Source: Ardenticatenaceae bacterium
Lineage (GTDB): Bacteria; Chloroflexota; Anaerolineae; Promineifilales; Promineifilaceae
DNA length: 64,000 nucleotides
Assembly: GCA_030065875.1 (NCBI GenBank)
Contig: JASJCR010000044.1
Coordinates: 1 to 64,000 of the forward strand
Reading direction: 5' to 3'
Below the pieces are notes generated by a model that was not told the DNA's origin, ran no database searches, and worked only from the letters and a program-made list of their open reading frames with translations. The position numbers were made by a program, and so were the translations under genes. Below are positions 1 to 64,000 of this stretch, in pieces (positions within the stretch are counted from its first letter, which is position 1; each line of letters starts with the position of its first letter).

Positions 1-66
1 GTCTGTAGTCTGTTGTCTGTAGTCTGTAGTCTGTTGTCTGTAGTCTGTAGTCTGTTGTCTGCAGTC
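1..66. repeat. Heptameric short tandem repeat (unit agtctgt)
   Basis: About nine copies of a 7-bp unit (agtctgt, with tgtctgt variants) run to the edge of the window, so the array may be longer. It lies directly upstream of the first gene and is one of at least ten heptamer arrays in this window, each with a different unit. Nothing in it suggests coding. Confidence 0.9.
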
Positions 67-101
67 TGATGTATAATTTTTACAACAAAGGAAGGACAAC
101 C

Positions 102-413
102 ATGGGATTTTTAAAACGACTATTCGGCGGGGGAGATCAACCCCAGAATCAAGACCCAAACGGCATCTACCTTTACTTTCGCAGCAAGCGGGCGGCGAAT
201 GCGGTGGCCAAGGTTCGAATTGATAAACAGTACGATTTAAATCGGTCGGGTGATGGATTTGTGTGGCACAAAACTATCGTAGACCCCCGCTACTTCAGTC
301 GAATTGAGGCGGTGATCACGTTTGATTCGCGCCACAATATCGTCAATGCCGATTTGAGCGGTGGTGAATTAATTGATGAAGAAAGTTATGAAGCGGCTAT
401 GACCGAGGATTAA
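102..413 (+). CDS. Conserved hypothetical protein, 103 aa
   Basis: Small soluble protein of unknown function. The start is the ATG at 102, because AAAGGAAGG lies 6-8 bases upstream; an earlier in-frame ATG at 69 has no such site and overlaps the tandem repeat. The N-terminus (MGFLKRLFGGG) is basic and amphipathic and could touch the membrane. The rest is a compact alpha/beta sequence with an acidic tail. Its stop codon overlaps the stop of the convergent membrane-protein gene by four bases. I do not recognise the family. Confidence 0.7.
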   Translation: MGFLKRLFGGGDQPQNQDPNGIYLYFRSKRAANAVAKVRIDKQYDLNRSGDGFVWHKTIVDPRYFSRIEAVITFDSRHNIVNADLSGGELIDEESYEAAMTED

Positions 414-802
414 ACCGCACCGCGCCACATTTGAATGAGACCCACCAGCAAACCACCGAGCAAGCCCATGGTTAGATGGGTGACAAAAAGGAAGAAAATG
501 CCGGCCAGATTGCTGCTGTTGAGCGGGTTGGCTACCACGCTGGCCACCAGGGAAATCAAAATACAAAGCAGGGCGACGCTCGCCCCGTTGATCAGACGGC
601 CGGTCGCTTCAACGGTCCGCCAGGCTGCACAAATGCTGCCTGCTAAAACCGACAGCTGCGTTAAAATCAAAACCGGCCAGGAAAGCGGCAGGACACCGAG
701 TGAAACGAGCAGTAGGGAGCTGATGGCCGGTATCAAAATGGCGATTAATACCCCCCATCCAATTTGAGGCCAGTCGAGCCAATCTATCCAGTCAGCGTGC
801 AT
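410..802 (-). CDS. Small integral membrane protein, 130 aa, four TM segments
   Basis: Predicted membrane protein with four hydrophobic segments and short loops, ending in GLLGGLLVGLIQMWRGAV. The start is placed at the ATG at 802, preceded by GAGGAGGAAA at a good distance; the longer reading frame to 841 would run back into the upstream gene. It is the last gene of the minus-strand block and follows another tiny membrane protein at 838-1044. The Gly-rich last helix resembles small TIGR04086-like membrane proteins, but I cannot assign a function. Confidence 0.65.
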   Translation of the reverse strand: MHADWIDWLDWPQIGWGVLIAILIPAISSLLLVSLGVLPLSWPVLILTQLSVLAGSICAAWRTVEATGRLINGASVALLCILISLVASVVANPLNSSNLAGIFFLFVTHLTMGLLGGLLVGLIQMWRGAV

Positions 803-837
803 AAGCGGTTTCCTCCTCTTGATTGTTCCAGCACCGC

Positions 838-1044
838 TCACTGGGTGAGCGTTTGCACCGCCTGAGCCAATAGCGAGAACACAAAGCAGCTAAAAAAGAG
901 CACCAGTGACCACCAGGAAAGCGCCATGCGGCGGGCTTCATCGGTGTCACGCGTGCGAAAATAGTAAAAAAGACCGATAAAAAGAGGGACCATCGCTGGT
1001 ACAAGCAGCGTACCCACACATCGGCCAAGTTGGTAACCAAGCAT
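838..1044 (-). CDS. Very small membrane protein, 68 aa
   Basis: Two hydrophobic segments (about residues 9-27 and 40-62) separated by a short charged loop RTRDTDEARR. GAGGAAAA precedes the ATG at 1044. It sits between the lipoprotein gene (stop at 1080) and the four-TM membrane protein (start at 802), with short gaps that suggest cotranscription. No family recognised; a role in the envelope is inferred only from the hydrophobicity. Confidence 0.6.
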   Translation of the reverse strand: MLGYQLGRCVGTLLVPAMVPLFIGLFYYFRTRDTDEARRMALSWWSLVLFFSCFVFSLLAQAVQTLTQ

Positions 1045-1079
1045 CTTTTTTCCTCATTTCCTCAGCTAATAATTTTCCA

Positions 1080-2234
1080 TCAGCTTTCGAAGCTGCGCAA
1101 AACATATTCAAAAGCGTCGTTTAATCGTTTTTGTTCCTCTGGCTGCGAGGCCATTCCAATCACATAGACGCGCTGGGCATCTTGCAGATAAACCATTCGC
1201 TGCACAATTTCCGTTTCTCCAACCTGATAACTCACCAGCTGCTCCAGCCCTAAAAGACCGTTAACCGATACTGTCTGTTCCTGATTAATCGTAAAATCGG
1301 TGACCGCCTCCTGCTCTTGCATAAAGGCATTTGAGGCATCGATGGTGCGCTCCAGATTTTGCCCTGATGGCTGCACCAAAACGGAAATTATTGCGCGGCG
1401 GGGGGAGTCAGTAAAACTGGGATTGACGAAGTTGATCTGATTGGGCTGTTGCGGATCGGCCATGACAATCCAGTTGTTTGGATACTCTATGCCAAAACGG
1501 CCGCTGTCATCATCATATCGCTGAAAGGCATCCCCAAACCCGGTGATTTCTAACCCCTGCTCCACCTGATAGTAGGCAAAAGGCAGTCGACCGGAGGCGT
1601 ACATAGAAAGGAAATCATTAAAAGAGGGGGCCACAAAGGCATGAGCGGCCGCAAAAACCTCACCGACCGCCCCTTCCTGCACATCGAGATTCAAAATATA
1701 AACCGACTGCTGCTCACCGCTGCCGTCCCGCGGCATGATAAAAGCATCCCCTTCATCCGTGTCGGCGATAATGACAAACTCATTGAGTCGGGCGACCTCG
1801 CCTAGAATCGTGTTTTGATTAAAATCAACCAATGCTGAAGCCGGGATTAAATTCACCCCTCCCAAAAGCTGATCTTCAGCCGGATTGGCGACCTTATAAA
1901 ATTCAAGCACCGTTTCCGGAATGCCCACGGCCGCCAAATCCGCCAATTCCCCTTCTGTGGCCAATTGAAATTGCGGCGCCAGCCCCAGCGCGTTTAGACG
2001 GCTGACAATGGCCACAATCTCATTTTCATATGGCGTTTGGGCCATCAGCCGCTGCTGTTCTTCAGATATGACGTCCGGAAAAGTGTCAGCATTCAGACGC
2101 GTGTACTCTTTTTCCGGCAGACCGATCGCTGTTTCCGGTTCGGCCGAGCCACAAGCAGCCAAAAACAACAGCAGCCCGACCGCGATCAAAAACAAATTAA
2201 TCGGCCGGACAGGTGTTGTTGAAGCTTGAAACAT
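1080..2234 (-). CDS. Lipoprotein with SUKH-like and Mog1/PsbP-like domains
   Basis: Secreted lipoprotein of 384 aa. A signal peptide ends in the lipobox LAAC (Cys about residue 28), so the protein should be anchored outside the membrane. Residues about 60-225 read like a SUKH (SMI1/KNR4) domain: an E-L-x-x-L helix, GIPETVLEFYKVAN, a strand series with DTDEGDAF, then VAPSFNDFLSMY. Residues about 240-384 match the Mog1/PsbP/DUF1795 type of fold (RFGIEYPNNW, then a long helix and RMVYLQDAQRVYVI). SUKH proteins are known as immunity proteins of polymorphic toxins; this gene lies directly downstream of a toxin/YezG-immunity pair, so extracytoplasmic protection is a reasonable inference. Start chosen at ATG 2234 because AAAGGG is well spaced there; a GTG at 2243 is too close to it. 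The SUKH call is by eye and moderate. Confidence 0.6.
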   Translation of the reverse strand: MFQASTTPVRPINLFLIAVGLLLFLAACGSAEPETAIGLPEKEYTRLNADTFPDVISEEQQRLMAQTPYENEIVAIVSRLNALGLAPQFQLATEGELADLAAVGIPETVLEFYKVANPAEDQLLGGVNLIPASALVDFNQNTILGEVARLNEFVIIADTDEGDAFIMPRDGSGEQQSVYILNLDVQEGAVGEVFAAAHAFVAPSFNDFLSMYASGRLPFAYYQVEQGLEITGFGDAFQRYDDDSGRFGIEYPNNWIVMADPQQPNQINFVNPSFTDSPRRAIISVLVQPSGQNLERTIDASNAFMQEQEAVTDFTINQEQTVSVNGLLGLEQLVSYQVGETEIVQRMVYLQDAQRVYVIGMASQPEEQKRLNDAFEYVLRSFES

Positions 2235-2282
2235 ACGCGTCACCCTTTAATTTAATTTTTTAACTCAGGTTGCGATCTTACA

Positions 2283-2580
2283 ACGAAGCCGAGTAAATTC
2301 GTTTTTTTAATGCGATTTTGAGTTTTGAAAAATAAACACCGATAGAGCGGCGTCATTCCCGCGAAAGCGGGAATCCATTGATTGCCACCGGTGGATCGCC
2401 GCCGTAGTTTACCCCCGTGAAGATGGGGGCCAGAATGACAGGCCTGTTTTGAAAGAAGGTTCATATCCGCATTTACTTGTAAATCGTTAAAACTCGGTTT
2501 ATTGCGTTTTGGTCCCTTTGGCCTATTCATCGGCAAGACAAGGTGGCAACTTGAGTTAATCATTAAAAATAATAAAGCCC
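2283..2580. repeat. Dispersed composite palindromic repeat, copy C
   Basis: The 387-bp gap between the lipoprotein and immunity genes is filled by a repeat related to the ones at 5835-6112, 31826-32035 and 41748-42072. It contains the palindrome attcccgcgaaagcgggaat (about 2357-2376), a second GC hairpin near 2409-2427, the phrase ggttcatatccgcat, and the block tattcatcggc...ggtggcaac. A 121-codon open frame across it encodes only repeat sequence and is not called as a gene. Confidence 0.75.
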
Positions 2581-2621
2581 CGGGCGACCAAAGAATCGGC
2601 TGTGCCGTGTGATGCAAATCG

Positions 2622-3008
2622 TTACTTTAAACCGTTTAGCTGAGCCTGCTGTTTATTTATCTCATCCACGCGAAGCGCTAGAAACCCCTCAAGCGGTTCA
2701 TAACTTAATTTGAGATCAAACTTGCCGCTTGACGTTAGGGTAAAAATCGCCCTCGTCCACGGATTTTGACCATCCTGATGGAGGTGCCTTTGCAAATCGT
2801 AAAACAAATCGACAATTTCGGGGCTGGGTGAAAATGAATAAGACTCGGTGGTAGGCTTGACGGTCTTCTTGTAATGGCCAAACCGTTCCGAAAAAGAGTC
2901 ATCAGATATTTCTACACACACCCAGGCCATCGCCCAATCATCCCCAACGTCATTGACAATTTGCTGACCGATTTTTTGGTATAGCTTCTCCAGGGGTGAA
3001 AATTCCAT
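2622..3008 (-). CDS. YezG-family immunity protein
   Basis: Cytoplasmic protein of 128 aa matching the YezG/DUF600 pattern: MEFSPLEKLYQKIGQQIV at the start, a strand-rich middle (WAMAWVCVEISDD, ESYSFSPSPEIVDLFYDLQRHL) and an acidic strand DLKLSYEPLEG near the end. In Bacillus, YezG is the antidote to the LXG toxin YeeF, whose C-terminal nuclease is of the same type as the one encoded just upstream here. The gene starts 155 bp after the toxin stop, on the same strand, behind GGAAGGAAGG. This order (toxin, then immunity) is standard for polymorphic toxins. Inference: it binds and blocks the released nuclease domain in the producing cell and its siblings. Confidence 0.82.
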   Translation of the reverse strand: MEFSPLEKLYQKIGQQIVNDVGDDWAMAWVCVEISDDSFSERFGHYKKTVKPTTESYSFSPSPEIVDLFYDLQRHLHQDGQNPWTRAIFTLTSSGKFDLKLSYEPLEGFLALRVDEINKQQAQLNGLK

Positions 3009-3163
3009 CGCTATCCTTCCTTCCCTTCGCCTTTCCTAACCCATTTTAACCCGATTTAACCTCCGTACCTTACCTAATGATGGCTCCTTACGCTGTGTTT
3101 TTCGGAAAATGTTTATTTTTCATTCCGGTCCCGCTCAATCAAACAGCGGGTTGGATGTCCCCG

Positions 3164-5014
3164 TTAATTACCGGGGACACCACCGCTGCCACCGGTGCCG
3201 GTGCGATTGTTGGGGATATTCACCGTAATGGGATCCCCATTGTTCACGCGGTAAACGACGTCATAACTGGTGGGTCGATTGCCGCGGCCGTTGTAAATCG
3301 GACTGATTTCGACATGGACGGTTTCACCGGCATTGATTCGTTCTGCCCAGAAGTTTTCGAGCTGTTTCCAGCGGCCGTTGCGGTTGAGGGCTGAGTTTTG
3401 AGGGAGCATGTTGATCGCTTCCCCAGCGCCCCCAAAGCGGGAGCCGATCAGATGACCACCGTCGTCAGTCACCCCGTACTCGTTGCCGTTGGGGCGCGGA
3501 ACTCCTTCATGACCCACCTCAACCTGCTGTCGCGTGTTTCGGGCGGCAGTGTCGAGACGCAGCTCACCGCTGGCTTCAATCACCCGGCCGTATTGATCGG
3601 TCTCATAATAGTAGCCGTTGACGCTGTAGCGGCTGTTGGGGAGCGGGTGACGCAGCTCTTCAGGTGAAACGTCCACCGGGGTGCCGTTGGGACCTTCGCG
3701 AGAGGCCACTGTGGGCGTGCCGTCTACCGCTCGCTGCGCTCGCCGCAGCTCTTCGATGGTGCAGGTGTTGTGCACCACCCAGCCGCCATCGCCCACCGCA
3801 TAGGTGTTTGCCTGGCTGACGGTGATGTTAAACATCGTCTGCGAAGCGTCGAGGGCCACAGCTTCTTCCACCACCCCGGCGGCGAAGCTGCCCTGAACCG
3901 ACTGGCCGATCGTCAAGTCACCGGCGGTGACCCACTGCCCGTCAGCGGTCAGGAAAGGATGATCGCTGGTGGTGTTGATCGTTTCGCCAGAGATGGTCAG
4001 ATCGAGAAGATTGTCGTCTTCGTGTGACCAGATGGCGATGACCGGATAGTAGCCAAACCGGCCGGAGTGTTCGTCGATGGCCCACACCGGTGTGCCGAGC
4101 GACAGCTGGCTGATGGCCACGGGACCGGTGGCGGTGTGCACCAGGGTATCGGCCGTGAAGCTGCACCCCAGCAGCCGCTCCAGCCGTCGCGCTTCATCCG
4201 GTGGGAGGCGGTTGATCGCCTCGATGAGCTGCGAAGCCTCATCCGGCGTTAAATTATCCAGGCGGTTCATCAAATGCCCAACTTCATCGGGTGTTAGTCG
4301 ATCAGCCTGAGAAATGATGCGCAGCAGTTCATCTGGCGTGGCGTTATCCAGCCGGGACAAAAAGCGCAGCTTGCCCGCTTCATCTCCAGGCACGAAAAGC
4401 ATAATGACTTCAAATACGGAGCGCCCGGCGGCATGAAGATACCGGCCGTCCTGCCAATCTTGCACGATCGGTTCGACCATCGCCTCTAAAAGCATCTTTC
4501 CGGTTCCAAATGGATCCGACACAATGGCGTTCCACAGCGCCTCATATTGATTTTGGATTTGGGCTCGGCCATCCGGGTCAAAGAAGCCGTAAATATCTCC
4601 GGTGATGGGAGCCAGAGCCACGAGGTCGCGCCCAAAGGTCACCACACCAACAACCGCATCCCACCCTTGAGAGAGCACGCCGCCGGCAAATTCAGTGACG
4701 CCGTTGAAGATGCTGCCCAATATGCCGCGTTCTTCCTCTACGGAGCCGGTTCCCGGAGGTGAGCCAATGAGTGACCCGGGGCCGCCGCTGCCACCGGCGT
4801 CAAAGGCGTTGATTTGTCGATTGAGCTGTCCGCTTACCTCGACGTTTACCACGCCACCCGGGACAACCGCCCGATTGAAGTAGGCCAGTACAATAACCGC
4901 CAACACAAACACCACGGCAAAGAGGCTGATCCACTCAACCGTCGTGACGCCTTCCTCACCTTTCCAATGAAGTTTTTTGCCATCCACCTGTTTTTGAGTC
5001 ATTTTTCTTTCCAT
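3164..5014 (-). CDS. Polymorphic toxin: prepilin leader - Hint - nuclease
   Basis: Predicted toxin of 616 aa. Residues 1-46: a basic leader then EEG|VTTVEW and a hydrophobic helix, the G|xxxxE pattern cut by Flp-type prepilin peptidases (G22, E27). Residues 60-215: a Gly-rich linker and helical region. Residues 224-283: about three repeats of an L-x-RLDN-x-TPDE helix unit. Residues 284-416: a Hint (intein-like) domain with Cys284 at its start, the block B motif TSDHPF (His352) and the terminal VVHN (His415-Asn416), so it should cleave itself. Residues 417-616: a DNA/RNA non-specific endonuclease like that of YeeF, with DDGGHLIGSRFGG (His521) and NMLPQNSALN (Asn535, 540, 544). A YezG immunity gene follows. 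Start uncertain: ATG at 5014 or, with a closer GGAAAG, at 5002; a longer TTG form would overlap the pilin gene. A hairpin (3156-3179) spans the stop codon. Export by the adjacent Tad machine is inferred. Confidence 0.85.
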   Translation of the reverse strand: MERKMTQKQVDGKKLHWKGEEGVTTVEWISLFAVVFVLAVIVLAYFNRAVVPGGVVNVEVSGQLNRQINAFDAGGSGGPGSLIGSPPGTGSVEEERGILGSIFNGVTEFAGGVLSQGWDAVVGVVTFGRDLVALAPITGDIYGFFDPDGRAQIQNQYEALWNAIVSDPFGTGKMLLEAMVEPIVQDWQDGRYLHAAGRSVFEVIMLFVPGDEAGKLRFLSRLDNATPDELLRIISQADRLTPDEVGHLMNRLDNLTPDEASQLIEAINRLPPDEARRLERLLGCSFTADTLVHTATGPVAISQLSLGTPVWAIDEHSGRFGYYPVIAIWSHEDDNLLDLTISGETINTTSDHPFLTADGQWVTAGDLTIGQSVQGSFAAGVVEEAVALDASQTMFNITVSQANTYAVGDGGWVVHNTCTIEELRRAQRAVDGTPTVASREGPNGTPVDVSPEELRHPLPNSRYSVNGYYYETDQYGRVIEASGELRLDTAARNTRQQVEVGHEGVPRPNGNEYGVTDDGGHLIGSRFGGAGEAINMLPQNSALNRNGRWKQLENFWAERINAGETVHVEISPIYNGRGNRPTSYDVVYRVNNGDPITVNIPNNRTGTGGSGGVPGN

Positions 5015-5075
5015 GACTGATTTTTTTGCCTTTCCCGCTGACCTACTGTCCTGTTTTACGCTCGAATGACGATCA

Positions 5076-5318
5076 TCATCCCCCTTCAAGGGAGAAAACC
5101 ATCTGATTCATCATATCGCTTACGGCGGTAGAAACCGGTCCGCCATTGACCTGATCGATGTAAGAGATAACCGATAACATCAAGACGGCGACGACAGACA
5201 TTAATGCCGCCCATTCAACCGTTGTAATACCGCTTTCGGCCGCGCGGGTTGACCGGTTTTGATTGGCTTCCAGCCACATTTGGCTTTTGAGAAAAAGAGA
5301 ATAGATTAACTGCTTCAT
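5076..5318 (-). CDS. Second Flp-type pilin-like protein, 80 aa
   Basis: Short protein with a 30-residue basic leader ending AAESG, then ITTVEW and a single hydrophobic helix (about 36-53), and only a short tail. This is the Flp/Tad prepilin arrangement: cleavage after Gly30, Glu at +5, aromatic at +6. The start is the ATG at 5318 behind AAAGGTG; an upstream in-frame start lacks a site. It immediately precedes the toxin gene, whose first hydrophobic segment is nearly the same (VTTVEW versus ITTVEW). The same 24-bp element that precedes the main flp gene lies 115-138 bp upstream. It may be a minor pilin that carries or recruits the toxin; that role is inference. Confidence 0.78.
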   Translation of the reverse strand: MKQLIYSLFLKSQMWLEANQNRSTRAAESGITTVEWAALMSVVAVLMLSVISYIDQVNGGPVSTAVSDMMNQMVFSLEGG

Positions 5319-5432
5319 CAAGTTGCACCTTTTGTAACGTGAGCCTATCACTTTAATAAACAAATCAAACAGCCATCCCCTTGGCACTGACCCAAATTAA
5401 ATGATCGATGATCCGGGCCGTCAGTTCAACCC

Positions 5433-5456
5433 GGTTTTGTAAACAAAATGTATCCA
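5433..5456 (-). promoter_or_regulatory. 24-bp element shared with the flp upstream region
   Basis: Exact 24-bp match to 10928-10951 in the same orientation. Its core is the near-palindrome TTTTGTAAACAAAA followed by TGTATCCA. Both copies lie roughly 95-140 bp upstream of a pilin-type gene and the sequence around them differs, which suggests a conserved operator or promoter rather than a recent duplication. The binding protein is unknown; the OmpR-type regulator at 25917-26633 is one candidate. Confidence 0.6.
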
Positions 5457-5501
5457 CCTGGAACCGCTGATTGACCTCCCCTAAATGAGGGGATTAAACG
5501 G

Positions 5502-5795
5502 TCAAAACCAGCGCCGAAATACCCATTGAAAAACGATCAAGAAAAAAACCACGCTCAGAGAGACGAGGACCGTTACAATCGCCTGTCCCCACTTCTTTTG
5601 TTTGAGGTATTCGTCCATTGTCAGAGAGACCAGCACCATTAAAAAGCCGGTGATGGCGGGAATGACCAGGGCCACCCGGCCGTTGGACGATAGAAGGGTG
5701 CTGTCACCAACGATAAACGCCGCGATCAGCACGCCGCTGACCATCAAACTGCCTCCGGCCAGTAACCATTTGCTCATGACAGAAATATTGCTCAT
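5502..5795 (-). CDS. Small membrane protein, 97 aa, three TM segments
   Basis: Three hydrophobic segments (about residues 8-30, 38-58 and 70-93), with a cytoplasmic-looking loop MDEYLKQKKWGQ between the second and third. AAGGAAATTG precedes the ATG at 5795. It lies between the 580-aa prepilin-leader protein and the small pilin-toxin pair, all on one strand. In toxin cassettes such a gene may be a chaperone, an export helper or immunity to a membrane-active effector, but no sequence feature decides among these. Confidence 0.6.
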   Translation of the reverse strand: MSNISVMSKWLLAGGSLMVSGVLIAAFIVGDSTLLSSNGRVALVIPAITGFLMVLVSLTMDEYLKQKKWGQAIVTVLVSLSVVFFLIVFQWVFRRWF

Positions 5796-5834
5796 ATCAA
5801 TTTCCTTAAGTACTGCATTTCACAATAATTTTAG

Positions 5835-6112
5835 CCGCGGATGGCACGGATTTTCCCGGATTAAAGAGAAAAATCGGTGATAATCCGTTCATCTTCAAAA
5901 ATAGGCTGTCATCCCCGCGGAAGCGGGGATCCACCGGTGACAAAGCCATGGATTCCCGCCTTCGCGGGAATGACAACTGTAATAGTAAAATAATTTTTAA
6001 ACTGCATCATCTAGTTCATTAACGCGATTTATCGCGTTTCAGTCTGGATAGCAGCCGAAAAAATTCGGCTGCGCATAAGGGCACAACTTGAATTAACGAT
6101 CAAATAAAATGA
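5835..6112. repeat. Dispersed composite repeat, copy D
   Basis: The 363-bp gap 5796-6158 holds three repeat modules. A degenerate cgcagatt-type repeat is at 5835-5892. A pair of GC-rich hairpins in opposite order (ccccgcggaagcgggg and attcccgccttcgcgggaat) is at 5908-5970. The block cgcgatttatcgcgttt...ttcggctgcg is at about 6020-6075. The last two modules recur at 2.3, 31.9 and 41.8 kb. No gene is visible. Confidence 0.75.
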
Positions 6113-6115
6113 TAG

Positions 6116-6147
6116 GATGTCCCGACTGCCAAAATTCGGGACATCCG
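6116..6147 (-). terminator. Hairpin downstream of the 580-aa gene
   Basis: Perfect 11-bp stem (GGATGTCCCGA paired across a 10-base loop) 12 bases after the stop of the 6159-7901 gene. On the minus strand it is followed by a T-rich stretch (TATCATTTTATTTG), so it probably ends that transcript, leaving the toxin cassette to its own promoter. Confidence 0.6.
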
Positions 6148-6158
6148 TCGCCAGAATT

Positions 6159-7901
6159 TTAAGGTTTTGGTGGCGTGATCGGTTTTGGATCAATTTGCGG
6201 CGGTTCGATGGTTGGCGATGAGATCGCCGGCGAAGAAATAGTTGGTGGCGTCACGGTTGGCAAATCAATCTGCGGTGTCTGAATCTGGGGTGGGGTGATG
6301 GATGGTGGATTAATTTGCGGTGGCTGGAGGGTCACAGAAGGCCCGGTTCCAGAACCGGCCGTTGGTGGCGTCGTTCCACCGGGTGGGGGCGCTGGGCCGC
6401 TGCTGGGGAAGATCCAGTCAACGATGCGATTGATCCCTTCTTTGATCGAGGTGGTAACCACCCGTTTTACAAAGGCCGCAATGCCCTCCCCGGCCGTTTT
6501 GCCAATCGAAATATTTTTGAAAATACCGGAAATAACGGCTGAGATACCGATACCGCCCCAATCCCAATTGAGGGGATTGAACCCCTTGTTTTTGATTTCT
6601 TTGATGATAGAGGTCACGCCGGAAAAAGCGGCCGCCCACCCGGCCAGGGCCCACTTGCCCGCTTTGGTAACCGCGGCCGGTACCCACAACACCCCCACGG
6701 TGATAATCGTCAAGTCAAAAAGATAGTTGTGCCAGTTGCTCAGCGATAAATCGTTGTTCATCAGGAAGTCAACCAGGATCAGCTTGAGAAAATAAGCGGT
6801 ATAGCTGCCGATGAGTACTTTGAACTTAGCTTTGAAGGCGGCCGAAACCGCTTTCCAGCCGTTGCGCAGCATCGCGGCGATTCCGGTTCTCAGGCGGGTG
6901 CCCAAAGCGGCCAGACGCGGCCAGGCGGTTTGGGTAATCCACTGCCCGATCGCCCGAACGGTGCCCGTGACGCGAGCGGCAATCGCCCGGCCGCCGTTGA
7001 CAATCGCCGGCCACGCCGTACGCGTGAGCCACTGCCCGGCCGCACGTACCGCCCCCACCGTGCGGGTGGCGATCGCCTGACCCACACGGGCAACGGCCGG
7101 CCAGGCTCCGTGGCGCAGCCATGTCCAGGCGGCGGCAATGGCGCCCACCTCCACCGCGATTAAGGCGACCACCCCACCCAGCAGTGAGAGCCCGAAGGCG
7201 TGCCAGCCGTTAAAATTATCTCCGCTAACAATGCCGTAAATCAACCCTACAATTCCGGCCACGACGACGGCCGCGACCAGAGCGATTGCGCTCACCGAGG
7301 CCACAATCCCGGCGGCGACGGCCGCAACGGCCACCACCACGATCGCAATCCCGGCCGCAATGCCGATGATCAGACCCTTGGCCCAGGAAGGCAGCTCAGA
7401 AAATGCGTTTTGGAAATCTGAAAAGCGATCAGAAATCCAGCCGCCTGCGCCGCTCAAAGCGGAACCGGCATCGTCAAGACGATCGCCAACCCAGCCCCAA
7501 AAGCCGCCCCCGGAACTTTCTCCACCCTGATTTTGACCAAAAAGGTCAACGGTGATTTGAGGCACGGCAACGCTGGGGCCGACAATCGTCGGGGCTTGAA
7601 TTTGCGGACCTTCGATTTGGGGGGTATCAATTTGAAGGGGTTGAATATCCAGATTGGGGGCTTCAACGGCCGGAGCACCCTGGCCCACAGACTCAACCAG
7701 AGTGCTGGTGACATCGGTGACCGATTGCCCGATCTGCTGCCCCCCCACGGCCGACATCACGACGCCCACCGAGAGCAGGAGCAGCAGGCCAACCACCACC
7801 ATGGAGATCCATTCAACGGTGGAAACGCCTTTTTCGTCTGTTAGGCAGCCAAAGGCGCGGTGGACAGTTTGCTTTTGATCATTTCTCTTCCAGTCAAACA
7901 T
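6159..7901 (-). CDS. Large prepilin-leader membrane protein with PQI repeats
   Basis: Protein of 580 aa with an excellent ribosome site (AGGAGGGTC) before the ATG at 7901. It begins like a Flp prepilin: DEKG25|VSTVEW and a hydrophobic helix. Two regions rich in the tripeptide PQI/PTI/PSI flank the core (about residues 75-115 and 515-580). The core has very hydrophobic Ala/Val/Gly segments (about 168-262) and three copies of a roughly 31-residue amphipathic unit, T-AWPAI-V-x-x-GRAIAxR, between about 268 and 355. More hydrophobic helices follow. No known domain is recognised. It lies between the TadE/TadG genes and the toxin cassette, and shares the leader with the toxin, so it may be a pilus-borne adhesin, a tip protein or a membrane-active effector. 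The function is unknown; the leader is clear. Confidence 0.75.
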   Translation of the reverse strand: MFDWKRNDQKQTVHRAFGCLTDEKGVSTVEWISMVVVGLLLLLSVGVVMSAVGGQQIGQSVTDVTSTLVESVGQGAPAVEAPNLDIQPLQIDTPQIEGPQIQAPTIVGPSVAVPQITVDLFGQNQGGESSGGGFWGWVGDRLDDAGSALSGAGGWISDRFSDFQNAFSELPSWAKGLIIGIAAGIAIVVVAVAAVAAGIVASVSAIALVAAVVVAGIVGLIYGIVSGDNFNGWHAFGLSLLGGVVALIAVEVGAIAAAWTWLRHGAWPAVARVGQAIATRTVGAVRAAGQWLTRTAWPAIVNGGRAIAARVTGTVRAIGQWITQTAWPRLAALGTRLRTGIAAMLRNGWKAVSAAFKAKFKVLIGSYTAYFLKLILVDFLMNNDLSLSNWHNYLFDLTIITVGVLWVPAAVTKAGKWALAGWAAAFSGVTSIIKEIKNKGFNPLNWDWGGIGISAVISGIFKNISIGKTAGEGIAAFVKRVVTTSIKEGINRIVDWIFPSSGPAPPPGGTTPPTAGSGTGPSVTLQPPQINPPSITPPQIQTPQIDLPTVTPPTISSPAISSPTIEPPQIDPKPITPPKP

Positions 7902-7933
7902 GCGACCCTCCTGGCAGTTGACTGTATTTAGGT

Positions 7934-8042
7934 AAGTTACAAAAAGTTTTCTGAAGAAGGTGCCCGCAGATTACGCAGATGGCCGCAGAGCTCCGCAGGA
8001 GCAAGAGAGAAATCTGTGAAAATCCGTGTTAATCCGTGGCTG
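7934..8042. repeat. cgcagatt-type dispersed repeat
   Basis: Contains cgcagattacgcagatgg, then aatctgtgaaaatccgtgttaatccgtgg: short direct and inverted copies of a 9-10-bp phrase. It is preceded by tacaaaaagtttt, the same lead-in seen before the copies near 31.7 and 42.1 kb. It fills the gap between the TadG-like gene and the 580-aa gene. Confidence 0.75.
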
Positions 8043-8080
8043 TTTTTTAATAAAATTTATTGTGATCTGCTCAGTTTAAC

Positions 8081-8680
8081 CTATTCAATCAGCCGAATCT
8101 TCCAGTAGAAACGATAGATGTGAATGACCCGGTCGTTCGAGCAGGGAATGACCCAATGGTCAAATCGATCTAGAAACGCGACGCTTTTGGCATCAGCCGG
8201 AGCTTGTGAAACACCGGCATAAGTGCCCATGGTGTTAATGTTTTTCTCGGTTTTTCCGTAAATTTCAATATGGGGAACCGCTGCGCCGCTGACGTTTGTG
8301 GTCCGGCCGTTGAGATAATTAACGTATTGAGTGAGCTGGCTGCGGTTGGCGGAAGCGAAACCGGATGCTGATCCGGCCCCGATGGGGGAAGAACCGATCA
8401 TCGTGGCAAACGCCGCGTATCGTTCAGCCACGCTAATCGCCGGTTCGCCACAAAACCCCCGCCACTCAATAGAAAGCGCGCGAGCGTAATCCTGAGCGGC
8501 CGACATCACGGCCGCATCCGATCCGGTTTGGGAGACCCGGCGAGCGTAGTATGTGCTGGCATAATCATAAATAATCGGTACGACCAGCAGCATGCCGCCC
8601 AGAAAAGCCATCACCAATATCGAGTTGTTGCCCTTTTCATCACGCAGAGCGTGCCAAATTTTTGACCACCATCGCTTCAT
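8081..8680 (-). CDS. TadG-like pilus assembly protein
   Basis: Protein of 199 aa with the TadE/TadG type of N-terminus: basic start, LRDEKGNNSILVMAFLGG and one hydrophobic helix (about 22-45), then VPIIYDYASTYYARRVSQTGSDAAVMSAAQDYA. The Tyr-rich region and the D-A-A-x-x-A-A-x-D pattern are typical of TadG. Unlike its neighbours it lacks Glu at +5 after the Gly, so it may not be processed as a pilin. Start at ATG 8680 after GGAGGTG; two GTG codons just upstream are less well placed. It follows TadE with a 43-bp gap and is probably a minor pseudopilin or anchor of the Tad machine. It is shorter than most TadG and has no VWA domain; that function may be carried by the separate VWA genes. Confidence 0.72.
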   Translation of the reverse strand: MKRWWSKIWHALRDEKGNNSILVMAFLGGMLLVVPIIYDYASTYYARRVSQTGSDAAVMSAAQDYARALSIEWRGFCGEPAISVAERYAAFATMIGSSPIGAGSASGFASANRSQLTQYVNYLNGRTTNVSGAAVPHIEIYGKTEKNINTMGTYAGVSQAPADAKSVAFLDRFDHWVIPCSNDRVIHIYRFYWKIRLIE

Positions 8681-8723
8681 CACCACACCTCCGGTTTTTT
8701 GCGCTAAATTACATCACCAAAGG

Positions 8724-9119
8724 TCAGTTATAGGGTGGTTCATAGCGCATCACGGCCGTGGAACTGACCCAGGGGTAGTTGGGCAGACTGCTGATTAGGG
8801 GAATGGGAGCCTTTTTGATTTGCAGCTGCACGGTGGCCGTACACGCTTGTCCACCGCAAGAGCAGTTCACGCGGCGCACGCCACCGTCCCAACCGATACT
8901 GGCGTTGGCGGCCGCAGCCTGACAGCTGTTGCCTACAGCTGCCGCTCGTGCCCCTTCCCGGGCGGCACCGGCGGTAATGACGGCCGTATAGCCGAGCAGG
9001 GCGAATTGCCAAACGATGGCGATAGTGATCATCACCACCGGCAGCATACCCAAAAACTCGATTGTTTCAGCCCCTTTTTCTTCTTTTAACTTGCGCCAAA
9101 AACGCTGTAAAGGTTTCAT
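8724..9119 (-). CDS. TadE-like pseudopilin
   Basis: Protein of 131 aa. The leader MKPLQRFWRKLKEEKG16|AETIEF matches the prepilin motif, with Glu at +5 and Phe at +6. One hydrophobic helix follows, then YTAVITAGAAREGARAAAVG, the hallmark of TadE, and a C-terminal domain with several Cys (NSCQ, NCSCGGQACTA) that could form disulphides. GAGGTGG lies just before the ATG at 9119; a GTG at 9134 is an alternative. TadE-type pseudopilins are thought to prime assembly or sit at the tip of Flp pili. Confidence 0.82.
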   Translation of the reverse strand: MKPLQRFWRKLKEEKGAETIEFLGMLPVVMITIAIVWQFALLGYTAVITAGAAREGARAAAVGNSCQAAAANASIGWDGGVRRVNCSCGGQACTATVQLQIKKAPIPLISSLPNYPWVSSTAVMRYEPPYN

Positions 9120-9178
9120 ATTCCACCTCTTCACCTGTATTTTGGATTATCCAGCTTGCGGCCAAATGCAGCTGGAAG

Positions 9179-10537
9179 TTACTCGTCGCCAAACAGCTCC
9201 TGTCGCTGCAAATCCCGTTCGCGCTGATCAGCCAACAGCTGTTCAAGATCATCGCGATAAGCCTCAAAACTGGCGTCGGCCGTTTCCCTGTTTAGCTCAA
9301 TGGCCTCGATCAAATCATCGAGTTGATCCGCCGTTTCTGACTGAGGCGCTTTCAAAATTTCCTGTCGAATCCGAATCGTCGACCGGTTGTACAGCGTATT
9401 GGTGCAAACGTTGTAGTTGACCCCGTTTTCAACAATACAAAAGGCGAAATTTGCGCGATTAAAAACCTCGTCGACGGAATCACCGAGCGATTGGCGGAAC
9501 TCTTCCTGATTTTGAGCGCTGTAGTAGGTGCCACCGCCGGCTTCAGCAATGCTGGCCAGCTGAGATACTTCTTCAGAATTAGTCACACCCAGGCCGATGA
9601 CATCCACCACCAGGTCGATGTTCGGCTGATTGTGCAGCCGGTCGGCGACCGCTACCGGATCGCCGTCACAAGTTTCTAAACCATCGGTCACCAAAATAAT
9701 TCGATTTACCGCCCCAACTTTTTCACCTAAAATCGTTTCTGCTGCCTCCAAAGCCCTGGCGATGGGGGTCCAACCATTTGGCTCAAATTGAGCCAAAACC
9801 CCTTCGATATTTACCGGAGTGATCGAGCCAAACTCGCCCAGCAGCTCGACAATATCACAGCTCTCAGGCTTGCCCGCTTCCGTGTTGTCCCCTTCGTGTC
9901 CATAAACCAGCAGACCGATATTGGCCAGATCGGAGGTTACGAGGACATAATCACGTAACGCCTCTTTCGAGGCACTCATGCGAGTTTCACTGCCAAACGG
10001 TTCAGCCATCGAGCCGGAGGCATCCAAAACGATCAAGACGTTTTGTTCCTGCGTCAGCGCCGATCCGCCGTCGCTCATCTGGCACATCGCCGGCGCACAA
10101 TCGTCGATCAGTGGATCAAAACCGGCTTCTTCTTCGATAAAATCGGGAATCAAATTGCCGTCGCTGTCCACAAACCACATCGGGTCCAACACCGGCATCG
10201 GGGTGGCAGTCATTGTTGGTTCAGGCTCGGCCGTTGGCGGTGGAGCAGTGCTGACGTCCGCTTCGGCTGTGGGGGGCGGGGCGGTGGGTTCTTCTACCTC
10301 GGCCTCGCCGCTGCTTTCTGATTCGGCGTCCGGCGCTTCTTCAACCACTGCCTCTTCAATAAGTTCTTCTTCGACTAAAACTTCTTCTTCGGGGGTGGCA
10401 GCAGTTGGCTCCACGGTCGGCTGGTTATTATCAGCGATTGCAGGTTCATCGGCCGGGCCGCTGCAGGCGATACAAGTTAACAGCACGCCCAGCAGAATTA
10501 AGGCGCTGATTCCTCGGACACGATAGCTGTACATCAT
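9179..10537 (-). CDS. VWA-domain lipoprotein of the Tad locus
   Basis: Secreted protein of 452 aa. The signal sequence ends ILLGVLLTCIAC, a weak lipobox. A long Glu/Pro/Thr-rich linker of low complexity follows (about residues 20-130), then a calcium-like DSDGNLIPDF loop (thrombospondin-3 type), and a von Willebrand factor A domain with a complete MIDAS: DASGS, the Thr of GWTPIARAL and TDG. The C-terminal 110 residues are helical and charged. VWA proteins in pilus loci often act as tip adhesins or assembly factors. It comes just after flp, separated from it by a strong terminator. The start is uncertain among two adjacent ATG (10537, 10534), without a good ribosome site. Confidence 0.8.
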   Translation of the reverse strand: MMYSYRVRGISALILLGVLLTCIACSGPADEPAIADNNQPTVEPTAATPEEEVLVEEELIEEAVVEEAPDAESESSGEAEVEEPTAPPPTAEADVSTAPPPTAEPEPTMTATPMPVLDPMWFVDSDGNLIPDFIEEEAGFDPLIDDCAPAMCQMSDGGSALTQEQNVLIVLDASGSMAEPFGSETRMSASKEALRDYVLVTSDLANIGLLVYGHEGDNTEAGKPESCDIVELLGEFGSITPVNIEGVLAQFEPNGWTPIARALEAAETILGEKVGAVNRIILVTDGLETCDGDPVAVADRLHNQPNIDLVVDVIGLGVTNSEEVSQLASIAEAGGGTYYSAQNQEEFRQSLGDSVDEVFNRANFAFCIVENGVNYNVCTNTLYNRSTIRIRQEILKAPQSETADQLDDLIEAIELNRETADASFEAYRDDLEQLLADQRERDLQRQELFGDE

Positions 10538-10564
10538 AGACCCAAACAGAGTGATTTGACCTGA

Positions 10565-10606
10565 TAAAAAAGCAGGCCACCACAGCATTACTCTGTGGTG
10601 GCCTTA
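10565..10606 (-). terminator. Strong intrinsic terminator after flp
   Basis: A 12-bp perfect stem (AGGCCACCACAG with its complement at 10574-10585/10593-10604) is followed on the minus strand by GCTTTTTTATC. It lies between the flp stop (10628) and the VWA lipoprotein start. This is the usual way to give the major pilin a short abundant mRNA while lowering downstream genes. Confidence 0.85.
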
Positions 10607-10627
10607 CACTTTTTTTGCGTGTCTGAA

Positions 10628-10834
10628 TTATCCACCTAAAGCGCGAATCCAGTTTTCAAACACGTCGAGAATAGCCTGACCAATTTGGGCATCACCACTG
10701 GTGATGAAACCGGTGACCGCACCCAAAAGGGCAACCATCACTACAACCATACCGGCCCACTCAACGGTCTCCAACCCTTCTTCTTCGGCGAGACGATTCA
10801 TCAGAATAGTGAAGTAATATTTTGCCTTTGTCAT
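10628..10834 (-). CDS. flp: Flp-type major pilin
   Basis: Protein of 68 aa: basic leader, EEEG20|LETVEWAGMVVVM, one long hydrophobic helix and a short amphipathic end (ILDVFENWIRALGG). This is the size and design of Flp/Fap major pilins, with cleavage after Gly20 and Glu at +5; Trp replaces the usual Tyr at +6, as in the other leaders of this locus. The ATG at 10834 is preceded by an ideal GTAGGAGG. It is followed by a strong terminator and preceded by the 24-bp element at 10928-10951. Substrate of the prepilin peptidase at 24033-24470. Confidence 0.88.
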   Translation of the reverse strand: MTKAKYYFTILMNRLAEEEGLETVEWAGMVVVMVALLGAVTGFITSGDAQIGQAILDVFENWIRALGG

Positions 10835-10927
10835 CTTAAACCTCCTACACATTTAAATAATTCTCTTGATAAAGGTTGTCGCATTGACAAGTTCAAGGGT
10901 ACTGAACTCCTAAGGTCGGGTAAAGGG

Positions 10928-10951
10928 GGTTTTGTAAACAAAATGTATCCA
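10928..10951 (-). promoter_or_regulatory. 24-bp element upstream of flp
   Basis: Second exact copy of the element at 5433-5456 (core TTTTGTAAACAAAA, then TGTATCCA). It lies 94-117 bp before the flp start, in the 131-bp gap between tadC and flp. A plausible -35/-10 pair on the minus strand lies closer to the gene (TTGAAC, 17 bases, TTTATC), which would make the element an upstream activator site. Confidence 0.6.
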
Positions 10952-10965
10952 GCTTTTACATGAGG

Positions 10966-11883
10966 TTAGGGGCCAATCGTCGTCAGCTGACCACCAGAAA
11001 TGATGCTCATAACCATCATGCTTAAAAATAAGCAGAGGACCGATGGCACCACCAGAAAGACGGTTACCAGAGAGATATTGGGGGAGGCCTTGGCCGCGCG
11101 TTCACGGGCGCGGTTAATGCGAATCGTGCGTAACTCTTCAGCTTGAACCTCCAATGTTTTGGCAATCGGAGTACCCAATTCATCCGCCTGCAACAGGGCA
11201 TCGATAAACGCCCGGAGATCTTCCGAGGTGTTGCGCTTTACCAATCGTCGAAAGGCGATATTGCGCGGTTCGCCAACCTCCAATTCGCGAATAACGCGGC
11301 GCAGTTCTTCGGTAAGAGGGCCGGTGATATGCACGCAAACCAGGCGTAGGGCGTTGTCAAACGACATTCCGGCCCGGACCGAAACGACCATCATGTCCAG
11401 GAAATCCGGCATCGAAAGATTAATCTGCTCCTGCCGCTTTTTGACCTTGTTGTCGAGCCACAAACGCGGCAGGAAAAAACCGGCCGTGGGCCCGGCCAGA
11501 AGGGCGATGGCCCCACCGCACAAACCCAGCGTGATGGCCACAAAGAAGTAGACCAGCCCGCCGACCAGCCCCACTAGCATCATATACACCTGTACCCCTA
11601 AAAATTGTTGGGCATCCATATCATATGGCCGGCCGGCGTAGTCGAGTTTGAACGCCACTTTTTCCGGTTCCGAAAACGGTTCGAGAAATTCAAATCGTTC
11701 CGCCAGCGGCCGGGCAACGGGCAGCACCCGCCGCTGAAAATAAGTTTGTTTGGCTTCCGGAGCCGACTCGCCATAAACCAGCTCTGCCAGCAGTTTGCCG
11801 GAGCGCGGCACGCTCAAACGGCGCATCCCCTCAGCTAAAATTAACACCGCAACCATTGCCATTAAACCGATTAATAAACCCAT
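10966..11883 (-). CDS. tadC: Tad pilus inner-membrane platform protein TadC
   Basis: Protein of 305 aa of the type II secretion F family. One helix is at the N-terminus, two adjacent helices at about 95-145, then the cytoplasmic T2SF core (SMPDFLDMMVVSVRAGMSFDNALRLV, LEVGEPRNIAFRRLVKRN, ADELGTPIAKTLEVQAEELR) and a final helix pair. These phrases are characteristic of TadC. With TadB it should form the membrane platform on which the TadA ATPase acts. It follows tadB after 72 bp. Confidence 0.88.
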   Translation of the reverse strand: MGLLIGLMAMVAVLILAEGMRRLSVPRSGKLLAELVYGESAPEAKQTYFQRRVLPVARPLAERFEFLEPFSEPEKVAFKLDYAGRPYDMDAQQFLGVQVYMMLVGLVGGLVYFFVAITLGLCGGAIALLAGPTAGFFLPRLWLDNKVKKRQEQINLSMPDFLDMMVVSVRAGMSFDNALRLVCVHITGPLTEELRRVIRELEVGEPRNIAFRRLVKRNTSEDLRAFIDALLQADELGTPIAKTLEVQAEELRTIRINRARERAAKASPNISLVTVFLVVPSVLCLFLSMMVMSIISGGQLTTIGP

Positions 11884-11955
11884 CTCACACCTTTTTACCC
11901 TCTACTTTAATCCCGATTCACCAACATCTGTTTGTTGGACCTGCGGTCGCTTGAG

Positions 11956-12930
11956 CTAAACTCGAACGTCCGCGATCCGGCGAATAAACAAGAAGGCCAC
12001 AATTTGCACCGCCACAAAGATGGACAAAATAATCCAGCCAAAAACGCTTTCGAACAGCGGATTGACTAAATCTGGGGCGATATTGCGCAAAAAGAAAACG
12101 ATGATGACCGGCATCAAAGTCACAATGTAAGCGGAATAGCGCACCTCGGCCGTCATGGTATTCACTTCATCCCGCAGCTGGGCCCGCGAGCGCATGATGT
12201 CTGACAACTGCGACAGGGCGTCGACGAGATTACCCCCTGACTGCCGCTGAATCATCAGCGTGGCGATGACGACCGCCAGGTCATCACTAGGCAGCCGCTG
12301 CAGGGCGTTTTGCAGCCCCTCTTCGATACTGACCCCCAGTAAGTTGACCTCGCGCGACAGCTTCTGAAACTCCTGCTGGGCGGGGGCGGGCACCTTGCGG
12401 CTGACCTGCTCGATCGCCTGGGGGACGGACATCCCGGCCCGAATGGCGCTGGCCATCGTTGAGGTCGCTTCAATCAGCTGAAAGTTAAAGGCTGAAATGT
12501 ATCGCCGCCGCTGAGAACGCAGATAAATAGGGGGGATAAATATGGCCACGGCCGCTCCAATCAAAATCGATACGGAGTAATTCAGGCTGATGATCATGTT
12601 GCAAATAATAAAAACCACCGCGGCCGCCGCAAAACGTACCGCCATATACTCCGATGGTTTGAGCCTCAGGTTGGCGGCCATCAGCTGCTGGCGAATGGTT
12701 TCCGCCTTCTCGCTCTGGTCATATTGATTGCCCCAGCGCAAAAAGAGGCTGCCCTGGCGATTGGCGTTGAGCTCATCCTGATCAATACCCACTTCGCGGC
12801 TGCGCTGCAGCGCTCGCCGAATCAACCCCGAGTAACCAGCCCAATAAAGAACTGCGGCCATCACAAAAAATGCGGTTGCGCCAAAAAGGATGACGACGGT
12901 CATCCGTAAGCTGTCGAGTTCTTCAATCAT
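11956..12930 (-). CDS. tadB: Tad pilus inner-membrane platform protein TadB
   Basis: Protein of 324 aa. N-terminal helix (about 8-30), a cytoplasmic stretch, two helices (about 85-120), then the T2SF core (ATSTMASAIRAGMSVPQAIEQV, LPSDDLAVVIATLMIQRQSGGNLVDALSQLSDIMRSR) and C-terminal helices. The phrase RQSGGNL-x-D-x-L is the standard TadB signature. Start at ATG 12930 after AAGGAAG; a longer frame would overlap the VWA gene upstream. Partner of TadC. Confidence 0.88.
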   Translation of the reverse strand: MIEELDSLRMTVVILFGATAFFVMAAVLYWAGYSGLIRRALQRSREVGIDQDELNANRQGSLFLRWGNQYDQSEKAETIRQQLMAANLRLKPSEYMAVRFAAAAVVFIICNMIISLNYSVSILIGAAVAIFIPPIYLRSQRRRYISAFNFQLIEATSTMASAIRAGMSVPQAIEQVSRKVPAPAQQEFQKLSREVNLLGVSIEEGLQNALQRLPSDDLAVVIATLMIQRQSGGNLVDALSQLSDIMRSRAQLRDEVNTMTAEVRYSAYIVTLMPVIIVFFLRNIAPDLVNPLFESVFGWIILSIFVAVQIVAFLFIRRIADVRV

Positions 12931-12946
12931 AAAATTCTTCCTTTGC

Positions 12947-15520
12947 CTAACCAACCTGCCGACGTCGTATCATTAAAAAGGCCACGACACCGGCGACGAC
13001 CACCCCAAAACAGGCGATCAGCGGACCAAAACCAAGTGAAGGGCGGCCAACGCGGGCCTGCCACACCAAATCATCTTCTCTCAGCTGCAGCTGCCCATCA
13101 GGCGGGACAGCCCGCAGGCGAACTTCTCCTTCCGCACCCGACTCGGCCGTGCTGAACAATTTGAGCGTGATCTGGGTTTCTTCGCCTGGCGGCACTATAA
13201 ATTCGGCCGGAACAACCGTCAACTCGCCCAGTTCCGGTGATCCATCCCACTCAAAAAGAAGGCGCTCCGGCTGATTTGAGCCCGACTGTAAATACACCAC
13301 CACCTCGCCCCCGTCGATGGGAATAATCTCCGCTTCTTCTTCTTCCTGACGGATATTGAGCGAGCCGACGGTGCGCACCACCCAGCGCACGATGTTGTCT
13401 TCCAGCAGGGCGGTCGACGGTTCGCTTTCAAACGTGATGACCGCCTCTCCCGTTTGCCCCGGCGCATTTTCAGTGTACAGCTCGACCGAAAATTCGTGGG
13501 TGCCGGGCTCGGCCGGCACGGTCAAAACCGGTGGAAAAACAGAGGGGTTGCTCAACCCGGAGCCGGTTAAAGAAAGCGTGAGTGACTCCTCACGCAGCCC
13601 ATCGGTGGTGACCTCAACCGGCAGCACGACCCGCTGGCGAGAGACCTGAGAGACGTCACCAGTGGGGCTGTCAATCGAGATAGTGGGCACCGATAGGGAG
13701 AAGATTTTTTGCGAAAAATCGGTATAAGGCACAAAGAGTCGATCTTCAGAGGCCAAAATATTGGCCACCACCATCACCCTTAAATCGCCGGTCAAGCTCT
13801 CCGGCGTGTAAGAGAAGCGAAACAGCGGGTCTTCCTCCTGCCGGTTGGAAAACTCAAACGGCAGGGTGATTTCCGGCAGCGTTGGTCGAATGGCGGCGTT
13901 TTGATTGGGTCGCGGGGTGGCTGTGGGCTCGATGGCCACCACATCCTCGACGACCGGCGCCCCAACAACCTCGACCTCCACCGGTATGAGCCGGCCGTTC
14001 GGCTCGCGCACGATGACTTCGATCTCTTCAACCCCTTCCAGCTCGACCTCATCGAGGCCATCGAGATAAATCTCTCCGTTAAGCACGCCACCGATACCCA
14101 ACTCCCCATCGGCCGCGGCAACTTCAAGGCGCAGCTGCGGCAGCGGCCGCGCTTCCAGCAAATAGGTTTTGTATAAATGGATCGGGTCTTCCGAGAAGCG
14201 GGGGACCTCAACCCGCATCGTATAGTTACCCGGCGGCAGCTCTTCCTCGTATACCGTCGTGCCCCGACCGTCACCGCCTACAAAATCCCAATCCTGACCA
14301 TCGTCACGAGTTTCCAGCCAGTTGCCCACCTCAGCCGGGATCTCCGCGGCCGGGGCCAGATCGGCCGCCAGCCCACCCAGACGATCAACCGCCCCCAGCT
14401 GCAGCAGCCACGGCCGGCCGCTGGGCACATAGCGGATCGATTTGTCATCAATGGGATTGGTGGGCCGCGGGAGCAGCCAGCGAGCGCGCAGGTCAGAGCG
14501 CACCATCATCGTCATCCGCCCATTTTCGAGCGGGGATGTGAGCTCTGCAGACCAGGAACCGGCCAGAGGGACCTCCCCATCCGGGAAAACGGTTACGACT
14601 TCGTAGGGCAGTTCGCGGCTGCGATAGACCACCCCACCGCGCGACCCCCCAACGGCCAAATTATCCTGATTGGGCGCACTTAATTCGGTCAGGTTTGTCT
14701 CGGCTACATCACGATGCAGCACAAAACTCAGCTGCGACAGCCGGTAATCATCGCTTAAGCTGGCCAGGGGAGCCGGTTCATCGGCCGTTAACGAAAACGA
14801 TTGAATGTAGCGATCGTCAAGCAGCTGGGCGAAAACCTGCAGATAAACATCAACCAGCTCGGCGGCCGATGTGGCCGCAAAGACCCGCCCCCCCGTTGGT
14901 TCGGTGATGTTGGTTTGCAAATACGTTACGTCGGCATCAGCTCCCAAAGCGATCACAAACAGGGGCCAATCCGGCCGCTGCTGAAACCGGCCGACCGCTT
15001 CGGTGACCTGCTCCCGCTGGCTGCTGGGGTCCGGCAGCCCGTCGGTTAACAGCAACACCACCCGCTGCGGGTTTTCCGGAGAGCGTTCGAGTAAATCATA
15101 AGCCACATCAAGCGCCTGCCCCATATACGTGCCGCCGCTGGTTGTCTGGGTTGCCCCGTCTATGACTTCTTTGAGGATGGTGCGGCTGGTAAAGTTGCTG
15201 ACTTCGATCATCTCCTCAGTCAGCGCCACGGTTTGCCGCTGCCCCGACATCGTGATGATGCCAAATTTATCCCCGGGGCTGGCCAAATCCACAAAAAGTT
15301 TGGCGGCCGGTACCCGCAGCGCATCCGGGTCGTTGGCCCGCATGCTGCCTGAGGTATCCAGCACCAGCACCACGTCGATATTGGTTAACGTTTCAGCCGG
15401 GGTGGGTGATTGGGCCGAAAGCGGCCGGCCGACGCTCAATAAGAGAAGCAAAAGCAGCCAGACCGCTGCGGTCGGGATCAATTTAGCTTTTTGTTGATGT
15501 TGTGCCACTTTGTTCAGCAA
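12947..15520 (-). CDS. Large VWA membrane protein of the Tad locus
   Basis: About 857 aa. Signal or anchor helix (WLLLLLLLSVGRPLSA), then a VWA domain with an intact MIDAS (LDTSGSM, Thr of QTTSGGTYMGQAL, TDGLPD). Several beta-sandwich-like modules follow, a linker with EPTATPRPNQ, and a C-terminal TM helix (FGPLIACFGVVVAGVVAFLMI) with a basic tail RRRQVG. The topology is therefore mostly extracellular with a C-terminal anchor. It sits between the TadA and TadB genes. The start is unclear: no ATG precedes the signal sequence, and TTG 15520 (after TTGAGGAT) or GTG 15508 are best. A longer frame up to 15691 would translate a GC-rich dispersed hairpin and is rejected. Likely a surface component of the pilus machine. 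Confidence 0.78.
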   Translation of the reverse strand: MLNKVAQHQQKAKLIPTAAVWLLLLLLLSVGRPLSAQSPTPAETLTNIDVVLVLDTSGSMRANDPDALRVPAAKLFVDLASPGDKFGIITMSGQRQTVALTEEMIEVSNFTSRTILKEVIDGATQTTSGGTYMGQALDVAYDLLERSPENPQRVVLLLTDGLPDPSSQREQVTEAVGRFQQRPDWPLFVIALGADADVTYLQTNITEPTGGRVFAATSAAELVDVYLQVFAQLLDDRYIQSFSLTADEPAPLASLSDDYRLSQLSFVLHRDVAETNLTELSAPNQDNLAVGGSRGGVVYRSRELPYEVVTVFPDGEVPLAGSWSAELTSPLENGRMTMMVRSDLRARWLLPRPTNPIDDKSIRYVPSGRPWLLQLGAVDRLGGLAADLAPAAEIPAEVGNWLETRDDGQDWDFVGGDGRGTTVYEEELPPGNYTMRVEVPRFSEDPIHLYKTYLLEARPLPQLRLEVAAADGELGIGGVLNGEIYLDGLDEVELEGVEEIEVIVREPNGRLIPVEVEVVGAPVVEDVVAIEPTATPRPNQNAAIRPTLPEITLPFEFSNRQEEDPLFRFSYTPESLTGDLRVMVVANILASEDRLFVPYTDFSQKIFSLSVPTISIDSPTGDVSQVSRQRVVLPVEVTTDGLREESLTLSLTGSGLSNPSVFPPVLTVPAEPGTHEFSVELYTENAPGQTGEAVITFESEPSTALLEDNIVRWVVRTVGSLNIRQEEEEAEIIPIDGGEVVVYLQSGSNQPERLLFEWDGSPELGELTVVPAEFIVPPGEETQITLKLFSTAESGAEGEVRLRAVPPDGQLQLREDDLVWQARVGRPSLGFGPLIACFGVVVAGVVAFLMIRRRQVG

Positions 15521-15554
15521 GTTAATCCTCAATCCTGGATAAGGCGAATTACAA

Positions 15555-15735
15555 AAACTTTTCAAACATGCTCCCCTCCCCGCGCCGGGGAGGGGCTGGG
15601 GGAGGGGTGAGATGACGGCTAAAGACCCACCCCCTGGCCCCCTCCCGACACGGGAGGGGGAATTTGTTGAGCTGGAGAGAAATTTTCTCATTCATCAAAC
15701 AACCTGTCCATCCCGAACCTTGTCGGGGAGGGGGG
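15555..15735. repeat. GC-rich hairpin repeat between tadA and the VWA gene
   Basis: The 255-bp gap contains nested inverted repeats of the type ctccccgcgccggggag and ccctcccgacacgggaggg, joined by ggtgagatgacggctaaagacc, and another at 15708-15735 (cccgaaccttgtcgggg). Similar cccacgggggaa palindromes are at about 29.66 kb. It probably separates the two genes at RNA level, but no clear T-tail is seen. Confidence 0.65.
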
Positions 15736-15775
15736 ACTTAATGACCTCCATCGTGCCTCACTTATAAATAATGAC

Positions 15776-18355
15776 TTAACTCGTAAATCGATTGCCGCGC
15801 ACGTGGGTGACGGTCGACCGATTAAAGATCTGCTCGTCGATATCGATGCCGTTGGCGGTGAAATATTCCAGACAGTTCGGCACATAACCGGTTGCTCTAA
15901 AGCTGCCTACCACTTGTGGTGGATCGTCTTCGCTTAATCCGACCTGCTCGAAGTTGAATATTTCTTTAAGCACGATTTGCTCGCTTTCGTCTCGCGTTAG
16001 CTCGCAAACGGCGATGATCTTGCGCGAGCCATCAGCCATGCGCGAAGATTGCACCACGATATCGAGGATGCTAATTTGCTCCATAATTTCGCGGGAGCTC
16101 AACTCGCGGGCTTCGGGCGACATGCGCACCATCGTTTCCAAACGGGACATTGCGTCACGAGGCGAGTTGGCGTGCGCGGTGGTCATCGAACCGCTGTGCC
16201 CGGTATTCATGGCCTGCAAAATATCCAGCGCTTCCGCCCCGCGCGATTCACCAACGACGATGCGATCCGGCCGCATGCGCAGGCTGTTGCGCACCAGGTC
16301 GCGAATTTTGATCTCATTTTCGCCAAATTCGTCCGCCGGCCGGGTCTCCAGCCGGACCCAGTGCGGCTGGCGCAGCTGCAGCTCGGCCACGTCTTCGATG
16401 GTGATGATGCGCTGCCAATCGGGAATAAACGACGACAGGACGTTGAGCAGGGTGGTTTTACCGGAGCCGGTGCCGCCGGAAACAACCAAATTGAGCCGCG
16501 TTCTGATACACGCCTCTAAAAATTCGGCCATTTGCGGCGACAGGGAGGCGGTTCTGAGCAAATCCGCCATGACCAGCGGCTCGGGGAAGCGGCGAATGGT
16601 GATCACCGCGCTGCTGTCCCGGCTTGAATCGGAACGATGGCCGTCTTTATCGAGCGTCAGCGGGGGCAGGATGGCGTTGACGCGGCTGCCGTCGGGCAGT
16701 CGCGCGTCGAGCATCGGCCGGTCTTCATCAATCCGCCGGCCGAGACGGGCGGCGATCGTTTCGACAATATGTTCCAGATGTTTGGCGTGACGCAGCCCGC
16801 TGCCTCCCAGGCTGCGAATTTCTTCGCTCGAGATTTGGCGCAGGCGGCCGTGCTGCTCGATATAAATTTCATCCGGGGCGTTGATCATGATTTCGCTGAC
16901 CGAATTGTCGTTCATGAGCCCGGCCCCTAATTCGCGGGTGAAGTAGTCGAGCGAGAAGATCCCGTCCAGCCGGTTAAACTCCTCTTCGCTGAGGGTTTCC
17001 TGCAGCCGGTGGAAAAATTTGGGTTTGACCCCGGTGGGGGTGAAATACCCCAGCGCCTGACCGCGTTCATCGATGCCGGTTTGCTGGAACAAAAAGACAT
17101 CTTTGACCATGATTTGCCCCTTACGCAGTCCGCGCACCTCAGAGACGCTGACGATGCGCCGCCCGCCGCCCGGCAGCCGGTTTTGCTGAATCACGATGTC
17201 AATGGCGCTGGCCAGCTGTTCGCGGATCGGCTGCAGCGGCAGCTGTTTGGCGCTTTCGGCCATCATCACCATATTTTCCAGACGGGCAAACGCATCGCGG
17301 GTTGAGTTGGAGTGAATGGTGGTCATCGATCCTTCATGACCGGTGTTCATCGCCTGGAGCATGTCCAGCGCTTCGCCACCGCGCACCTCACCGACGATGA
17401 TGCGGTCCGGCCGCATGCGCAGGGCATTTTTGACCAGCTCCTGGATGCTAACCGCCCCCTCACCCTCGACGTTGGGCGGTCGGGCCTCCAAACGGACCAC
17501 GTGGGGATGGGATTCGTACAGCCGCAGCTCGGCCGCGTCTTCGATGGTGATGATGCGCTCGCTGTGGGGGATAAATGTCGACAGCACGTTGAGCGTGGTC
17601 GTTTTACCGGAGCCGGTCCCCCCGGACACCAAAATGTTGAGTTTGGCCTTGACGCACGCCCGCATAAACGTCAGCATATCCTGGGTCAGGGTGCCGTAGG
17701 TGTCGACCAGGTCGACTTCGGTGAACATCGCCCGGCGAAATTTACGCACAGTCAAAATCGGCCCGTCAACCGCTAGAGGCGGGATAACCGCGTTGACGCG
17801 GCTCCCATCTGGCAGGCGGGCGTCAACGCGCGGGCTGCTTTCATCGATGCGCCGGCCGAGTGGGGAAACGATGCGATCGATGATGTGGCGCAGATGGGCC
17901 TGATTTTCAAATTTAATTTCCGGTGGGGCCAGCTCCAGCCGCCCCACTCGCTCGATATAAATTTGGGAGTATCCATCCGGGTGTTCCTCGTTGCCCCGCA
18001 CCCAATTCACCATGATTTCGCTGATGGACGGATCGCGCAGTAGAGGCTGAAGCGGACCCAGCCCTACCATCTCGTTTTTGACGATGTCGATAATTTCCGA
18101 CAGCACCTGGGGAGCCAGCAGCTGCTGCTCCTCGCGGATCATGTCCGTTACCCAACCGGCGATTTTTGATTCCCGCATCCGGGAAGGGAGGGTCACCAGC
18201 TGCTCGAGTTCTTTTTCCGGCAGTTCGCTGATCAGGCGATCGCGATACCGGCGAGCCAGCTCGTGAGCCACCCGTGTCAGGTTGTTGCCGTTGAGCTGCT
18301 GATCGGATATTTGGTGGGGTGTTTGCTGTTTATTTAAACGGTCTAAAATTGCCAT
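15776..18355 (-). CDS. tadA: Double-headed TadA secretion ATPase (tandem fusion)
   Basis: Protein of 859 aa, twice the usual TadA length, because it holds two complete ATPase copies in one chain. Copy 1: N-terminal domain about 20-200, Walker A GGTGSGKT (245-252), Asp box ITIEDAAEL (269-277), Walker B region RPDRIIVGEVRG (315-326), His box MTTIHSN (344-350). Copy 2: N-terminal domain about 475-600, Walker A at 627-634, ITIEDVAEL (651-659), RPDRIVVGESRG (695-706), MTTAHAN (724-730). All catalytic motifs are intact in both. Both copies share the N-terminal DARLPDGSRVNA motif. GAGGAGGC precedes ATG 18355. TadA powers pilus assembly as a hexamer; this form could make a hexamer from three chains. 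No sign of a frameshift or lost stop: the linker (about 430-475) reads as normal protein. Confidence 0.92.
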   Translation of the reverse strand: MAILDRLNKQQTPHQISDQQLNGNNLTRVAHELARRYRDRLISELPEKELEQLVTLPSRMRESKIAGWVTDMIREEQQLLAPQVLSEIIDIVKNEMVGLGPLQPLLRDPSISEIMVNWVRGNEEHPDGYSQIYIERVGRLELAPPEIKFENQAHLRHIIDRIVSPLGRRIDESSPRVDARLPDGSRVNAVIPPLAVDGPILTVRKFRRAMFTEVDLVDTYGTLTQDMLTFMRACVKAKLNILVSGGTGSGKTTTLNVLSTFIPHSERIITIEDAAELRLYESHPHVVRLEARPPNVEGEGAVSIQELVKNALRMRPDRIIVGEVRGGEALDMLQAMNTGHEGSMTTIHSNSTRDAFARLENMVMMAESAKQLPLQPIREQLASAIDIVIQQNRLPGGGRRIVSVSEVRGLRKGQIMVKDVFLFQQTGIDERGQALGYFTPTGVKPKFFHRLQETLSEEEFNRLDGIFSLDYFTRELGAGLMNDNSVSEIMINAPDEIYIEQHGRLRQISSEEIRSLGGSGLRHAKHLEHIVETIAARLGRRIDEDRPMLDARLPDGSRVNAILPPLTLDKDGHRSDSSRDSSAVITIRRFPEPLVMADLLRTASLSPQMAEFLEACIRTRLNLVVSGGTGSGKTTLLNVLSSFIPDWQRIITIEDVAELQLRQPHWVRLETRPADEFGENEIKIRDLVRNSLRMRPDRIVVGESRGAEALDILQAMNTGHSGSMTTAHANSPRDAMSRLETMVRMSPEARELSSREIMEQISILDIVVQSSRMADGSRKIIAVCELTRDESEQIVLKEIFNFEQVGLSEDDPPQVVGSFRATGYVPNCLEYFTANGIDIDEQIFNRSTVTHVRGNRFTS

Positions 18356-18381
18356 TTTGCCTCCTCAGGAGTGGCGGCTGC

Positions 18382-20583
18382 CTACTCCCGCGGTATTTCT
18401 ACCTCGTTCCACGTGCCGCTGCTGATATCAAATTGCAGCAATCCGGCGGTGGTGCCCACCCACAGCTGCGATTCGATTACGGCCACGCTGCTGATATCCA
18501 GCAGCGGTTCATCATTCACGGTGGGTATCGGTTCCCAAATTCCATTTTCGTAGCGGCTCAAACCGCCGTCACCGGCGGCCCACACCTGTAAACCATCGGT
18601 TAGCAGCCGGGTAATTTCCCCTGGGGGCACCCCATCGGTGGCGTCAAAGGTGCGCCAGGCTGCCCCGTTAAAAACGCTGACCCCCAGCGGCGTGCCCACC
18701 CACAACCCTTCGTCATTGGCCGTCAGGCTTAACACCAGGTCGGTTGGCAGTCCATCCGGTTCAGCGACAAACGAGGCCCAGCGCTGGCCGTCAAAACGAT
18801 TAATGCCTTCGCTGGTAGCTACCCACACGTCGCTGGTGACCAGCACATCGGTTACCCGATTGGAAAGGAGCACCGGCACCTGAAAGGTGGTCCAGACATC
18901 GCCGTCAAAGCGAGCCAGCCCGTTTTCAGTGCCAACCCAGAGGGCGCTGCGATTAAAATCATAATCCAGGGAGGAGATGACCCCGGCCGGATAGGTGTCG
19001 ACCGAGGGATCAAACACGCTCCAGTTGGTGCCGTCATAGCGGGCCAGCCCGTCTGATGACCCGACCCAGATGTCGTTCCCTTGACCGGCGGTGATCGCGG
19101 TGAGGGAGCCGGAGGGCAGGCCGTCAAATGAGGTAAACACCTGCCACGACTCCCCATCAGCGCTCAGTCGGGCCAGACGATCTGACCCGCCTACCCAGAG
19201 GGCTGAATCACCTAGCAAGGCGGTAACCCCCTGCGTGACCGGGGGGACGATGGTGGCGGTTGGGGCCACGGTGGGAACCGGGGTATTGGTGGGGGAGGGG
19301 GTTTCCGTTGGCGGCACCTCTGTCTCGACCGGTCTGGGTCGGGGAATCGGCCGATTCCCCACCGCCTCAACCGTTTCCTGCAGCGCGGCAATTTGAGCTT
19401 CATTTTCAGCCTGGGATGTCACCAGGGCGATGACTTGTGGATCTGGGGTAGGGTCTTCGGGGGGGGCGGGCAAGCTCACCCCCAACATACAGACAAATAA
19501 GGAGAAGGCCAGCAAAATCAGGTACGGTAGCCAGGTTTGGCGAATGTCGCCGGAAGCAGCCTGCACGCGTAGATTTCGCAAGGTGGCCAATCTCCCTTGA
19601 GGGGCCGGCTCAGATGCTGGGGTTTCGCCGACATCACTTTCACCTTCCGTTTCAGCTTCTTCCTGATCCTCTTCAACCGGGGCTGGAGCGGTAACCGAAA
19701 CGGCCGGTTTGGGAGCCGGCCGCCGCTGACCGGTGGTGTGCGGAGAGAGAAGCATCTCCAGGACCACCAGCAGTTCAGCCGGGGTTTGGTAACGATCCTG
19801 GGGATCTTTTTGTAAGCAGCGATTGACGATGAGCTGAATCTGGTTTAAATCCCGCTCGCCGGCCTGGGGGCGGGAAAGGGGAGGCGGCGGCTCCTGCAGA
19901 TGCTGGCTGACGACTTCGGCCAGGCTGCCTTCAAACGGCCGCCGGCCGCTGATCATTTCGTGCAAAATGAGCCCTACCACGTAGATATCGCTGCGGACGG
20001 AGAGCGGCTCGCTGTTAATTTGCTCGGGCGACATGTAGTTGGGCGACTGGCGGGCGGTTTCGTCCAAAGAAGCGGCCACGCCATAATCCAACATGGTTAT
20101 GCTGCCCTCCGGCTGCTGCAGCCAGATGTGGTCCGGCTGCAAATCGCCGTGGGGCCTCCCTCCGGCGTCATTTACCGCCTGGATCCCCTGAGTCATTTGG
20201 CGTGCCACCAGCAGCGCGTCGCGGATAGGCAGCTCCTGATTTTCCATGATATTGGTCAGGGAGTGCCCGGCGACGAGGGGTTGGATGTAGAAAGCCCGCG
20301 TTTGCCCTTTGGGCGCGCGCATGGTGCCGCAGTCGATCAGAGGCAGCACATAGGGAGAAAGCGGTTCAAAAAGCGGCCGGTAGTTGGTCATGAGTTTATT
20401 GACAAAGGTGCCGTCCACGTCAAATTCCGGCCGGATTACCTTGACCTTAAATGGTTCTCCGTCCGCTTCCCGGTTGGCCCGATAGATCTGGGCCAGGACA
20501 TCTTCACCAATCAGGGTGTCGAGCCAGTATCGATCCTCCTTGATCTGGCCGGTGATCATTTTTTCCGTTGCTAATTTGGACAT
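18382..20583 (-). CDS. Membrane kinase-like protein with beta-propeller sensor
   Basis: Protein of 733 aa. Residues 15-280: a protein-kinase fold with Lys48 in KVKVI, a catalytic loop HGDLQPDH (145-152) in place of HRDLKPEN, DYG (166-168) in place of DFG, SPE (185-187) and Asp199. Asp147 is kept, but the Lys and Asn of the loop are Gln149 and His152 and the Gly-rich loop is poor, so it may be weak or inactive. A Pro/Glu linker follows, one TM helix (351-371), a Thr/Pro linker, and a C-terminal propeller (about 440-733) of repeats reading W-V-G-x-x-x-G-L-x-R-x-D-G (two-component regulator propeller type), outside the cell. Its ATG overlaps the tadZ stop (TGATG), so they are coupled. It may sense a surface signal and bind the pilus machine. 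Kinase activity is not certain. Confidence 0.8.
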   Translation of the reverse strand: MSKLATEKMITGQIKEDRYWLDTLIGEDVLAQIYRANREADGEPFKVKVIRPEFDVDGTFVNKLMTNYRPLFEPLSPYVLPLIDCGTMRAPKGQTRAFYIQPLVAGHSLTNIMENQELPIRDALLVARQMTQGIQAVNDAGGRPHGDLQPDHIWLQQPEGSITMLDYGVAASLDETARQSPNYMSPEQINSEPLSVRSDIYVVGLILHEMISGRRPFEGSLAEVVSQHLQEPPPPLSRPQAGERDLNQIQLIVNRCLQKDPQDRYQTPAELLVVLEMLLSPHTTGQRRPAPKPAVSVTAPAPVEEDQEEAETEGESDVGETPASEPAPQGRLATLRNLRVQAASGDIRQTWLPYLILLAFSLFVCMLGVSLPAPPEDPTPDPQVIALVTSQAENEAQIAALQETVEAVGNRPIPRPRPVETEVPPTETPSPTNTPVPTVAPTATIVPPVTQGVTALLGDSALWVGGSDRLARLSADGESWQVFTSFDGLPSGSLTAITAGQGNDIWVGSSDGLARYDGTNWSVFDPSVDTYPAGVISSLDYDFNRSALWVGTENGLARFDGDVWTTFQVPVLLSNRVTDVLVTSDVWVATSEGINRFDGQRWASFVAEPDGLPTDLVLSLTANDEGLWVGTPLGVSVFNGAAWRTFDATDGVPPGEITRLLTDGLQVWAAGDGGLSRYENGIWEPIPTVNDEPLLDISSVAVIESQLWVGTTAGLLQFDISSGTWNEVEIPRE

Positions 20584-21983
20584 CAGGCGCTCTTTTGAGG
20601 TATTTTGGCCAGGGTTTGCATGCGATCATCCAGAATTTGCTTGCTCAAGGCGCGCACGCCTTGCGAAAAAGGCAGTTTTGGCTCTTCGAGGACCGCAATT
20701 TGGCTGGTGTTGACCAGCGGCTCCAGCTGTTTTTCTTTGGGCAGGTCGGGCAGCCAGGTGTATTCTGGGAATAGGGCCCGAACCTCGTTGGGTCTAATTT
20801 CAGACCGTTTTTCAGTTTTGTTAAGCACCAGCCGCAGGCGGTCGATGGAAATGCCAAAATTGGGCAGTAAATCGAGTTCAGCCCGCAGCGCTTTGATGGC
20901 CGGTACGTCGCTGGTGCACATCAGCAAGATGCGGTCGGCCGCTCGCAAAACCGCCAGCGTATTTTCATCGAGCGTCGGCGGTAAATCGATGACCACAAAT
21001 TCGTAAAAGCGGGGGGCGCTGGTTAACAGCCGCTTGGTTAACTGCACCAGGGCCTGCTTCGCCTTGGTTTTGCGCAGCACGTGCTCCATGATGTCGCGGC
21101 GAGCGCTGTCAAAGGGATCTGAGCCGATTTGCAGATTGGCTTCCAGCGTGTTGCTTAACAAATCGTCGGTGACCCCATCATATTCAGCATAAAAAATCGC
21201 TTCTTCGATAATGTCTTTTAGAAAATCGGTTTGTTCCCGGCCAAAAGGGCTGCTCAGCACGCGCAGGGAATTGAGCCCCGGCGTAGCGGTTGTGGCCCCT
21301 ACGATATTTTGGCGATTTAAGGAATCCATAACCGGCAAAAGATCGAGCACCGACCGCGTTGGGGTCAAATTTAAAAAGGTTTCCACTCCGCCAAAGGGCC
21401 AGTTGAGGTCGGCCAGAATGACGTTGCGGGAAGGTTCGCCTTTGGCCAAATCTTCAGTGGCCAGCGCGGCCGCCATATTGGCCGCCAAAATAGTGCGGCC
21501 GACGCCGCCTTTTAAGCTGTGAATGGCGATCACACCCCCAAAACGCGCTTCTTCGCGCTCCGGAATACGGGCCAGTAAATCAGCCGCGTCGCGCATCGGC
21601 TGCACCCAATCCTGGAAGCTCAGGGGTTCTGTGAGGGGGAACACGCCGGAAACGTGGGTGTTCATCAGCTGGCGGTGGTAGTTGGCGTTGTTGTATTCCG
21701 ATTCCCGCACGATGGTAAAGACCGCGGTTCGCGGCCGTTTCTGCTTAATGCTGCGCGCTGTTTCTACCGCCAGAGCGCCACCCATCCCTTCTTCGATGAG
21801 CAGCACATCCGGTTCCCAATCATTGATGCGTTCGAGACACTCCTGAACGCGACGGACCACGCCGACCAGCCGCGTTTCGCGCTTGCTGCTGATAAACGCT
21901 TCCAGATCGCTGATCAGTTCGTCGTTGGCCGCCGCAATCATGATTGCCAATGGCTGCTGTATGCCGATGATGCCGTTGTCCAT
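20583..21983 (-). CDS. TadZ/CpaE-type MinD-like localisation ATPase
   Basis: Protein of 466 aa. Residues 10-135 form a receiver-like domain (LAIMIAAANDELISDLEAFI, EPDVLLIEEGM) without a clear phosphorylated Asp, as in known TadZ. Residues 145-440 are a MinD/ParA-type ATPase with a deviant P-loop LKGGVGRT (157-164, Arg instead of the final Lys), ADLNWPFGG and FVVIDLPPTLD. An insertion of about 60 residues (SDPFDSARRDIMEHVLRKTK) lies in the middle. TadZ proteins position the Tad machine in the cell. GAAGGA precedes the ATG. It is translationally coupled to the kinase-like gene. Confidence 0.86.
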   Translation of the reverse strand: MDNGIIGIQQPLAIMIAAANDELISDLEAFISSKRETRLVGVVRRVQECLERINDWEPDVLLIEEGMGGALAVETARSIKQKRPRTAVFTIVRESEYNNANYHRQLMNTHVSGVFPLTEPLSFQDWVQPMRDAADLLARIPEREEARFGGVIAIHSLKGGVGRTILAANMAAALATEDLAKGEPSRNVILADLNWPFGGVETFLNLTPTRSVLDLLPVMDSLNRQNIVGATTATPGLNSLRVLSSPFGREQTDFLKDIIEEAIFYAEYDGVTDDLLSNTLEANLQIGSDPFDSARRDIMEHVLRKTKAKQALVQLTKRLLTSAPRFYEFVVIDLPPTLDENTLAVLRAADRILLMCTSDVPAIKALRAELDLLPNFGISIDRLRLVLNKTEKRSEIRPNEVRALFPEYTWLPDLPKEKQLEPLVNTSQIAVLEEPKLPFSQGVRALSKQILDDRMQTLAKIPQKSA

Positions 21984-22025
21984 CCTGTGTCATCCTTCGT
22001 GTAACGGTTTAAGTGAATTGCTATT

Positions 22026-22102
22026 AAAAATCAGACGCGGATTTCACGGATTGACTCTGATTTTTCTGTCCAATCTGCGAAAATCTGCGTAATCTGCGGA
22101 AA
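22026..22102. repeat. cgcagatt-type dispersed repeat
   Basis: Repeated phrase in the tadZ-cpaB gap: gcggatttcacggatt, then aatctgcgaaaatctgcgtaatctgcgg. Same family as 7934-8042, 31707-31803 and 42068-42183. No gene or clear promoter in the 157-bp gap. Confidence 0.7.
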
Positions 22103-22140
22103 ATTTTATTAATAACCCGCCGAAGATTAAACTCGCCCCC

Positions 22141-22872
22141 TTACGGATCGGTAAACTCATCCATGGTGATCGGGTCAACCGGCCGGGAATCCAGCTCATC
22201 GAGGCGGCGAATGACCAGTCGAATTTCCGCCCCAAAGTTGGACATAAACACCAGGCGGGTTGAATCTTCCGGCCGCAGCGACAGCGTGACCACGCCATCT
22301 TTGATCAGCTGGCCGGACGGCAAAAACCGATTGGCGCCGACAATGCCGGGCACCGCTTCATCGCCGGACGGCAATAAATTGTTGACCGCCAACACTTTAA
22401 CGTCTTCGAGAAGGACTTCCGTGCGCGGATTGTTTTCTTCATTTGTATAAGAAACGATGACGTCCACCCGATTTCCCGGCCGGACGTTTCCGCCCACGCT
22501 GCTAACCAGGTCGGTATTGAGGGCCACGGCCCGGAACCCCGGTTCCAGACCCGCATTGGCGTCCAGCAAATTGCGCTGAATAATTTGCCCTTCTTCGATA
22601 TCGGCCAGGGCCACATACCCGATAGTCAAATCTTGCGGGTTAAAGAAGTAGCTGTCGTGCACAAAGTTGCGCGGGATTTCCTGGACGGTCAACATTTCAG
22701 GTGAAATTTGGGTTCGGGCCGGAATTGACTCTGCCGCAGCGACGACCGTGACCTGGTCACCGATAATGCGTTCCAGGCGATTGAGATAGCTAAAAAACAA
22801 GCTGCCGGTGATAAAGGCCAGCACAATCGCCACGATGGTCAAAATCCAGCCTCGTCTTTTTCGTTCTTGCAT
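22141..22872 (-). CDS. cpaB: Flp pilus assembly protein CpaB/RcpC
   Basis: Protein of 243 aa: basic start KRRG, one TM helix (about 8-30), then an SAF domain (ESIPARTQISPEMLTVQEIPRNF, GYVALADIEEGQIIQRNLL) and a RcpC domain with the typical VGGNVRPGNRVDVIVSY and VTLSLRPEDSTRLVF. In diderm bacteria CpaB works with a secretin; here no secretin gene is seen, so it may act at the peptidoglycan. AAGGAG lies about 14 bases before the ATG, rather far. Confidence 0.85.
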   Translation of the reverse strand: MQERKRRGWILTIVAIVLAFITGSLFFSYLNRLERIIGDQVTVVAAAESIPARTQISPEMLTVQEIPRNFVHDSYFFNPQDLTIGYVALADIEEGQIIQRNLLDANAGLEPGFRAVALNTDLVSSVGGNVRPGNRVDVIVSYTNEENNPRTEVLLEDVKVLAVNNLLPSGDEAVPGIVGANRFLPSGQLIKDGVVTLSLRPEDSTRLVFMSNFGAEIRLVIRRLDELDSRPVDPITMDEFTDP

Positions 22873-22930
22873 GCTTTTTTGTCATTCTCCTTTGATCGTC
22901 GTCATGGTGACGGGCTTTGATTTCGGGGGT

Positions 22931-23980
22931 TTAAAGATGAACGCGGTACTCACTGAGGCGGCGTTTTTGCTGCTGGCCGTTGTGAAAGGGGACGCGTTTT
23001 TCAAACCGGCGCGCGGCCACGATCGCCTGCTTGGTGCGTGTGGCCTGCTGAATCATTTCTTCCCAGGGGGGGGTAACGGACAGGCCAAACATTTTTCGCC
23101 CGAGGCGGCCGAACAGAAGGGGGGACCACTGCGGGTCAACCGCATGATCCAGACCAGCCGCCGACATCGCCTGAGCTAGCTCCGAAGCGATTTTTTCATA
23201 TCCGAGCTGCCACCACAGAATCTGCGGGCTGCCCCCCATTTCAAAAAGAGACTCCGTTTGGGTGGCCAATCCTGCAGCCAGATCGGGCACTGATTTTTGC
23301 GTATCGAGCATCTGGAAGTACGGTTTGTCATTGCCGACCAGGGTGAGCAAAACCGGCTGCCGTCGCAACGACACCCCCATCCGCCCGGCCGCTGAATTCA
23401 TTTGCGGCGGCTGTTTCTGAGCGTGGATCAGTTTCTGAAAGGGGCGTAGGGCGGGGAAAGGGACGATCATGTCGCTGCGCATCACGCGCTGCAGCCGTTC
23501 GCCAAACGCCAGCAGTTCCGCCCGGGTCCACCCCGATTGGGCTAAGGTGGCCAGCACTTCCACATAGCGAGCGTAAGCGCTCCCCAGCAAAGGCACTTCG
23601 GTGACGTAGATATCTGCCGGCCACAGCAAATTGCGCACAAAATGAGCGGTGACAATCGCTTTGTCGATTTCAGCCCAGTAGTGAAGCGACAGGACGGCCG
23701 GATACTGCTCCAGGGCTTCTTGATAAATCGCCTGGAACGAGTCGGAAACCAGCGGCAGCCAGCGAATGGGCCGGGGTTTCTGAAGATTGGCAACCAAAGC
23801 CGGTGCCGGATAATCGCGCTTGAGATCGATTGTCTTGCGCTCCGCCTTAACCACTCTTGGCACCACAAATATGTTTAATTCTTTTAACCGTTCGGAAGGC
23901 AGCTCAATCGCCCCATCAACCACGATGGCCACGCTTTGTGCTGCCTGACTTGATTCATGCCCATTTGTTTCTGACGCCAT
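22931..23980 (-). CDS. Divergent DegV-like protein of the Tad locus
   Basis: Protein of 349 aa with the layout of DegV fatty-acid-binding proteins: VAIVVDGAIELPSERLKELNIFVVPRVV at the start, WLPLVSDSFQAIYQEAL where DegV has its T-S-Q-P-S segment, LHYWAEIDKAIVTAHF in the lipid-binding loop region, a G-S-A-Y turn, SGWTRAELLAFGERL, and a second lobe with VGNDKPYFQML. No signal or membrane helix. The match is weak in the key loop, so it may have lost lipid binding. Its place between cpaB and the prepilin peptidase suggests a helper role in the pilus system. The function is unknown. Confidence 0.55.
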   Translation of the reverse strand: MASETNGHESSQAAQSVAIVVDGAIELPSERLKELNIFVVPRVVKAERKTIDLKRDYPAPALVANLQKPRPIRWLPLVSDSFQAIYQEALEQYPAVLSLHYWAEIDKAIVTAHFVRNLLWPADIYVTEVPLLGSAYARYVEVLATLAQSGWTRAELLAFGERLQRVMRSDMIVPFPALRPFQKLIHAQKQPPQMNSAAGRMGVSLRRQPVLLTLVGNDKPYFQMLDTQKSVPDLAAGLATQTESLFEMGGSPQILWWQLGYEKIASELAQAMSAAGLDHAVDPQWSPLLFGRLGRKMFGLSVTPPWEEMIQQATRTKQAIVAARRFEKRVPFHNGQQQKRRLSEYRVHL

Positions 23981-23988
23981 TAGCCAAC

Positions 23989-24028
23989 TCTCTTCTCTCT
24001 CTTCTCTTTTCTCTATCTCTCTTCTTCA
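23989..24028. repeat. Heptameric tandem repeat (unit near tctcttc)
   Basis: Pyrimidine-only array (ctctcttctctctcttctctt...) filling the gap between the DegV-like gene and the prepilin peptidase gene. Same class as 52061-52096, which has nearly the same unit. Confidence 0.8.
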
Positions 24029-24032
24029 CTAT

Positions 24033-24470
24033 TTAACTGCCGAGCAGAAAAATCGCGGTCCCGATGGATAAAAATGGGGCAAACGGGATCAGCGTTTGGC
24101 GATTGATTTTTTTAAACAGCACGCCGATTAACAGCAAAGACGCGCTCAGGTGAGCCACAATCAGGGCTGGGATAATGAGGGGATAGCCTAAAATTAATCC
24201 CATAAAAAAGGCCAGTTTTACGTCACCCATCCCCCCTTTTTTGCCCAGGGCTACGACCGGAATTAACATGAATCCCGCTCCGACGGCCGCGCCCAGCAAA
24301 CCGGAGCGCCAGCCGGGCGTGATGAACATGAGCAGCAGCGAAATACCGATGGCCGGGACGATTATCTTGTTCGGAACACGCCTTTCCCGCAGATCGCTGA
24401 TTGACACAGCGATTAATATGGCCATGCAAACCGCTTTCCAAACCCAAAGCCACCAGGCCGTATCATCCAT
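24033..24470 (-). CDS. Prepilin peptidase, TadV/CpaA type
   Basis: Aspartic membrane protease of 145 aa with four hydrophobic segments. The two catalytic Asp are visible: Asp26 in SDLRERRVPN and Asp83 in GGMGDVKL. It lacks the N-terminal methyltransferase domain of larger PilD enzymes, as is normal for TadV/CpaA. It should cut the G|xxxxE leaders of flp, TadE, the second pilin, the 580-aa protein and the toxin. It begins two bases after the histidine kinase stop. Confidence 0.88.
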   Translation of the reverse strand: MDDTAWWLWVWKAVCMAILIAVSISDLRERRVPNKIIVPAIGISLLLMFITPGWRSGLLGAAVGAGFMLIPVVALGKKGGMGDVKLAFFMGLILGYPLIIPALIVAHLSASLLLIGVLFKKINRQTLIPFAPFLSIGTAIFLLGS

Positions 24471-24471
24471 G

Positions 24472-25920
24472 TTAAGAAATCATCCTTTCAGCCTGCAGCT
24501 GATTCTCTATCTCCAGGGGCACCAGCCGCGGCAGCCCAATTTCAAAGGAGCAGCCGCCTTCCGGCCGATTTTCAACTTTGATCTGTCCGTGATGGGCGCC
24601 AATCAATTCGTGAGCCAGCGCCAACCCCAAACCCATACCCGGCTGATCCGGTTTAGCCTGATAAAATCGTTTAAAGATGTGGGGCAAGTTTGCCGGAGCG
24701 ATCCCCGGCCCGGTATCGAGGACTTGAATGAGCGCCGATTCGTCAACGGCGGAGACGATTACGTCTACTTCTAACAGATCAGTTTGATGGGCATATTTGA
24801 AGGCATTGTCGAGCAAAATCGAAACCACCTGCTTGATGCGGCGGGCGTCTCCCAGCACCTCAATACTGGGTCCAAACTCCTGGAAATTCAAAACCGCTCC
24901 TCGCCCCTGGGCTACAACCTGGTACGCTTCAACCACTTCTCCCACGACCGCGGATAGATCGATCAGATCGCTTTCGATTGACAGCCGATCAACATCGAGT
25001 CGAGCGAGCTCTAAAAGATCATCAACGAGATGGGTCAGGTTATCAGTTTGCTGATTGATGATGTCCAGCGGCCGCTGAAAGTCGGATGTTAAATCGCGGC
25101 GGCGGCAAAGGGTGATGGCAAACCCCTTGATGATGGTCATCGGCGTGCGTAATTCATGCGAAACTTTGCTCAAAAATTGAGCCTGAGTCCGGCTCAGAAC
25201 GGAAAGGCGCACCGCCATTTCATTGATTGATTGAGCCAGCCGGCCGACTTCATCCTGACCGCGCACCGTCACCCGACGGTCAAATTCCCCGGCCGCGATG
25301 GCGTCGGTGACCTCCATAATTTCGCGAAAAACCCGCAAAATATTGCCGGTAATAAAAATTCCGGCCCCGATAATGCCGACGACCGACCCGATGGCGGCAA
25401 TTAATAACGTGGGATAAAAGCTGGCCAACCCCCTTTCTAAAGGAAGGAGAGAGGTTGATACAATGAGCAGCCCGGCGATTTGCTGGTCATCTTCAAGCGG
25501 TTCAACCAGAACCAGCAGTTTCTCGTTGGGATCATAAATCAGACGGGGTTCAAAAAGGGAGCTGAGTTCCTCGACCCAATCCACCGGCAGGCTGTAGCGC
25601 TCAGATTGGGGGGTTTTGGAGATGAGCAAGTTGTTTTCCGTATCAAATATGAAGAGATCAAACCCAACCAGAGGTAACTCTCGTATTTCTGCGGCCGCCA
25701 TTTCCAGAGGCACCCCATTGTCGATCTGGTTCATCAGAAACAGGTTCATCTCTCCACCCATGTTGCGCAAATCCAGCGCTTCGAGCTGAATAATTCGCTC
25801 GTTGAGCGACCGGGAAAGCGAAAAGCCCGACAGCAGCAGGGTTGTCAGGGCGATCACTGTAAAAAGGGCGATGAGGCGAGCCCTTAATGAGTGTGAGAGT
25901 TGACGCAGCCGATTTATCAA
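24472..25920 (-). CDS. Membrane sensor histidine kinase
   Basis: Protein of 482 aa: TM helix (about 14-34), an extracellular sensor region with PAS-like strands (35-165), a second TM (about 172-194), a HAMP linker (195-245), a dimerisation helix with His255 in FLSKVSHELRTP, and an ATPase domain with the N box LLDNAFKYA and G boxes DTGPGIAP and GMGLGLAL. All motifs are intact. It overlaps the response regulator gene by four bases (ATGA), so the two form a pair. At the head of the 24-kb Tad block it probably controls pilus expression. Confidence 0.9.
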   Translation of the reverse strand: MINRLRQLSHSLRARLIALFTVIALTTLLLSGFSLSRSLNERIIQLEALDLRNMGGEMNLFLMNQIDNGVPLEMAAAEIRELPLVGFDLFIFDTENNLLISKTPQSERYSLPVDWVEELSSLFEPRLIYDPNEKLLVLVEPLEDDQQIAGLLIVSTSLLPLERGLASFYPTLLIAAIGSVVGIIGAGIFITGNILRVFREIMEVTDAIAAGEFDRRVTVRGQDEVGRLAQSINEMAVRLSVLSRTQAQFLSKVSHELRTPMTIIKGFAITLCRRRDLTSDFQRPLDIINQQTDNLTHLVDDLLELARLDVDRLSIESDLIDLSAVVGEVVEAYQVVAQGRGAVLNFQEFGPSIEVLGDARRIKQVVSILLDNAFKYAHQTDLLEVDVIVSAVDESALIQVLDTGPGIAPANLPHIFKRFYQAKPDQPGMGLGLALAHELIGAHHGQIKVENRPEGGCSFEIGLPRLVPLEIENQLQAERMIS

Positions 25921-26633
25921 ACCGCCTCCATCGTGTATCCCACGCCGTGGACGGTTTGAATTTGCACCGTGGTGACCGGATTGACTTCCTTTAATTTCCG
26001 ACGCAGGCGGCTGATATGAATGTCCACCGTTCGGCTATCGACGGCAATTGAATAATTCCACACTTCTTTGAGTAAATCTTCGCGGGTAAACACTTCACCC
26101 GGCCGGCGGGCCATGGCGTACAGAAGATCAAATTCCTGGGGCTTTAAATGCAGCAGCTGATCGGCGCAGACGGCAATGCGTTTGCGTAAATTAAGACGCA
26201 AATCACCCAGCTCGATTTGCGGGGCTGAGGGGCCGTTTGCCAGGCGGCGCACCCGCTGAACCAGGGCCAGGAGGCGCGCATGCAGTTCGCGTGGATCAAA
26301 GGGTTTAGTCAGATAATCATCCGCACCTGCTTCAAAACCGGCCAGCTTATCCGACTGCATCGCCATGGCGGTCAACATTAAGATCGGCACATTGGCGATA
26401 TGTGGCTCTTGATGTTCGCGCACCTGACGGCATATCCCCAAACCACCGATTTCCGGCAGCATAAGATCCAGCACAAGCACATCCGGTGCGAGTTGTTCAA
26501 TGAGGGTTAATGCTTCTCCTCCACTAACACCAACTTCAACTTGCCAGCCATCCAATGGCAAGTTTGAGCGGATAATTTCCAAAACCAGTGGATCATCTTC
26601 AATCACTAAAACGGTAGATTGTTCAACCTGCAT
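25917..26633 (-). CDS. OmpR/PhoB-family response regulator
   Basis: Protein of 238 aa: receiver domain with acidic pocket E12-D13-D14, phosphorylated Asp56 (VLDLMLPE), Thr in MLTA and Lys in LTKPFDPREL. A winged-helix DNA-binding domain follows (LKPQEFDLLYAMARRPGEVFTREDLL, RTVDIHISRLRRKL). Start chosen at ATG 26633, preceded by GGAAGGAGC; the longer frame adds 14 unrelated residues. First gene of the block, with a 415-bp upstream region. Confidence 0.9.
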   Translation of the reverse strand: MQVEQSTVLVIEDDPLVLEIIRSNLPLDGWQVEVGVSGGEALTLIEQLAPDVLVLDLMLPEIGGLGICRQVREHQEPHIANVPILMLTAMAMQSDKLAGFEAGADDYLTKPFDPRELHARLLALVQRVRRLANGPSAPQIELGDLRLNLRKRIAVCADQLLHLKPQEFDLLYAMARRPGEVFTREDLLKEVWNYSIAVDSRTVDIHISRLRRKLKEVNPVTTVQIQTVHGVGYTMEAV

Positions 26634-27048
26634 ACTGCTCCTTCCTAAATATGTGGAACTCATTTTTAATTCCAATTCAAATCAGGTGAAAGGTCAGCCA
26701 ATAGAAATATCACCTTGGCAAATAAGAGGAGGGCGTTACTGCATGTTTGTTGGTGTTTGTTAAAAGTGCAAATTTGTGAACATTAGCACTATAACAATAT
26801 CTCTATCGAGTGTCGTACTACAGATTTAACATTTTGGATAGGGTAAGGGTCATAAAATTCTTTAGTACCACGGTCATGAAATATACCAATCGACTTTGAA
26901 AGACCATGTAGCTCAATTTACAGGAGTAATGCATCTTCTAATGTTTTTTTGCTCAGAGAGAGCCAAACCGGTACGATTTAAGGCTCGGAGCGTGGTATGA
27001 TTGGAGGGGGAGCAAATAAAACAATCTCAAACAACATTAGGAAACGGT
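26634..27048. other. Divergent intergenic region, regulator / deaminase
   Basis: This 415-bp region separates the minus-strand response regulator from the plus-strand deaminase and must contain both promoters. It is AT-rich, with no heptamer array or dispersed repeat, unlike most gaps here. I could not pick out a convincing -35/-10 pair. A 23-codon frame at 26929-27000, with GGAG too close to its ATG, is possible but unsupported. Confidence 0.5.
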
Positions 27049-29043
27049 ATGGAACAGGTCGATATTTTGCTGCTAAATGCCCTGGTCGTGACCATGGACA
27101 GTGATTTTTCAATAATCCATGATGGAGGGGTTGCTGTACGGGGACGTGATATTGTCGCCGTGGGCAAGTCGGATGAGTTAAAAGCCCGGTTTGAGGCCGC
27201 AGAGGTCATCGACGGCCGCGGCCGCATCGTCATGCCGGGGTTGATCAACGCCCATACCCACGTGCCGATGACCCTGCTGCGCGGGCTTAATGATGATCTA
27301 CGTCTCGATGTGTGGCTGGGCTATCTAATGCCGGTGGAGCGTGAATTTGTAACCCCTGAGTTTGTGCGTCTGGGAACCCAGATCGGCTGTGCGGAGATGA
27401 TCCGCTCGGGGATCACGACCTTTGCCGATATGTATTATTATGAAGATGATATCGCCGAGGCCACGGCCGAAATCGGGATGCGCGCCCTGTTGGGAGAGAG
27501 CATTCTCATGTTCCCAACCCCCGATGCGGCCTCGTATGAAGACGCCCTCGAACAGTGTCGGGTCTTTATCCGCAAGTGGAAAGGACATGAGCTCATTTTG
27601 CCGGCCGTGGCCCCGCATGCCTGGTACACCGCCACGCCGGAACTGCTGCAAGATTGTGCCGCACTGGCCCGTGAACTGGATGTCCCCATTCACACCCATA
27701 TCTCAGAAACCCTGCTGGAGGTTGAAAACTGCCTCGATCAACACGAGCTGACACCGGTTTACTGGAATAGTGAGAACGGCATTCTCGATACAAAGCTCCT
27801 GGCGGCTCACTGCGTGCATATCGATCACAGAGAAATGCAGTTACTCAAACGCGCCGGTGCCGGCGTGGCTCATAACCCCACCAGCAACCTAAAACTTGCC
27901 AGCGGCATCGCCCCGGTTTCTGAGATGCTGGAAGCAGGCGTTAATGTCGGTATTGGGACCGATGGCCCGGCCAGCAACAACGACCTCGACATGTTTGAAG
28001 AGATGCGGCTGGCGGCCCTGCTGGCCAAAGTGGTCCGCAGCGACCCCACCGATTTACCGGCGCGAGACGCCCTGGCGCTGGCCACCTGTCGGGGGGCAGA
28101 GGCGGTTCATATGGGTGAAATAACCGGCAGCCTCGAGGTGGGTAAGCGAGCTGACATCATCATCGTGGAAGATGAGCGGGTTCACAACTGGCCGCAGTTT
28201 AACAATAACGACCACAGCGTTTATTCAAGATTGGTCTATGCGACCAAAAGCAGTGATGTTTCCGACGTGATGTGCAACGGCCGCTGGCTGATGCGCGATG
28301 AGCAGCTGCTGACCGTCGATGAAGAAAAAGCGATGGCGGCCGCGGCTGAAGTGGCCGTTCAAATCGACGCCTTTGTGCAAAAACGGGACTCCAGCCCTTA
28401 CCGCAAGCTGGTCACGTTAGAAACGGTTGAACGGCAGGAAGAGTATGAAACGCAGATTAAAATTTCCCTCGATTCGATTGAAGATACCCTGGCGTTTCTT
28501 GATGGGGGTCAGCTAGAAATCACCAAATACAATACCTACAAACAGTATGACCATTACTTCTTGTTTGATAGTGAGGACCAGGATGCGCTACGTCTACGCT
28601 ACCGGGAAGATCACTACCTGGACAAAAAAGGGCACGTTTATCAGTCGCGCGATCGGTTGACTTTAATCGGCAGTGCCCACCTGAAAGAATTTCCCAATTC
28701 GATTCTTCTCTCACGCTCCCGTTTCCTGGCGCCGGCTACGCGGTCCCTTCGTTTTTATCGGGAGTACTTTGACCCACCACAGGAAGTGGCCGTGACCAAA
28801 TTGCGACGCCGCTGGCGGATCGATTATAAAGGGGCAGATGTGGCCATCAATATCGATCAGGTTTTGGAACCCGAAATTGAAGGTTTTTTTCTGGAGCTTA
28901 AAGCGCGCACCTGGTCCAGCAAAGACGCGGAGCGGAAGGCCGCCTTGATCGCTGAACTGCTTGAAGTGTTGGGGGTACGTGAAGAAAAAGCGCTGCAGCG
29001 GGAGTATGTCGATATGGTTTTGGCGCAGCAGGAAGCGGTATAG
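27049..29043 (+). CDS. SAH/MTA-type deaminase fused to a CYTH-like domain
   Basis: Protein of 664 aa. Residues 1-440: amidohydrolase of the MtaD/SsnA (COG0402) family with metal ligands in INAHTHVP, IHTHISET, AAHCVHID and GTDGPASNNDLDMF; such enzymes deaminate S-adenosylhomocysteine, methylthioadenosine or related purines. Residues about 455-660: a CYTH-like (triphosphate tunnel) domain, with YETQIKISL near the start (the ExExK motif has Gln in second place), ALRLRYRED, VTKLRRRWRI and GFFLELKARTW. CYTH enzymes bind triphosphates or make cAMP. I know of no common fusion of these two. The ATG at 27049 has TTAGGA upstream; a TTG at 27001 is an alternative. No stop or frameshift lies between the domains. 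Confidence 0.82.
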   Translation: MEQVDILLLNALVVTMDSDFSIIHDGGVAVRGRDIVAVGKSDELKARFEAAEVIDGRGRIVMPGLINAHTHVPMTLLRGLNDDLRLDVWLGYLMPVEREFVTPEFVRLGTQIGCAEMIRSGITTFADMYYYEDDIAEATAEIGMRALLGESILMFPTPDAASYEDALEQCRVFIRKWKGHELILPAVAPHAWYTATPELLQDCAALARELDVPIHTHISETLLEVENCLDQHELTPVYWNSENGILDTKLLAAHCVHIDHREMQLLKRAGAGVAHNPTSNLKLASGIAPVSEMLEAGVNVGIGTDGPASNNDLDMFEEMRLAALLAKVVRSDPTDLPARDALALATCRGAEAVHMGEITGSLEVGKRADIIIVEDERVHNWPQFNNNDHSVYSRLVYATKSSDVSDVMCNGRWLMRDEQLLTVDEEKAMAAAAEVAVQIDAFVQKRDSSPYRKLVTLETVERQEEYETQIKISLDSIEDTLAFLDGGQLEITKYNTYKQYDHYFLFDSEDQDALRLRYREDHYLDKKGHVYQSRDRLTLIGSAHLKEFPNSILLSRSRFLAPATRSLRFYREYFDPPQEVAVTKLRRRWRIDYKGADVAINIDQVLEPEIEGFFLELKARTWSSKDAERKAALIAELLEVLGVREEKALQREYVDMVLAQQEAV

Positions 29044-29285
29044 CATGGTGTTGCGCACCTGCTAGCACGCCGCCGGCAGGACGATTCTGAAACTTTTTTC
29101 TCTCTTGCGTGTTTTTACCGTTAGAGCGTTGCTCAAAAACCGATTTACTCAAGGGGCTTCACTATGTGCGGCCATTTGATCGCTTTTTTTAGCTGCGCAT
29201 CTTAATGCCAGGCAAAAGATTGTCAGGTCGTTTCAAATCTCCTGAGCAATCAAATGCCAATAGAACATTCAATTTGGAAAAAACT

Positions 29286-29654
29286 GTGAAAACCCACCGC
29301 TCTATCGAAGATATTTTGTCTGCTCATGCAGACAGCCTCAATCAGGGCAACGATATCACCGACCAACTCCTGCACGAATTTGAGCATGTCTGGCCAGATT
29401 TGGCCCTGCTGCTCGTCCTAGCCCGCATTGTAAAAAAATCAATGGTGCCGCGCCCTGCCCCTCGCCCTCTGGTTAACCTGCTGCGCGAAGATTTACGTGA
29501 AGGGCATCCACCGGCCGTACAGGCTGCCGTGCGCCGCCGGCGCTGGGTGTGGATCGGGGCGATTACCAGCGTTCTGGCTACCGCCACCGGTATCGTGATG
29601 TGGTTTTACTGGCGCACTGACCCCAATCCGCAATCTCCTTCTCCTGCGGGATAA
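29286..29654 (+). CDS. Small single-TM protein, anti-sigma-like layout
   Basis: About 122 aa: a soluble helical N-terminus (THRSIEDILSAHADSLNQG, a long Leu-rich helix), a basic stretch AVRRRRW, one TM helix (about 85-105) and a short Pro-rich outside tail. The cytoplasmic helix followed by one TM helix resembles anti-sigma factors, but no zinc motif is present and no sigma gene is adjacent. Start is uncertain: GTG 29286 (used here) or ATG 29205. The gap 29044-29285 holds nothing else I recognise. Confidence 0.5.
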   Translation: MKTHRSIEDILSAHADSLNQGNDITDQLLHEFEHVWPDLALLLVLARIVKKSMVPRPAPRPLVNLLREDLREGHPPAVQAAVRRRRWVWIGAITSVLATATGIVMWFYWRTDPNPQSPSPAG

Positions 29655-30116
29655 GCCCAAATTCTCCCCCACGGGGGAAGACGCCTGCCACCCCTCTCCG
29701 ACGCTGGTTCAAAGGCGGACAGGTAGGCTGCAAACCAACTGTCATTCAGAACGGAGCGCAGCGGAGTGAAGAATCTCCTCAAGCTGTCTTTCAGAAGGGC
29801 TGATTTAGAGCAACAACAGCCCCTTGGCTGGCCATCTTCACCTTCAAGTGAGTTGGCGGGATCCTTCGCAAAGCCTGTCCTGAGCGAAGTCGAAGGGCTC
29901 AGGATGACAAGGGGTCTGCGAACGATGATTCAGGTTATTAAAGACCTACCCGCCCTTGAACCTCCCATTGGGAGGGGAATGAGGAGAGGGTTAATGACCC
30001 TCTCAACTTTCATCAATCATCGAATTAGCTTGCTGGGAGCTCGCCAAAATCCGCCAATTCTCGGTAATCGTTTGTCATCCTACAAAAGACATTCTACAAT
30101 CTTTGCCACAACCCTT
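29655..30116. repeat. Cluster of dispersed repeats before the amidase gene
   Basis: The 476-bp gap holds repeat words: cccccacgggggaa (about 29666), cattcagaacggagcgcagcggagtgaagaatct type (about 29743-29776), a hairpin-forming phrase cctgtcctgagcgaagtcgaagg (about 29874-29898), and cctcccattgggagggg (about 29960-29976). The second and third are common intergenic words in environmental Chloroflexota-like genomes, from general knowledge. No gene seen. Confidence 0.65.
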
Positions 30117-30130
30117 TAGGAGACACCTTG

Positions 30131-31627
30131 ATGTCCACTTTCCCTGAATATGAGCAGTTTGACGGGCTGGGATTAGGCGAATTGGTTCGCCATGGTGAAG
30201 TCACGGCCGCCGAATTAGTCGAGGCCGCGATTGTACGCATCGAAGCGCGCAATCCAACCCTCAACGCCGTGATTCACAAAATGTATGAATACGGCCGTCA
30301 AACCGCCGCTGGGCCTTTGCCAAAAGGTCCGTTTAAAGGGGTGCCTTTTCTTATTAAAGATTTGCTGGCTGCTTTTGCCGGGGAACCGATGTGCAGCGGC
30401 TCCAAAGCGCTGAAAAATTATCGCCCTCCGGCCGATTCCGAGCTGGTTTGTCGCTTTAAGAGCAGCGGGGTTGTGATTTTAGGCAAAACCAACACCCCGG
30501 AATTTGGCATTACCCCGTTTACAGAACCCAAGTTGTTTGGGCCGACGGTAAATCCATGGGATACCAGCCGCTCGGCCGGAGGCTCAAGTGGAGGCAGCGG
30601 TGCGGCCGTGGCCGCCGGCATGGTCCCGCTGGCCAGTGGTGGAGATGGGGGCGGGTCAATTCGCATCCCCTCTTCCTGCTGCGGCCTTTTTGGATTAAAA
30701 CCGACCCGCGGCCGTAACCCAACCGGTCCGCTAATAGGGGAGAGCTGGGGAGGATTTGCTCAAGAACATGTGTTGACCCGGTCGGTACGGGACAGCGCGG
30801 CCATGCTCGATGCCACTCAGGGGGTCGATACGGGTGCCCCCTACATGACGGCCGCTCCGGAACGACCGTTTTTGAGAGAAGTTGGTGCCCCTCCCGGCCG
30901 CCTGCGCATCGCCTATACGACCCAACCGCTGATGGGGCACGCGGTTCACGAGGATTGTGTGGCCGGATTAAAACAAACGGTCGAGCTGCTGGTTGATTTG
31001 GGTCACGATGTGGTGGAAATGACCCCAGAGGTTGATGGAGAAGCACTGGCCATCGCGTTTTTGCTGATGTTGTGTGGAGAAGTCAAAGCCGATATCGATG
31101 AAGCGGCCGAACTGCTGGGCCGCAAGGTCACTCATGCGGATTTTGAACCGGAAACGTGGACCCTGGGGCTGCTTGGGCGCGCGTTTCGGGCCGGTGATTA
31201 CGCTCGGGCCCGACGCCAGATGCAGAAAACCGCTCGTAAAGTCGGCCGCTTCTTTGAGCAGGTCGACGTCTTGTTGACCCCCACGCTGGCTCAACCGCCC
31301 ATCGAGAATGGGGCGCTGCAGGCCACCTCGTTTGAACAGCGGGCGATGGCCGTAGTCAACCGCCTCAACGCCGGTTCGCTGATAAAATTATCCGGGTTAG
31401 TTGAACCGATCGCTTTTAAAACATTTGATTATATGCCCTATACGCCGCTGTTTAACATCACCGGTCAGCCGGCCATGTCGCTGCCGCTCTACTGGAACGG
31501 AGATGGACTACCGATTGGCATGCAGTTTGTTGGCCGCTTTGCGGATGAGGTTACTTTATTTCGATTGGCCGGCCAGCTGGAAGAGGCCCGGCCGTGGAAG
31601 GAGAAACAATTATCAATTATCAATTAG
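30131..31627 (+). CDS. Amidase signature family enzyme
   Basis: Protein of 498 aa, usual length for the family. The Ser-Ser-Lys triad is visible: Lys in GVPFLIKDL, the Gly/Ser-rich signature [18 protein letters not shown] with both serines, and [13 protein letters not shown]. It hydrolyses an amide, but the substrate cannot be read; it could be a GatA-like paralogue, though no gatB or gatC is nearby. TAGGAG lies eight bases before the ATG at 30131. The C-terminus (KEKQLSIIN) is encoded by the heptamer array that begins there. Confidence 0.88.
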
Positions 31628-31650
31628 TAATTAATAATTATCAAAGGGGT
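31609..31650. repeat. Heptameric tandem repeat (unit caattat)
   Basis: Array of caattat, caattag and taattaa units that starts inside the last codons of the amidase gene and runs past its stop. Confidence 0.8.
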
Positions 31651-31706
31651 TGGATAGAAGCGAGCGGTCTTTTATTTCCTATTCCTAATTATTAAGTGCT
31701 AAGTAA

Positions 31707-32035
31707 TCTACAAAAACTTTTAAAAATTAATTGTCCACAGATTTCGCAGATTTTCGCAGATTACAGGGAAAAATCTGCGGCCATCTGCGTAATCTGCGGA
31801 CGATTTTTCTCATAATTTTTTTTGTAAGCTACTTAATACTGTGTAACAGATGTTTTCTTAACTTTTGACCTTGCTGCCACCTTTCTTAGCCGATGAATGA
31901 ATCCATCGGCCATGGAGACCGAAATCGGATAAATCCGTTTTTTAACGCGATTTATCGCGTTTCGGTTTTCATAGCGGCCGAATTTATTCGGCTGCGGCAA
32001 AATGGTGTATCTAAAATTAAGAAGTTAAGAATATT
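31707..32035. repeat. Composite dispersed repeat, copy A
   Basis: Most of the 540-bp gap before coxB is repeat. 31707-31803 is a cgcagatt-type module (cgcagattttcgcagatt ... aatctgcgtaatctgcgg). 31826-32035 carries cttaatactgtgtaacagatgttttc, ccgatgaatgaatccatcggc, cgcgatttatcgcgtttcgg and gccgaatttattcggctgcgg. The same modules appear in reverse order and orientation at 41748-42183, where an extra palindromic piece is inserted. No gene seen. Confidence 0.8.
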
Positions 32036-32067
32036 TTTGAAACAGTGTACTAATTGTTCACTGATAA

Positions 32068-32095
32068 TTGTTAAATGCTTCGTTTGTGATAAAAT
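32068..32095 (+). promoter_or_regulatory. Possible promoter of the cox operon
   Basis: TTGTTA (32068-32073), 16 bases, TAAAAT (32090-32095), directly after the repeat region and 72 bp before coxB. By sequence only. Confidence 0.45.
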
Positions 32096-32105
32096 GTACA
32101 AACTT

Positions 32106-32126
32106 AGAAGCCTGAGGGCTTCTTTT
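32106..32126 (+). terminator. Terminator-like hairpin in the coxB leader
   Basis: Perfect 7-bp stem AGAAGCC/GGCTTCT with a four-base loop, followed by TTTT. Lying between the possible promoter and the coxB start, it could be an attenuator. Confidence 0.5.
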
Positions 32127-32167
32127 TCCGTTGTCAAATTCAAAAGTAGTAAAATCAGGTCCTTTTT

Positions 32168-33115
32168 ATGGGTTCAAGAACACGTCATTTTGCAATTATT
32201 ACCGTCTTAATTGCGGTTTCGACTGTCGTCGTCTACTTTTTAATCAACCTGTATCTATTCGAGCGGCCGTTTGGGGCCAGCGCGGAAGCCAGCCAAATTG
32301 AAACGATGTTTCAGGCACATTTCATTTTGATGGGCTTTCTGTTCGCCATCATTGTGGTTCCCCTCGGCTATGCAATTGTGGTCTTTCGCCAGAAAGAAGG
32401 GGATGATACCGACGCCCCCCATATTCACGGCAATACCACCCTGGAAATTGTGTGGACGATTATCCCGGTACTCATTGTTGTGGGGTTCGCCATCTGGGGC
32501 AGTTTCTTCTACTGGGATTTAGTCAGCGCCAACGAAGGGGAAGTAGAAATCCGGGTTCAGGGGTACAAGTGGGATTGGACGTTTTATTATCCCGAGCACT
32601 CTGTTCCGGGGGAGCCTCCCCGTCAGGATCAAACCCTCGTGGTTGAAACCGGCCAACCGGTTGTATTAACAATGCAGGCCAATGACGTGATTCACGCCTT
32701 CTGGGTACCCCAGTTTCGGGTCAAGCAGGATGTTGTCCCGTACAACATCGCCATCCGCTCAGACAATGGTGATCGCCAGGTCATCGACCTCAGTTTTGCC
32801 AATCCCAATTATGAAGAAGCAGCTGAGGCGTTTAACTACTCTCCGCAAGAGGTCCGCATTATTCCGGATCAGCCCGGTGTTTATCGATTACGCTGCGCAG
32901 AAATTTGCGGTACGCAGCATTGGGCGATGTTGGCCAACGTCATCGTGCTGGACACGGACGACTATCAGGCGTGGGTCAACGGCGAATTGACGCTTCCGGC
33001 CGATCCAAATTTTGCCAACGGCACGCCCGACACCGAAGGATATTATCTGGACGAGCTCAAGGCTTTCTGCGATGAGCAGGAATTCTCTGGCGTTAATTGT
33101 GAATCTGAATATTAA
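32168..33115 (+). CDS. coxB: Cytochrome c oxidase subunit II
   Basis: Protein of 315 aa. Two N-terminal TM helices (about 8-28 and 48-70, with a third hydrophobic stretch about 92-112), then the cupredoxin domain outside. The CuA site is complete: His in VIHAFW and C243-AEI-C247-GTQ-H251-WA-M254. YKWDWTFYYP is the usual aromatic electron-entry region. The C-terminal tail has two extra Cys but no CxxCH, so no fused cytochrome c. First gene of the cox operon. Confidence 0.95.
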   Translation: MGSRTRHFAIITVLIAVSTVVVYFLINLYLFERPFGASAEASQIETMFQAHFILMGFLFAIIVVPLGYAIVVFRQKEGDDTDAPHIHGNTTLEIVWTIIPVLIVVGFAIWGSFFYWDLVSANEGEVEIRVQGYKWDWTFYYPEHSVPGEPPRQDQTLVVETGQPVVLTMQANDVIHAFWVPQFRVKQDVVPYNIAIRSDNGDRQVIDLSFANPNYEEAAEAFNYSPQEVRIIPDQPGVYRLRCAEICGTQHWAMLANVIVLDTDDYQAWVNGELTLPADPNFANGTPDTEGYYLDELKAFCDEQEFSGVNCESEY

Positions 33116-33132
33116 ACTTTGAATTTTTACTC

Positions 33133-33193
33133 CCAGATTTTCACAAGAGGCCTTATAAATAAATCTGTGTCAAATTGCGTTAATCTGTGGCAA
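33133..33193. repeat. Degenerate cgcagatt-type repeat in the coxB-coxA gap
   Basis: Reads cagattttcacaag ... aatctgtgtcaaattgcgttaatctgtgg; a worn copy of the family seen at 31707 and elsewhere. Confidence 0.6.
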
Positions 33194-33257
33194 AATATTA
33201 AAAACCTTCTACTTTTTAATGGGTAACTGATCTGAACAATCGTTTCGGAGGGTGTTG

Positions 33258-35153
33258 ATGAGAACTTTGTACTATATTGTGACATCTGCTCTGGTGCGCG
33301 GCTTAATCGGCCAGGGAATCACGGCCTTTGTCGTTTACCAAGGCATGGTGTCCCTGCGGAACGCCCTGGGGTATGACACGACCCAGGGTGTATACGATGA
33401 GCCATCCGGGGTGATGGCCGCCTTGATCAGCGTCATCGGCTTCTTGCTGGCCGCCGGGGTATTTACCGACTGGCTCAAATGGATCGGTGGAGAAGATCCG
33501 CCGCTGAAGCACGGTGCCCAAGGACGGCCGGAGTGGACCCGGTACATCAACGTCGATGTCAATCACAAAGTAATTGGCATCCAGTACGGCATCGCCAGCA
33601 TGGTGATTCTCCTGCTGGGCGGTTTGCTGGCCATAATCTTCCGTCTGGAACTGGCCATGCCGGGTCTGCAGTTTCTCGATGGGGACGCTTATAACACCCT
33701 CTTCAGCGCCCACGGCATCATTATGATTGTGTCGATCTTCTCCGGAATTGCGGCGATGATCAACTATCTGGGTCCGGTGATGATCGGGGCCAGCGATATG
33801 TCGTTCCCCCGCCTAAATGCGTTTAGCTACTGGGTATCGATTCCGGCCGCAACGGTTTTGCTCTCCGCTCTGGTAGTTGGCGGCTGGGACACCGGCTGGG
33901 TCGCCTACCCCACTCACAGCACCACCACGACGATGTTGGGGGTGCAGATGTTCCTCCTAGGCTTTTATATCAACGGTTTCTCCTCGATCGCGTCCGGTTT
34001 AAACATGGTGGTGACCACCGTGTACATGCGGGCCAAGGGGATGAGCTACTTCCGCATGCCGATTTTTGTGTGGGCGGCCGTTTCCGCCTCAATTTTGCAG
34101 GCGACCATTACCCAAACGGTGGGGTTGGCCCTGACCATGGTGGTCGCGCAGCGGGCGCTTGGATTGGAATTTTTCACCCCGGTCACCGATCCGGCACTTA
34201 TCGAGCTGGGGTTTCCCGGTGGTGATCCAACCCTTTATCAACACCTTTTCTGGTTTTACTCCCATCCGGCCGTTTACGTGTGGATTTTGCCGGGCTTAGG
34301 GGTTATTTCTGAACTCCTGCCGGTTTTCACCCGTAAACCGCTATTCGGATATAAATGGATCGCCCTTTCCAGCGTGGGGATCGCCCTCGTCGGCTCGATT
34401 GTCTGGGCGCACCACATGTTTACCTCCGGTATGCCGGTCACCTGGAAAATCCCGTTTATGATTTCGACTCTTTTTGTGGCCATTCCCACAGGGGTCAAAT
34501 TCTTTAGTTGGGTGGCGACGATTTGGGAAGGGAAAATGCGGTTTGATACCCCGATGCTCTTTGTGCTGGGGGCGATTTCCGTCTTTCTCCTCGGTGGATT
34601 GAGCGGCCCGATTCTGGGTACAATCGCCACGGATATGCACCTTCATGACTCATACTTCGTGGTCGGTCATTTCCACGCCACGATTTTTGGTGGCTTTGTC
34701 TTCCCCTTCTTTGCTGCGATTTATTACTGGTGGCCCAAAGCCACCGGCAAGATGTACAGCGAGGCTTTGGGCAAGCTGCATTTCTGGATCATGGTGCCCG
34801 GTTTCTGGGTGATGAGTCTGACCCAGATGCGCACCGGCGTGCTGGGGATGCGCCGCCGTATTGCCGACTATGGCCCTGATCTGGGAATTGCCGACGAGCA
34901 GGCGCTGATCACGGTCGCCACGTTGGCGATCGGCTGGTCGATTTTAATCATGCTGTATAACCTGATTGTCAGCCTCCGCTCCCAGGAAGAGGCGGTGCCC
35001 AATCCGTGGGGATCTCGCTCTCCGGAATTTATGTCCCCATCCCCGCTGCCTGAATTTAACTTTGATGGACCGATTCAGGTGATTGGCGAGCCGTACGATT
35101 ACGGCCTGGATGATTCTACCTACGTGGTACCGGCCTCAGCGGCAGGCGATTGA
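33258..35153 (+). CDS. coxA: Cytochrome c oxidase subunit I, A2-like
   Basis: Protein of 631 aa with at least 12 TM helices. Haem and copper ligands are visible: His in LFSAHGIIM, WFYSHPAVYVW (CuB His and the Tyr partner region), WAHHMFTSGMP (two CuB His), and HLHDSYFVVGHFH (haem ligands). The motif YSHPAV replaces the Glu of HPEV; by established classification this marks A2-type oxidases, which pump protons without that Glu. Starts GTG 33252, TTG 33255 and ATG 33258 are possible; GGAGGG favours the ATG. Catalytic core of a caa3-like oxidase. Confidence 0.95.
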   Translation: MRTLYYIVTSALVRGLIGQGITAFVVYQGMVSLRNALGYDTTQGVYDEPSGVMAALISVIGFLLAAGVFTDWLKWIGGEDPPLKHGAQGRPEWTRYINVDVNHKVIGIQYGIASMVILLLGGLLAIIFRLELAMPGLQFLDGDAYNTLFSAHGIIMIVSIFSGIAAMINYLGPVMIGASDMSFPRLNAFSYWVSIPAATVLLSALVVGGWDTGWVAYPTHSTTTTMLGVQMFLLGFYINGFSSIASGLNMVVTTVYMRAKGMSYFRMPIFVWAAVSASILQATITQTVGLALTMVVAQRALGLEFFTPVTDPALIELGFPGGDPTLYQHLFWFYSHPAVYVWILPGLGVISELLPVFTRKPLFGYKWIALSSVGIALVGSIVWAHHMFTSGMPVTWKIPFMISTLFVAIPTGVKFFSWVATIWEGKMRFDTPMLFVLGAISVFLLGGLSGPILGTIATDMHLHDSYFVVGHFHATIFGGFVFPFFAAIYYWWPKATGKMYSEALGKLHFWIMVPGFWVMSLTQMRTGVLGMRRRIADYGPDLGIADEQALITVATLAIGWSILIMLYNLIVSLRSQEEAVPNPWGSRSPEFMSPSPLPEFNFDGPIQVIGEPYDYGLDDSTYVVPASAAGD

Positions 35154-35170
35154 TTTGACTTTTAGGGGCG

Positions 35171-35200
35171 GAAACTCTTTTGGGAGTTTCTGCTCTTTTA
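35171..35200 (+). terminator. Weak hairpin between coxA and the subunit IV gene
   Basis: Seven-bp stem GAAACTC/GAGTTTC (35171-35177 and 35184-35190) followed by TGCTCTTTTA. It may reduce, not stop, transcription into the rest of the operon. Confidence 0.4.
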
Positions 35201-35216
35201 TTTGAGGAGATTTCTC

Positions 35217-35426
35217 GTGTCTGAACCCACCAAAAGCGGCTCAATCTATAGACGGGGCAACACGGCCGCGTTCTGGCTTGTTGTGATTACCGTTATTGAA
35301 TTAATCCTGGCGTTGACTTTTGAATCAGCGATTTTGTTGATCCTGCTGTCCATTGGTAAAGCAGGGATTATTCTTCAGGTCTTTATGAATATTTCCCGCC
35401 TGTGGAATCCGGAGGAACATCACTAA
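35217..35426 (+). CDS. Cytochrome c oxidase subunit IV-like protein
   Basis: Protein of 69 aa with two TM helices (AAFWLVVITVIELILAL and AILLILLSIGKAGIILQVFM), the layout of small prokaryotic oxidase subunit IV. Start at GTG 35217 after TTGAGGAGA. Its stop shares a base with the coxC start (TAATG), and the order II-I-IV-III fits. Confidence 0.75.
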   Translation: MSEPTKSGSIYRRGNTAAFWLVVITVIELILALTFESAILLILLSIGKAGIILQVFMNISRLWNPEEHH

Positions 35427-36055
35427 TGAGCGCCGTTGCCCACGATCACGATCATCACAACCCGATGGAGCCCACCCGATCTGAGCAGGTCAAGATGAAC
35501 CGGCTCGGTTTGTGGGTGTTTTGCTTGTCAGAATCATTTTTATTTTTTGCCCTGCTGGGGACCCGCTTCTATTTATGGCGCAACCCGGTCGATGGGATTA
35601 TCCGGCCGGATTTGGCCCAGATCCCGGCGTTTATCTTTACCGGCGTGCTCCTGGCCAGCAGTTACTTTATGAATCGCGCTGAAGTCGCTATTTCCAAAGA
35701 TGACCGTACGACGTTTAACTACAGCATGCTGCTAACGGCCGCCCTTGGTTTGGTCTTCCTGTTTGGCGTGGTATTGGTTGAGTGGGGTTTGGCAACCGGG
35801 CCGGAACTGCTGTTGGGCGATGGGGCTTTTGGTGCCGTCTTTTATGCCATGACCGGGATGCACGCCTTACATGTCATCATGGGCATCGCCCTGATACTCA
35901 TCGTTTGGAACAACGGCCGGAAAGGATTGTATACCGCTGAAGATCACTGGGCGGTTGAAGCGTGCGCAATCTTCTGGCATTACGTTGACCTGGTGTGGGT
36001 CTTTTTCTATCCGGCCCTGTACCTTATCGGCACGGCGATTGAACTACACCATTAA
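35426..36055 (+). CDS. coxC: Cytochrome c oxidase subunit III
   Basis: Protein of 209 aa with five TM helices; His-rich start (AHDHDHHN). Family phrases: NRLGLWVFCLSESFLF, FTGVLLASSYFMNRAE, GMHALHVIMGI, HWAVEACAIFWHYVDLVWVFFYPALYL. It is the five-helix form without the first two helices of the long form. Start at ATG 35426, coupled to the preceding gene. Confidence 0.93.
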   Translation: MSAVAHDHDHHNPMEPTRSEQVKMNRLGLWVFCLSESFLFFALLGTRFYLWRNPVDGIIRPDLAQIPAFIFTGVLLASSYFMNRAEVAISKDDRTTFNYSMLLTAALGLVFLFGVVLVEWGLATGPELLLGDGAFGAVFYAMTGMHALHVIMGIALILIVWNNGRKGLYTAEDHWAVEACAIFWHYVDLVWVFFYPALYLIGTAIELHH

Positions 36056-36061
36056 GAAAAG

Positions 36062-36096
36062 CAATTAGCTGTTAGCAATTAGCTATTAGCTATTAA
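36062..36096. repeat. Heptameric tandem repeat (unit attagct)
   Basis: Units attagct and gttagca between coxC and ctaG, reaching to four bases before the ctaG ATG, so that gene has no normal ribosome site. Confidence 0.85.
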
Positions 36097-36099
36097 ATT

Positions 36100-37011
36100 A
36101 TGGATCCTGTTACGATCAGGCTGTTAACTTCTTGGGAGTTGCGGCCTGTTTTATTTTTACTGCTCCTCTTTATGGCTACCCTGTACACGCTGGGGTGGCA
36201 GCGGCTGCGCGTACAGCGACGAAGTCGGCGTTTAGCCAGGCCGTGGCGGCTGATTTTTTACTGGTTGGCGATCATTTTTATCATTGTGTCCTTGATGTCG
36301 CCGATCGAAGTGCTGAGCGGGGACCTGTTTTTTATGCACATGATCCAGCATTTGCTGCTGACGATGTTTGCCGCCCCGCTGCTGATGCTGGCTAATCCGC
36401 TGCCATTTTTGTTGTGGGGGCTGCCGCGCAAGCTGCGCCGGCGTTTCGGCCGAATTTTATCCCGCTTGTTAAACCAAAAATCTCGTTTTCGGCAGGCCGC
36501 CCGATCGAGTACAACCCCGGCGATTGTGTGGTTGATCATGCTGAGTACGCTGTGGATTTGGCACGATACGCGCATGTATGAGCTGGCCCTGCGTCGCGAA
36601 TGGGCGCATGACCTGGAGCATTTTACCTTTTTTGCCTCGGCCGCTCTCTACTGGTGGCTGGTAACCGGTGCCGGTCCGCGTATTCACAAAAACATGTCCT
36701 ACTTTGGCAAGGTGGGCTACCTGCTGGCGGGGATTCCCTCAACTTTTATATTAGGAGTCGCCATCGCTTTTGCCGCATCACCCCTTTATCCGTATTATGA
36801 AACGAGGCCCCGCCTGCTAAATTTAACGGTCATGGATGACCAGACGATTGGCGGCATCATCATGTGGGTGGCCGGAAGCATGATGTATGTTTTGGCGGCT
36901 GTGGCCGTGATTGGGGTGTGGATGGTTGAGCAAGAAAGAAGACAGCAATTACGGATGAGGGGCCAAAGACCAGAGACGAGAGACGAGAGACCAGAGATGG
37001 AAGACCTGTAG
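36100..37011 (+). CDS. ctaG: CtaG/caa3-type oxidase assembly protein
   Basis: Membrane protein of 303 aa with seven TM segments. Family features: SPIEVLSGDLFFMHMIQHLLLTMFAAPLL (the HMxQH motif), NPLPFLLWGLP, WIWHDTRMYELAL, DLEHFTFFASAALYWW and DDQTIGGIIMWV. It is thought to help insert CuB in subunit I. The last 15 or so residues (QRPETRDERPEMED) come from a heptamer repeat (gagacga units, 36968-37000), so the tail is probably not conserved. Confidence 0.88.
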   Translation: MDPVTIRLLTSWELRPVLFLLLLFMATLYTLGWQRLRVQRRSRRLARPWRLIFYWLAIIFIIVSLMSPIEVLSGDLFFMHMIQHLLLTMFAAPLLMLANPLPFLLWGLPRKLRRRFGRILSRLLNQKSRFRQAARSSTTPAIVWLIMLSTLWIWHDTRMYELALRREWAHDLEHFTFFASAALYWWLVTGAGPRIHKNMSYFGKVGYLLAGIPSTFILGVAIAFAASPLYPYYETRPRLLNLTVMDDQTIGGIIMWVAGSMMYVLAAVAVIGVWMVEQERRQQLRMRGQRPETRDERPEMEDL

Positions 37012-37116
37012 TGCTTAGAAGCAGGTGAATAAGGGGCGGGTGATTCTAAGCGCTTTTACGTCCTAACCAAATAGATGTCAAGGTTTTCAGAAACTTGACT
37101 TCTGCCAACGAACCAG

Positions 37117-37653
37117 ATGATTAAAAAAATTTATTTCACATCGATCTTTATTTTAATTGTAGGGATTCTGGCGCTGCTGCCGGTAACCGCCTATGGTCAC
37201 GGCGGAGGGCGGCCGCAGCTGTTTCGCGAACCGGCCGGTCCGTATCTCGTGTCGGTGTGGTCTTTGCCGGATCCGATGACCGTGGGTGAAGTGAATCTTG
37301 TTGTTTTGGTGACCGGCAATCAGGAAGGGGCGGTTGATAATTATATTCTCGATGCGGATATTGACATATCGCTTCGTCGAGGATTGAGTACCGTTGAGAC
37401 GCGGGCGACCCACGATCAGGCGACCAATAACTTATTTTATGAAAGCTACTTTGATATCGATCGTGCCGGGACGTGGAACGTCAACGTCACCGTTAACGGT
37501 CCGGCCGGAGAGGGCACGGCCTCTTTTTCGATGGACGTGCTCGATGAAGGGGGAACATCGATCAACTGGCTCTTCTATGGCGGCATTGGGGTAGGCATTC
37601 TCGTGATCGTAGGTTTGATTTGGCAGTTTATGACGGAGGAGGAAGAAGTTTAA
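37117..37653 (+). CDS. YtkA/FixH-like membrane protein of the cox operon
   Basis: Protein of 178 aa: signal sequence ending AYGHGGG, an Ig-like extracytoplasmic domain (residues about 45-145, with EVNLVVLVTGNQ and a final strand ASFSMDVLDEG), a TM helix (about 148-168) and an acidic tail EEEEV. The HGGG near the mature N-terminus could bind copper. Genes of this type lie in many cox operons and are linked to copper handling; the role here is inferred from position. Confidence 0.65.
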   Translation: MIKKIYFTSIFILIVGILALLPVTAYGHGGGRPQLFREPAGPYLVSVWSLPDPMTVGEVNLVVLVTGNQEGAVDNYILDADIDISLRRGLSTVETRATHDQATNNLFYESYFDIDRAGTWNVNVTVNGPAGEGTASFSMDVLDEGGTSINWLFYGGIGVGILVIVGLIWQFMTEEEEV

Positions 37654-37656
37654 GAA

Positions 37657-37692
37657 GTACTGAGTACTTGGCACTCAGCACTCAGCACTCAC
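37657..37692. repeat. Heptameric tandem repeat (unit actcagc)
   Basis: Units actcagc in the short gap before the SURF1 gene, ending two bases from its ATG and replacing any ribosome site. Confidence 0.85.
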
Positions 37693-37693
37693 C

Positions 37694-38428
37694 ATGTTGC
37701 CTCCCTTTTTTTCTCCTCGCTGGCGCTGGCCAACCGTGGCTGTGATCCTGGGCATGATTTTTCTGGCCCGACTGGGTGCCTGGCAGCTTGATCGGCTCGA
37801 GTGGCGGCGCGGTTTAAACGCCCAGAAGGCGGCTGAACTGGCTCTGCCACCGCTGTCGCTTAACGACGATTTGGCCGAGTTTGATTTGCCTCAGATGGCC
37901 AATCGTCAAGTCACCGCCGCCGGCACCTATGATTATATCAACCAATTTGTCGTTGAATCACAGGTGCTTAACGGGCAGCCCGGCCGGTACCTGGTGACGC
38001 CGCTGCTGCTTGACGGTCGGGATGAGGCGGTGTTGGTCAATCGCGGGTGGATTCCGGCCGCAGAAAGCGATTTTTCCCAGTTCAATTTTGCGAGTGACGC
38101 TGAGGTATTTGGGTATATCCAGCCGGGTGAAACCCTCAGCGGCGGCCGTCAAACGGAAATATCGGCCGGGAACGTGGTGTACAGACTCGATGTGGCCGCC
38201 ATCGGGGAGACGCTGCCTTATCCGATTTTGCCGGTTTATATTTTGCAGCCCCCATCGGAAAACCCCGGCCTGGATTTACCCTACCAAATTGAGCCCGATT
38301 TATCGCTCGACGAGGGGAGTCATTTGAGCTACGCCATTCAGTGGTTCAGCTTCTCGCTGCTGCTGGGCGGGATTTATTGGTATTATGTCAAAAAGAATAG
38401 CCAATTGCCAATAGCTAATAGTCAATAG
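37694..38428 (+). CDS. SURF1-family oxidase assembly protein
   Basis: Protein of 244 aa with the two-TM hairpin layout: N-terminal helix with LARLGAWQLDRLEWRRGLN, an outside domain with the signature VLVNRGWIP and GRYLVTPLLL, and a C-terminal helix HLSYAIQWFSFSLLLGGIYWYYV. SURF1 assists haem a insertion in oxidase subunit I. The end of the protein (SQLPIANSQ) is encoded by a heptamer array. Confidence 0.9.
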   Translation: MLPPFFSPRWRWPTVAVILGMIFLARLGAWQLDRLEWRRGLNAQKAAELALPPLSLNDDLAEFDLPQMANRQVTAAGTYDYINQFVVESQVLNGQPGRYLVTPLLLDGRDEAVLVNRGWIPAAESDFSQFNFASDAEVFGYIQPGETLSGGRQTEISAGNVVYRLDVAAIGETLPYPILPVYILQPPSENPGLDLPYQIEPDLSLDEGSHLSYAIQWFSFSLLLGGIYWYYVKKNSQLPIANSQ

Positions 38429-38470
38429 TCAACTGATGGGTTAGATTTCCCATTACACCAATAGCTAATA
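38395..38470. repeat. Heptameric repeat with inverted partner (aatagct/aatagtc)
   Basis: Units aatagct and aatagtc run from the SURF1 tail; after a short hairpin-forming spacer, caatagctaataacc follows. It lies between convergent genes. Confidence 0.7.
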
Positions 38471-39241
38471 ACCACCCTCTCCCCCCTGCGGTGGCGGCAG
38501 AACAAACTCCTGCGCATATTGGGCCACAATGTTTTCCGGAGAACCATCTTGCCGGAAGTAGTGATAATAAATCGCCACAATCCCTTCGTCTACCCGTACT
38601 TCAACCGGTAAATCGCCCTCCTGTAGAAATAGGATGCCGTATTGACCTTCTGAGTGATCGGCATTGAGCGAATAGATGGCGTAGATACCGGTTAACGTCG
38701 TTAATTCTTCCAGCGTTGGCACAAGCGTTTCCGGAAAAACCCACATTCCTTCAGGCCCCAAAATTGGAATTACTTCAACAGGGGTCCCATCCTCCAGAGG
38801 AGAAGACTGATAAGGACCCGCCCAGCACTTGGGCGGGCCACCCATTCCCGTTTCATTTGTGCACGCTACCGTCGTGAATTGAACCAGTTCTCGAAGAGGG
38901 GCCGTGTCTTTTGCCCTGATCGCCTGCAAAATGCGATCGATCTCGGGAATCTGCGTTTGAATATCGAGAGAGTAGACGGCCCTCTGAGGGATCGAGAGGG
39001 ATGGCACGGCGGTTGGTGCCGGTTCATCTGGTTCGGTAGGCGAAGGTTCAGGTATGGCCGTAAGGATCAGGGTTGGCGTGGGCCATACGGCCTGATCATT
39101 CGAATTGTGTATCTTGGCCGTGTTTACAGCCGGTTCTGGCCGCGATACACTAGAGAGCGAGCCGGATAGACCTGAATCAGTTTGCGGCTGGCAGCCGATT
39201 AAGAGCAATAGCGTTGAGAGTATCCAGAAAGAGCGTTTCAT
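38465..39241 (-). CDS. Hypothetical lipoprotein, 258 aa
   Basis: Signal peptide with lipobox LIGC (Cys about 17), a Pro/Thr-rich linker (about 45-85), then an alpha/beta domain: IDRILQAIRAKDTAPLRELVQFTTVACT, GGPPKCWAG, a strand-turn LEELTTLTGIYAIY and a final strand VRVDEGIVAIYYHYF. Two Cys pairs may be bridged. AGAGGAAAA precedes the ATG. The domain looks like a stress-related NTF2-like or Cif-type secreted domain, but I do not recognise it firmly. Convergent with the SURF1 gene, divergent from the MarR gene. Confidence 0.65.
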   Translation of the reverse strand: MKRSFWILSTLLLLIGCQPQTDSGLSGSLSSVSRPEPAVNTAKIHNSNDQAVWPTPTLILTAIPEPSPTEPDEPAPTAVPSLSIPQRAVYSLDIQTQIPEIDRILQAIRAKDTAPLRELVQFTTVACTNETGMGGPPKCWAGPYQSSPLEDGTPVEVIPILGPEGMWVFPETLVPTLEELTTLTGIYAIYSLNADHSEGQYGILFLQEGDLPVEVRVDEGIVAIYYHYFRQDGSPENIVAQYAQEFVLPPPQGGEGGY

Positions 39242-39364
39242 ATTTTTCCTCTAATTCACTGTTCTTTCTATTCAGCCATACCTGAAACGTGTTCGCATGC
39301 CTCTTTTTCGATGATTGCCATATGCAAGATAAACGGAAGTGTTAACGATACGCAAAATACTTTG

Positions 39365-39411
39365 ATATTAAAATATTTAACATTGACATATTTGGCCCGT
39401 TTGGCTATTAT
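39365..39411 (+). promoter_or_regulatory. Strong sigma-70-type promoter with AT palindrome
   Basis: TTGACA (39383-39388), 17 bases, TATTAT (39406-39411), 28 bp before the MarR gene. The palindrome ATATTAAAATAT (39365-39376) just upstream could be the operator of that regulator. Confidence 0.7.
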
Positions 39412-39439
39412 TTCAACATCAAACTAATGCGAGAGGCTT

Positions 39440-39889
39440 ATGGGTACACATTACAGCGGCACACCAACAGAAGAATTGGCTTTGGCCACCTACGTCAAGC
39501 TGTCTAGGGCGGCCGACGCGGTCACCCACCGCATCAATGCGCATCTGCATCACCACGATTTAACCGTCAGTCAATTTGGCGCTTTGGAAGCTCTGTACCA
39601 TCTTGGCCCGATGCAAACCGGTGAATTGGCTGAAAAAATACTCAAATCGAGCGGCAATTTGACCCTCGTGGTGGACAACTTAGTAAAACGCCGCCTGGTT
39701 TATCGCCAGAGACGCAAAGACGATCGCCGCTGTGTCGATATCCATTTAACCGAAGATGGAACGGCATTAATTGAGCAAATTTGGCCATCTCATCTGGCCG
39801 GAGTGGTAGAGGCGATCACCGTTTTGTCCGCTGATGAACAGCGTTTGCTGGGTGATTTGTGCCGAAAGTTAGGGAAAAAAGCTGGATAG
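39440..39889 (+). CDS. MarR-family transcriptional regulator
   Basis: Protein of 149 aa. The winged helix is clear: LTVSQFGALEALYHLGPMQTGELAEKILKSSGNLTLVVDNLVKRRLVYRQ, wing KDDRRCVDIHLTEDG. GAGAGG precedes the ATG. It is followed by a ring-cleaving dioxygenase and an esterase, as MhqR genes are in Bacillus, where the repressor responds to quinones. The strong promoter in front suggests autoregulation. It is separated from the dioxygenase by a hairpin cluster. Confidence 0.88.
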   Translation: MGTHYSGTPTEELALATYVKLSRAADAVTHRINAHLHHHDLTVSQFGALEALYHLGPMQTGELAEKILKSSGNLTLVVDNLVKRRLVYRQRRKDDRRCVDIHLTEDGTALIEQIWPSHLAGVVEAITVLSADEQRLLGDLCRKLGKKAG

Positions 39890-40063
39890 CACGGAGCTTC
39901 GCGGCTCTTAGCTGAACAGCGCGGTGCTCGCGCACCTCTCAGCTCGGCGCTATCGCGCCTTACAGCCTAAAGCTTATCGCTGAAAGGCCGGAGGCCGGGC
40001 TGAACGCTAAAAGGAGCGAAGCTCCGTGCTAATCAGCTATCAGGCCCGGAGGGCCGTGCTAAT
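39889..40063. repeat. Array of five or more small GC hairpins
   Basis: In 170 bp there are successive palindromes: ggagcttcgcggctc, gcgcggtgctcgcgc, ggcgctatcgcgcc, ggccggaggcc, ggagcgaagctcc and ggcccggagggcc, separated by 8-20 bases of similar spacer (agctgaa, gctaatcagctatca). The 3' part ends 16 bp before the dioxygenase start. Confidence 0.75.
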
Positions 40064-40078
40064 CAAGGAGATACCAAC

Positions 40079-41037
<959 letters not shown>

Positions 41038-41041
<4 letters not shown>

Positions 41042-41688
41042 GTGAACGTGAAAGGGGGCCCCATCAGGGGCAGAAGGTTGTTCACGCCGGTCGGCCGCTG
41101 GGTGAGGCGCAGGCTGCTGTTATTCTCGTCCACGGCCGCGGGGCCTCAGCGGAGAGCATCCTCGACCTTGGCCGGGCGCTTTACGATGAGCGCTTGGCTT
41201 ATCTGGCACCACAGGCGGCCGGGCATACCTGGTATCCCCACAGCTTCCTGTCACCCATTTCTGCCAACGAACCCGGGATTTCCAGCGGGCTGCAGGTCGT
41301 TGCCGACCTTGTCAAAGAGGTTGAAGCAGATGGGATTCCGGCCGAGAAAATCATCGTTGGAGGATTTTCGCAAGGGGCGTGTTTGGCCAGCGAATTTGTC
41401 GTTCGACACCCGCGTCGGTATGGTGGACTGCTGGCTTTTAGCGGCGGCGTTATTGGACCATTGGGCATGAACCGAAACGATCGCGGCGATTTGAACGGCA
41501 CACCGGCGTTTTTGGGATGCAGCGATGTCGATTTTCACATTCCGGTTGAACGGGTGCATGAAACCGACACGATTTTACAAAACCTGGGTGGGGTGGTGAA
41601 TAAGCAAATCTACGCCGGGATGGGGCACACCATCATTCAGGAAGAGATCGATGAGGCGATGAAAATTGTGACCGATCTCTTTCAATAA
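41038..41688 (+). CDS. Alpha/beta hydrolase, carboxylesterase (MhqD-like)
   Basis: Protein of 216 aa. Nucleophile Ser111 in GGFSQGACLA, Asp in the CSDVDFHIP region, His197 in GMGHTI, and the oxyanion region VHGRGAS. Phospholipase/carboxylesterase family. Coupled to the dioxygenase (ATGA), so the two should act on one pathway, probably detoxification of quinone-like compounds sensed by the MarR protein. Confidence 0.87.
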
Positions 41689-41747
41689 GTAATCTTTGAT
41701 AAATCTTTTATCATTCAAATAAGTACACCGTTACAAAAATATTCTTA

Positions 41748-42183
41748 ACTTCTTATTGTTAGATACGCCTTATTGCCGCAGCCGAATAAATTCGGCCGCT
41801 ACGGAAACCGAAACGCGATATTGAAGATTTACTAATCAATGCGGATATGAACCATCTTTAAAAACAAGCCCGTCATCCCCGCGCAGGCGGGGATCCACCG
41901 GTAGCAAGCCAATGGATTCCCGCGAAAGCGGGAATGACGCTGCTGTATCGGTATTGGTTTATCAAAACTCAATATCCAGTTTCGGTCTCCATGGCCGATG
42001 GATTTATTCATCGGCCAAGAAAGGTAGCAACAAGTTTAAAGTTAGGAAAACATTTGTTACACAGTAATAAGTGGTTTACAAAAACCGTTCAAAAATAATT
42101 TGTCCGCAGACCCTGTAGGGGTGAACCAAAGGTTCGCAGATTTGAAGAGAAAATTCTGGGTTTATCCGTGGTAATCTGCGGCT
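41748..42183. repeat. Composite dispersed repeat, copy B
   Basis: The 538-bp gap 41689-42226 is almost all repeat. 41760-41817 and 41985-42072 are inverted, closely similar versions of the modules at 31826-32035. Between them a 170-bp piece is inserted that carries two opposed GC hairpins (ccccgcgcaggcgggg and attcccgcgaaagcgggaat) and matches 2283-2490. 42068-42183 is a worn cgcagatt module. No gene seen. Confidence 0.8.
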
Positions 42184-42226
42184 AAAAATATTTGTGAGTT
42201 GAAGCACTTAAAGGCAGGTATAAGTT

Positions 42227-42868
42227 ATGCAAAAAATTCAAACGCAGGGCGTACACCACATCACGTTTGTGGGGGCTGATCGACAAACCTCCATTGATTT
42301 TTGGGAAGGGGTTTTGGGCATGCCGATGATATTTGAGCAGCCAAACCTCGATGCACCAGCGCAAAACCATCTTTACTTTGATCCGGGTGACGGCCGGTTG
42401 ATCACCGTGTTTACCAATGAAAACCGCAAACCGGATCCGGCGCACAATCCGGAAGGCATCGGCAATTTGCAGCACATCGCCTTTACCGTTTCGCGGGCCA
42501 CTTACACGCAGGCCAAGAGCCGCTTAGACGAGCGCGGGATCAAAAATACCGGGGAAGTGGATCGCGGATTTATGTATTCAATTTATTTTCGCGATCCGCT
42601 GGGGCAGTTAATCGAATTGGCCTGCTATAAATTTGATCCGCCGGTGGGCGTAACCCATGCGGAAGTGCTTCTGGAAGCGCATTTGCTGCGCACCAGCCAG
42701 AATGACTACAATATCACCGATGCGCATTTGGCAGATGCGATTGAGATATTAACCCGTCGGACCACGCGTTCCTTATCGGATGATCGGACCCCCAAAGATC
42801 CATATGCCCGGGTACGAAACGACAAGGACCGGTCCGACCACCATATTGAGGAGGTAAACCGTGGCTGA
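42227..42868 (+). CDS. VOC-family (glyoxalase-like) protein
   Basis: Protein of 213 aa: one or two VOC modules with GVHHITFVGAD, NLQHIAFTV and GQLIELACYKFDPP supplying the usual His/His/Glu ligands, plus a C-terminal helical tail of about 60 residues that is charged (TRRTTRSLSDDRTP). Related to catechol dioxygenase-like or glyoxalase-like enzymes; substrate unknown. It overlaps the ferredoxin gene by eight bases. Confidence 0.82.
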   Translation: MQKIQTQGVHHITFVGADRQTSIDFWEGVLGMPMIFEQPNLDAPAQNHLYFDPGDGRLITVFTNENRKPDPAHNPEGIGNLQHIAFTVSRATYTQAKSRLDERGIKNTGEVDRGFMYSIYFRDPLGQLIELACYKFDPPVGVTHAEVLLEAHLLRTSQNDYNITDAHLADAIEILTRRTTRSLSDDRTPKDPYARVRNDKDRSDHHIEEVNRG

Positions 42869-43541
42869 GGCAGAAGAGAAATATCGCGGCAAAGTTGACG
42901 ACAAGCGATATGTAGGATCAGAGGTTGATGTGACGTTTAGCCCGGGCCGCTGTATTCATGCAGCGGAATGCGTCAATCAGCTGGCGGCCGTATTTGACGT
43001 AAAAAAACGGCCGTGGATCCAGCCTGACGAGGGAAGTGGCCAAAAGATAGCGGATGTCGTGATCCAGTGCCCGTCTGGAGCACTGCACTTTGAGCGAAAA
43101 GATGGGGGATCGGCTGAAGAAACCCCGTCAAAAAATGTGATTACCGTGCAGGAAAATGGATATTTGCGGCTGAGCGGCGATCTTGAAATTGTGGGTACTC
43201 AAGTTGAAATCAAAGATGAGACCCGGGCCACACTTTGCCGCTGTGGGGCGTCGGAAAAGAAGCCGTTTTGCGACAACAGCCATCGCAAAATTGATTTCCA
43301 GGCGGAGACAGCTCCAGGTAAGCCGTCGAGAAATGATCTGGCGCAGGATGGTCCGCTAAAAGTGACTGTTTATCCGGATGGTCCGATCGAAATTGAGGGA
43401 AACTTTGCCATTACCAATGAAAATAGCGAAACGATCTTTCAGGGTGAGCAAAAGAAAACCTGGCTGTGTCGCTGCGGGGCATCCAGCAGCAAGCCGTTTT
43501 GCGATCAGAGCCACAAAAAGATTGGATTTGAAGCAGCATAA
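42861..43541 (+). CDS. Iron-sulfur protein: divergent 4Fe-4S plus two CDGSH domains
   Basis: Protein of 226 aa. Residues about 20-75: a mono-cluster ferredoxin-like domain (GRCIHAAEC, VIQCPSGAL). Then two CDGSH iron-sulfur domains: CRCGASEKKPFCDNSH (about 125-148) and CRCGASSSKPFCDQSH (about 200-220), each with the three Cys and one His that hold a 2Fe-2S cluster. Start at GTG 42861 after GAGGAGG. It may pass electrons to the coupled VOC enzyme or act in iron-sulfur repair; the partner is inferred from the overlap. Confidence 0.87.
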   Translation: MAEAEEKYRGKVDDKRYVGSEVDVTFSPGRCIHAAECVNQLAAVFDVKKRPWIQPDEGSGQKIADVVIQCPSGALHFERKDGGSAEETPSKNVITVQENGYLRLSGDLEIVGTQVEIKDETRATLCRCGASEKKPFCDNSHRKIDFQAETAPGKPSRNDLAQDGPLKVTVYPDGPIEIEGNFAITNENSETIFQGEQKKTWLCRCGASSSKPFCDQSHKKIGFEAA

Positions 43542-43566
43542 AGGGAAGAGACAGGAGACGAGAGAG

Positions 43567-43854
43567 ATGAACGTGAGTAACAACAAAGAGAAGCGGCGGT
43601 ATGAGCTGCCGTTACTCGACGAGATGGCCGTTCTTGAATACATGCCGGCCGGGTCAAACAACGTCGTGTTTACCCATACGGAAGTGCCGGAAGCACTGGA
43701 AGGAAAGGGTGTAGGCAGTCAGCTGGTCAAATACGCATTGGAAGACATCAAGGAACGGGATATGAAATTAATCCCCATGTGTCCATTTGTGGCCGGGTAC
43801 ATCAAGCGGCACCCAGAATATCGCGAGCTGGTGTTTGGATATCGGCCGGGATAA
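43567..43854 (+). CDS. Small GNAT acetyltransferase (YidJ type)
   Basis: Protein of 95 aa: VFTHTEVPEALEGKGVGSQLVKYALEDIKERDMKLIPMCPFVAGYIKRHPEY. This is the compact N-acetyltransferase group with G-K-G-V-G as the CoA loop and a C-P-F motif. Start at ATG 43567, where a gagacga-type heptamer array lies just upstream. A strong terminator follows. Confidence 0.85.
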   Translation: MNVSNNKEKRRYELPLLDEMAVLEYMPAGSNNVVFTHTEVPEALEGKGVGSQLVKYALEDIKERDMKLIPMCPFVAGYIKRHPEYRELVFGYRPG

Positions 43855-43882
43855 CAAAGGACGTCAAGCTACAGAGAGCAGC

Positions 43883-43924
43883 AGGCCGTGCGTGGAGGTC
43901 ATTTCCGGGCACGGCCTTTTTTTA
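43883..43924 (+). terminator. Intrinsic terminator of the acetyltransferase gene
   Basis: Perfect 9-bp stem AGGCCGTGC/GCACGGCCT (43883-43891 and 43909-43917) followed by TTTTTTA. It lies between convergent genes, just after the gcvH stop on the other strand. Confidence 0.85.
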
Positions 43925-43926
43925 TT

Positions 43927-44313
43927 TTAGCGGGATTCGTTATAGGCCAGATAGCCGGCCGCGTCCATCAATCCGTCCAGCTCGGAGGGATCCGACATTT
44001 TAATTTTTACCATCCAGGCCGCGCCGTAGGGATCTTCGTTAATGGATTCCGGGGTGTCAACCAGGTCGTCATTGACCTCAACAACTTCGCCTGAAACCGG
44101 GGCGTACAAATCTGAGGCCGCCTTGACCGATTCAACCACGCCAAAGGTGTCCCCATTGGAGACGCTGTCTCCGACGTCCGGCAGTTCCAGGTAGACAATG
44201 TCGGCCAAAGAGTCCTGCGCATAGTCAGTGATGCCGATTGTGGCAACGTCTCCTTCAACCAAAATCCATTCATCCTCTTTTGAATAACGCAGATTTTCAG
44301 GTGTGGATATCAT
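43927..44313 (-). CDS. gcvH: Glycine cleavage system H protein
   Basis: Protein of 128 aa of normal length. The lipoyl-lysine site VVESVKAASDLYAP is present, with YSKEDEWILVEGD at the start and GAAWMVKIKMSDPSELDGLMDAAGY at the end. It carries the aminomethyl group between the glycine decarboxylase proteins; those genes are not in the window. AAGGAGGG precedes the ATG. Confidence 0.94.
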   Translation of the reverse strand: MISTPENLRYSKEDEWILVEGDVATIGITDYAQDSLADIVYLELPDVGDSVSNGDTFGVVESVKAASDLYAPVSGEVVEVNDDLVDTPESINEDPYGAAWMVKIKMSDPSELDGLMDAAGYLAYNESR

Positions 44314-44346
44314 TAAACCCTCCTTATTGTTGGAAGCAGTGGTAAA

Positions 44347-44373
44347 GATAAATGGGCAAAAAACCCATTTATC
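44347..44373 (-). promoter_or_regulatory. Perfect inverted repeat in the gcvH upstream region
   Basis: GATAAATGGG, a seven-base A-rich spacer, then CCCATTTATC, 34 bp before gcvH. It could be an operator or a leader hairpin. No glycine riboswitch pattern is visible. Confidence 0.5.
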
Positions 44374-44467
44374 AATCTTTAAATTTGACGCTCATTCTAC
44401 CATGATGAGCTTTTTTCGTGTATGGTATTTTGTGCTCGAGAATTTGCTAGCCCTTTGCTTAAAATTA

Positions 44468-44497
44468 TTGATTTCTATATGTGAGGTGAACTATAAT
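44468..44497 (+). promoter_or_regulatory. Promoter of the transglutaminase gene
   Basis: TTGATT, 18 bases, TATAAT (44492-44497), 120 bp before the start of the next gene. Confidence 0.55.
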
Positions 44498-44617
44498 GTC
44501 ACCAACTTGTCACTTATCTGGGCTTTAATGTTTGCTGAGCAACCCCTTGTTCTCGTGCTGTTGCGGTTAAGATTATCAGGCGAATAGCGAACCGAAAATC
44601 GAAAAGGTCGAACACAT

Positions 44618-46912
44618 ATGGAAAAATTGACGAAGCTCCCCGAAGGCTGGCTAACCTTTTTTCTAGCCTGGTTGATGATTTTAATTGCCGGATACGCCAT
44701 TAACGAAGCGGATTTGATGGCCGGTTTGGATGTGCTCGTCACGGTAGGGACGATTGCTTATTTATCCGGGTTCTTGCTGGCTAAATCAACCTTCTCCAGC
44801 CGGACGGCGGTCTTTTTTACCGTTGCCTACGGCCTTTTCTTTGTTGGCTATATTATTGGCGTGCGGTATATCGATCCGTCTTTAAACTGGTCGGATCGGC
44901 TGGCCAATATGATTGGTCGACAGATCGACTGGTTGGGTAAGGCGTTTGGCGGGGGCACGAGCCGCGACGCGGTAATTTTTGCCATTCAGACCTCCCTCAT
45001 TTTTTGGGTCCTGGGTTTTTCGATGGCCTGGTATACATTTCGCACCCTCAAAGTATGGCGGGTGATTTTGCCGGCCGGGTTGGTGCTGTTGAGCGTCGTT
45101 TATAATTACTACGGCCCCCAGCCGCTTTGGCTATATCTCGTCATTTATATTCTGGTGGCCTTTCTATTTATTTCCCGCACCTATCTGGCGGAACAGCAAA
45201 GTGCCTGGGCCGCGCAGGTGGTGCGATATGAGCGATCGATCACCTATAATTTTATGGCGGGTGGGTTGATTTTAGCCATGGTGGCGCTTCTTGGAGCGTG
45301 GACAGCACCGCCCCTGGCGGCAAATTCTGTGGTCGGACAGGCGATTGGTGGTGTAAACACCCCTATCCGCCGCCTGCAGGACAATTGGACCCGTCTATTT
45401 TCATCACTGCGTTCTTACGGGACGGCGACCAACGACAATTATTCCGGCACGCTTTCACTTGGTGGTCCGCGGAATGTAGGTGACTCCCTCATTATGGACA
45501 TCTTTGTCCCGGATCAGCTGCCCTATGCGTATTGGCAGGCGGTTGTGTTTGAAAGTTATCGCGATGGCCAATGGTCCAGCCCAGATGGAGAACGGATTAT
45601 GATTGCTCCTGATGAGGGGCCAATCAGCGTGCCGTCAACTCAGGCCAGAGAAGCGATCACCGTAACTGTCCGCAATTATATTCCAAACGCCGGCACAATT
45701 TATGGGGTGCCGGAAGTGATCGGCTCAGACAGGCAAATGTTTGTCACGCAGCAGGTTGATAATCGAGGGGCCAGCTTAGTGAGTGCGGTGCAGTCGCGCT
45801 TTGTGCTGCAGCAGGGAGATTTTTACAACACCGAGTCCCGTTTAAGCACGGCGACAGCAACTCAACTGCGCACGGCCGGTCGCGATTATCCGGACTGGAT
45901 TGATCCCTATTTGCAGGTGCCCGATTCAATTACCGAGCGGACGGTGGCCCTGGCTGAAGAACTCGTCACGCCACTGAATAATCCATATGATGCGGCCGTG
46001 ACGGTACAAAACTTTTTGCGACAGGAGATTGAGTATAACGATCAAATTGAGGCTCCGCCTCCTGGCGTCGAGCCAATTGACTACGTTTTGTTTGATCTTA
46101 AAGAGGGGTATTGCAATTACTATGCCTCATCGATGGTGATGATGCTGCGTTCTCAGGGAATTCCGGCTCGAATGGTCGCCGGTTACGCGGCTGGAGAATT
46201 TATCGATGATGCCAACGTCTATCGCGTTCGGGCCAAGGATGCCCATACGTGGGTTGAGGTTTATTTCCCTACATTTGGGTGGATTCAATTTGAACCCACA
46301 TCGGTGATTCCGGTTTTTGTCCGGCCGGATGGAGACAGCCCCTTCAGTGCAAGCGAGCCATTGCCCAACCTGGGGGCTGATAGCGACGTGCTTGATCGCG
46401 AGGAACTGCTCCCGGATGAAGGCTTAATCGAAGATGATGCCCCCCTGGGAGACTTAAATTTACCGGAAAATCAGCCGTTTACCCTGGCCAACCTGTTTTC
46501 GGGACAAAATTTGCGCATCATGGGCGCCATCACCATGGTTATCCTGACCGGCATCGCGCTTTATATGGCCACAAGGATCAATCGCCGGGTAGAAGCGGAT
46601 GTGGTCCAAAGTTATGATCGGCTAGGGTTGTGGGCCCGGTGGATCGGCCGGGAACCTCAAACGACGCAGACGCCATACGAGCGGGCTGATTCCCTCGTTC
46701 AGGCTGTTCCGGAAGGGCGGGGGCCGATTCGACGGCTGACAACGCAATTTGTACATCAGCTGTTTAGCCGCAGCCGGACACCTGATCCAACTTTTGATCC
46801 TCAAGAGGAGTGGAAGGTGCTGCGGCCGCTCCTTTTGCGCGAAGCGGCCGGTCATCAGTGGCAGCGGTTGGTAAAAAAGATTCGCGGACGGGTGCGGAGC
46901 ATTCGATATTAA
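44618..46912 (+). CDS. Membrane transglutaminase-like protein (TgpA type)
   Basis: Protein of 764 aa: a block of six or so TM helices (about 10-230), a large outside domain with a transglutaminase core (about 440-570: Cys499 in KEGYCNYYASSM, His543 in DAHTWVEVYF, FEPT), an acidic linker, a TM helix (about 630-650) and a cytoplasmic tail of helical DUF4129 type. This is the TgpA/DUF3488 layout. Such proteins are often next to MoxR ATPase and DUF58 genes, not seen here. Substrate unknown, at the outer face of the membrane. Confidence 0.85.
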   Translation: MEKLTKLPEGWLTFFLAWLMILIAGYAINEADLMAGLDVLVTVGTIAYLSGFLLAKSTFSSRTAVFFTVAYGLFFVGYIIGVRYIDPSLNWSDRLANMIGRQIDWLGKAFGGGTSRDAVIFAIQTSLIFWVLGFSMAWYTFRTLKVWRVILPAGLVLLSVVYNYYGPQPLWLYLVIYILVAFLFISRTYLAEQQSAWAAQVVRYERSITYNFMAGGLILAMVALLGAWTAPPLAANSVVGQAIGGVNTPIRRLQDNWTRLFSSLRSYGTATNDNYSGTLSLGGPRNVGDSLIMDIFVPDQLPYAYWQAVVFESYRDGQWSSPDGERIMIAPDEGPISVPSTQAREAITVTVRNYIPNAGTIYGVPEVIGSDRQMFVTQQVDNRGASLVSAVQSRFVLQQGDFYNTESRLSTATATQLRTAGRDYPDWIDPYLQVPDSITERTVALAEELVTPLNNPYDAAVTVQNFLRQEIEYNDQIEAPPPGVEPIDYVLFDLKEGYCNYYASSMVMMLRSQGIPARMVAGYAAGEFIDDANVYRVRAKDAHTWVEVYFPTFGWIQFEPTSVIPVFVRPDGDSPFSASEPLPNLGADSDVLDREELLPDEGLIEDDAPLGDLNLPENQPFTLANLFSGQNLRIMGAITMVILTGIALYMATRINRRVEADVVQSYDRLGLWARWIGREPQTTQTPYERADSLVQAVPEGRGPIRRLTTQFVHQLFSRSRTPDPTFDPQEEWKVLRPLLLREAAGHQWQRLVKKIRGRVRSIRY

Positions 46913-47033
46913 GTCCTGAGCTGAAAGTGCTAAGTCCTGAGTGCTGAGTCGAGGTCCTTGACAATCGAATTGAACAAATTATGCTAATTTGTAAATTCAC
47001 TTCGCAGGAGTTTAAACTCAGGACTTAGCACTT
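46912..47033. repeat. Heptamer array plus promoter of the creatininase gene
   Basis: gtcctga/gtgctga units (46912-46950), with an inverted copy at 47009-47032 (actcaggacttagcact) next to the start codon, so the mRNA 5' end could fold. A promoter TTGACA (46958-46963), 16 bases, TATGCT (46980-46985) lies between them. Confidence 0.7.
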
Positions 47034-47846
47034 ATGAAATATCGTTATGCCGAAATGACCTGGCCCGAATGCAGGGCGGCGGCCGAGGCCGGCCGTGCGG
47101 CCGTACTGCCGGTCGCTACGTACGAAGACCACGGTTATCATTTGCCAATTGATACAGATGTGGTGTTGTGCAGCGAAATATGCGATCGTGCGGTGGCGCG
47201 CCTTGCGGATGAAGCGGTTTTAATTCCCCCGGTGCCTCACGGCTACAGCCCCCACCACATGGATTTTCCCGGTACGCTGACGATTGCCTGGGACACCTTT
47301 ATCAACTATGTGCGCGACATCTGCGTCAGTTTAGCTCACCATCAATTTACCCACATTTTGATTGTCAACGGTCACGGCAGCAACACCGCCCCGCTGGAGA
47401 TGGCTGCCCGATTAACCGTTCTGGCTGCAGAAGGCAAAGTGGCCTGCGCGGCCGTCAACCATTGGGGGGTGCATCAGGTGCGGGAGGCCGGAAAAACGAT
47501 TCGCGATTCGGAATATGGGGGCAACTCCCATGCTGGGGAATATGAAACGTCGCTTTATTTGGCGCTGCGGCCGGGCACGGTTGATATGGACAAAGCGGTC
47601 GATGAGATGAACCCCCTGCCCCCCAGCTTCCAATTTGACCTGTTGGCCGGCAAGCGGCCGGATGCCTCACTGGCCACCTATATGCCTTACTGGAGCACCA
47701 TGACCGAAAGCGGTGTTCGGGGGCGGGCCACTCTGGGAACCCGGGAGAAAGGGGAGGCGTTTTTGGAAGCGGCCGTGGCCGGGCTTGTTGAGCTGATCCG
47801 TGAGTTTAAGACGATTGAAATTCCCGCACGGATTGATCATCATTGA
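47034..47846 (+). CDS. Creatininase-family metal hydrolase
   Basis: Protein of 270 aa. Conserved metal-binding phrases: PVATYEDHGYHLPIDTD (Glu, His, Asp), PHGYSPHHMDFPGT, IVNGHGSN and SHAGEYETS. The family includes creatinine amidohydrolase and a formamide hydrolase in cofactor synthesis; no neighbour points to a substrate. Length is typical. Its ATG lies in the inverted heptamer repeat, with no clear ribosome site. Confidence 0.85.
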   Translation: MKYRYAEMTWPECRAAAEAGRAAVLPVATYEDHGYHLPIDTDVVLCSEICDRAVARLADEAVLIPPVPHGYSPHHMDFPGTLTIAWDTFINYVRDICVSLAHHQFTHILIVNGHGSNTAPLEMAARLTVLAAEGKVACAAVNHWGVHQVREAGKTIRDSEYGGNSHAGEYETSLYLALRPGTVDMDKAVDEMNPLPPSFQFDLLAGKRPDASLATYMPYWSTMTESGVRGRATLGTREKGEAFLEAAVAGLVELIREFKTIEIPARIDHH

Positions 47847-47847
47847 A

Positions 47848-47991
47848 GTTGTTGGTTATTGGTTATTAGTTTATTGGTATATTGGTTATTGGTGTAATCG
47901 TGTATTGGTGTATTTGTTTCTTACTATGGCTGAGCAGCTGAATGTGAACCGCGCAAATACACTAATATACCAATAACCAATAACCAATAAC
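47848..47991. repeat. Inverted heptamer arrays (ttattgg / ccaataa)
   Basis: ttattgg units at 47850-47920 and the reverse form ccaataa at 47960-47991 can pair into a long AT hairpin after the creatininase stop. The insertion sequence begins exactly at its end. Confidence 0.8.
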
Positions 47992-49477
47992 CTTTAGTTT
48001 CCGGTAAAAGACTTGCTTCAAGGGAAGCCAAGTGACTCCAAAGGATGACCTTTGGAGAAGAACATTAACAATATGGGCCAAAAAAGGGATGAAAAGCGGG
48101 TTTAAGTCGCCTTTCGTCGTCGATGAGCGGCCACCCCCTTGGGTAAGTGGCCGGTAACCGACCGCTTTTTCCGAAGTTTAGGGTCAACCAACGCTTCTTC
48201 TGGAAAAACGGTCTGTGCCAGCTGCCTGCGAAGGCGTCCCGGCGTTTTTTTGGGTGCACATCCCAGAAGCCGGCGGGCTGGGGCGGCAAGATCAAGGCCA
48301 ACCAGGTCAAGAGATTGCCGGCCAGGAACGCCAGCTCACCCAGTCGCCAGCAGCAAAGTGGGTGAAAGACGAATTGCCGGCCACACCCCAGCAGTTGTTT
48401 GGCCACTAGAGGGATTTGCTCAACCGGCCAGCGGTCTTGATAGAGGCGAAAGATGACTTCAGCCGAGGCCTCTTGCAGATCCGTAGCCACCAGCAACGGA
48501 TTGTCAAAGCGTGGATCATGAAAGACCCAGATGGTGAATGACTCGTGTGGATCGGCCACTTTGAGATCGGGACGCATGAGGTGGTGCCACCCCTGTGCCG
48601 TGATGATGGTGTCGCCCAGGTCAAAGGTGGTGGTGACCTCAGCGGGGGTGGCCTCATGATAGCGATCTTTCCAGGTCCGAGCTAGGGGACGCACCGGTAG
48701 GCCAAACTCGGCTCGGCGACCGCCACGGTACTCGGGGAGTTGGTTCCGTCGAGCGGTACAGTTGCTGGCCACCCGCACCACAAAGTGCTTGATGCCTAAG
48801 CGGTGCAACTGCTTCAGGGTCACCCCGGCATCATGGATGATCACCTCGCTGGACTGACGTTGGCTGGCGGCCTCTCTCAGCAACCGCTCCTTGAGCGTCT
48901 CCTCACTGTCGTGGCTGCGGTGATTGCGGAGGATACGACGAATCAGTGGCAAGCGCTGACCGGCGATCTGCCCCACTTCGACCACCAGGCCAAAACCGAT
49001 GCCAATCGCCCGCCGACCCAGCAACTGCCGATAGACGGTGCCCAGCCACCCTTGAAGTCGCGGACGCCAGATCGCCGTCACATCGACCGCTAACGGCTGA
49101 TAGCCGTCCCACTCGTGCCGCTGCCACGATCCTTCTTGCCTCACTTCCTGACGAAACGTCTCGAGGAGTTCACCGATGTGCCACACCCCGTGACGGAGTG
49201 CGCTCCAGCAGCGACGGATTTCAGCCACTCTCAAACCACTGGCGGCCAAGGCCGGATGCAGCGCCCCCCGGCTGGCTAGAAAGCGACCGCTGATCATGGC
49301 CCATATGATTTGTAAAAGTGCTAAGTTCGTGCCGATGGCCATCGGTTTTACGATTCTTGAAATTGTGTGTACAGTTTGTTTGGAAGTGGTGTTCATTTGG
49401 TCCTCGAATGTTGTTTGGTAGCTCTATTCTTGGACCGAACACCACTTCTGGCAACTCTTATTTAGCCGAAACTAGAG
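47992..49477 (-). mobile_element. Insertion sequence, IS4 superfamily, about 1486 bp
   Basis: One transposase gene flanked by imperfect terminal inverted repeats: CTTTAGTTTCCGGTAAA at the left and, read inward, CTCTAGTTTCGGCTAAA at the right. Both ends abut ATAAC, a possible 5-bp target duplication (47987-47991 and 49478-49482), though the left flank is itself an ataacca array, so this may be chance. The element looks complete. Confidence 0.8.
48065..49396 (-). CDS. IS4-family DDE transposase
   Basis: Protein of 443 aa. The DDE parts are visible: PLAVDVTAI (first Asp), IIHDAGVTL (second Asp) and YQDRWPVEQIPLVAKQLL, which fits the Y-(2)-R-(3)-E-(6)-K signature of the IS4 superfamily exactly. 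GAGGACC precedes the ATG. The frame is intact, so the element may still move. The base composition (many CGG/CAC codons) is close to the rest of the window. Confidence 0.88.
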   Translation of the reverse strand: MNTTSKQTVHTISRIVKPMAIGTNLALLQIIWAMISGRFLASRGALHPALAASGLRVAEIRRCWSALRHGVWHIGELLETFRQEVRQEGSWQRHEWDGYQPLAVDVTAIWRPRLQGWLGTVYRQLLGRRAIGIGFGLVVEVGQIAGQRLPLIRRILRNHRSHDSEETLKERLLREAASQRQSSEVIIHDAGVTLKQLHRLGIKHFVVRVASNCTARRNQLPEYRGGRRAEFGLPVRPLARTWKDRYHEATPAEVTTTFDLGDTIITAQGWHHLMRPDLKVADPHESFTIWVFHDPRFDNPLLVATDLQEASAEVIFRLYQDRWPVEQIPLVAKQLLGCGRQFVFHPLCCWRLGELAFLAGNLLTWLALILPPQPAGFWDVHPKKRRDAFAGSWHRPFFQKKRWLTLNFGKSGRLPATYPRGWPLIDDERRLKPAFHPFFGPYC

Positions 49478-49516
49478 ATAACCAGTAACTATTAACTGCA
49501 AACCAAAACCCATCCC

Positions 49517-50014
49517 ATGATCACTTCCTTCCGCCTCGCAACCTCCGCTGATTTGCCAACCATTTTGCGTCTCGATCAGGAGATTTTTGGCGTGTATGGT
49601 GGTCAGGAAGACCCGAATATTATCGCCGCGCGTCTGGCGGTTTTTCCGGCCGGGTGCGCCGTGGTAGAACGGCACACGGACGACGAAACTTTTTTTGCCG
49701 GCTACCTGACCACTGAAAAATGGGCGGAGCTGCGCGACCCGGCTCTTGACGAGGACCCGCGAGAGACCCACCAGCCGGAGGGGACCGTCTTAAACGTGAC
49801 GACTTTTGCCATTGCTCCCGGATTCCAAAATCAGGGATTGGGCGTAGAACTGCTGGATTACACTATCGACTTGGCCCGTCGCGAAGGGTGTCGGCAAATT
49901 GTGCTGGAAACCGCCCGGGCCAGGAAATTTTACCTGCGTCACGGTTTTGAGCTGCTCAAGGAGCGGGATCAGCGGGGGTTTCCTCTATATGTGATGAGGT
50001 TGTGGGTGGGGTAA
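49517..50014 (+). CDS. GNAT-family N-acetyltransferase
   Basis: Protein of 165 aa with the GNAT fold: FRLATSADLPTILRLDQEIFG at the start, VTTFAIAPGFQNQGLGVELLDYTIDLARREGCRQIVLETA (CoA-binding Q-N-Q-G-L-G), and FYLRHGFELL at the end. Substrate unknown. It begins 40 bp after the IS, so its former upstream region may have been displaced by the insertion. Confidence 0.85.
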   Translation: MITSFRLATSADLPTILRLDQEIFGVYGGQEDPNIIAARLAVFPAGCAVVERHTDDETFFAGYLTTEKWAELRDPALDEDPRETHQPEGTVLNVTTFAIAPGFQNQGLGVELLDYTIDLARREGCRQIVLETARARKFYLRHGFELLKERDQRGFPLYVMRLWVG

Positions 50015-50130
50015 GTTGATAGGTTATTTGTGGTGAGCCGCTTCGGCTTTGACAAGCTCAGACAGCGCTTCTCGGCTTTTTTAAAACCTATGATAGAGTC
50101 AATGTGTCTGCGACATGTGTGCTGTAATGT

Positions 50131-50168
50131 TTGACGCACCAATTGTTGTACGTTAATATGTACATCAA
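50131..50168 (+). promoter_or_regulatory. Toxin-antitoxin promoter with overlapping palindrome
   Basis: TTGACG (50131-50136), 17 bases, TAATAT (50154-50159). The imperfect palindrome TTGTACGTTAATATGTACA (50146-50164) covers the -10 box, as expected for an operator bound by a YefM antitoxin. Confidence 0.65.
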
Positions 50169-50205
50169 CTGGTGTTTTATTACTCAGATTGGGATTGGCG
50201 ATATT

Positions 50206-50511
50206 ATGAAACGAACCTCAATAAGCGAAACCCGAAAACAGCTCAGCAATCATCTCAAATGGGTCAGTCAAACCGGTGAAGACGTCATCATACATAACCG
50301 CGGCGAAGATGAAGCGGTGATTATCTCGATGGAATCGTATCAACTACTTGAAGAAGCGCGTGAAAGGCGGCGGCAACGTGAAGCGTTAGACCGCTTGAAG
50401 GTGATTGCCGAGAAAAACCGTGCTGCTTATGAAATATCCAGGGAAGAAGCCGAGGCGGTTGCCGATGAGATTACACGGGAAGCGATCAAACGTTCAACTG
50501 ATGGTGAGTGA
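50206..50511 (+). CDS. Phd/YefM-type antitoxin
   Basis: Protein of 101 aa: MKRTSISETRKQLSNHLKWV (DNA-binding fold), GEDVIIHNRGEDEAVIISMESYQLLEEA (the usual core), then a charged helix that should wrap the toxin. An upstream in-frame ATG at 50131 is unlikely since it lies in the promoter. Paired with the PIN gene 5 bp downstream. Confidence 0.88.
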   Translation: MKRTSISETRKQLSNHLKWVSQTGEDVIIHNRGEDEAVIISMESYQLLEEARERRRQREALDRLKVIAEKNRAAYEISREEAEAVADEITREAIKRSTDGE

Positions 50512-50516
50512 CGTAA

Positions 50517-50930
50517 ATGCGCTTTTTGGTCGACACGAATCTTTTTATATCCTATTTAATTACTCCCCATAATCCTCTATCTGAGCTGCTGGAATTGACG
50601 GCTGAAGGGGAAATAACGTTGATCTATCCGGAATCCCTTCTAGAAGAAATAAGAGAGGTTGCCAGTCGAGATAAATTTCGCCGCTATTTTTCAATTCAGG
50701 CCCTGGATATATTGATTGAAACGATAATCATTCTTGGCGAGGAAATTCCAAAAGTGAACGAGAGGATTCCGCGCATCACGCGGGATGCCAAGGATGATTA
50801 TTTGTTAACCTATGCGGTTATCGGCCGGGCAAATTTTTTGGTAACGGGAGACCGAGATTTGCTGGTTCATCATCCGTTTGAAGGGATAAGTATTGTGACG
50901 GTTCGCGAGCTGCTAGAAAAAATTGCATGA
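50517..50930 (+). CDS. PIN-domain ribonuclease toxin
   Basis: Protein of 137 aa of the COG1569 PIN group: first Asp in MRFLVDTNLFISYL, Glu in LLEEIREV, then RDAKDDYLLTYAVIGRANFLVTGDRDLL with the remaining acidic residues. It should cleave RNA when free of the antitoxin. Its end overlaps the nitrilase start by four bases. Confidence 0.88.
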   Translation: MRFLVDTNLFISYLITPHNPLSELLELTAEGEITLIYPESLLEEIREVASRDKFRRYFSIQALDILIETIIILGEEIPKVNERIPRITRDAKDDYLLTYAVIGRANFLVTGDRDLLVHHPFEGISIVTVRELLEKIA

Positions 50931-51874
50931 CCAAATTAAAAATTGCCGTGGTCCAGATTGCGCCGGTGTGGCTCGATCGGGCGGCCACGCTGGAAAAAGT
51001 GGTGGAAAAAATGAGGGAGGCCGGCCGGCAGGGGTGCCAGCTGATCGCCTTTGGCGAGGCGCTGGTGCCCGGCTATCCGTTTTGGGTCGAGCGGACCGAT
51101 GGGGCACGCTTTAACTCACCGGTGCAAAAAGCGCTGCACGGCCGCTATCTCCGGCAGGCGGTGCAAATCGAAGCCGGCCATCTTGAGGGAGTATGCGCCG
51201 TGGCCGCGGAATATCGGCTGGCGGTTTATCTGGGGATCATCGAACGGCCGGTCGATCGCGGGGGGCACAGCGTCTACGCTTCTCTTGTTTATGTCAACCA
51301 ATCCGGCAAAATCAAGTCAGTGCACCGCAAGCTGATGCCCACCTACGAAGAGCGGCTGACCTGGTCGATTGGCGATGGCCACGGACTGCGGGTCCATACC
51401 TTGGGGGCGTTTACCGTTGGCGGGCTCAACTGCTGGGAGAACTGGATGCCGCTGGCCCGGGCGGCGCTTTACGGCCAGGGAGAAGATCTACACGTTTCGG
51501 TCTGGCCGGGTGGCGTGCACAACACGGCCGATATCGCCCGCTTTATGGCCCTCGAATCTCGTTCATTTGTGATCGCTGCCTCCGGTTTAATGCGCCCGGC
51601 TGATTTCCCGGCCGACACCCCCCACCTTGACCTTATTTTGGCTAACAGCGGTGATTTTTTGGCCAACGGCGGTTCCTGTGTGGCGGCCCCCGACGGCAGC
51701 TGGGTGATCGAACCGGCCGTGGGGGAAGAAGCTTTGCTGGTGGCCACCATCGATCAGCAAAAGGTGCTTGAAGAGCGGCAAAATTTTGATCCTTCCGGTC
51801 ACTACGCTCGGCCAGATGTCACCCGCCTCATCGTTAACCGGACAAGACAGAAAACGGTGAATTTAGAAGATTAA
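50927..51874 (+). CDS. Nitrilase-family carbon-nitrogen hydrolase
   Basis: Protein of 315 aa with the Glu44-Lys135-Cys169 triad (FGEALVPGYP, HRKLMPTYEER, GGLNCWENWMPL). The C-W-E-N-W-M-P-L form is that of true nitrilases/cyanide hydratases, rather than amidases. Substrate unknown. It is coupled to the toxin gene by an ATGA overlap, so it is under the toxin-antitoxin promoter, which is unusual for an enzyme. Confidence 0.88.
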   Translation: MTKLKIAVVQIAPVWLDRAATLEKVVEKMREAGRQGCQLIAFGEALVPGYPFWVERTDGARFNSPVQKALHGRYLRQAVQIEAGHLEGVCAVAAEYRLAVYLGIIERPVDRGGHSVYASLVYVNQSGKIKSVHRKLMPTYEERLTWSIGDGHGLRVHTLGAFTVGGLNCWENWMPLARAALYGQGEDLHVSVWPGGVHNTADIARFMALESRSFVIAASGLMRPADFPADTPHLDLILANSGDFLANGGSCVAAPDGSWVIEPAVGEEALLVATIDQQKVLEERQNFDPSGHYARPDVTRLIVNRTRQKTVNLED

Positions 51875-52074
51875 AGTGCTGAGTCCTGAGTTAAAGGTAT
51901 GTTATCCGCGGACAACGGATATTTCGCGTGCCTTATTCAGATTGGACCAATCTCCAAGATTGGTCCAATCATGGAGACCTTGTAGATGACCTATTCAATG
52001 GAATTAACAAGTCGTTTCATAACTGTCAAAACTTCAAAACATGGGGGTTGATAGGGTGGAACTCTTTCTCTTCT

Positions 52075-52800
52075 CTATTCTCTCTTCTCTCTTCTCACTT
52101 CTCCCACCAAATGAATCCACCAGTTTTGCGGCAGCCGGGGATCGAGCCAGGCCATCAGCCGAAAGAGCGCTGGATGAAAGGCCATGTAGGTGGGGTCGGG
52201 GATAAGGTGTAGGGTGATGGGTGTCAGGTGATGGGTAGTGGCCAGTTGGGTGATTGTCTCTACGGTGTTAGCTCGATAAAAAGTGGGAAAGGCGTCGGCA
52301 GCCGCGCGGCCGTACAGGCGTTCCACCAGCCGATCCTGCACGGCCGATACGCCGCCCAATACCCGGTTAACCCACGCCAGCGGGTGCTTTTTGTTGGGGG
52401 TAATAAAAATAAACGACCCGCCCGGCCGCAGCACCCGGCTGATTTCCGCCAGATCGGCCGTCGGATCAGGCAGATGCTCCAGCAGCCAGCTGCAAAAAAT
52501 AACGTCAAACACCCCGTTAGCAAAAGGAAGGGGGTGGCTAAATCCCGTTACCCGCGGCAGTTTGGAAAGTCGATGCTCAACCAGCGACCGCCAATCGGGG
52601 TCCAGGTTGACGACTTGGGTCAGCGGAAAATCAAGCTGTTCAATTAAGCCGCCTCGGCCACCCCCTAAATCGAGCACCCGGCTGTCCTCTTTGAGGCGGC
52701 GGCGCACCAGATCGGCGTAAACCTCGGTTGCCGGCCGCCAACCTGGCCGCATCCTGCGAAAACGCTCGCGATAGCTGTTTTGTTGGTCGAGGGAAAGCAT
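52075..52800 (-). CDS. SAM-dependent methyltransferase, class I
   Basis: Protein of 241 aa. Motif I VLDLGGGRGGLIEQL, motif II VVNLDPDW, then LPFANGVFDVIFCSWLLEHLPDP and VLRPGGSFIFITPNK. Probably a UbiE/methyltransferase-11 enzyme; substrate unknown. The last residues (GEVRREKRE) come from a tctcttc heptamer array (52061-52096), so the gene end has drifted into the repeat. The 200-bp stretch 51875-52074 holds a gtcctga piece (51875-51893), a short palindrome ccaatctccaagattgg (51948-51964) and the array. Confidence 0.85.
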   Translation of the reverse strand: MLSLDQQNSYRERFRRMRPGWRPATEVYADLVRRRLKEDSRVLDLGGGRGGLIEQLDFPLTQVVNLDPDWRSLVEHRLSKLPRVTGFSHPLPFANGVFDVIFCSWLLEHLPDPTADLAEISRVLRPGGSFIFITPNKKHPLAWVNRVLGGVSAVQDRLVERLYGRAAADAFPTFYRANTVETITQLATTHHLTPITLHLIPDPTYMAFHPALFRLMAWLDPRLPQNWWIHLVGEVRREKRE

Positions 52801-52814
52801 CAGGAGATTTTAGA

Positions 52815-52894
52815 GTTTAAAGTACAAAGTGAAAAGTTTAAAGCGCATAGAATTACAGAAAGGGGGTCATTACTTTTTACTTTGCACCATAAAC
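52815..52894. repeat. Imperfect 23-bp inverted repeat upstream of the peptidase gene
   Basis: 52815-52837 (gtttaaagtacaaagtgaaa) pairs with 52872-52894 (gtgcaaagtaaaaagt when read inverted). It fills most of the 186-bp gap between the methyltransferase and the peptidase gene. Confidence 0.6.
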
Positions 52895-52986
52895 TTTTTG
52901 CTTCAGTCCACTTAGCACCAGCTAAAAAGGTTCTCCCCAATGATGTAGATCGGCTACAATGAGCAAAAATTCCTTGAGGTGATGGT

Positions 52987-55131
52987 GTGAAACGTTTTTG
53001 GCTATTATCCTTCCTTATTATTTTACTGATCGCTTGTTCAACTCCCGGGCTCGAACTGGACCCGGTGCCAACCGTCCCGGTTTTAGAGCCGGCCGAACCA
53101 GAGCCGGTTGAACCTGCTCAGCCACCGGCCGATCCCACCGATCTACCGGCTGAGCCGACCGAGCCAGCAGCAGAGGCACCACCGGTTGAGCCCGCCGAGC
53201 CCTCGGCCGGGTCTGAATCGCCGGCTGGGCAACAGGCCGTCATTGATGAGGTGACGTTTGCCCCACCTCTCCCCCCACAACCATCGCTGGCCCGGGATCT
53301 GCCCACCGACAATCAGCGGGCTGCGGCCGATTCGCTGTTAACCAATCTGCCACCGGAACGGGACGATGTCCAGCTGGCTATCGCTTATCGTGGATTGGAT
53401 GGGGCGCCCACCACTCAGCCTGAACCGGTTACCGAGCCGCTGCCGGTGGGCACCGTGCAGCAGCTGGTCATCAACAACACCGACGTCAACACCAATTCAG
53501 TGGTGGACGTGCGTTTGTTGGCCGTCAGCGATCACGCCTACTTCTGGTTTGACCAGACGCGCGGCAATAAAACACCGACGCAGGGAGAACTCGACGCCAC
53601 GGCCGAGGCTTTTGACCAAATTTACGAGGACGTCGTGTTCTTCTTTGGCCAGGAAGATACCCCTGGCATTGACGGAGACCCGCGCATTCACATTGTGAGT
53701 GCCTCTCCCCTTTCCATTTGTAACGTCACCGAAGACACCTCACGACAGTGTGGCCTTCTAGGATACTTTAGCTCCCGCGATACCCTGCCCCAAAGCGTCG
53801 ACCCGCAATCGAACGCCCGCGAGATGTTTGTCATGAACGGCAGCTACTTTGGGACGCTGACCTTCATCGACACCCTGGCGCATGAATTTCGCCACATGAT
53901 CGAGGACAATTACGATACCAACGACATTGATTGGGAAGTTGAAGGCTCGGCCATGCTGGCGGAAGATCTGCTGGGTTTCTCTGAAGGGCCGATTAACCGG
54001 GCCAACGCCTTTTTGGCCAATCCGGATCAGCAGCTTAATCGCTGGACCGATGGCAATTCACTGCCGTACTATGGCCAGGGTTATTTACTCAATCGCTACA
54101 TCTATGATCGCCTGGGCACCGACCTTTATCGTCAGTTTGCGACCAGCGATCTGCCCGGTTTGCAGGCGGTGACGGCCATCGCCCAGGAAAACAACCTTGA
54201 TTTTACCGGTCTCGACCTGTGGCGAGATTGGCTGGCGGCCTCCGTCATTCACAATGAGCCGAATGTTGACGAGATGTATGAAATGCCCGAAGCGTTGGCA
54301 ACCGCCCGCACTGAGGGGGTGAACAGCTTCCCCACCATTTATGAGACGACCGTCAATCAATACGCGGCCGATTATTATCAGCTGTTTGGTGATCAAACCG
54401 TCACCGTTGAATTTGTCGGCAGCACGCTTGTGCCGTTGATGAGCGCTCAGCCTGCTTCGGGTGAAACCATGTGGGTATCTAATCGGGCCAACAACAGCCA
54501 TGCCCGGCTGACCCGCGCCTTTGATTTAACCAATGTGGAAGGCGCCACTCTGCAGTACAGCGTCTATCGAGATATCGAACTGGGATACGATTTTGGCTAT
54601 GCTTCCCTTTCTCTTGACGGGGGGGTCACATGGCAGTCGCTCAACGCTGAAAATATGGATGGGTTGAAATTTACCGATAACCCGGCCGGTACGGCCCTGA
54701 CCGGGCGTTTTTACACCGGCCGAGGTGAATATTGGGTTGAGGAAACGGTTGATTTGACGCCGTTTGTTGGCCAGGAAATCCACATTCGCTTTGAGTATGT
54801 GACCGACCCCATTCTCAATTTTGACGGGCTGGCGATCGACAACATTGCCATCCCGGAAATCGGCTTTGTTGACGATGTGGAAACCGATCAGGGATGGAAT
54901 GCTGAAGGGTTTGTGCGGGCGACCGGCTATTTACCGCAGGAGTGGCACCTACAGCTGGTGACCTTTGTGGACGGCGTACCGGTGGTCGAGCAGATTGAGC
55001 TCAGCGCCGATCAAAGCGCCACGTTTGAGGTCGATCTCGATAGTTCAGGCGGCGGCCGGCCGATATTAATTGTGGCGGCTAACGCCCCGATGACCCTGGT
55101 GGATGGCCACTACCAGCTGGAAATTAATTAA
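52987..55131 (+). CDS. Secreted lipoprotein metallopeptidase (M6-like)
   Basis: Protein of 714 aa. Signal and lipobox LLIACS (Cys about 17), a Pro/Glu-rich linker of low complexity (about 25-90), then a peptidase domain with the zinc motif HEFRH (His299, Glu300, His303) followed by EVEGSAMLAEDLLG. The C-terminal half has a MAM-like beta sandwich (SLDGGVTWQSL, EIHIRFEYVTDPI, FDGLAIDNIAI), as in immune inhibitor A-type enzymes. It should be tethered outside and digest proteins. A bidirectional terminator follows. Confidence 0.83.
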   Translation: MKRFWLLSFLIILLIACSTPGLELDPVPTVPVLEPAEPEPVEPAQPPADPTDLPAEPTEPAAEAPPVEPAEPSAGSESPAGQQAVIDEVTFAPPLPPQPSLARDLPTDNQRAAADSLLTNLPPERDDVQLAIAYRGLDGAPTTQPEPVTEPLPVGTVQQLVINNTDVNTNSVVDVRLLAVSDHAYFWFDQTRGNKTPTQGELDATAEAFDQIYEDVVFFFGQEDTPGIDGDPRIHIVSASPLSICNVTEDTSRQCGLLGYFSSRDTLPQSVDPQSNAREMFVMNGSYFGTLTFIDTLAHEFRHMIEDNYDTNDIDWEVEGSAMLAEDLLGFSEGPINRANAFLANPDQQLNRWTDGNSLPYYGQGYLLNRYIYDRLGTDLYRQFATSDLPGLQAVTAIAQENNLDFTGLDLWRDWLAASVIHNEPNVDEMYEMPEALATARTEGVNSFPTIYETTVNQYAADYYQLFGDQTVTVEFVGSTLVPLMSAQPASGETMWVSNRANNSHARLTRAFDLTNVEGATLQYSVYRDIELGYDFGYASLSLDGGVTWQSLNAENMDGLKFTDNPAGTALTGRFYTGRGEYWVEETVDLTPFVGQEIHIRFEYVTDPILNFDGLAIDNIAIPEIGFVDDVETDQGWNAEGFVRATGYLPQEWHLQLVTFVDGVPVVEQIELSADQSATFEVDLDSSGGGRPILIVAANAPMTLVDGHYQLEIN

Positions 55132-55212
55132 ATCAAGTTGGTTGCGAGCTTTATGAGCCGCCGAATAAATCCGACGGCTAAAAAAATCCGACGGCTAAAA
55201 AAATCAGGGAAT

Positions 55213-55243
55213 AAAAAAAAGCACCCAATTCTGGGTGCTTTTT
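55213..55243. terminator. Bidirectional intrinsic terminator
   Basis: Stem GCACCCA/TGGGTGC (55221-55227 and 55232-55238) flanked by A-run and T-run on either side, between the convergent peptidase and rpsD genes. A duplicated ccgacggctaaaaaaat phrase precedes it. Confidence 0.85.
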
Positions 55244-55309
55244 AATTCCATTTTGTTTGTAGAGCCGGGGGTTTTTCACCCGGCTATGAAATGGTGTCTT
55301 TAAGACCGC

Positions 55310-55918
55310 TTACCGTGAGTAATACTCAATCACCTGCGCAACTTCGCAGACGATTGGCACCTCTTCCCGCCGGGGGAGGTAAAGCAGTGCAAACGACATT
55401 TTCCCTTTATCCAGAGCGATATAATCTGGGGGGTAGGCGTTTTCGATCACGTCCTGAAACATTGACATCCGCTGACTTTTGGGGCGAACGTCAACCACAT
55501 CGCCAACTTTGAGCTGGTATGAAGGGATATTGACCTTTTTACCGTTTACCTGAAGATGGCCGTGGTTTACATATTGACGTGCGGCGTAAATTGTTGGTGC
55601 CAGACCGGCGCGCAGTACGGCGGCATCCAGACGTGATTCCAGCATCTGTACCAGAATATCAACCGTATTGCCTTCTTTTTTGGCCGATTTGCGATAGTAA
55701 TTGCGCATCTGACGCTCGTGAATGTTGTATTGGGAGCGCAAACGCTGTTTTTCCAGCAGCTGACGCTCGTAAGCCGAAATGCGGCCGCGACGATACTGCT
55801 TGGCTGGGCCATGTTGCCCTGGTGGATAAGACCGCTTCTCCATGATGCGAGCGGCCTTTGCCGTCAGCGGAATGCCGAGACGGCGGGATAATCTTACTTT
55901 TGGTCCTGTATATTTCAT
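55310..55918 (-). CDS. rpsD: 30S ribosomal protein S4
   Basis: Protein of 202 aa, full length. MKYTGPKVRLSRRLGIPL at the start, SYPPGQHG, and the S4 RNA-binding domain SRLDAAVLRAGLAPTIYAARQYVNHGHLQVNGKKVNIPSY. It lacks the zinc-binding Cys of some S4 proteins. AGGAG precedes the ATG. It stands alone, not in the usual rpsM-rpsK-rpsD-rpoA cluster, and has its own promoter and leader hairpin. Confidence 0.96.
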   Translation of the reverse strand: MKYTGPKVRLSRRLGIPLTAKAARIMEKRSYPPGQHGPAKQYRRGRISAYERQLLEKQRLRSQYNIHERQMRNYYRKSAKKEGNTVDILVQMLESRLDAAVLRAGLAPTIYAARQYVNHGHLQVNGKKVNIPSYQLKVGDVVDVRPKSQRMSMFQDVIENAYPPDYIALDKGKMSFALLYLPRREEVPIVCEVAQVIEYYSR

Positions 55919-55959
55919 GCAATTTCTCCTAGAACTCTACAAACAAATGGATTACGCAC

Positions 55960-55988
55960 AAAAAAGCGCGACCTGTTTCGCAGGTCGC
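55960..55988 (-). promoter_or_regulatory. Terminator-like leader hairpin before rpsD
   Basis: Perfect 8-bp stem GCGACCTG/CAGGTCGC with a 5-base loop, then GCTTTTTT on the minus strand. It lies between a strong promoter and the rpsD ribosome site, 42-70 bp before the start, so transcription of rpsD must read through it. It may also end the upstream YceI transcript. Confidence 0.7.
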
Positions 55989-56021
55989 ACTTTAAAGTTT
56001 TCACAAGTTAATGGACTGACA

Positions 56022-56049
56022 ATTATACGCTCTTTTCAGAGTACGTCAA
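56022..56049 (-). promoter_or_regulatory. Promoter of rpsD
   Basis: On the minus strand TTGACG (56049-56044), 16 bases, TATAAT (56027-56022), between the YceI gene stop and the leader hairpin. Confidence 0.75.
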
Positions 56050-56068
56050 ATTTATTTGAATAGAATTG

Positions 56069-56956
56069 TTACGGGGCCGCGGCCGTGAGATCCACCGTAA
56101 CCTCAACCCCATCGGTTACTTCCAAAATCCCCAAAACCGATGGCGGTTCGAAACCAAAGTCCGCCATAAATACAAACGCTTCGGCCGTGGCTGTCAGCGT
56201 CCGATCCTGCAGCTGGGCGGTAACGGTCCAGGTTACCTCCTGCGTGACCTCCCGGATTGTTAAATCACCGATGAGTTCAAATTCGACCTGTTCACCAGGC
56301 ACATATGAATCGGGGAAAGCGGCCAGTTCGCGGGCCACAAAAACCGCATCGGGGAACAGGCTTGACTCCAGCCAATCGTTGCGAATCGCTTCATCACGGC
56401 GGTTGCTGTCGCTGGTCAGCGTGGATAGATCAACCGTAAAGAACCCTTCCCGCACAACCGGAACATCACCACTTAAATCGACGGAAATAGCGCCCTCGAT
56501 GTCGTTTGTTACCCCGATGGCCGTTACAAATTGGACGTCACGGTTAAAAAATTCTTCATCAACGGAGTATTGAGCGGTCGAAGCCTCGGGTTGAACCACA
56601 AATGTTTCTACCCCACCGCGAAGGGGTGGTGCTTCCTCTGCTGATTCATCTTGCTCTGGTGCCGGATAAGAATCTAATTCAACATCGGCCGTTTCAACAT
56701 CGGCCGGATAAGGATCGGAAGAAGGTGCAGCATCAACCGTCTCCGGTTCGGGATACGCTTCACCTGGGGATTGAGCTTCCTCAGCGGGCTCAACCGCGTC
56801 GGGGTTTTCGGTTGGTTCTTCAGCCGGCTGCAAGATCGCTTCCGGGGTTGCTTCTACCGGCTCGGTTGGCGGGGTCAGTTCTTCATTTGCACAGCCAGCA
56901 GCGATGATTAACACGACTACCAAAAGTAAATATTTATAATCAAAAAATTGCTTCAC
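56069..56956 (-). CDS. YceI-domain lipoprotein
   Basis: Protein of 295 aa: signal with lipobox IAAGC (Cys about 22), a Pro/Glu/Ala linker (about 28-115), then a YceI lipocalin-like domain (STAQYSVDEEFFNRDVQFVTAIGVTNDIEGAI, FFTVDLSTLTSDSNRRDEAIRNDWLES, FELIGDLTIREVTQEVTW). YceI proteins bind isoprenoid-like lipids outside the membrane. The Asp/Arg phrase LTSDSNRRDEAIRNDWL is the family mark. It is next to no obvious partner. Confidence 0.87.
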   Translation of the reverse strand: MKQFFDYKYLLLVVVLIIAAGCANEELTPPTEPVEATPEAILQPAEEPTENPDAVEPAEEAQSPGEAYPEPETVDAAPSSDPYPADVETADVELDSYPAPEQDESAEEAPPLRGGVETFVVQPEASTAQYSVDEEFFNRDVQFVTAIGVTNDIEGAISVDLSGDVPVVREGFFTVDLSTLTSDSNRRDEAIRNDWLESSLFPDAVFVARELAAFPDSYVPGEQVEFELIGDLTIREVTQEVTWTVTAQLQDRTLTATAEAFVFMADFGFEPPSVLGILEVTDGVEVTVDLTAAAP

Positions 56957-57147
56957 GATTCACCTCACTACTCAATATTTTGCAAACTTACGATCGATCT
57001 ACCGCAGAGAGAACATTGTTAGAAGAGGGATTCCTGGGTTAAATCTGTCATCAATTAGTATGACATGAATAAAAGTATTCATGATCGTTCGGCCGGACTG
57101 TACTGATGGTGTGTTAGAACTGTCTATGAAAGAGGGAAGCGCTTATG

Positions 57148-58533
57148 CTATACGCGTAGAAACTCATGAAAGCGGATCAAGAGACGATCAACCTGACCGG
57201 CCGCGTTGCGACGGAAAATGATCGGCACCCGCTCGGCCGTAAAGGCCAGTGAATCTTGCGGATCAGCCGCTTCCAGCTGTACTGGGGTGCTCCAGCTCCC
57301 ATAGCGGGCTTTCAGCCACAGCTGATCTTCGTGAATAAAGATCTTGAATTGCGATCCATAGCTGTACCACAAGCGCGCATTGGAGTTCCAGCCGGGTGTC
57401 GGCCGGAAGGTTCCCACCACATCGGGCCACACGGCCGGATTTTCCTCTGCTGCCTGGGGAAAAAGGGATTGATCATCATCGATCAAGGTGCGCATGATGT
57501 TGTAGGCAATATGAATGGGAGCGGCCGCGTTGGTGTTGGCAAATGCGTAAGCGGCCAAACCCAATTCGGGAGCGGCATAAAAAGCGGAGGTAAACCCCAG
57601 CCAGGCACCGTCATGAGAAACAACCAAATGCCCTCCCCAGCGCATGCGGCTTTCCAAAAAGTACCCCAGGCCCATCCCCGGCAGCCGTTTGTCCAGCTGA
57701 AAATATGGCTTAAACATCCTGCCCAGGCTGCCGGATCGAATAACCCCATTCCCGCCGTTGATCATCGCCCTGGCAAAATGGGCAAAATCATTGACCGTCG
57801 TGAACAGGGACCCATCGGCCATGGTAATAATATCAAAATCCCATACGGGTTTTTGATTTTCCCGCTGATTATAACCTACCGCCATATCGGTCATGACCCG
57901 ATCACGCCGCAAAAAATCAGTGCGGGTCATTTGGAGCGGTTCAAATTGCAGCTCCAGCATGGCATCAGCAAAAGAGCGGCCGGTTACGTCGGCAACAAGC
58001 TGCCCCAAAGCGGCAAATCCGTGATTGGCGTACGCCCATTTGGTGCCGGGCGGGCTGTCACCCCGCAGACGATTGCCATAAAATTCCCCCAGCGGTTTTA
58101 GCGGTTTGCCAATCCGGCCGAGGCCAAAAAACGACCCTGGCTTTAAATAACTTGACAGAGGGGCCAATTCACCTAAGCCGGAAGTATGGGTTAACAAGTG
58201 ACGGGTGGTGATAGGGTCATCGGTTGGCTGGCGCGGGTGCACTTTAAACGAGGTCAGATATTCATTGACCGGCCGATCTAGCTTGATTTGCCCCCGCTCT
58301 ACGAGCTGCATGACTCCCACAGCGGTTAAGACTTTTGAAACCGAGGCGATTCGAAAAACCGTATCCGGTGTGACCGGATTTTTTTCTTCAACTTTGGCGA
58401 CTCCAAACCCCTTGCTGTAGATAAGCCCGTCTGTTGAGACAATCCCCACACCCAATCCCGGTACGTTCTGGCGGCTCATGGTAGAGGTGATATTTTTTTC
58501 AATTTGCGTTACTTTTTTATCATCCAACCACAT
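57148..58533 (-). CDS. Beta-lactamase-family serine hydrolase
   Basis: Protein of 461 aa. The S-x-x-K motif is SVSK (Ser64, Lys67) in FRIASVSKVLTAVGVMQLVERGQI. WAYANHGFAAL supplies the Y-x-N motif, and SHDGAWLGF is near the third motif position. No signal peptide is seen, so it may be cytoplasmic. The last 100 residues form an added beta domain. Class C-type esterase or D-peptidase; the substrate is unknown. AAAGG lies about 13 bases before the ATG. Confidence 0.85.
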   Translation of the reverse strand: MWLDDKKVTQIEKNITSTMSRQNVPGLGVGIVSTDGLIYSKGFGVAKVEEKNPVTPDTVFRIASVSKVLTAVGVMQLVERGQIKLDRPVNEYLTSFKVHPRQPTDDPITTRHLLTHTSGLGELAPLSSYLKPGSFFGLGRIGKPLKPLGEFYGNRLRGDSPPGTKWAYANHGFAALGQLVADVTGRSFADAMLELQFEPLQMTRTDFLRRDRVMTDMAVGYNQRENQKPVWDFDIITMADGSLFTTVNDFAHFARAMINGGNGVIRSGSLGRMFKPYFQLDKRLPGMGLGYFLESRMRWGGHLVVSHDGAWLGFTSAFYAAPELGLAAYAFANTNAAAPIHIAYNIMRTLIDDDQSLFPQAAEENPAVWPDVVGTFRPTPGWNSNARLWYSYGSQFKIFIHEDQLWLKARYGSWSTPVQLEAADPQDSLAFTAERVPIIFRRNAAGQVDRLLIRFHEFLRV

Positions 58534-58657
58534 GATTTATCGCGCGCCTTTCTGAGGAAATTGCGATTAGCTTGCGTCTCGTGGGGATTGTAGCATAATT
58601 TCCCCCTTGTGCTGTGAATTGAAACATTTATCGTCTTAATTTTGTACAGAGGTAGAG

Positions 58658-59719
58658 ATGAAAACGATACCCGTTATTCTGTTTGGCACCGGGGGGGTTG
58701 GCCGGGCTTTGCTGCGCCAGCTGATCGCATCGGAGAAGCATATTCAGGAGCGCAGCGGGCTGCGTTTTGAGGTGGTAGCGGTCGCGGACAGCCAACGCTG
58801 GCTGTTTGATCCGGCCGGATTGACGGCCGCCAAGCTGCATTCAATCGAGCAGGCCAAAGGGCAGGGAGATCCTTTGCCGGGTGGGAAGCCACGGCCGGAT
58901 TCCCTACTGGCCGAAACAGATGTGGCCGGCGTAAGAAATGCCATCGTGGTCGACGTTACGGCCGCGGACGGGATGGAGCGCGTCTATCAACAAGCGCTTG
59001 ATTTTGGCTATGGGGTCGTAATGGCCAACAAAAAAGTGCTGGCCGGCCCCTGGTCTTCGGCCGCCCAGTTTTATAATCACCCGGCCGTGCGGCATGAGTC
59101 TACTGTGGGAGGGGGGCAGCCGGTGATCGCCACGGCGCGCTATCTCGCCGATATCAACGATCATATTTATGCAATTGAAGGGCAGCTCAGCGGCACGCTT
59201 GGCTATTTGTGCCAGCAGCTCGATCATGATGTTCCGTTTTCCCAGGCGGTGGCCGAAGCCAAAAAAAGAGGGTACACCGAGCCCGATCCGCGGGAAGATT
59301 TGGGGGGACAGGACGTCATGCGCAAGCTGCTCATCCTGGCTCGACTGGCCGGGTGGCCGCTGGAAGCGGCCGATATCCGCGTCGAGTCGCTTTATCCGGC
59401 CAGCCTGGAAAACAGCTCCGTGACGGAGTTTATGGGTCAGATTTCGGCCGTTGATGAGCAGATGGCGACCCGAATAGCTGAAGCAAAAGCCGACGGCCAA
59501 ACCCTGCGCTACATCGGCCGGATCACGCCTGAAGGAGGGCAGGTGGGATTACTCCCCATCGCCGCCGACAGCCCGCTGGGTGGTCTAAAATACATCAGTT
59601 TTCATACCGCCCTGTATGACGACGATCAACTCATGATTTGTGGCAAGGGGGCCGGTGTGGAAATGACGGCCGGAGGCGTATTGGGCGACATGATCGCCGT
59701 GGCCCGAGAGGTGTTTTAG
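58658..59719 (+). CDS. Homoserine dehydrogenase-like protein
   Basis: Protein of 353 aa: NAD(P)-binding start ILFGTGGVGRALLRQLI, ANKKVLAGP with the conserved Lys, VGGGQPVIATARYL, GQLSGTLGYLCQQL and YTEPDPREDLGGQDVMRKLLILAR, the substrate-binding signature. No ACT domain. Family role: aspartate-semialdehyde to homoserine for Thr/Met synthesis. AGAGGTAG precedes the ATG. The next gene follows after 7 bp but is a glycosyltransferase, so the pathway link is weak. Confidence 0.87.
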   Translation: MKTIPVILFGTGGVGRALLRQLIASEKHIQERSGLRFEVVAVADSQRWLFDPAGLTAAKLHSIEQAKGQGDPLPGGKPRPDSLLAETDVAGVRNAIVVDVTAADGMERVYQQALDFGYGVVMANKKVLAGPWSSAAQFYNHPAVRHESTVGGGQPVIATARYLADINDHIYAIEGQLSGTLGYLCQQLDHDVPFSQAVAEAKKRGYTEPDPREDLGGQDVMRKLLILARLAGWPLEAADIRVESLYPASLENSSVTEFMGQISAVDEQMATRIAEAKADGQTLRYIGRITPEGGQVGLLPIAADSPLGGLKYISFHTALYDDDQLMICGKGAGVEMTAGGVLGDMIAVAREVF

Positions 59720-59726
59720 GCGACCT

Positions 59727-60866
59727 ATGCGTGTCTTGATGATCTCTAAGGCGTGTTTGGTAGGCACTTACCAAACGAAATTAGAGGCGTTGGCCCGTCA
59801 GCCGGACGTCGAGTTGGCGGTGATTGTGCCCGCCAGCTGGAACGATCCGGCCGGCCGAATCGAGCTGGAATTGGCGCATACGGAGGGGTATCAGCTTTGG
59901 GTGGATCCACTGCGCTTTAACGGCCGCTATCATTTTTACTCCTTTCCGACGCTGCGCCGCCGCCTAAAAGAGTTTGATCCTCACATCTTGCACATAGACG
60001 AAGAACCATACAACCTGGCTTCTTATTTGGCTCTGCGGCAGGCGCGGCGACAAGGGGTGCGCGCCCTTTTTTTTACCTGGCAAAATCTTTATCGGTCTTA
60101 TCCGCCACCGTTCCGCTGGCTGGAAAATTGGGTCTTGGCCCACGCTGATTTTGCCATAATGGGCAATCAGGCCGCGGTAGACGTTTTCACCCGCAAGGGA
60201 TACCGCGGGCCGCACCGCGTGATTCCCCAATTTGGCGTTGACGCGGACCTGTTTCCCTTTCGGGGAGCGAGTCCGGGGCAGACTGAGCGGCCGGATAAAA
60301 CGATCGGATTCGCCGGCCGCCTGATTCACGGCAAAGGGGTTGATTTGCTGTTAAAGGCGATGGCCATAGTCAAAAATGAATTGGCCGAAGAAAATCAGCC
60401 GTTCAACTGGCAGGCGGTCATCGCCGGAAACGGACCGGCTCTGCCCGAGTTGGAGCGGCTGACCGGTGACCTGGGGTTAGGAGAACGGGTGCGTTTTATC
60501 GGAGGGATTCGTTCAGCAGAAATGCCGGCCTTTTTGCAAAAGTTAGATTTACTGGTGTTGCCCTCACGCACGTTGTCCAATTGGCAGGAGCAGTTTGGTC
60601 GCATTTTAATCGAAGCGATGGCCTCGGGCGTACCGGTGTTAGGTTCTGATTCAGGCGAGATCCCTCACGTGATTGGAGATGCTGGTTTGATTTTCCCTGA
60701 AGGGGATTTCGAGGCGCTGGCCGCTCAGATCCGACATGTGCTGGGTGATTCAACTCAGACTCAGATGTTGGCGGCTGCCGGTCGCGAACGCGTGATACAG
60801 CGTTTCACTCAGGAGCAGGTGGCCGTGGAAACGGCTGCAATTTATCAGGAAATGATGGAAAACTAA
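59727..60866 (+). CDS. Glycosyltransferase, GT4 family
   Basis: Protein of 379 aa with the GT-B fold: N-terminal Rossmann domain (HILHIDEEPYNLASYLALRQAR), then IGFAGRLIHGKGVDLLLKAM, RVRFIGGIRSAEMPAFLQKLDLLVLPSRT and the E-x7-E motif EQFGRILIEAMASGVPVLGSDSGEIPHVIGDAG. It transfers a sugar from a nucleotide donor; the acceptor is unknown. Probably cotranscribed with the upstream gene. Confidence 0.9.
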   Translation: MRVLMISKACLVGTYQTKLEALARQPDVELAVIVPASWNDPAGRIELELAHTEGYQLWVDPLRFNGRYHFYSFPTLRRRLKEFDPHILHIDEEPYNLASYLALRQARRQGVRALFFTWQNLYRSYPPPFRWLENWVLAHADFAIMGNQAAVDVFTRKGYRGPHRVIPQFGVDADLFPFRGASPGQTERPDKTIGFAGRLIHGKGVDLLLKAMAIVKNELAEENQPFNWQAVIAGNGPALPELERLTGDLGLGERVRFIGGIRSAEMPAFLQKLDLLVLPSRTLSNWQEQFGRILIEAMASGVPVLGSDSGEIPHVIGDAGLIFPEGDFEALAAQIRHVLGDSTQTQMLAAAGRERVIQRFTQEQVAVETAAIYQEMMEN

Positions 60867-60912
60867 GCGATAGTAGAACGAAAACCCCGATCGTCATACA
60901 ATTAAACGCATC

Positions 60913-62013
60913 ATGGATAATTTGGCAGGATCGCAGCAGCAACCGCAAAACAATCCCCCACCGGCCGCCTCTCCTTCATCGAGACGGCTGTTTTTACGTA
61001 TGTTGGGATACGTATTTTTGGGGCTGGCGTTTTTACTGCTGTTTTACGGCGCTGTTGCCTATTTTGCCTGGCAAACAGGTGAAGAGGATCGCGTGGCGGC
61101 TTTGGAAGAAAATAAACGGGAAACAATTGACCGGCAAATTGAATTGGCTACCGAGGATATCCAGAACGGCAATTTCCAGCTGGCCTTACGCCGCCTTGAT
61201 TATGTGTTGGCCACCGAACCAGATAATGAAGCTGCTCTCAGATTAAGTGACGAGGCGGACACACAGCTGGTGCTCTTGTTGACCCCCACATTAACCCCGA
61301 CAGCGCTTCCCACGGCCGACTCCACGCCGACGACCACCCCCGAACCTAGCAATCAGCAAACCCGTCTCGAATTTGAAGCGTTGGAAGATTTGATTGATGA
61401 TCAGTCATGGCTGGAAGCGGTTGAATCATTAGAGTCTTTTCGTCAAACTTATCCCGATTATCGCCGAAGGGATGTTGATGAAATGTTGTACGATGCCTAC
61501 ATCAATTATGGGCTGACGCTGACGCGCAGCGTTGAAATTGAGCGTGGGGTTTACTATCTAAATTTAGCGGCCGAACTGGGGGATTTATCTGAAGAGGTGT
61601 TGGGAGAAATCTTTTGGGCCGAACAATATTTGGAAGGTATCGTCTTTTTTGGTATCGATTGGGAAGCGTATCTGTCGTATTTTCGGCCGATGTGTGAATT
61701 TGCGCCACTTTATCAAGACTCTTGCGGCAAGCTGGCCGAAGGACTTCTCGCTTATGCAGAGCAATATTCGGCCGTGCAGGATTGGTGCCCGGCTGAAGCG
61801 CTTATTCGAGAAGCTCTGACAACCGGGGAAGTCGCGTATAATGATGTTGAATCTCAGCTGACGGCGGCCACAGAATTTTGTCTGGCGGCCACGCCAACAC
61901 CGGAGGTCGATTTAACAGCTGCGCCCCCCCTTGATGGTAGCGGGGTGATAACGAATACGTTTGAAAACAACAGCTTTATTCCTCCGGTGGGCACGATAGA
62001 GCCAGAACCCTAG
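60913..62013 (+). CDS. TPR-like membrane protein
   Basis: Protein of 366 aa: a Pro/Gln-rich start, one TM helix (about 34-54), then helical repeats of TPR type (ATEDIQNGNFQLALRRLDYVLATEPDNEAALRLSDEA), a Thr/Pro linker (LTPTLTPTALPTADSTPTTTP), and a second helical region with Cys-rich helices (MCEFAPLYQDSCGKLAEGLL, WCPAEALI). The C-terminus is outside the cell. It directly precedes the LuxR-Kelch gene by 47 bp, so the two may work together at the membrane. Confidence 0.75.
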   Translation: MDNLAGSQQQPQNNPPPAASPSSRRLFLRMLGYVFLGLAFLLLFYGAVAYFAWQTGEEDRVAALEENKRETIDRQIELATEDIQNGNFQLALRRLDYVLATEPDNEAALRLSDEADTQLVLLLTPTLTPTALPTADSTPTTTPEPSNQQTRLEFEALEDLIDDQSWLEAVESLESFRQTYPDYRRRDVDEMLYDAYINYGLTLTRSVEIERGVYYLNLAAELGDLSEEVLGEIFWAEQYLEGIVFFGIDWEAYLSYFRPMCEFAPLYQDSCGKLAEGLLAYAEQYSAVQDWCPAEALIREALTTGEVAYNDVESQLTAATEFCLAATPTPEVDLTAAPPLDGSGVITNTFENNSFIPPVGTIEPEP

Positions 62014-62060
62014 TTAGAATAAATAGGCCGCAAGCCGGCCGAACTTTGTAAAAAGTACTC

Positions 62061-63512
62061 ATGGCGGAACTCAACGAAACGCTTAGCGAACGCGAATTGG
62101 ATGTCCTGGCCTTGGTTGTAAAGGGTGCTTCAAATAAAGAGATTGCTCAAGAGCTCTTTATCAGCCCCAATACGGTGAAGGTTCATTTGCGCAATATATA
62201 TACCAAGCTTGGGGTATCAACCCGAACTGAAGCTACAGTTGCCGCTGTTGAGAAGAAGTTAATCACGTTAAGCGGAGATATCTCACTCTCTGAGGCTGAA
62301 TCCGAGGCTGAAAATAAAGATCTAGAAAATTTAAATGAAGATCAGGCGGCGGAAATATCGCTGCTGACTTCTGAGACGGATCCTTTGCCTAATGTGGAGA
62401 GTCAGACCGAAGTTGATGTGGCCCAGGAACCGGACAGCACAACCTCGTCAGCCGGCCGGTGGTTGTGGCCGGTGATCACCCTTCTGGCCATTGTCGTCGC
62501 CCTCGTGTCGGTTTTTGCCCAAAGATTGCCGGGTTTAACCGAAGAAATCACCGCAACGGAAACACCTATTCCCGAAGAAGATGTGCAAATTCAAGATACG
62601 CGCTGGTTTGTAAGCCAGGCTGTGGATCAACCGGTCTGGGGCGGAGTGCTGGTGAATTCAGGGGTTGACCTTTATCAAATTGGCGGTCTGGGAGCAGATA
62701 ACGAGGTCACCGACCGGGCCATCGTATACGATTCTTCCACCCGAGAATGGAGCGCCATCGCTTCGAAACCAACCGCTGTCAGCGATGCCGGTGGGGTCAA
62801 TTTGGGGGGAATTGTTTACCTGGTTGGCGGTAAAGACGCTGAGGGAAACCCGGTGAATGTGGCTGAGGCTTACAGCCCGTCGGATAATCTTTGGGGGTCG
62901 GTAGCCGATCTGCCCCAACCTCGATATGGAGGATTGGTTGTAGAGGACGGCGTCAATTTATACTATCTGGGTGGACACAATGGGGATGAGGTGGTCGATG
63001 ATGCCTTTGTTTATGATCCGGCCACCAATGGATGGCGAGCTTTGCCGCCGCTTCCGGAACCGCAAGCTTACGCGGCCGGTGGATTTATGGAAAACAGCCT
63101 TTTTGTAGTGGGCGGTGAAAATGAAGATGGGATACTGGATATTTGCCAACGCTTTGATTTACAGCTTGAGAGTTGGAGCGAGTGTCCCCCCCTTTCACAG
63201 CCGCGGACTCGGGCTGGAGCGGCTGTGGTGCTCAACAAACTTTATTTGTTGGGAGGGGAAACCGAAGCGTATTTTGGCGAATTACTTGACCCCAGGACTG
63301 GAGTCTGGCAAATTATCAACGTCCCCATGTTAACCGCCGACGGCGCGTCCGACTGGATGTCACCAGGCGTGACCAACATCGCAGCCAAAATTTATCTGAT
63401 CGGCGGCCAGCTGGCGACCGGTACGGTTAACGACAACACATATGTATATGCGCCGCTCGTCTATCAATCATTTTTGCCGGCCACCGAAGCAGGTGAGGCT
63501 CCAGAGCCTTAA
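62061..63512 (+). CDS. LuxR-type HTH - TM - Kelch fusion protein
   Basis: Protein of 483 aa. Residues 5-68: LuxR/GerE helix-turn-helix (LSERELDVLALVVKGASNKEIAQELFISPNTVKVHLRNIY). Acidic linker (about 75-130). One TM helix (about 134-156). Then a Kelch-type beta-propeller outside (repeats such as VYDSSTREW, AYSPSDNLWGSVADLPQPRYGG, VYDPATNGWRALPPLPEP, PPLSQPRTRAGAAV). There is no receiver or kinase domain. The layout implies a one-piece regulator that senses outside the membrane and binds DNA inside. Confidence 0.83.
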   Translation: MAELNETLSERELDVLALVVKGASNKEIAQELFISPNTVKVHLRNIYTKLGVSTRTEATVAAVEKKLITLSGDISLSEAESEAENKDLENLNEDQAAEISLLTSETDPLPNVESQTEVDVAQEPDSTTSSAGRWLWPVITLLAIVVALVSVFAQRLPGLTEEITATETPIPEEDVQIQDTRWFVSQAVDQPVWGGVLVNSGVDLYQIGGLGADNEVTDRAIVYDSSTREWSAIASKPTAVSDAGGVNLGGIVYLVGGKDAEGNPVNVAEAYSPSDNLWGSVADLPQPRYGGLVVEDGVNLYYLGGHNGDEVVDDAFVYDPATNGWRALPPLPEPQAYAAGGFMENSLFVVGGENEDGILDICQRFDLQLESWSECPPLSQPRTRAGAAVVLNKLYLLGGETEAYFGELLDPRTGVWQIINVPMLTADGASDWMSPGVTNIAAKIYLIGGQLATGTVNDNTYVYAPLVYQSFLPATEAGEAPEP

Positions 63513-63624
63513 ATCCGATAATTAGGGATATTTTCACATAAAAAATAGGGAGGAGTGGACTATCTTCTCATTTTGTAGTTGGCGCATGAGCCTTAAAATA
63601 GAGTAGGCGATAAGGATATTAGTA

Positions 63625-64000
63625 ATGGTGATTGGTCAGACCAAGCTGTTTTATCATCCGGATGTTGCTTCCGCCCTGGCGAAAAACCGGCCGGTTGTTG
63701 CCCTGGAGAGCACCGTGATTACTCACGGGCTTCCATATCCGCAAAATGTTGAGACAGCCAGGTTGATGGAAAGCGCCGTCCGTGAGACAGGGGCTGTTCC
63801 CGCAACCATTGCCATTATTTCTGGCCAGATCTGGATTGGATTAACAGCAGAACAAATTGAGTTTCTAGGCCAGCTGCCGCACGAGGCGGTGCGAAAGTGC
63901 AGCCGCCGCGATCTCCCTTTGGCCTTGGCCGGTCAGGAGCACGGGGCGACAACCGTGGCCGGTACGATGATCCTGGCTCACAGAGCCGGTATTTCTGTTT
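63625..64000 (+). CDS. psuG: Pseudouridine-5'-phosphate glycosidase (partial)
   Basis: The first 125 codons are present; the gene runs past the window edge. Reads PVVALESTVITHGLPYPQNVETARLMESAVRETGAVPATIAIISGQIWIGL and GATTVAGTMILAHRAGI, which are strongly conserved in PsuG, the enzyme that splits pseudouridine 5'-phosphate into uracil and ribose 5-phosphate. AAGGA lies eight bases before the ATG. Frame open to the end. Confidence 0.9.
   Translation, partial: MVIGQTKLFYHPDVASALAKNRPVVALESTVITHGLPYPQNVETARLMESAVRETGAVPATIAIISGQIWIGLTAEQIEFLGQLPHEAVRKCSRRDLPLALAGQEHGATTVAGTMILAHRAGISV

Follow-up and report, generated by a model that had tools for sequence, protein, structure and literature searches.

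How a Tad pilus motor is built when its ATPase chain carries two motor modules is the question raised by the 64,000-nucleotide stretch of Chloroflexota DNA analyzed here (the window; Ardenticatenaceae bacterium, contig JASJCR010000044.1). A first-pass annotation had proposed that two TadA modules are fused in one polypeptide, and this was borne out. The 859-codon frame is intact with no internal stops, and GAGGAGG, a strong ribosome-binding site, lies immediately upstream of its ATG. Pfam T2SSE (PF00437) matches the protein in two stretches (E = 1.8e-112), as does the TadA model TIGR03819 (E = 5.9e-164; 545 bits against a cut-off of 373). The N and C modules of the window protein are 48% identical, and the halves of the gene share 73-74% DNA identity in their best blocks. 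The best structural and sequence relatives of the tandem protein are the CpaF chains 9e24, 8rjf, and 8rkd. These results identify the window gene as a member of the TadA/CpaF family that differs in the number of modules per chain.

The family feature of one module per chain with NTD1, NTD2, and an ATPase domain is absent from the window protein, which has two modules and one NTD1 (Table 1). The annotation had credited each half with its own N-terminal domains, which holds for NTD2 in both modules and for NTD1 in the N module; the C module lacks the three-helix bundle. The tandem alignment and an AF2 model concur that the second NTD1 is missing and that the C module starts at NTD2. The AF2 model of the tandem chain has a mean pLDDT of 74.6 and a pTM of 0.56, which is too low to place the modules relative to each other.

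Table 1. Coordinates of the tandem TadA gene, its module features, and neighboring tad/cpa genes in the window.
Feature	Position	Strand	Remarks
TadE/G-like protein	8081..8686	-	Sub-threshold Pfam Tad match
TadE-like minor pilin	8724..9134	-	
Second VWA protein	9179..10588	-	Relatives also in the G166 and G224 loci
TadC platform protein	10966..11883	-	Tandem-specific clade
TadB	11956..12954	-	Tandem-specific clade; tip QSGGNL, lacking the flanking Glu seen in singles; overlaps VWA gene
VWA membrane protein	12947..15691	-	Signal sequence, VWA with DxSGS motif, C-terminal TM; between tadA and tadB
Tandem TadA/CpaF ATPase, two motor modules per chain	15776..18355	-	859-aa ORF, ATG at 18355, stop at 15776; T2SSE and TIGR03819 matches
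C module (residues 481-859)	15776..16915	-	NTD2 and ATPase domain, without NTD1
C-module pore loop	16307..16345	-	Acidic; ADEFGENE replaces PNVEGxGE
C-module Walker A	16451..16477	-	GGTGSGKTT
C-module helix α5	16751..16786	-	Diverged, R198 to T
Junction, about 25 aa	16916..16990	-	Short helices where a second NTD1 would be
N module (residues 1-455)	16991..18355	-	NTD1 three-helix bundle, NTD2, ATPase domain
N-module extended pore loop	17447..17485	-	Canonical NVEGxG
N-module Walker A	17597..17623	-	GGTGSGKTT
N-module helix α5 (CpaF 189-200)	17867..17902	-	Platform-facing; R198 retained
NTD1 helical bundle (about residues 25-97)	18065..18283	-	N module only; AF2 helices 23-44, 47-55, 58-75, 82-96
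Ser/Thr protein kinase	18382..20583	-	Upstream of motor gene; C-terminal LWVGT-type repeats (LWVGTxxGLARFDG)
CpaE/TadZ-like MinD-family ATPase	20583..21983	-	
CpaB/RcpC	22141..22872	-	
Prepilin peptidase (TadV-like)	24033..24470	-	

The nucleotide-binding motifs of both halves, Walker A (GGTGSGKTT), Asp box, Walker B (VGE), and His box, are undamaged as the annotation had stated, and three arginine fingers are present in each module as well. The key residues in Caulobacter CpaF numbering are K287, T288, E312, R347, and E357, with R217 and R223 as fingers (PMC12019362). The catalytic set is complete in all 18 of the module halves first examined. R217 is lost in some members found later, namely the middle and C modules of G766 and the C module of G778b, and the Walker A lysine, Asp-box Glu, Walker B Glu, R347, and His box are retained in every readable module. 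Both module types would thus be expected to bind and hydrolyze ATP in most members.

In a tree that also included 68 single-module TadA sequences, the tandem N modules group in one clade and the C modules in another (support 100/93, nine members each), and the split stays when five loci are added (support 100/99, 14 and 15 members). None of the single-module sequences falls inside either clade, and the same sub-groups recur within both. The summed branch length of the C modules is about twice that of the N modules. The tree program warned that the long C branches meet, and the recurrence of the same sub-groups in the shorter N branches argues against an artifact. Treating the halves separately, as the annotation had suggested, thus yields two old clades, and the fusion looks like the outcome of one old duplication. 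A recent duplication was rejected on the two separate clades and the 48% identity of the halves.

Surveying the window's phylum for the fusion, which the annotation had also suggested, located tandem TadA in at least 13 genomes, the window genome included, among roughly 870 different genomes reached; scoring covered only some of the candidates in each genome, so this number is a minimum. The other carriers are three of the nine genomes in family f12, two of the ten in f33, both f62-class genomes, and 5 of 158 in the class of G705. The gene was absent from same-genus relatives of the window genome among the draft assemblies searched. The distribution in the phylum is patchy; the gene tree joins f33 to f62 although f62 is in a different class, and this requires either transfer or repeated loss. 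On other contigs of the window genome lie two more TadA genes, each with a single module (476 and 529 aa). Plasmid records gave single-module matches only among the 15 best listed, and a contig scan with the tandem protein, in which the query peptides were variable, returned just one single-module TadA from an Elusimicrobia MAG. A search of the open literature found no paper on tandem or fused TadA.

One of the 13, the draft genome G766, carries three TadA modules in one ORF of 1187 aa (L140:5712-9272, minus strand), and Pfam T2SSE matches it three times. The front of the middle module is C-like and its back is N-like, a hybrid that is as expected from unequal crossing-over between two modules. 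The repeats are 76% identical in DNA, so the triple is not a simple assembly repeat.

Other unusual TadA-like frames were seen at several loci. Directly after the G773 tandem gene lies a degenerate stand-alone TadA-like ORF (L141:5930-7024, minus strand) with Walker A GGTSTGKTT and neither pore loop nor NTD1. By eye, two single-module TadA frames of 716 and 641 aa have an N-terminal response-regulator-like receiver domain (L072:6819-8969 and L073:7471-9396), and an Elusimicrobia TadA (L074:895-3048) has a MinD/CpaE-like N-terminal domain in the same frame.

Tandem tadA adjoins tadB, tadC, and further tad/cpa genes. A VWA gene separates tadA from tadB in 11 of 11 readable tandem loci versus 0 of 18 single-module loci, where tadB directly follows tadA in 18 of 18. 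The VWA metal-binding motif is lost in two readable f12 loci, which have DRSGRA for DxSGS (L067:12259-14316 and L068:6654-8669). TadB and TadC of the tandem loci form separate, long-stemmed clades. The TadB tip consensus in single systems is xEVGGNLAEIL, and its flanking acidic residues are gone in tandem systems; among 18 single systems the tip charge ranges from -1 to -3, and among 10 tandem systems, 3 of which came to light after the charge pattern was noticed, from 0 to +3. TadC tips shift the opposite way and are more acidic in most tandem systems. Few independent lineages lie behind these charge shifts, and the long shared stem of the tandem systems could account for part of the co-variation. 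Several other tandem loci likewise have kinase-like genes nearby. In the window's Tad cluster, cpaB and the prepilin peptidase gene flank a DegV-family protein gene (22931-23980). The Flp major pilin was not recognized by a simple motif scan of the window and the other loci tried.

An unbiased scan with 300 windows, each 12 residues long, compared N and C modules for retention of the single-TadA consensus. C-specific divergence is strongest at residues 189-200 and 326-337, the two top-ranking windows of the 300 that do not overlap. Yen et al. predicted that CpaF contacts CpaG/CpaH through α5 (189-200), loop 8 (201-212), and the extended pore loop (325-337) (PMC12019362), and mutating pore-loop residues 331-334 or loop-8 D208 abolishes pili in C. 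crescentus (PMC11300603); this contact map consists of AlphaFold models and two mutants, for which the authors caution about reduced expression. Consensus retention in N and C modules is 0.67 and 0.27 for α5 and 0.86 and 0.61 for the pore loop. Outside the platform elements it is equal (0.73 and 0.72; 0.72 and 0.71). R198 in α5 is invariant in single TadA and N modules and is present in none of the first nine C modules and none of six found later. Position 331 of the pore loop is Glu in most singles and all N modules; most C modules have Phe, Tyr, or Asp there. Modules found later followed this R198/E331 code without exception (5/5 N-type, 6/6 C-type). The C pore loop has a conserved, DxFGEGE-like pattern of its own, and the later C modules (-1 to -2) are less acidic than the first nine.

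The reading we favor, and consider probable, is that three tandem chains make one pseudo-hexamer with alternating N and C modules on the predicted C3 TadB/TadC platform, the C module facing TadB and the N module facing TadC. The alternating ring was already proposed in the first-pass annotation; it is plausible and now backed by the module-specific divergence of the platform face and by the change in the platform, the geometry itself being inferred. CpaF is a single motor for both extension and retraction and forms C2 hexamers (PMC11300603, PMC12019362), and its modeled platform has three CpaG/CpaH pairs in C3 symmetry, one platform subunit for each CpaF (PMC12019362). An old duplication would have fused two TadA modules, with the NTD1 bundle then lost from the second, and the window gene would encode the motor of a distinct Tad pilus sub-lineage. 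Three chains would close a six-module ring whose three-fold heteromeric order matches that of the predicted (TadB-TadC)3 platform, so that N-C-N-C-N-C stands opposite TadC-TadB-TadC-TadB-TadC-TadB and three NTD1 bundles are left per ring. The N module, with canonical α5 and NVEGxG, would face TadC, and the C module, with changed α5 and an acidic pore loop, would face TadB, whose tip lost its acidic residues; this would amount to a charge exchange, with the TadB tip contacted by the acidic C-module loop and TadC by the loop of the N module. With the N-C-N-C order fixed by fusion, a different platform subunit would be engaged at each half-step, with a predicted effect on pilus dynamics. A strictly alternating tandem ring has C3 composition as against the known C2 hexamers, and reconciling the two requires that opposite N and C modules fire at the same time; in such a C2 cycle opposite sites would act together, each firing pair consisting of an N and a C module. 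More tentatively, it is possible that the ring is covalently split into three N-C pairs (two N-C-C triples in one relative), with each module type dedicated to one platform protein.

Tandem ATPase modules often stack as double rings, as in ClpB and p97, and in the main structural rival six tandem chains build one ring of N modules and one of C modules, with only one of the two rings in contact with the platform. The diverged platform-contact parts of the C module are as expected for a ring off the platform. Nevertheless, stacking appears quite unlikely: the C pore loop has its own conserved pattern with no drift, TadB changed alongside it, the junction is only about 25 aa, and the triple would need three stacked rings. 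A neutral fusion, with the C module a slowly decaying passenger in a ring near an ordinary homohexamer, could explain why C modules evolve about twice as fast by branch length, the loss of R217 from certain G766 and G778b modules of the C type, and the degenerate third TadA ORF beside the G773 tandem. This too is unlikely, since the Walker A lysine, Asp-box and Walker B Glu, R347, and His box persist wherever readable and the divergence is focal with a matching platform change.

The annotation had also suggested that the modules divide extension and retraction or serve two substrates, and for this we found no support. The N and C modules are old and distinct, and in Caulobacter one CpaF performs both tasks (PMC12019362), which makes a division of labor conceivable; but the catalytic set is full in both modules of the window protein, the differences are concentrated on the platform-facing surface, and neither a second pilin set nor any direction-specific feature turned up, so specialization is very unlikely. 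The chance that assembly or annotation joined two neighboring tadA genes is negligible. The window genome is a draft of 198 contigs, but no stop or frameshift lies between the halves, the halves are only 73-74% identical in DNA, and the same fusion occurs in 12 other genomes, including a single-contig genome in f12. An artifact was rejected on these independent genomes, the intact frame, and the diverged halves.

For type IV pili and type II secretion alike, how a six-fold ATPase ring and a three-fold platform are coupled is an open question. In a natural tandem, one of two alternating subunit types can be mutated without artificial fusions, and the module-specific platform surfaces predict which platform protein each module contacts. 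One, two, and three modules per chain are divisors of six, and if the model is true, the symmetry rules of type IV pilus motors become directly testable.

The anatomy and the platform co-variation go beyond the earlier reading, and the tandem protein is a variant of TadA. A survey of 292 CpaF orthologs by Yen et al. in 2025 defined three classes and did not report a tandem class (PMC12019362). The tandem N module shares the minimal 3HB-NTD-CAD core of class I, and the tandem protein differs from classes I-III by its second, fused NTD-CAD (PMC12019362). The archaeal homologues FlaI and GspE2 belong to the same superfamily and have the same domain order per module but, unlike the tandem, a single module per chain. 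By analogy only, the α3β3 ring of F1-type rotary ATPases likewise alternates two homologous subunits about a three-fold axis; F1 is of another family, both TadA modules keep their catalytic residues, and the tandem ring is a proposal. The PilT/PilU rings described in their entry titles as C3 ocococ (6ojy, 9n32) indicate that three-fold alternating states are possible in the superfamily, but these are homohexamers whose alternation is conformational, whereas that of the tandem would be compositional. CpaF/TadA of Caulobacter crescentus (8rjf, 8rkd, 9e24) is of the same family as both tandem modules, with the same catalytic residues and the operon partners TadB and TadC. It is a single-module homohexamer with six NTD1 bundles, whereas the tandem has two modules per chain, NTD1 on the first only, and a changed platform face on the C module.
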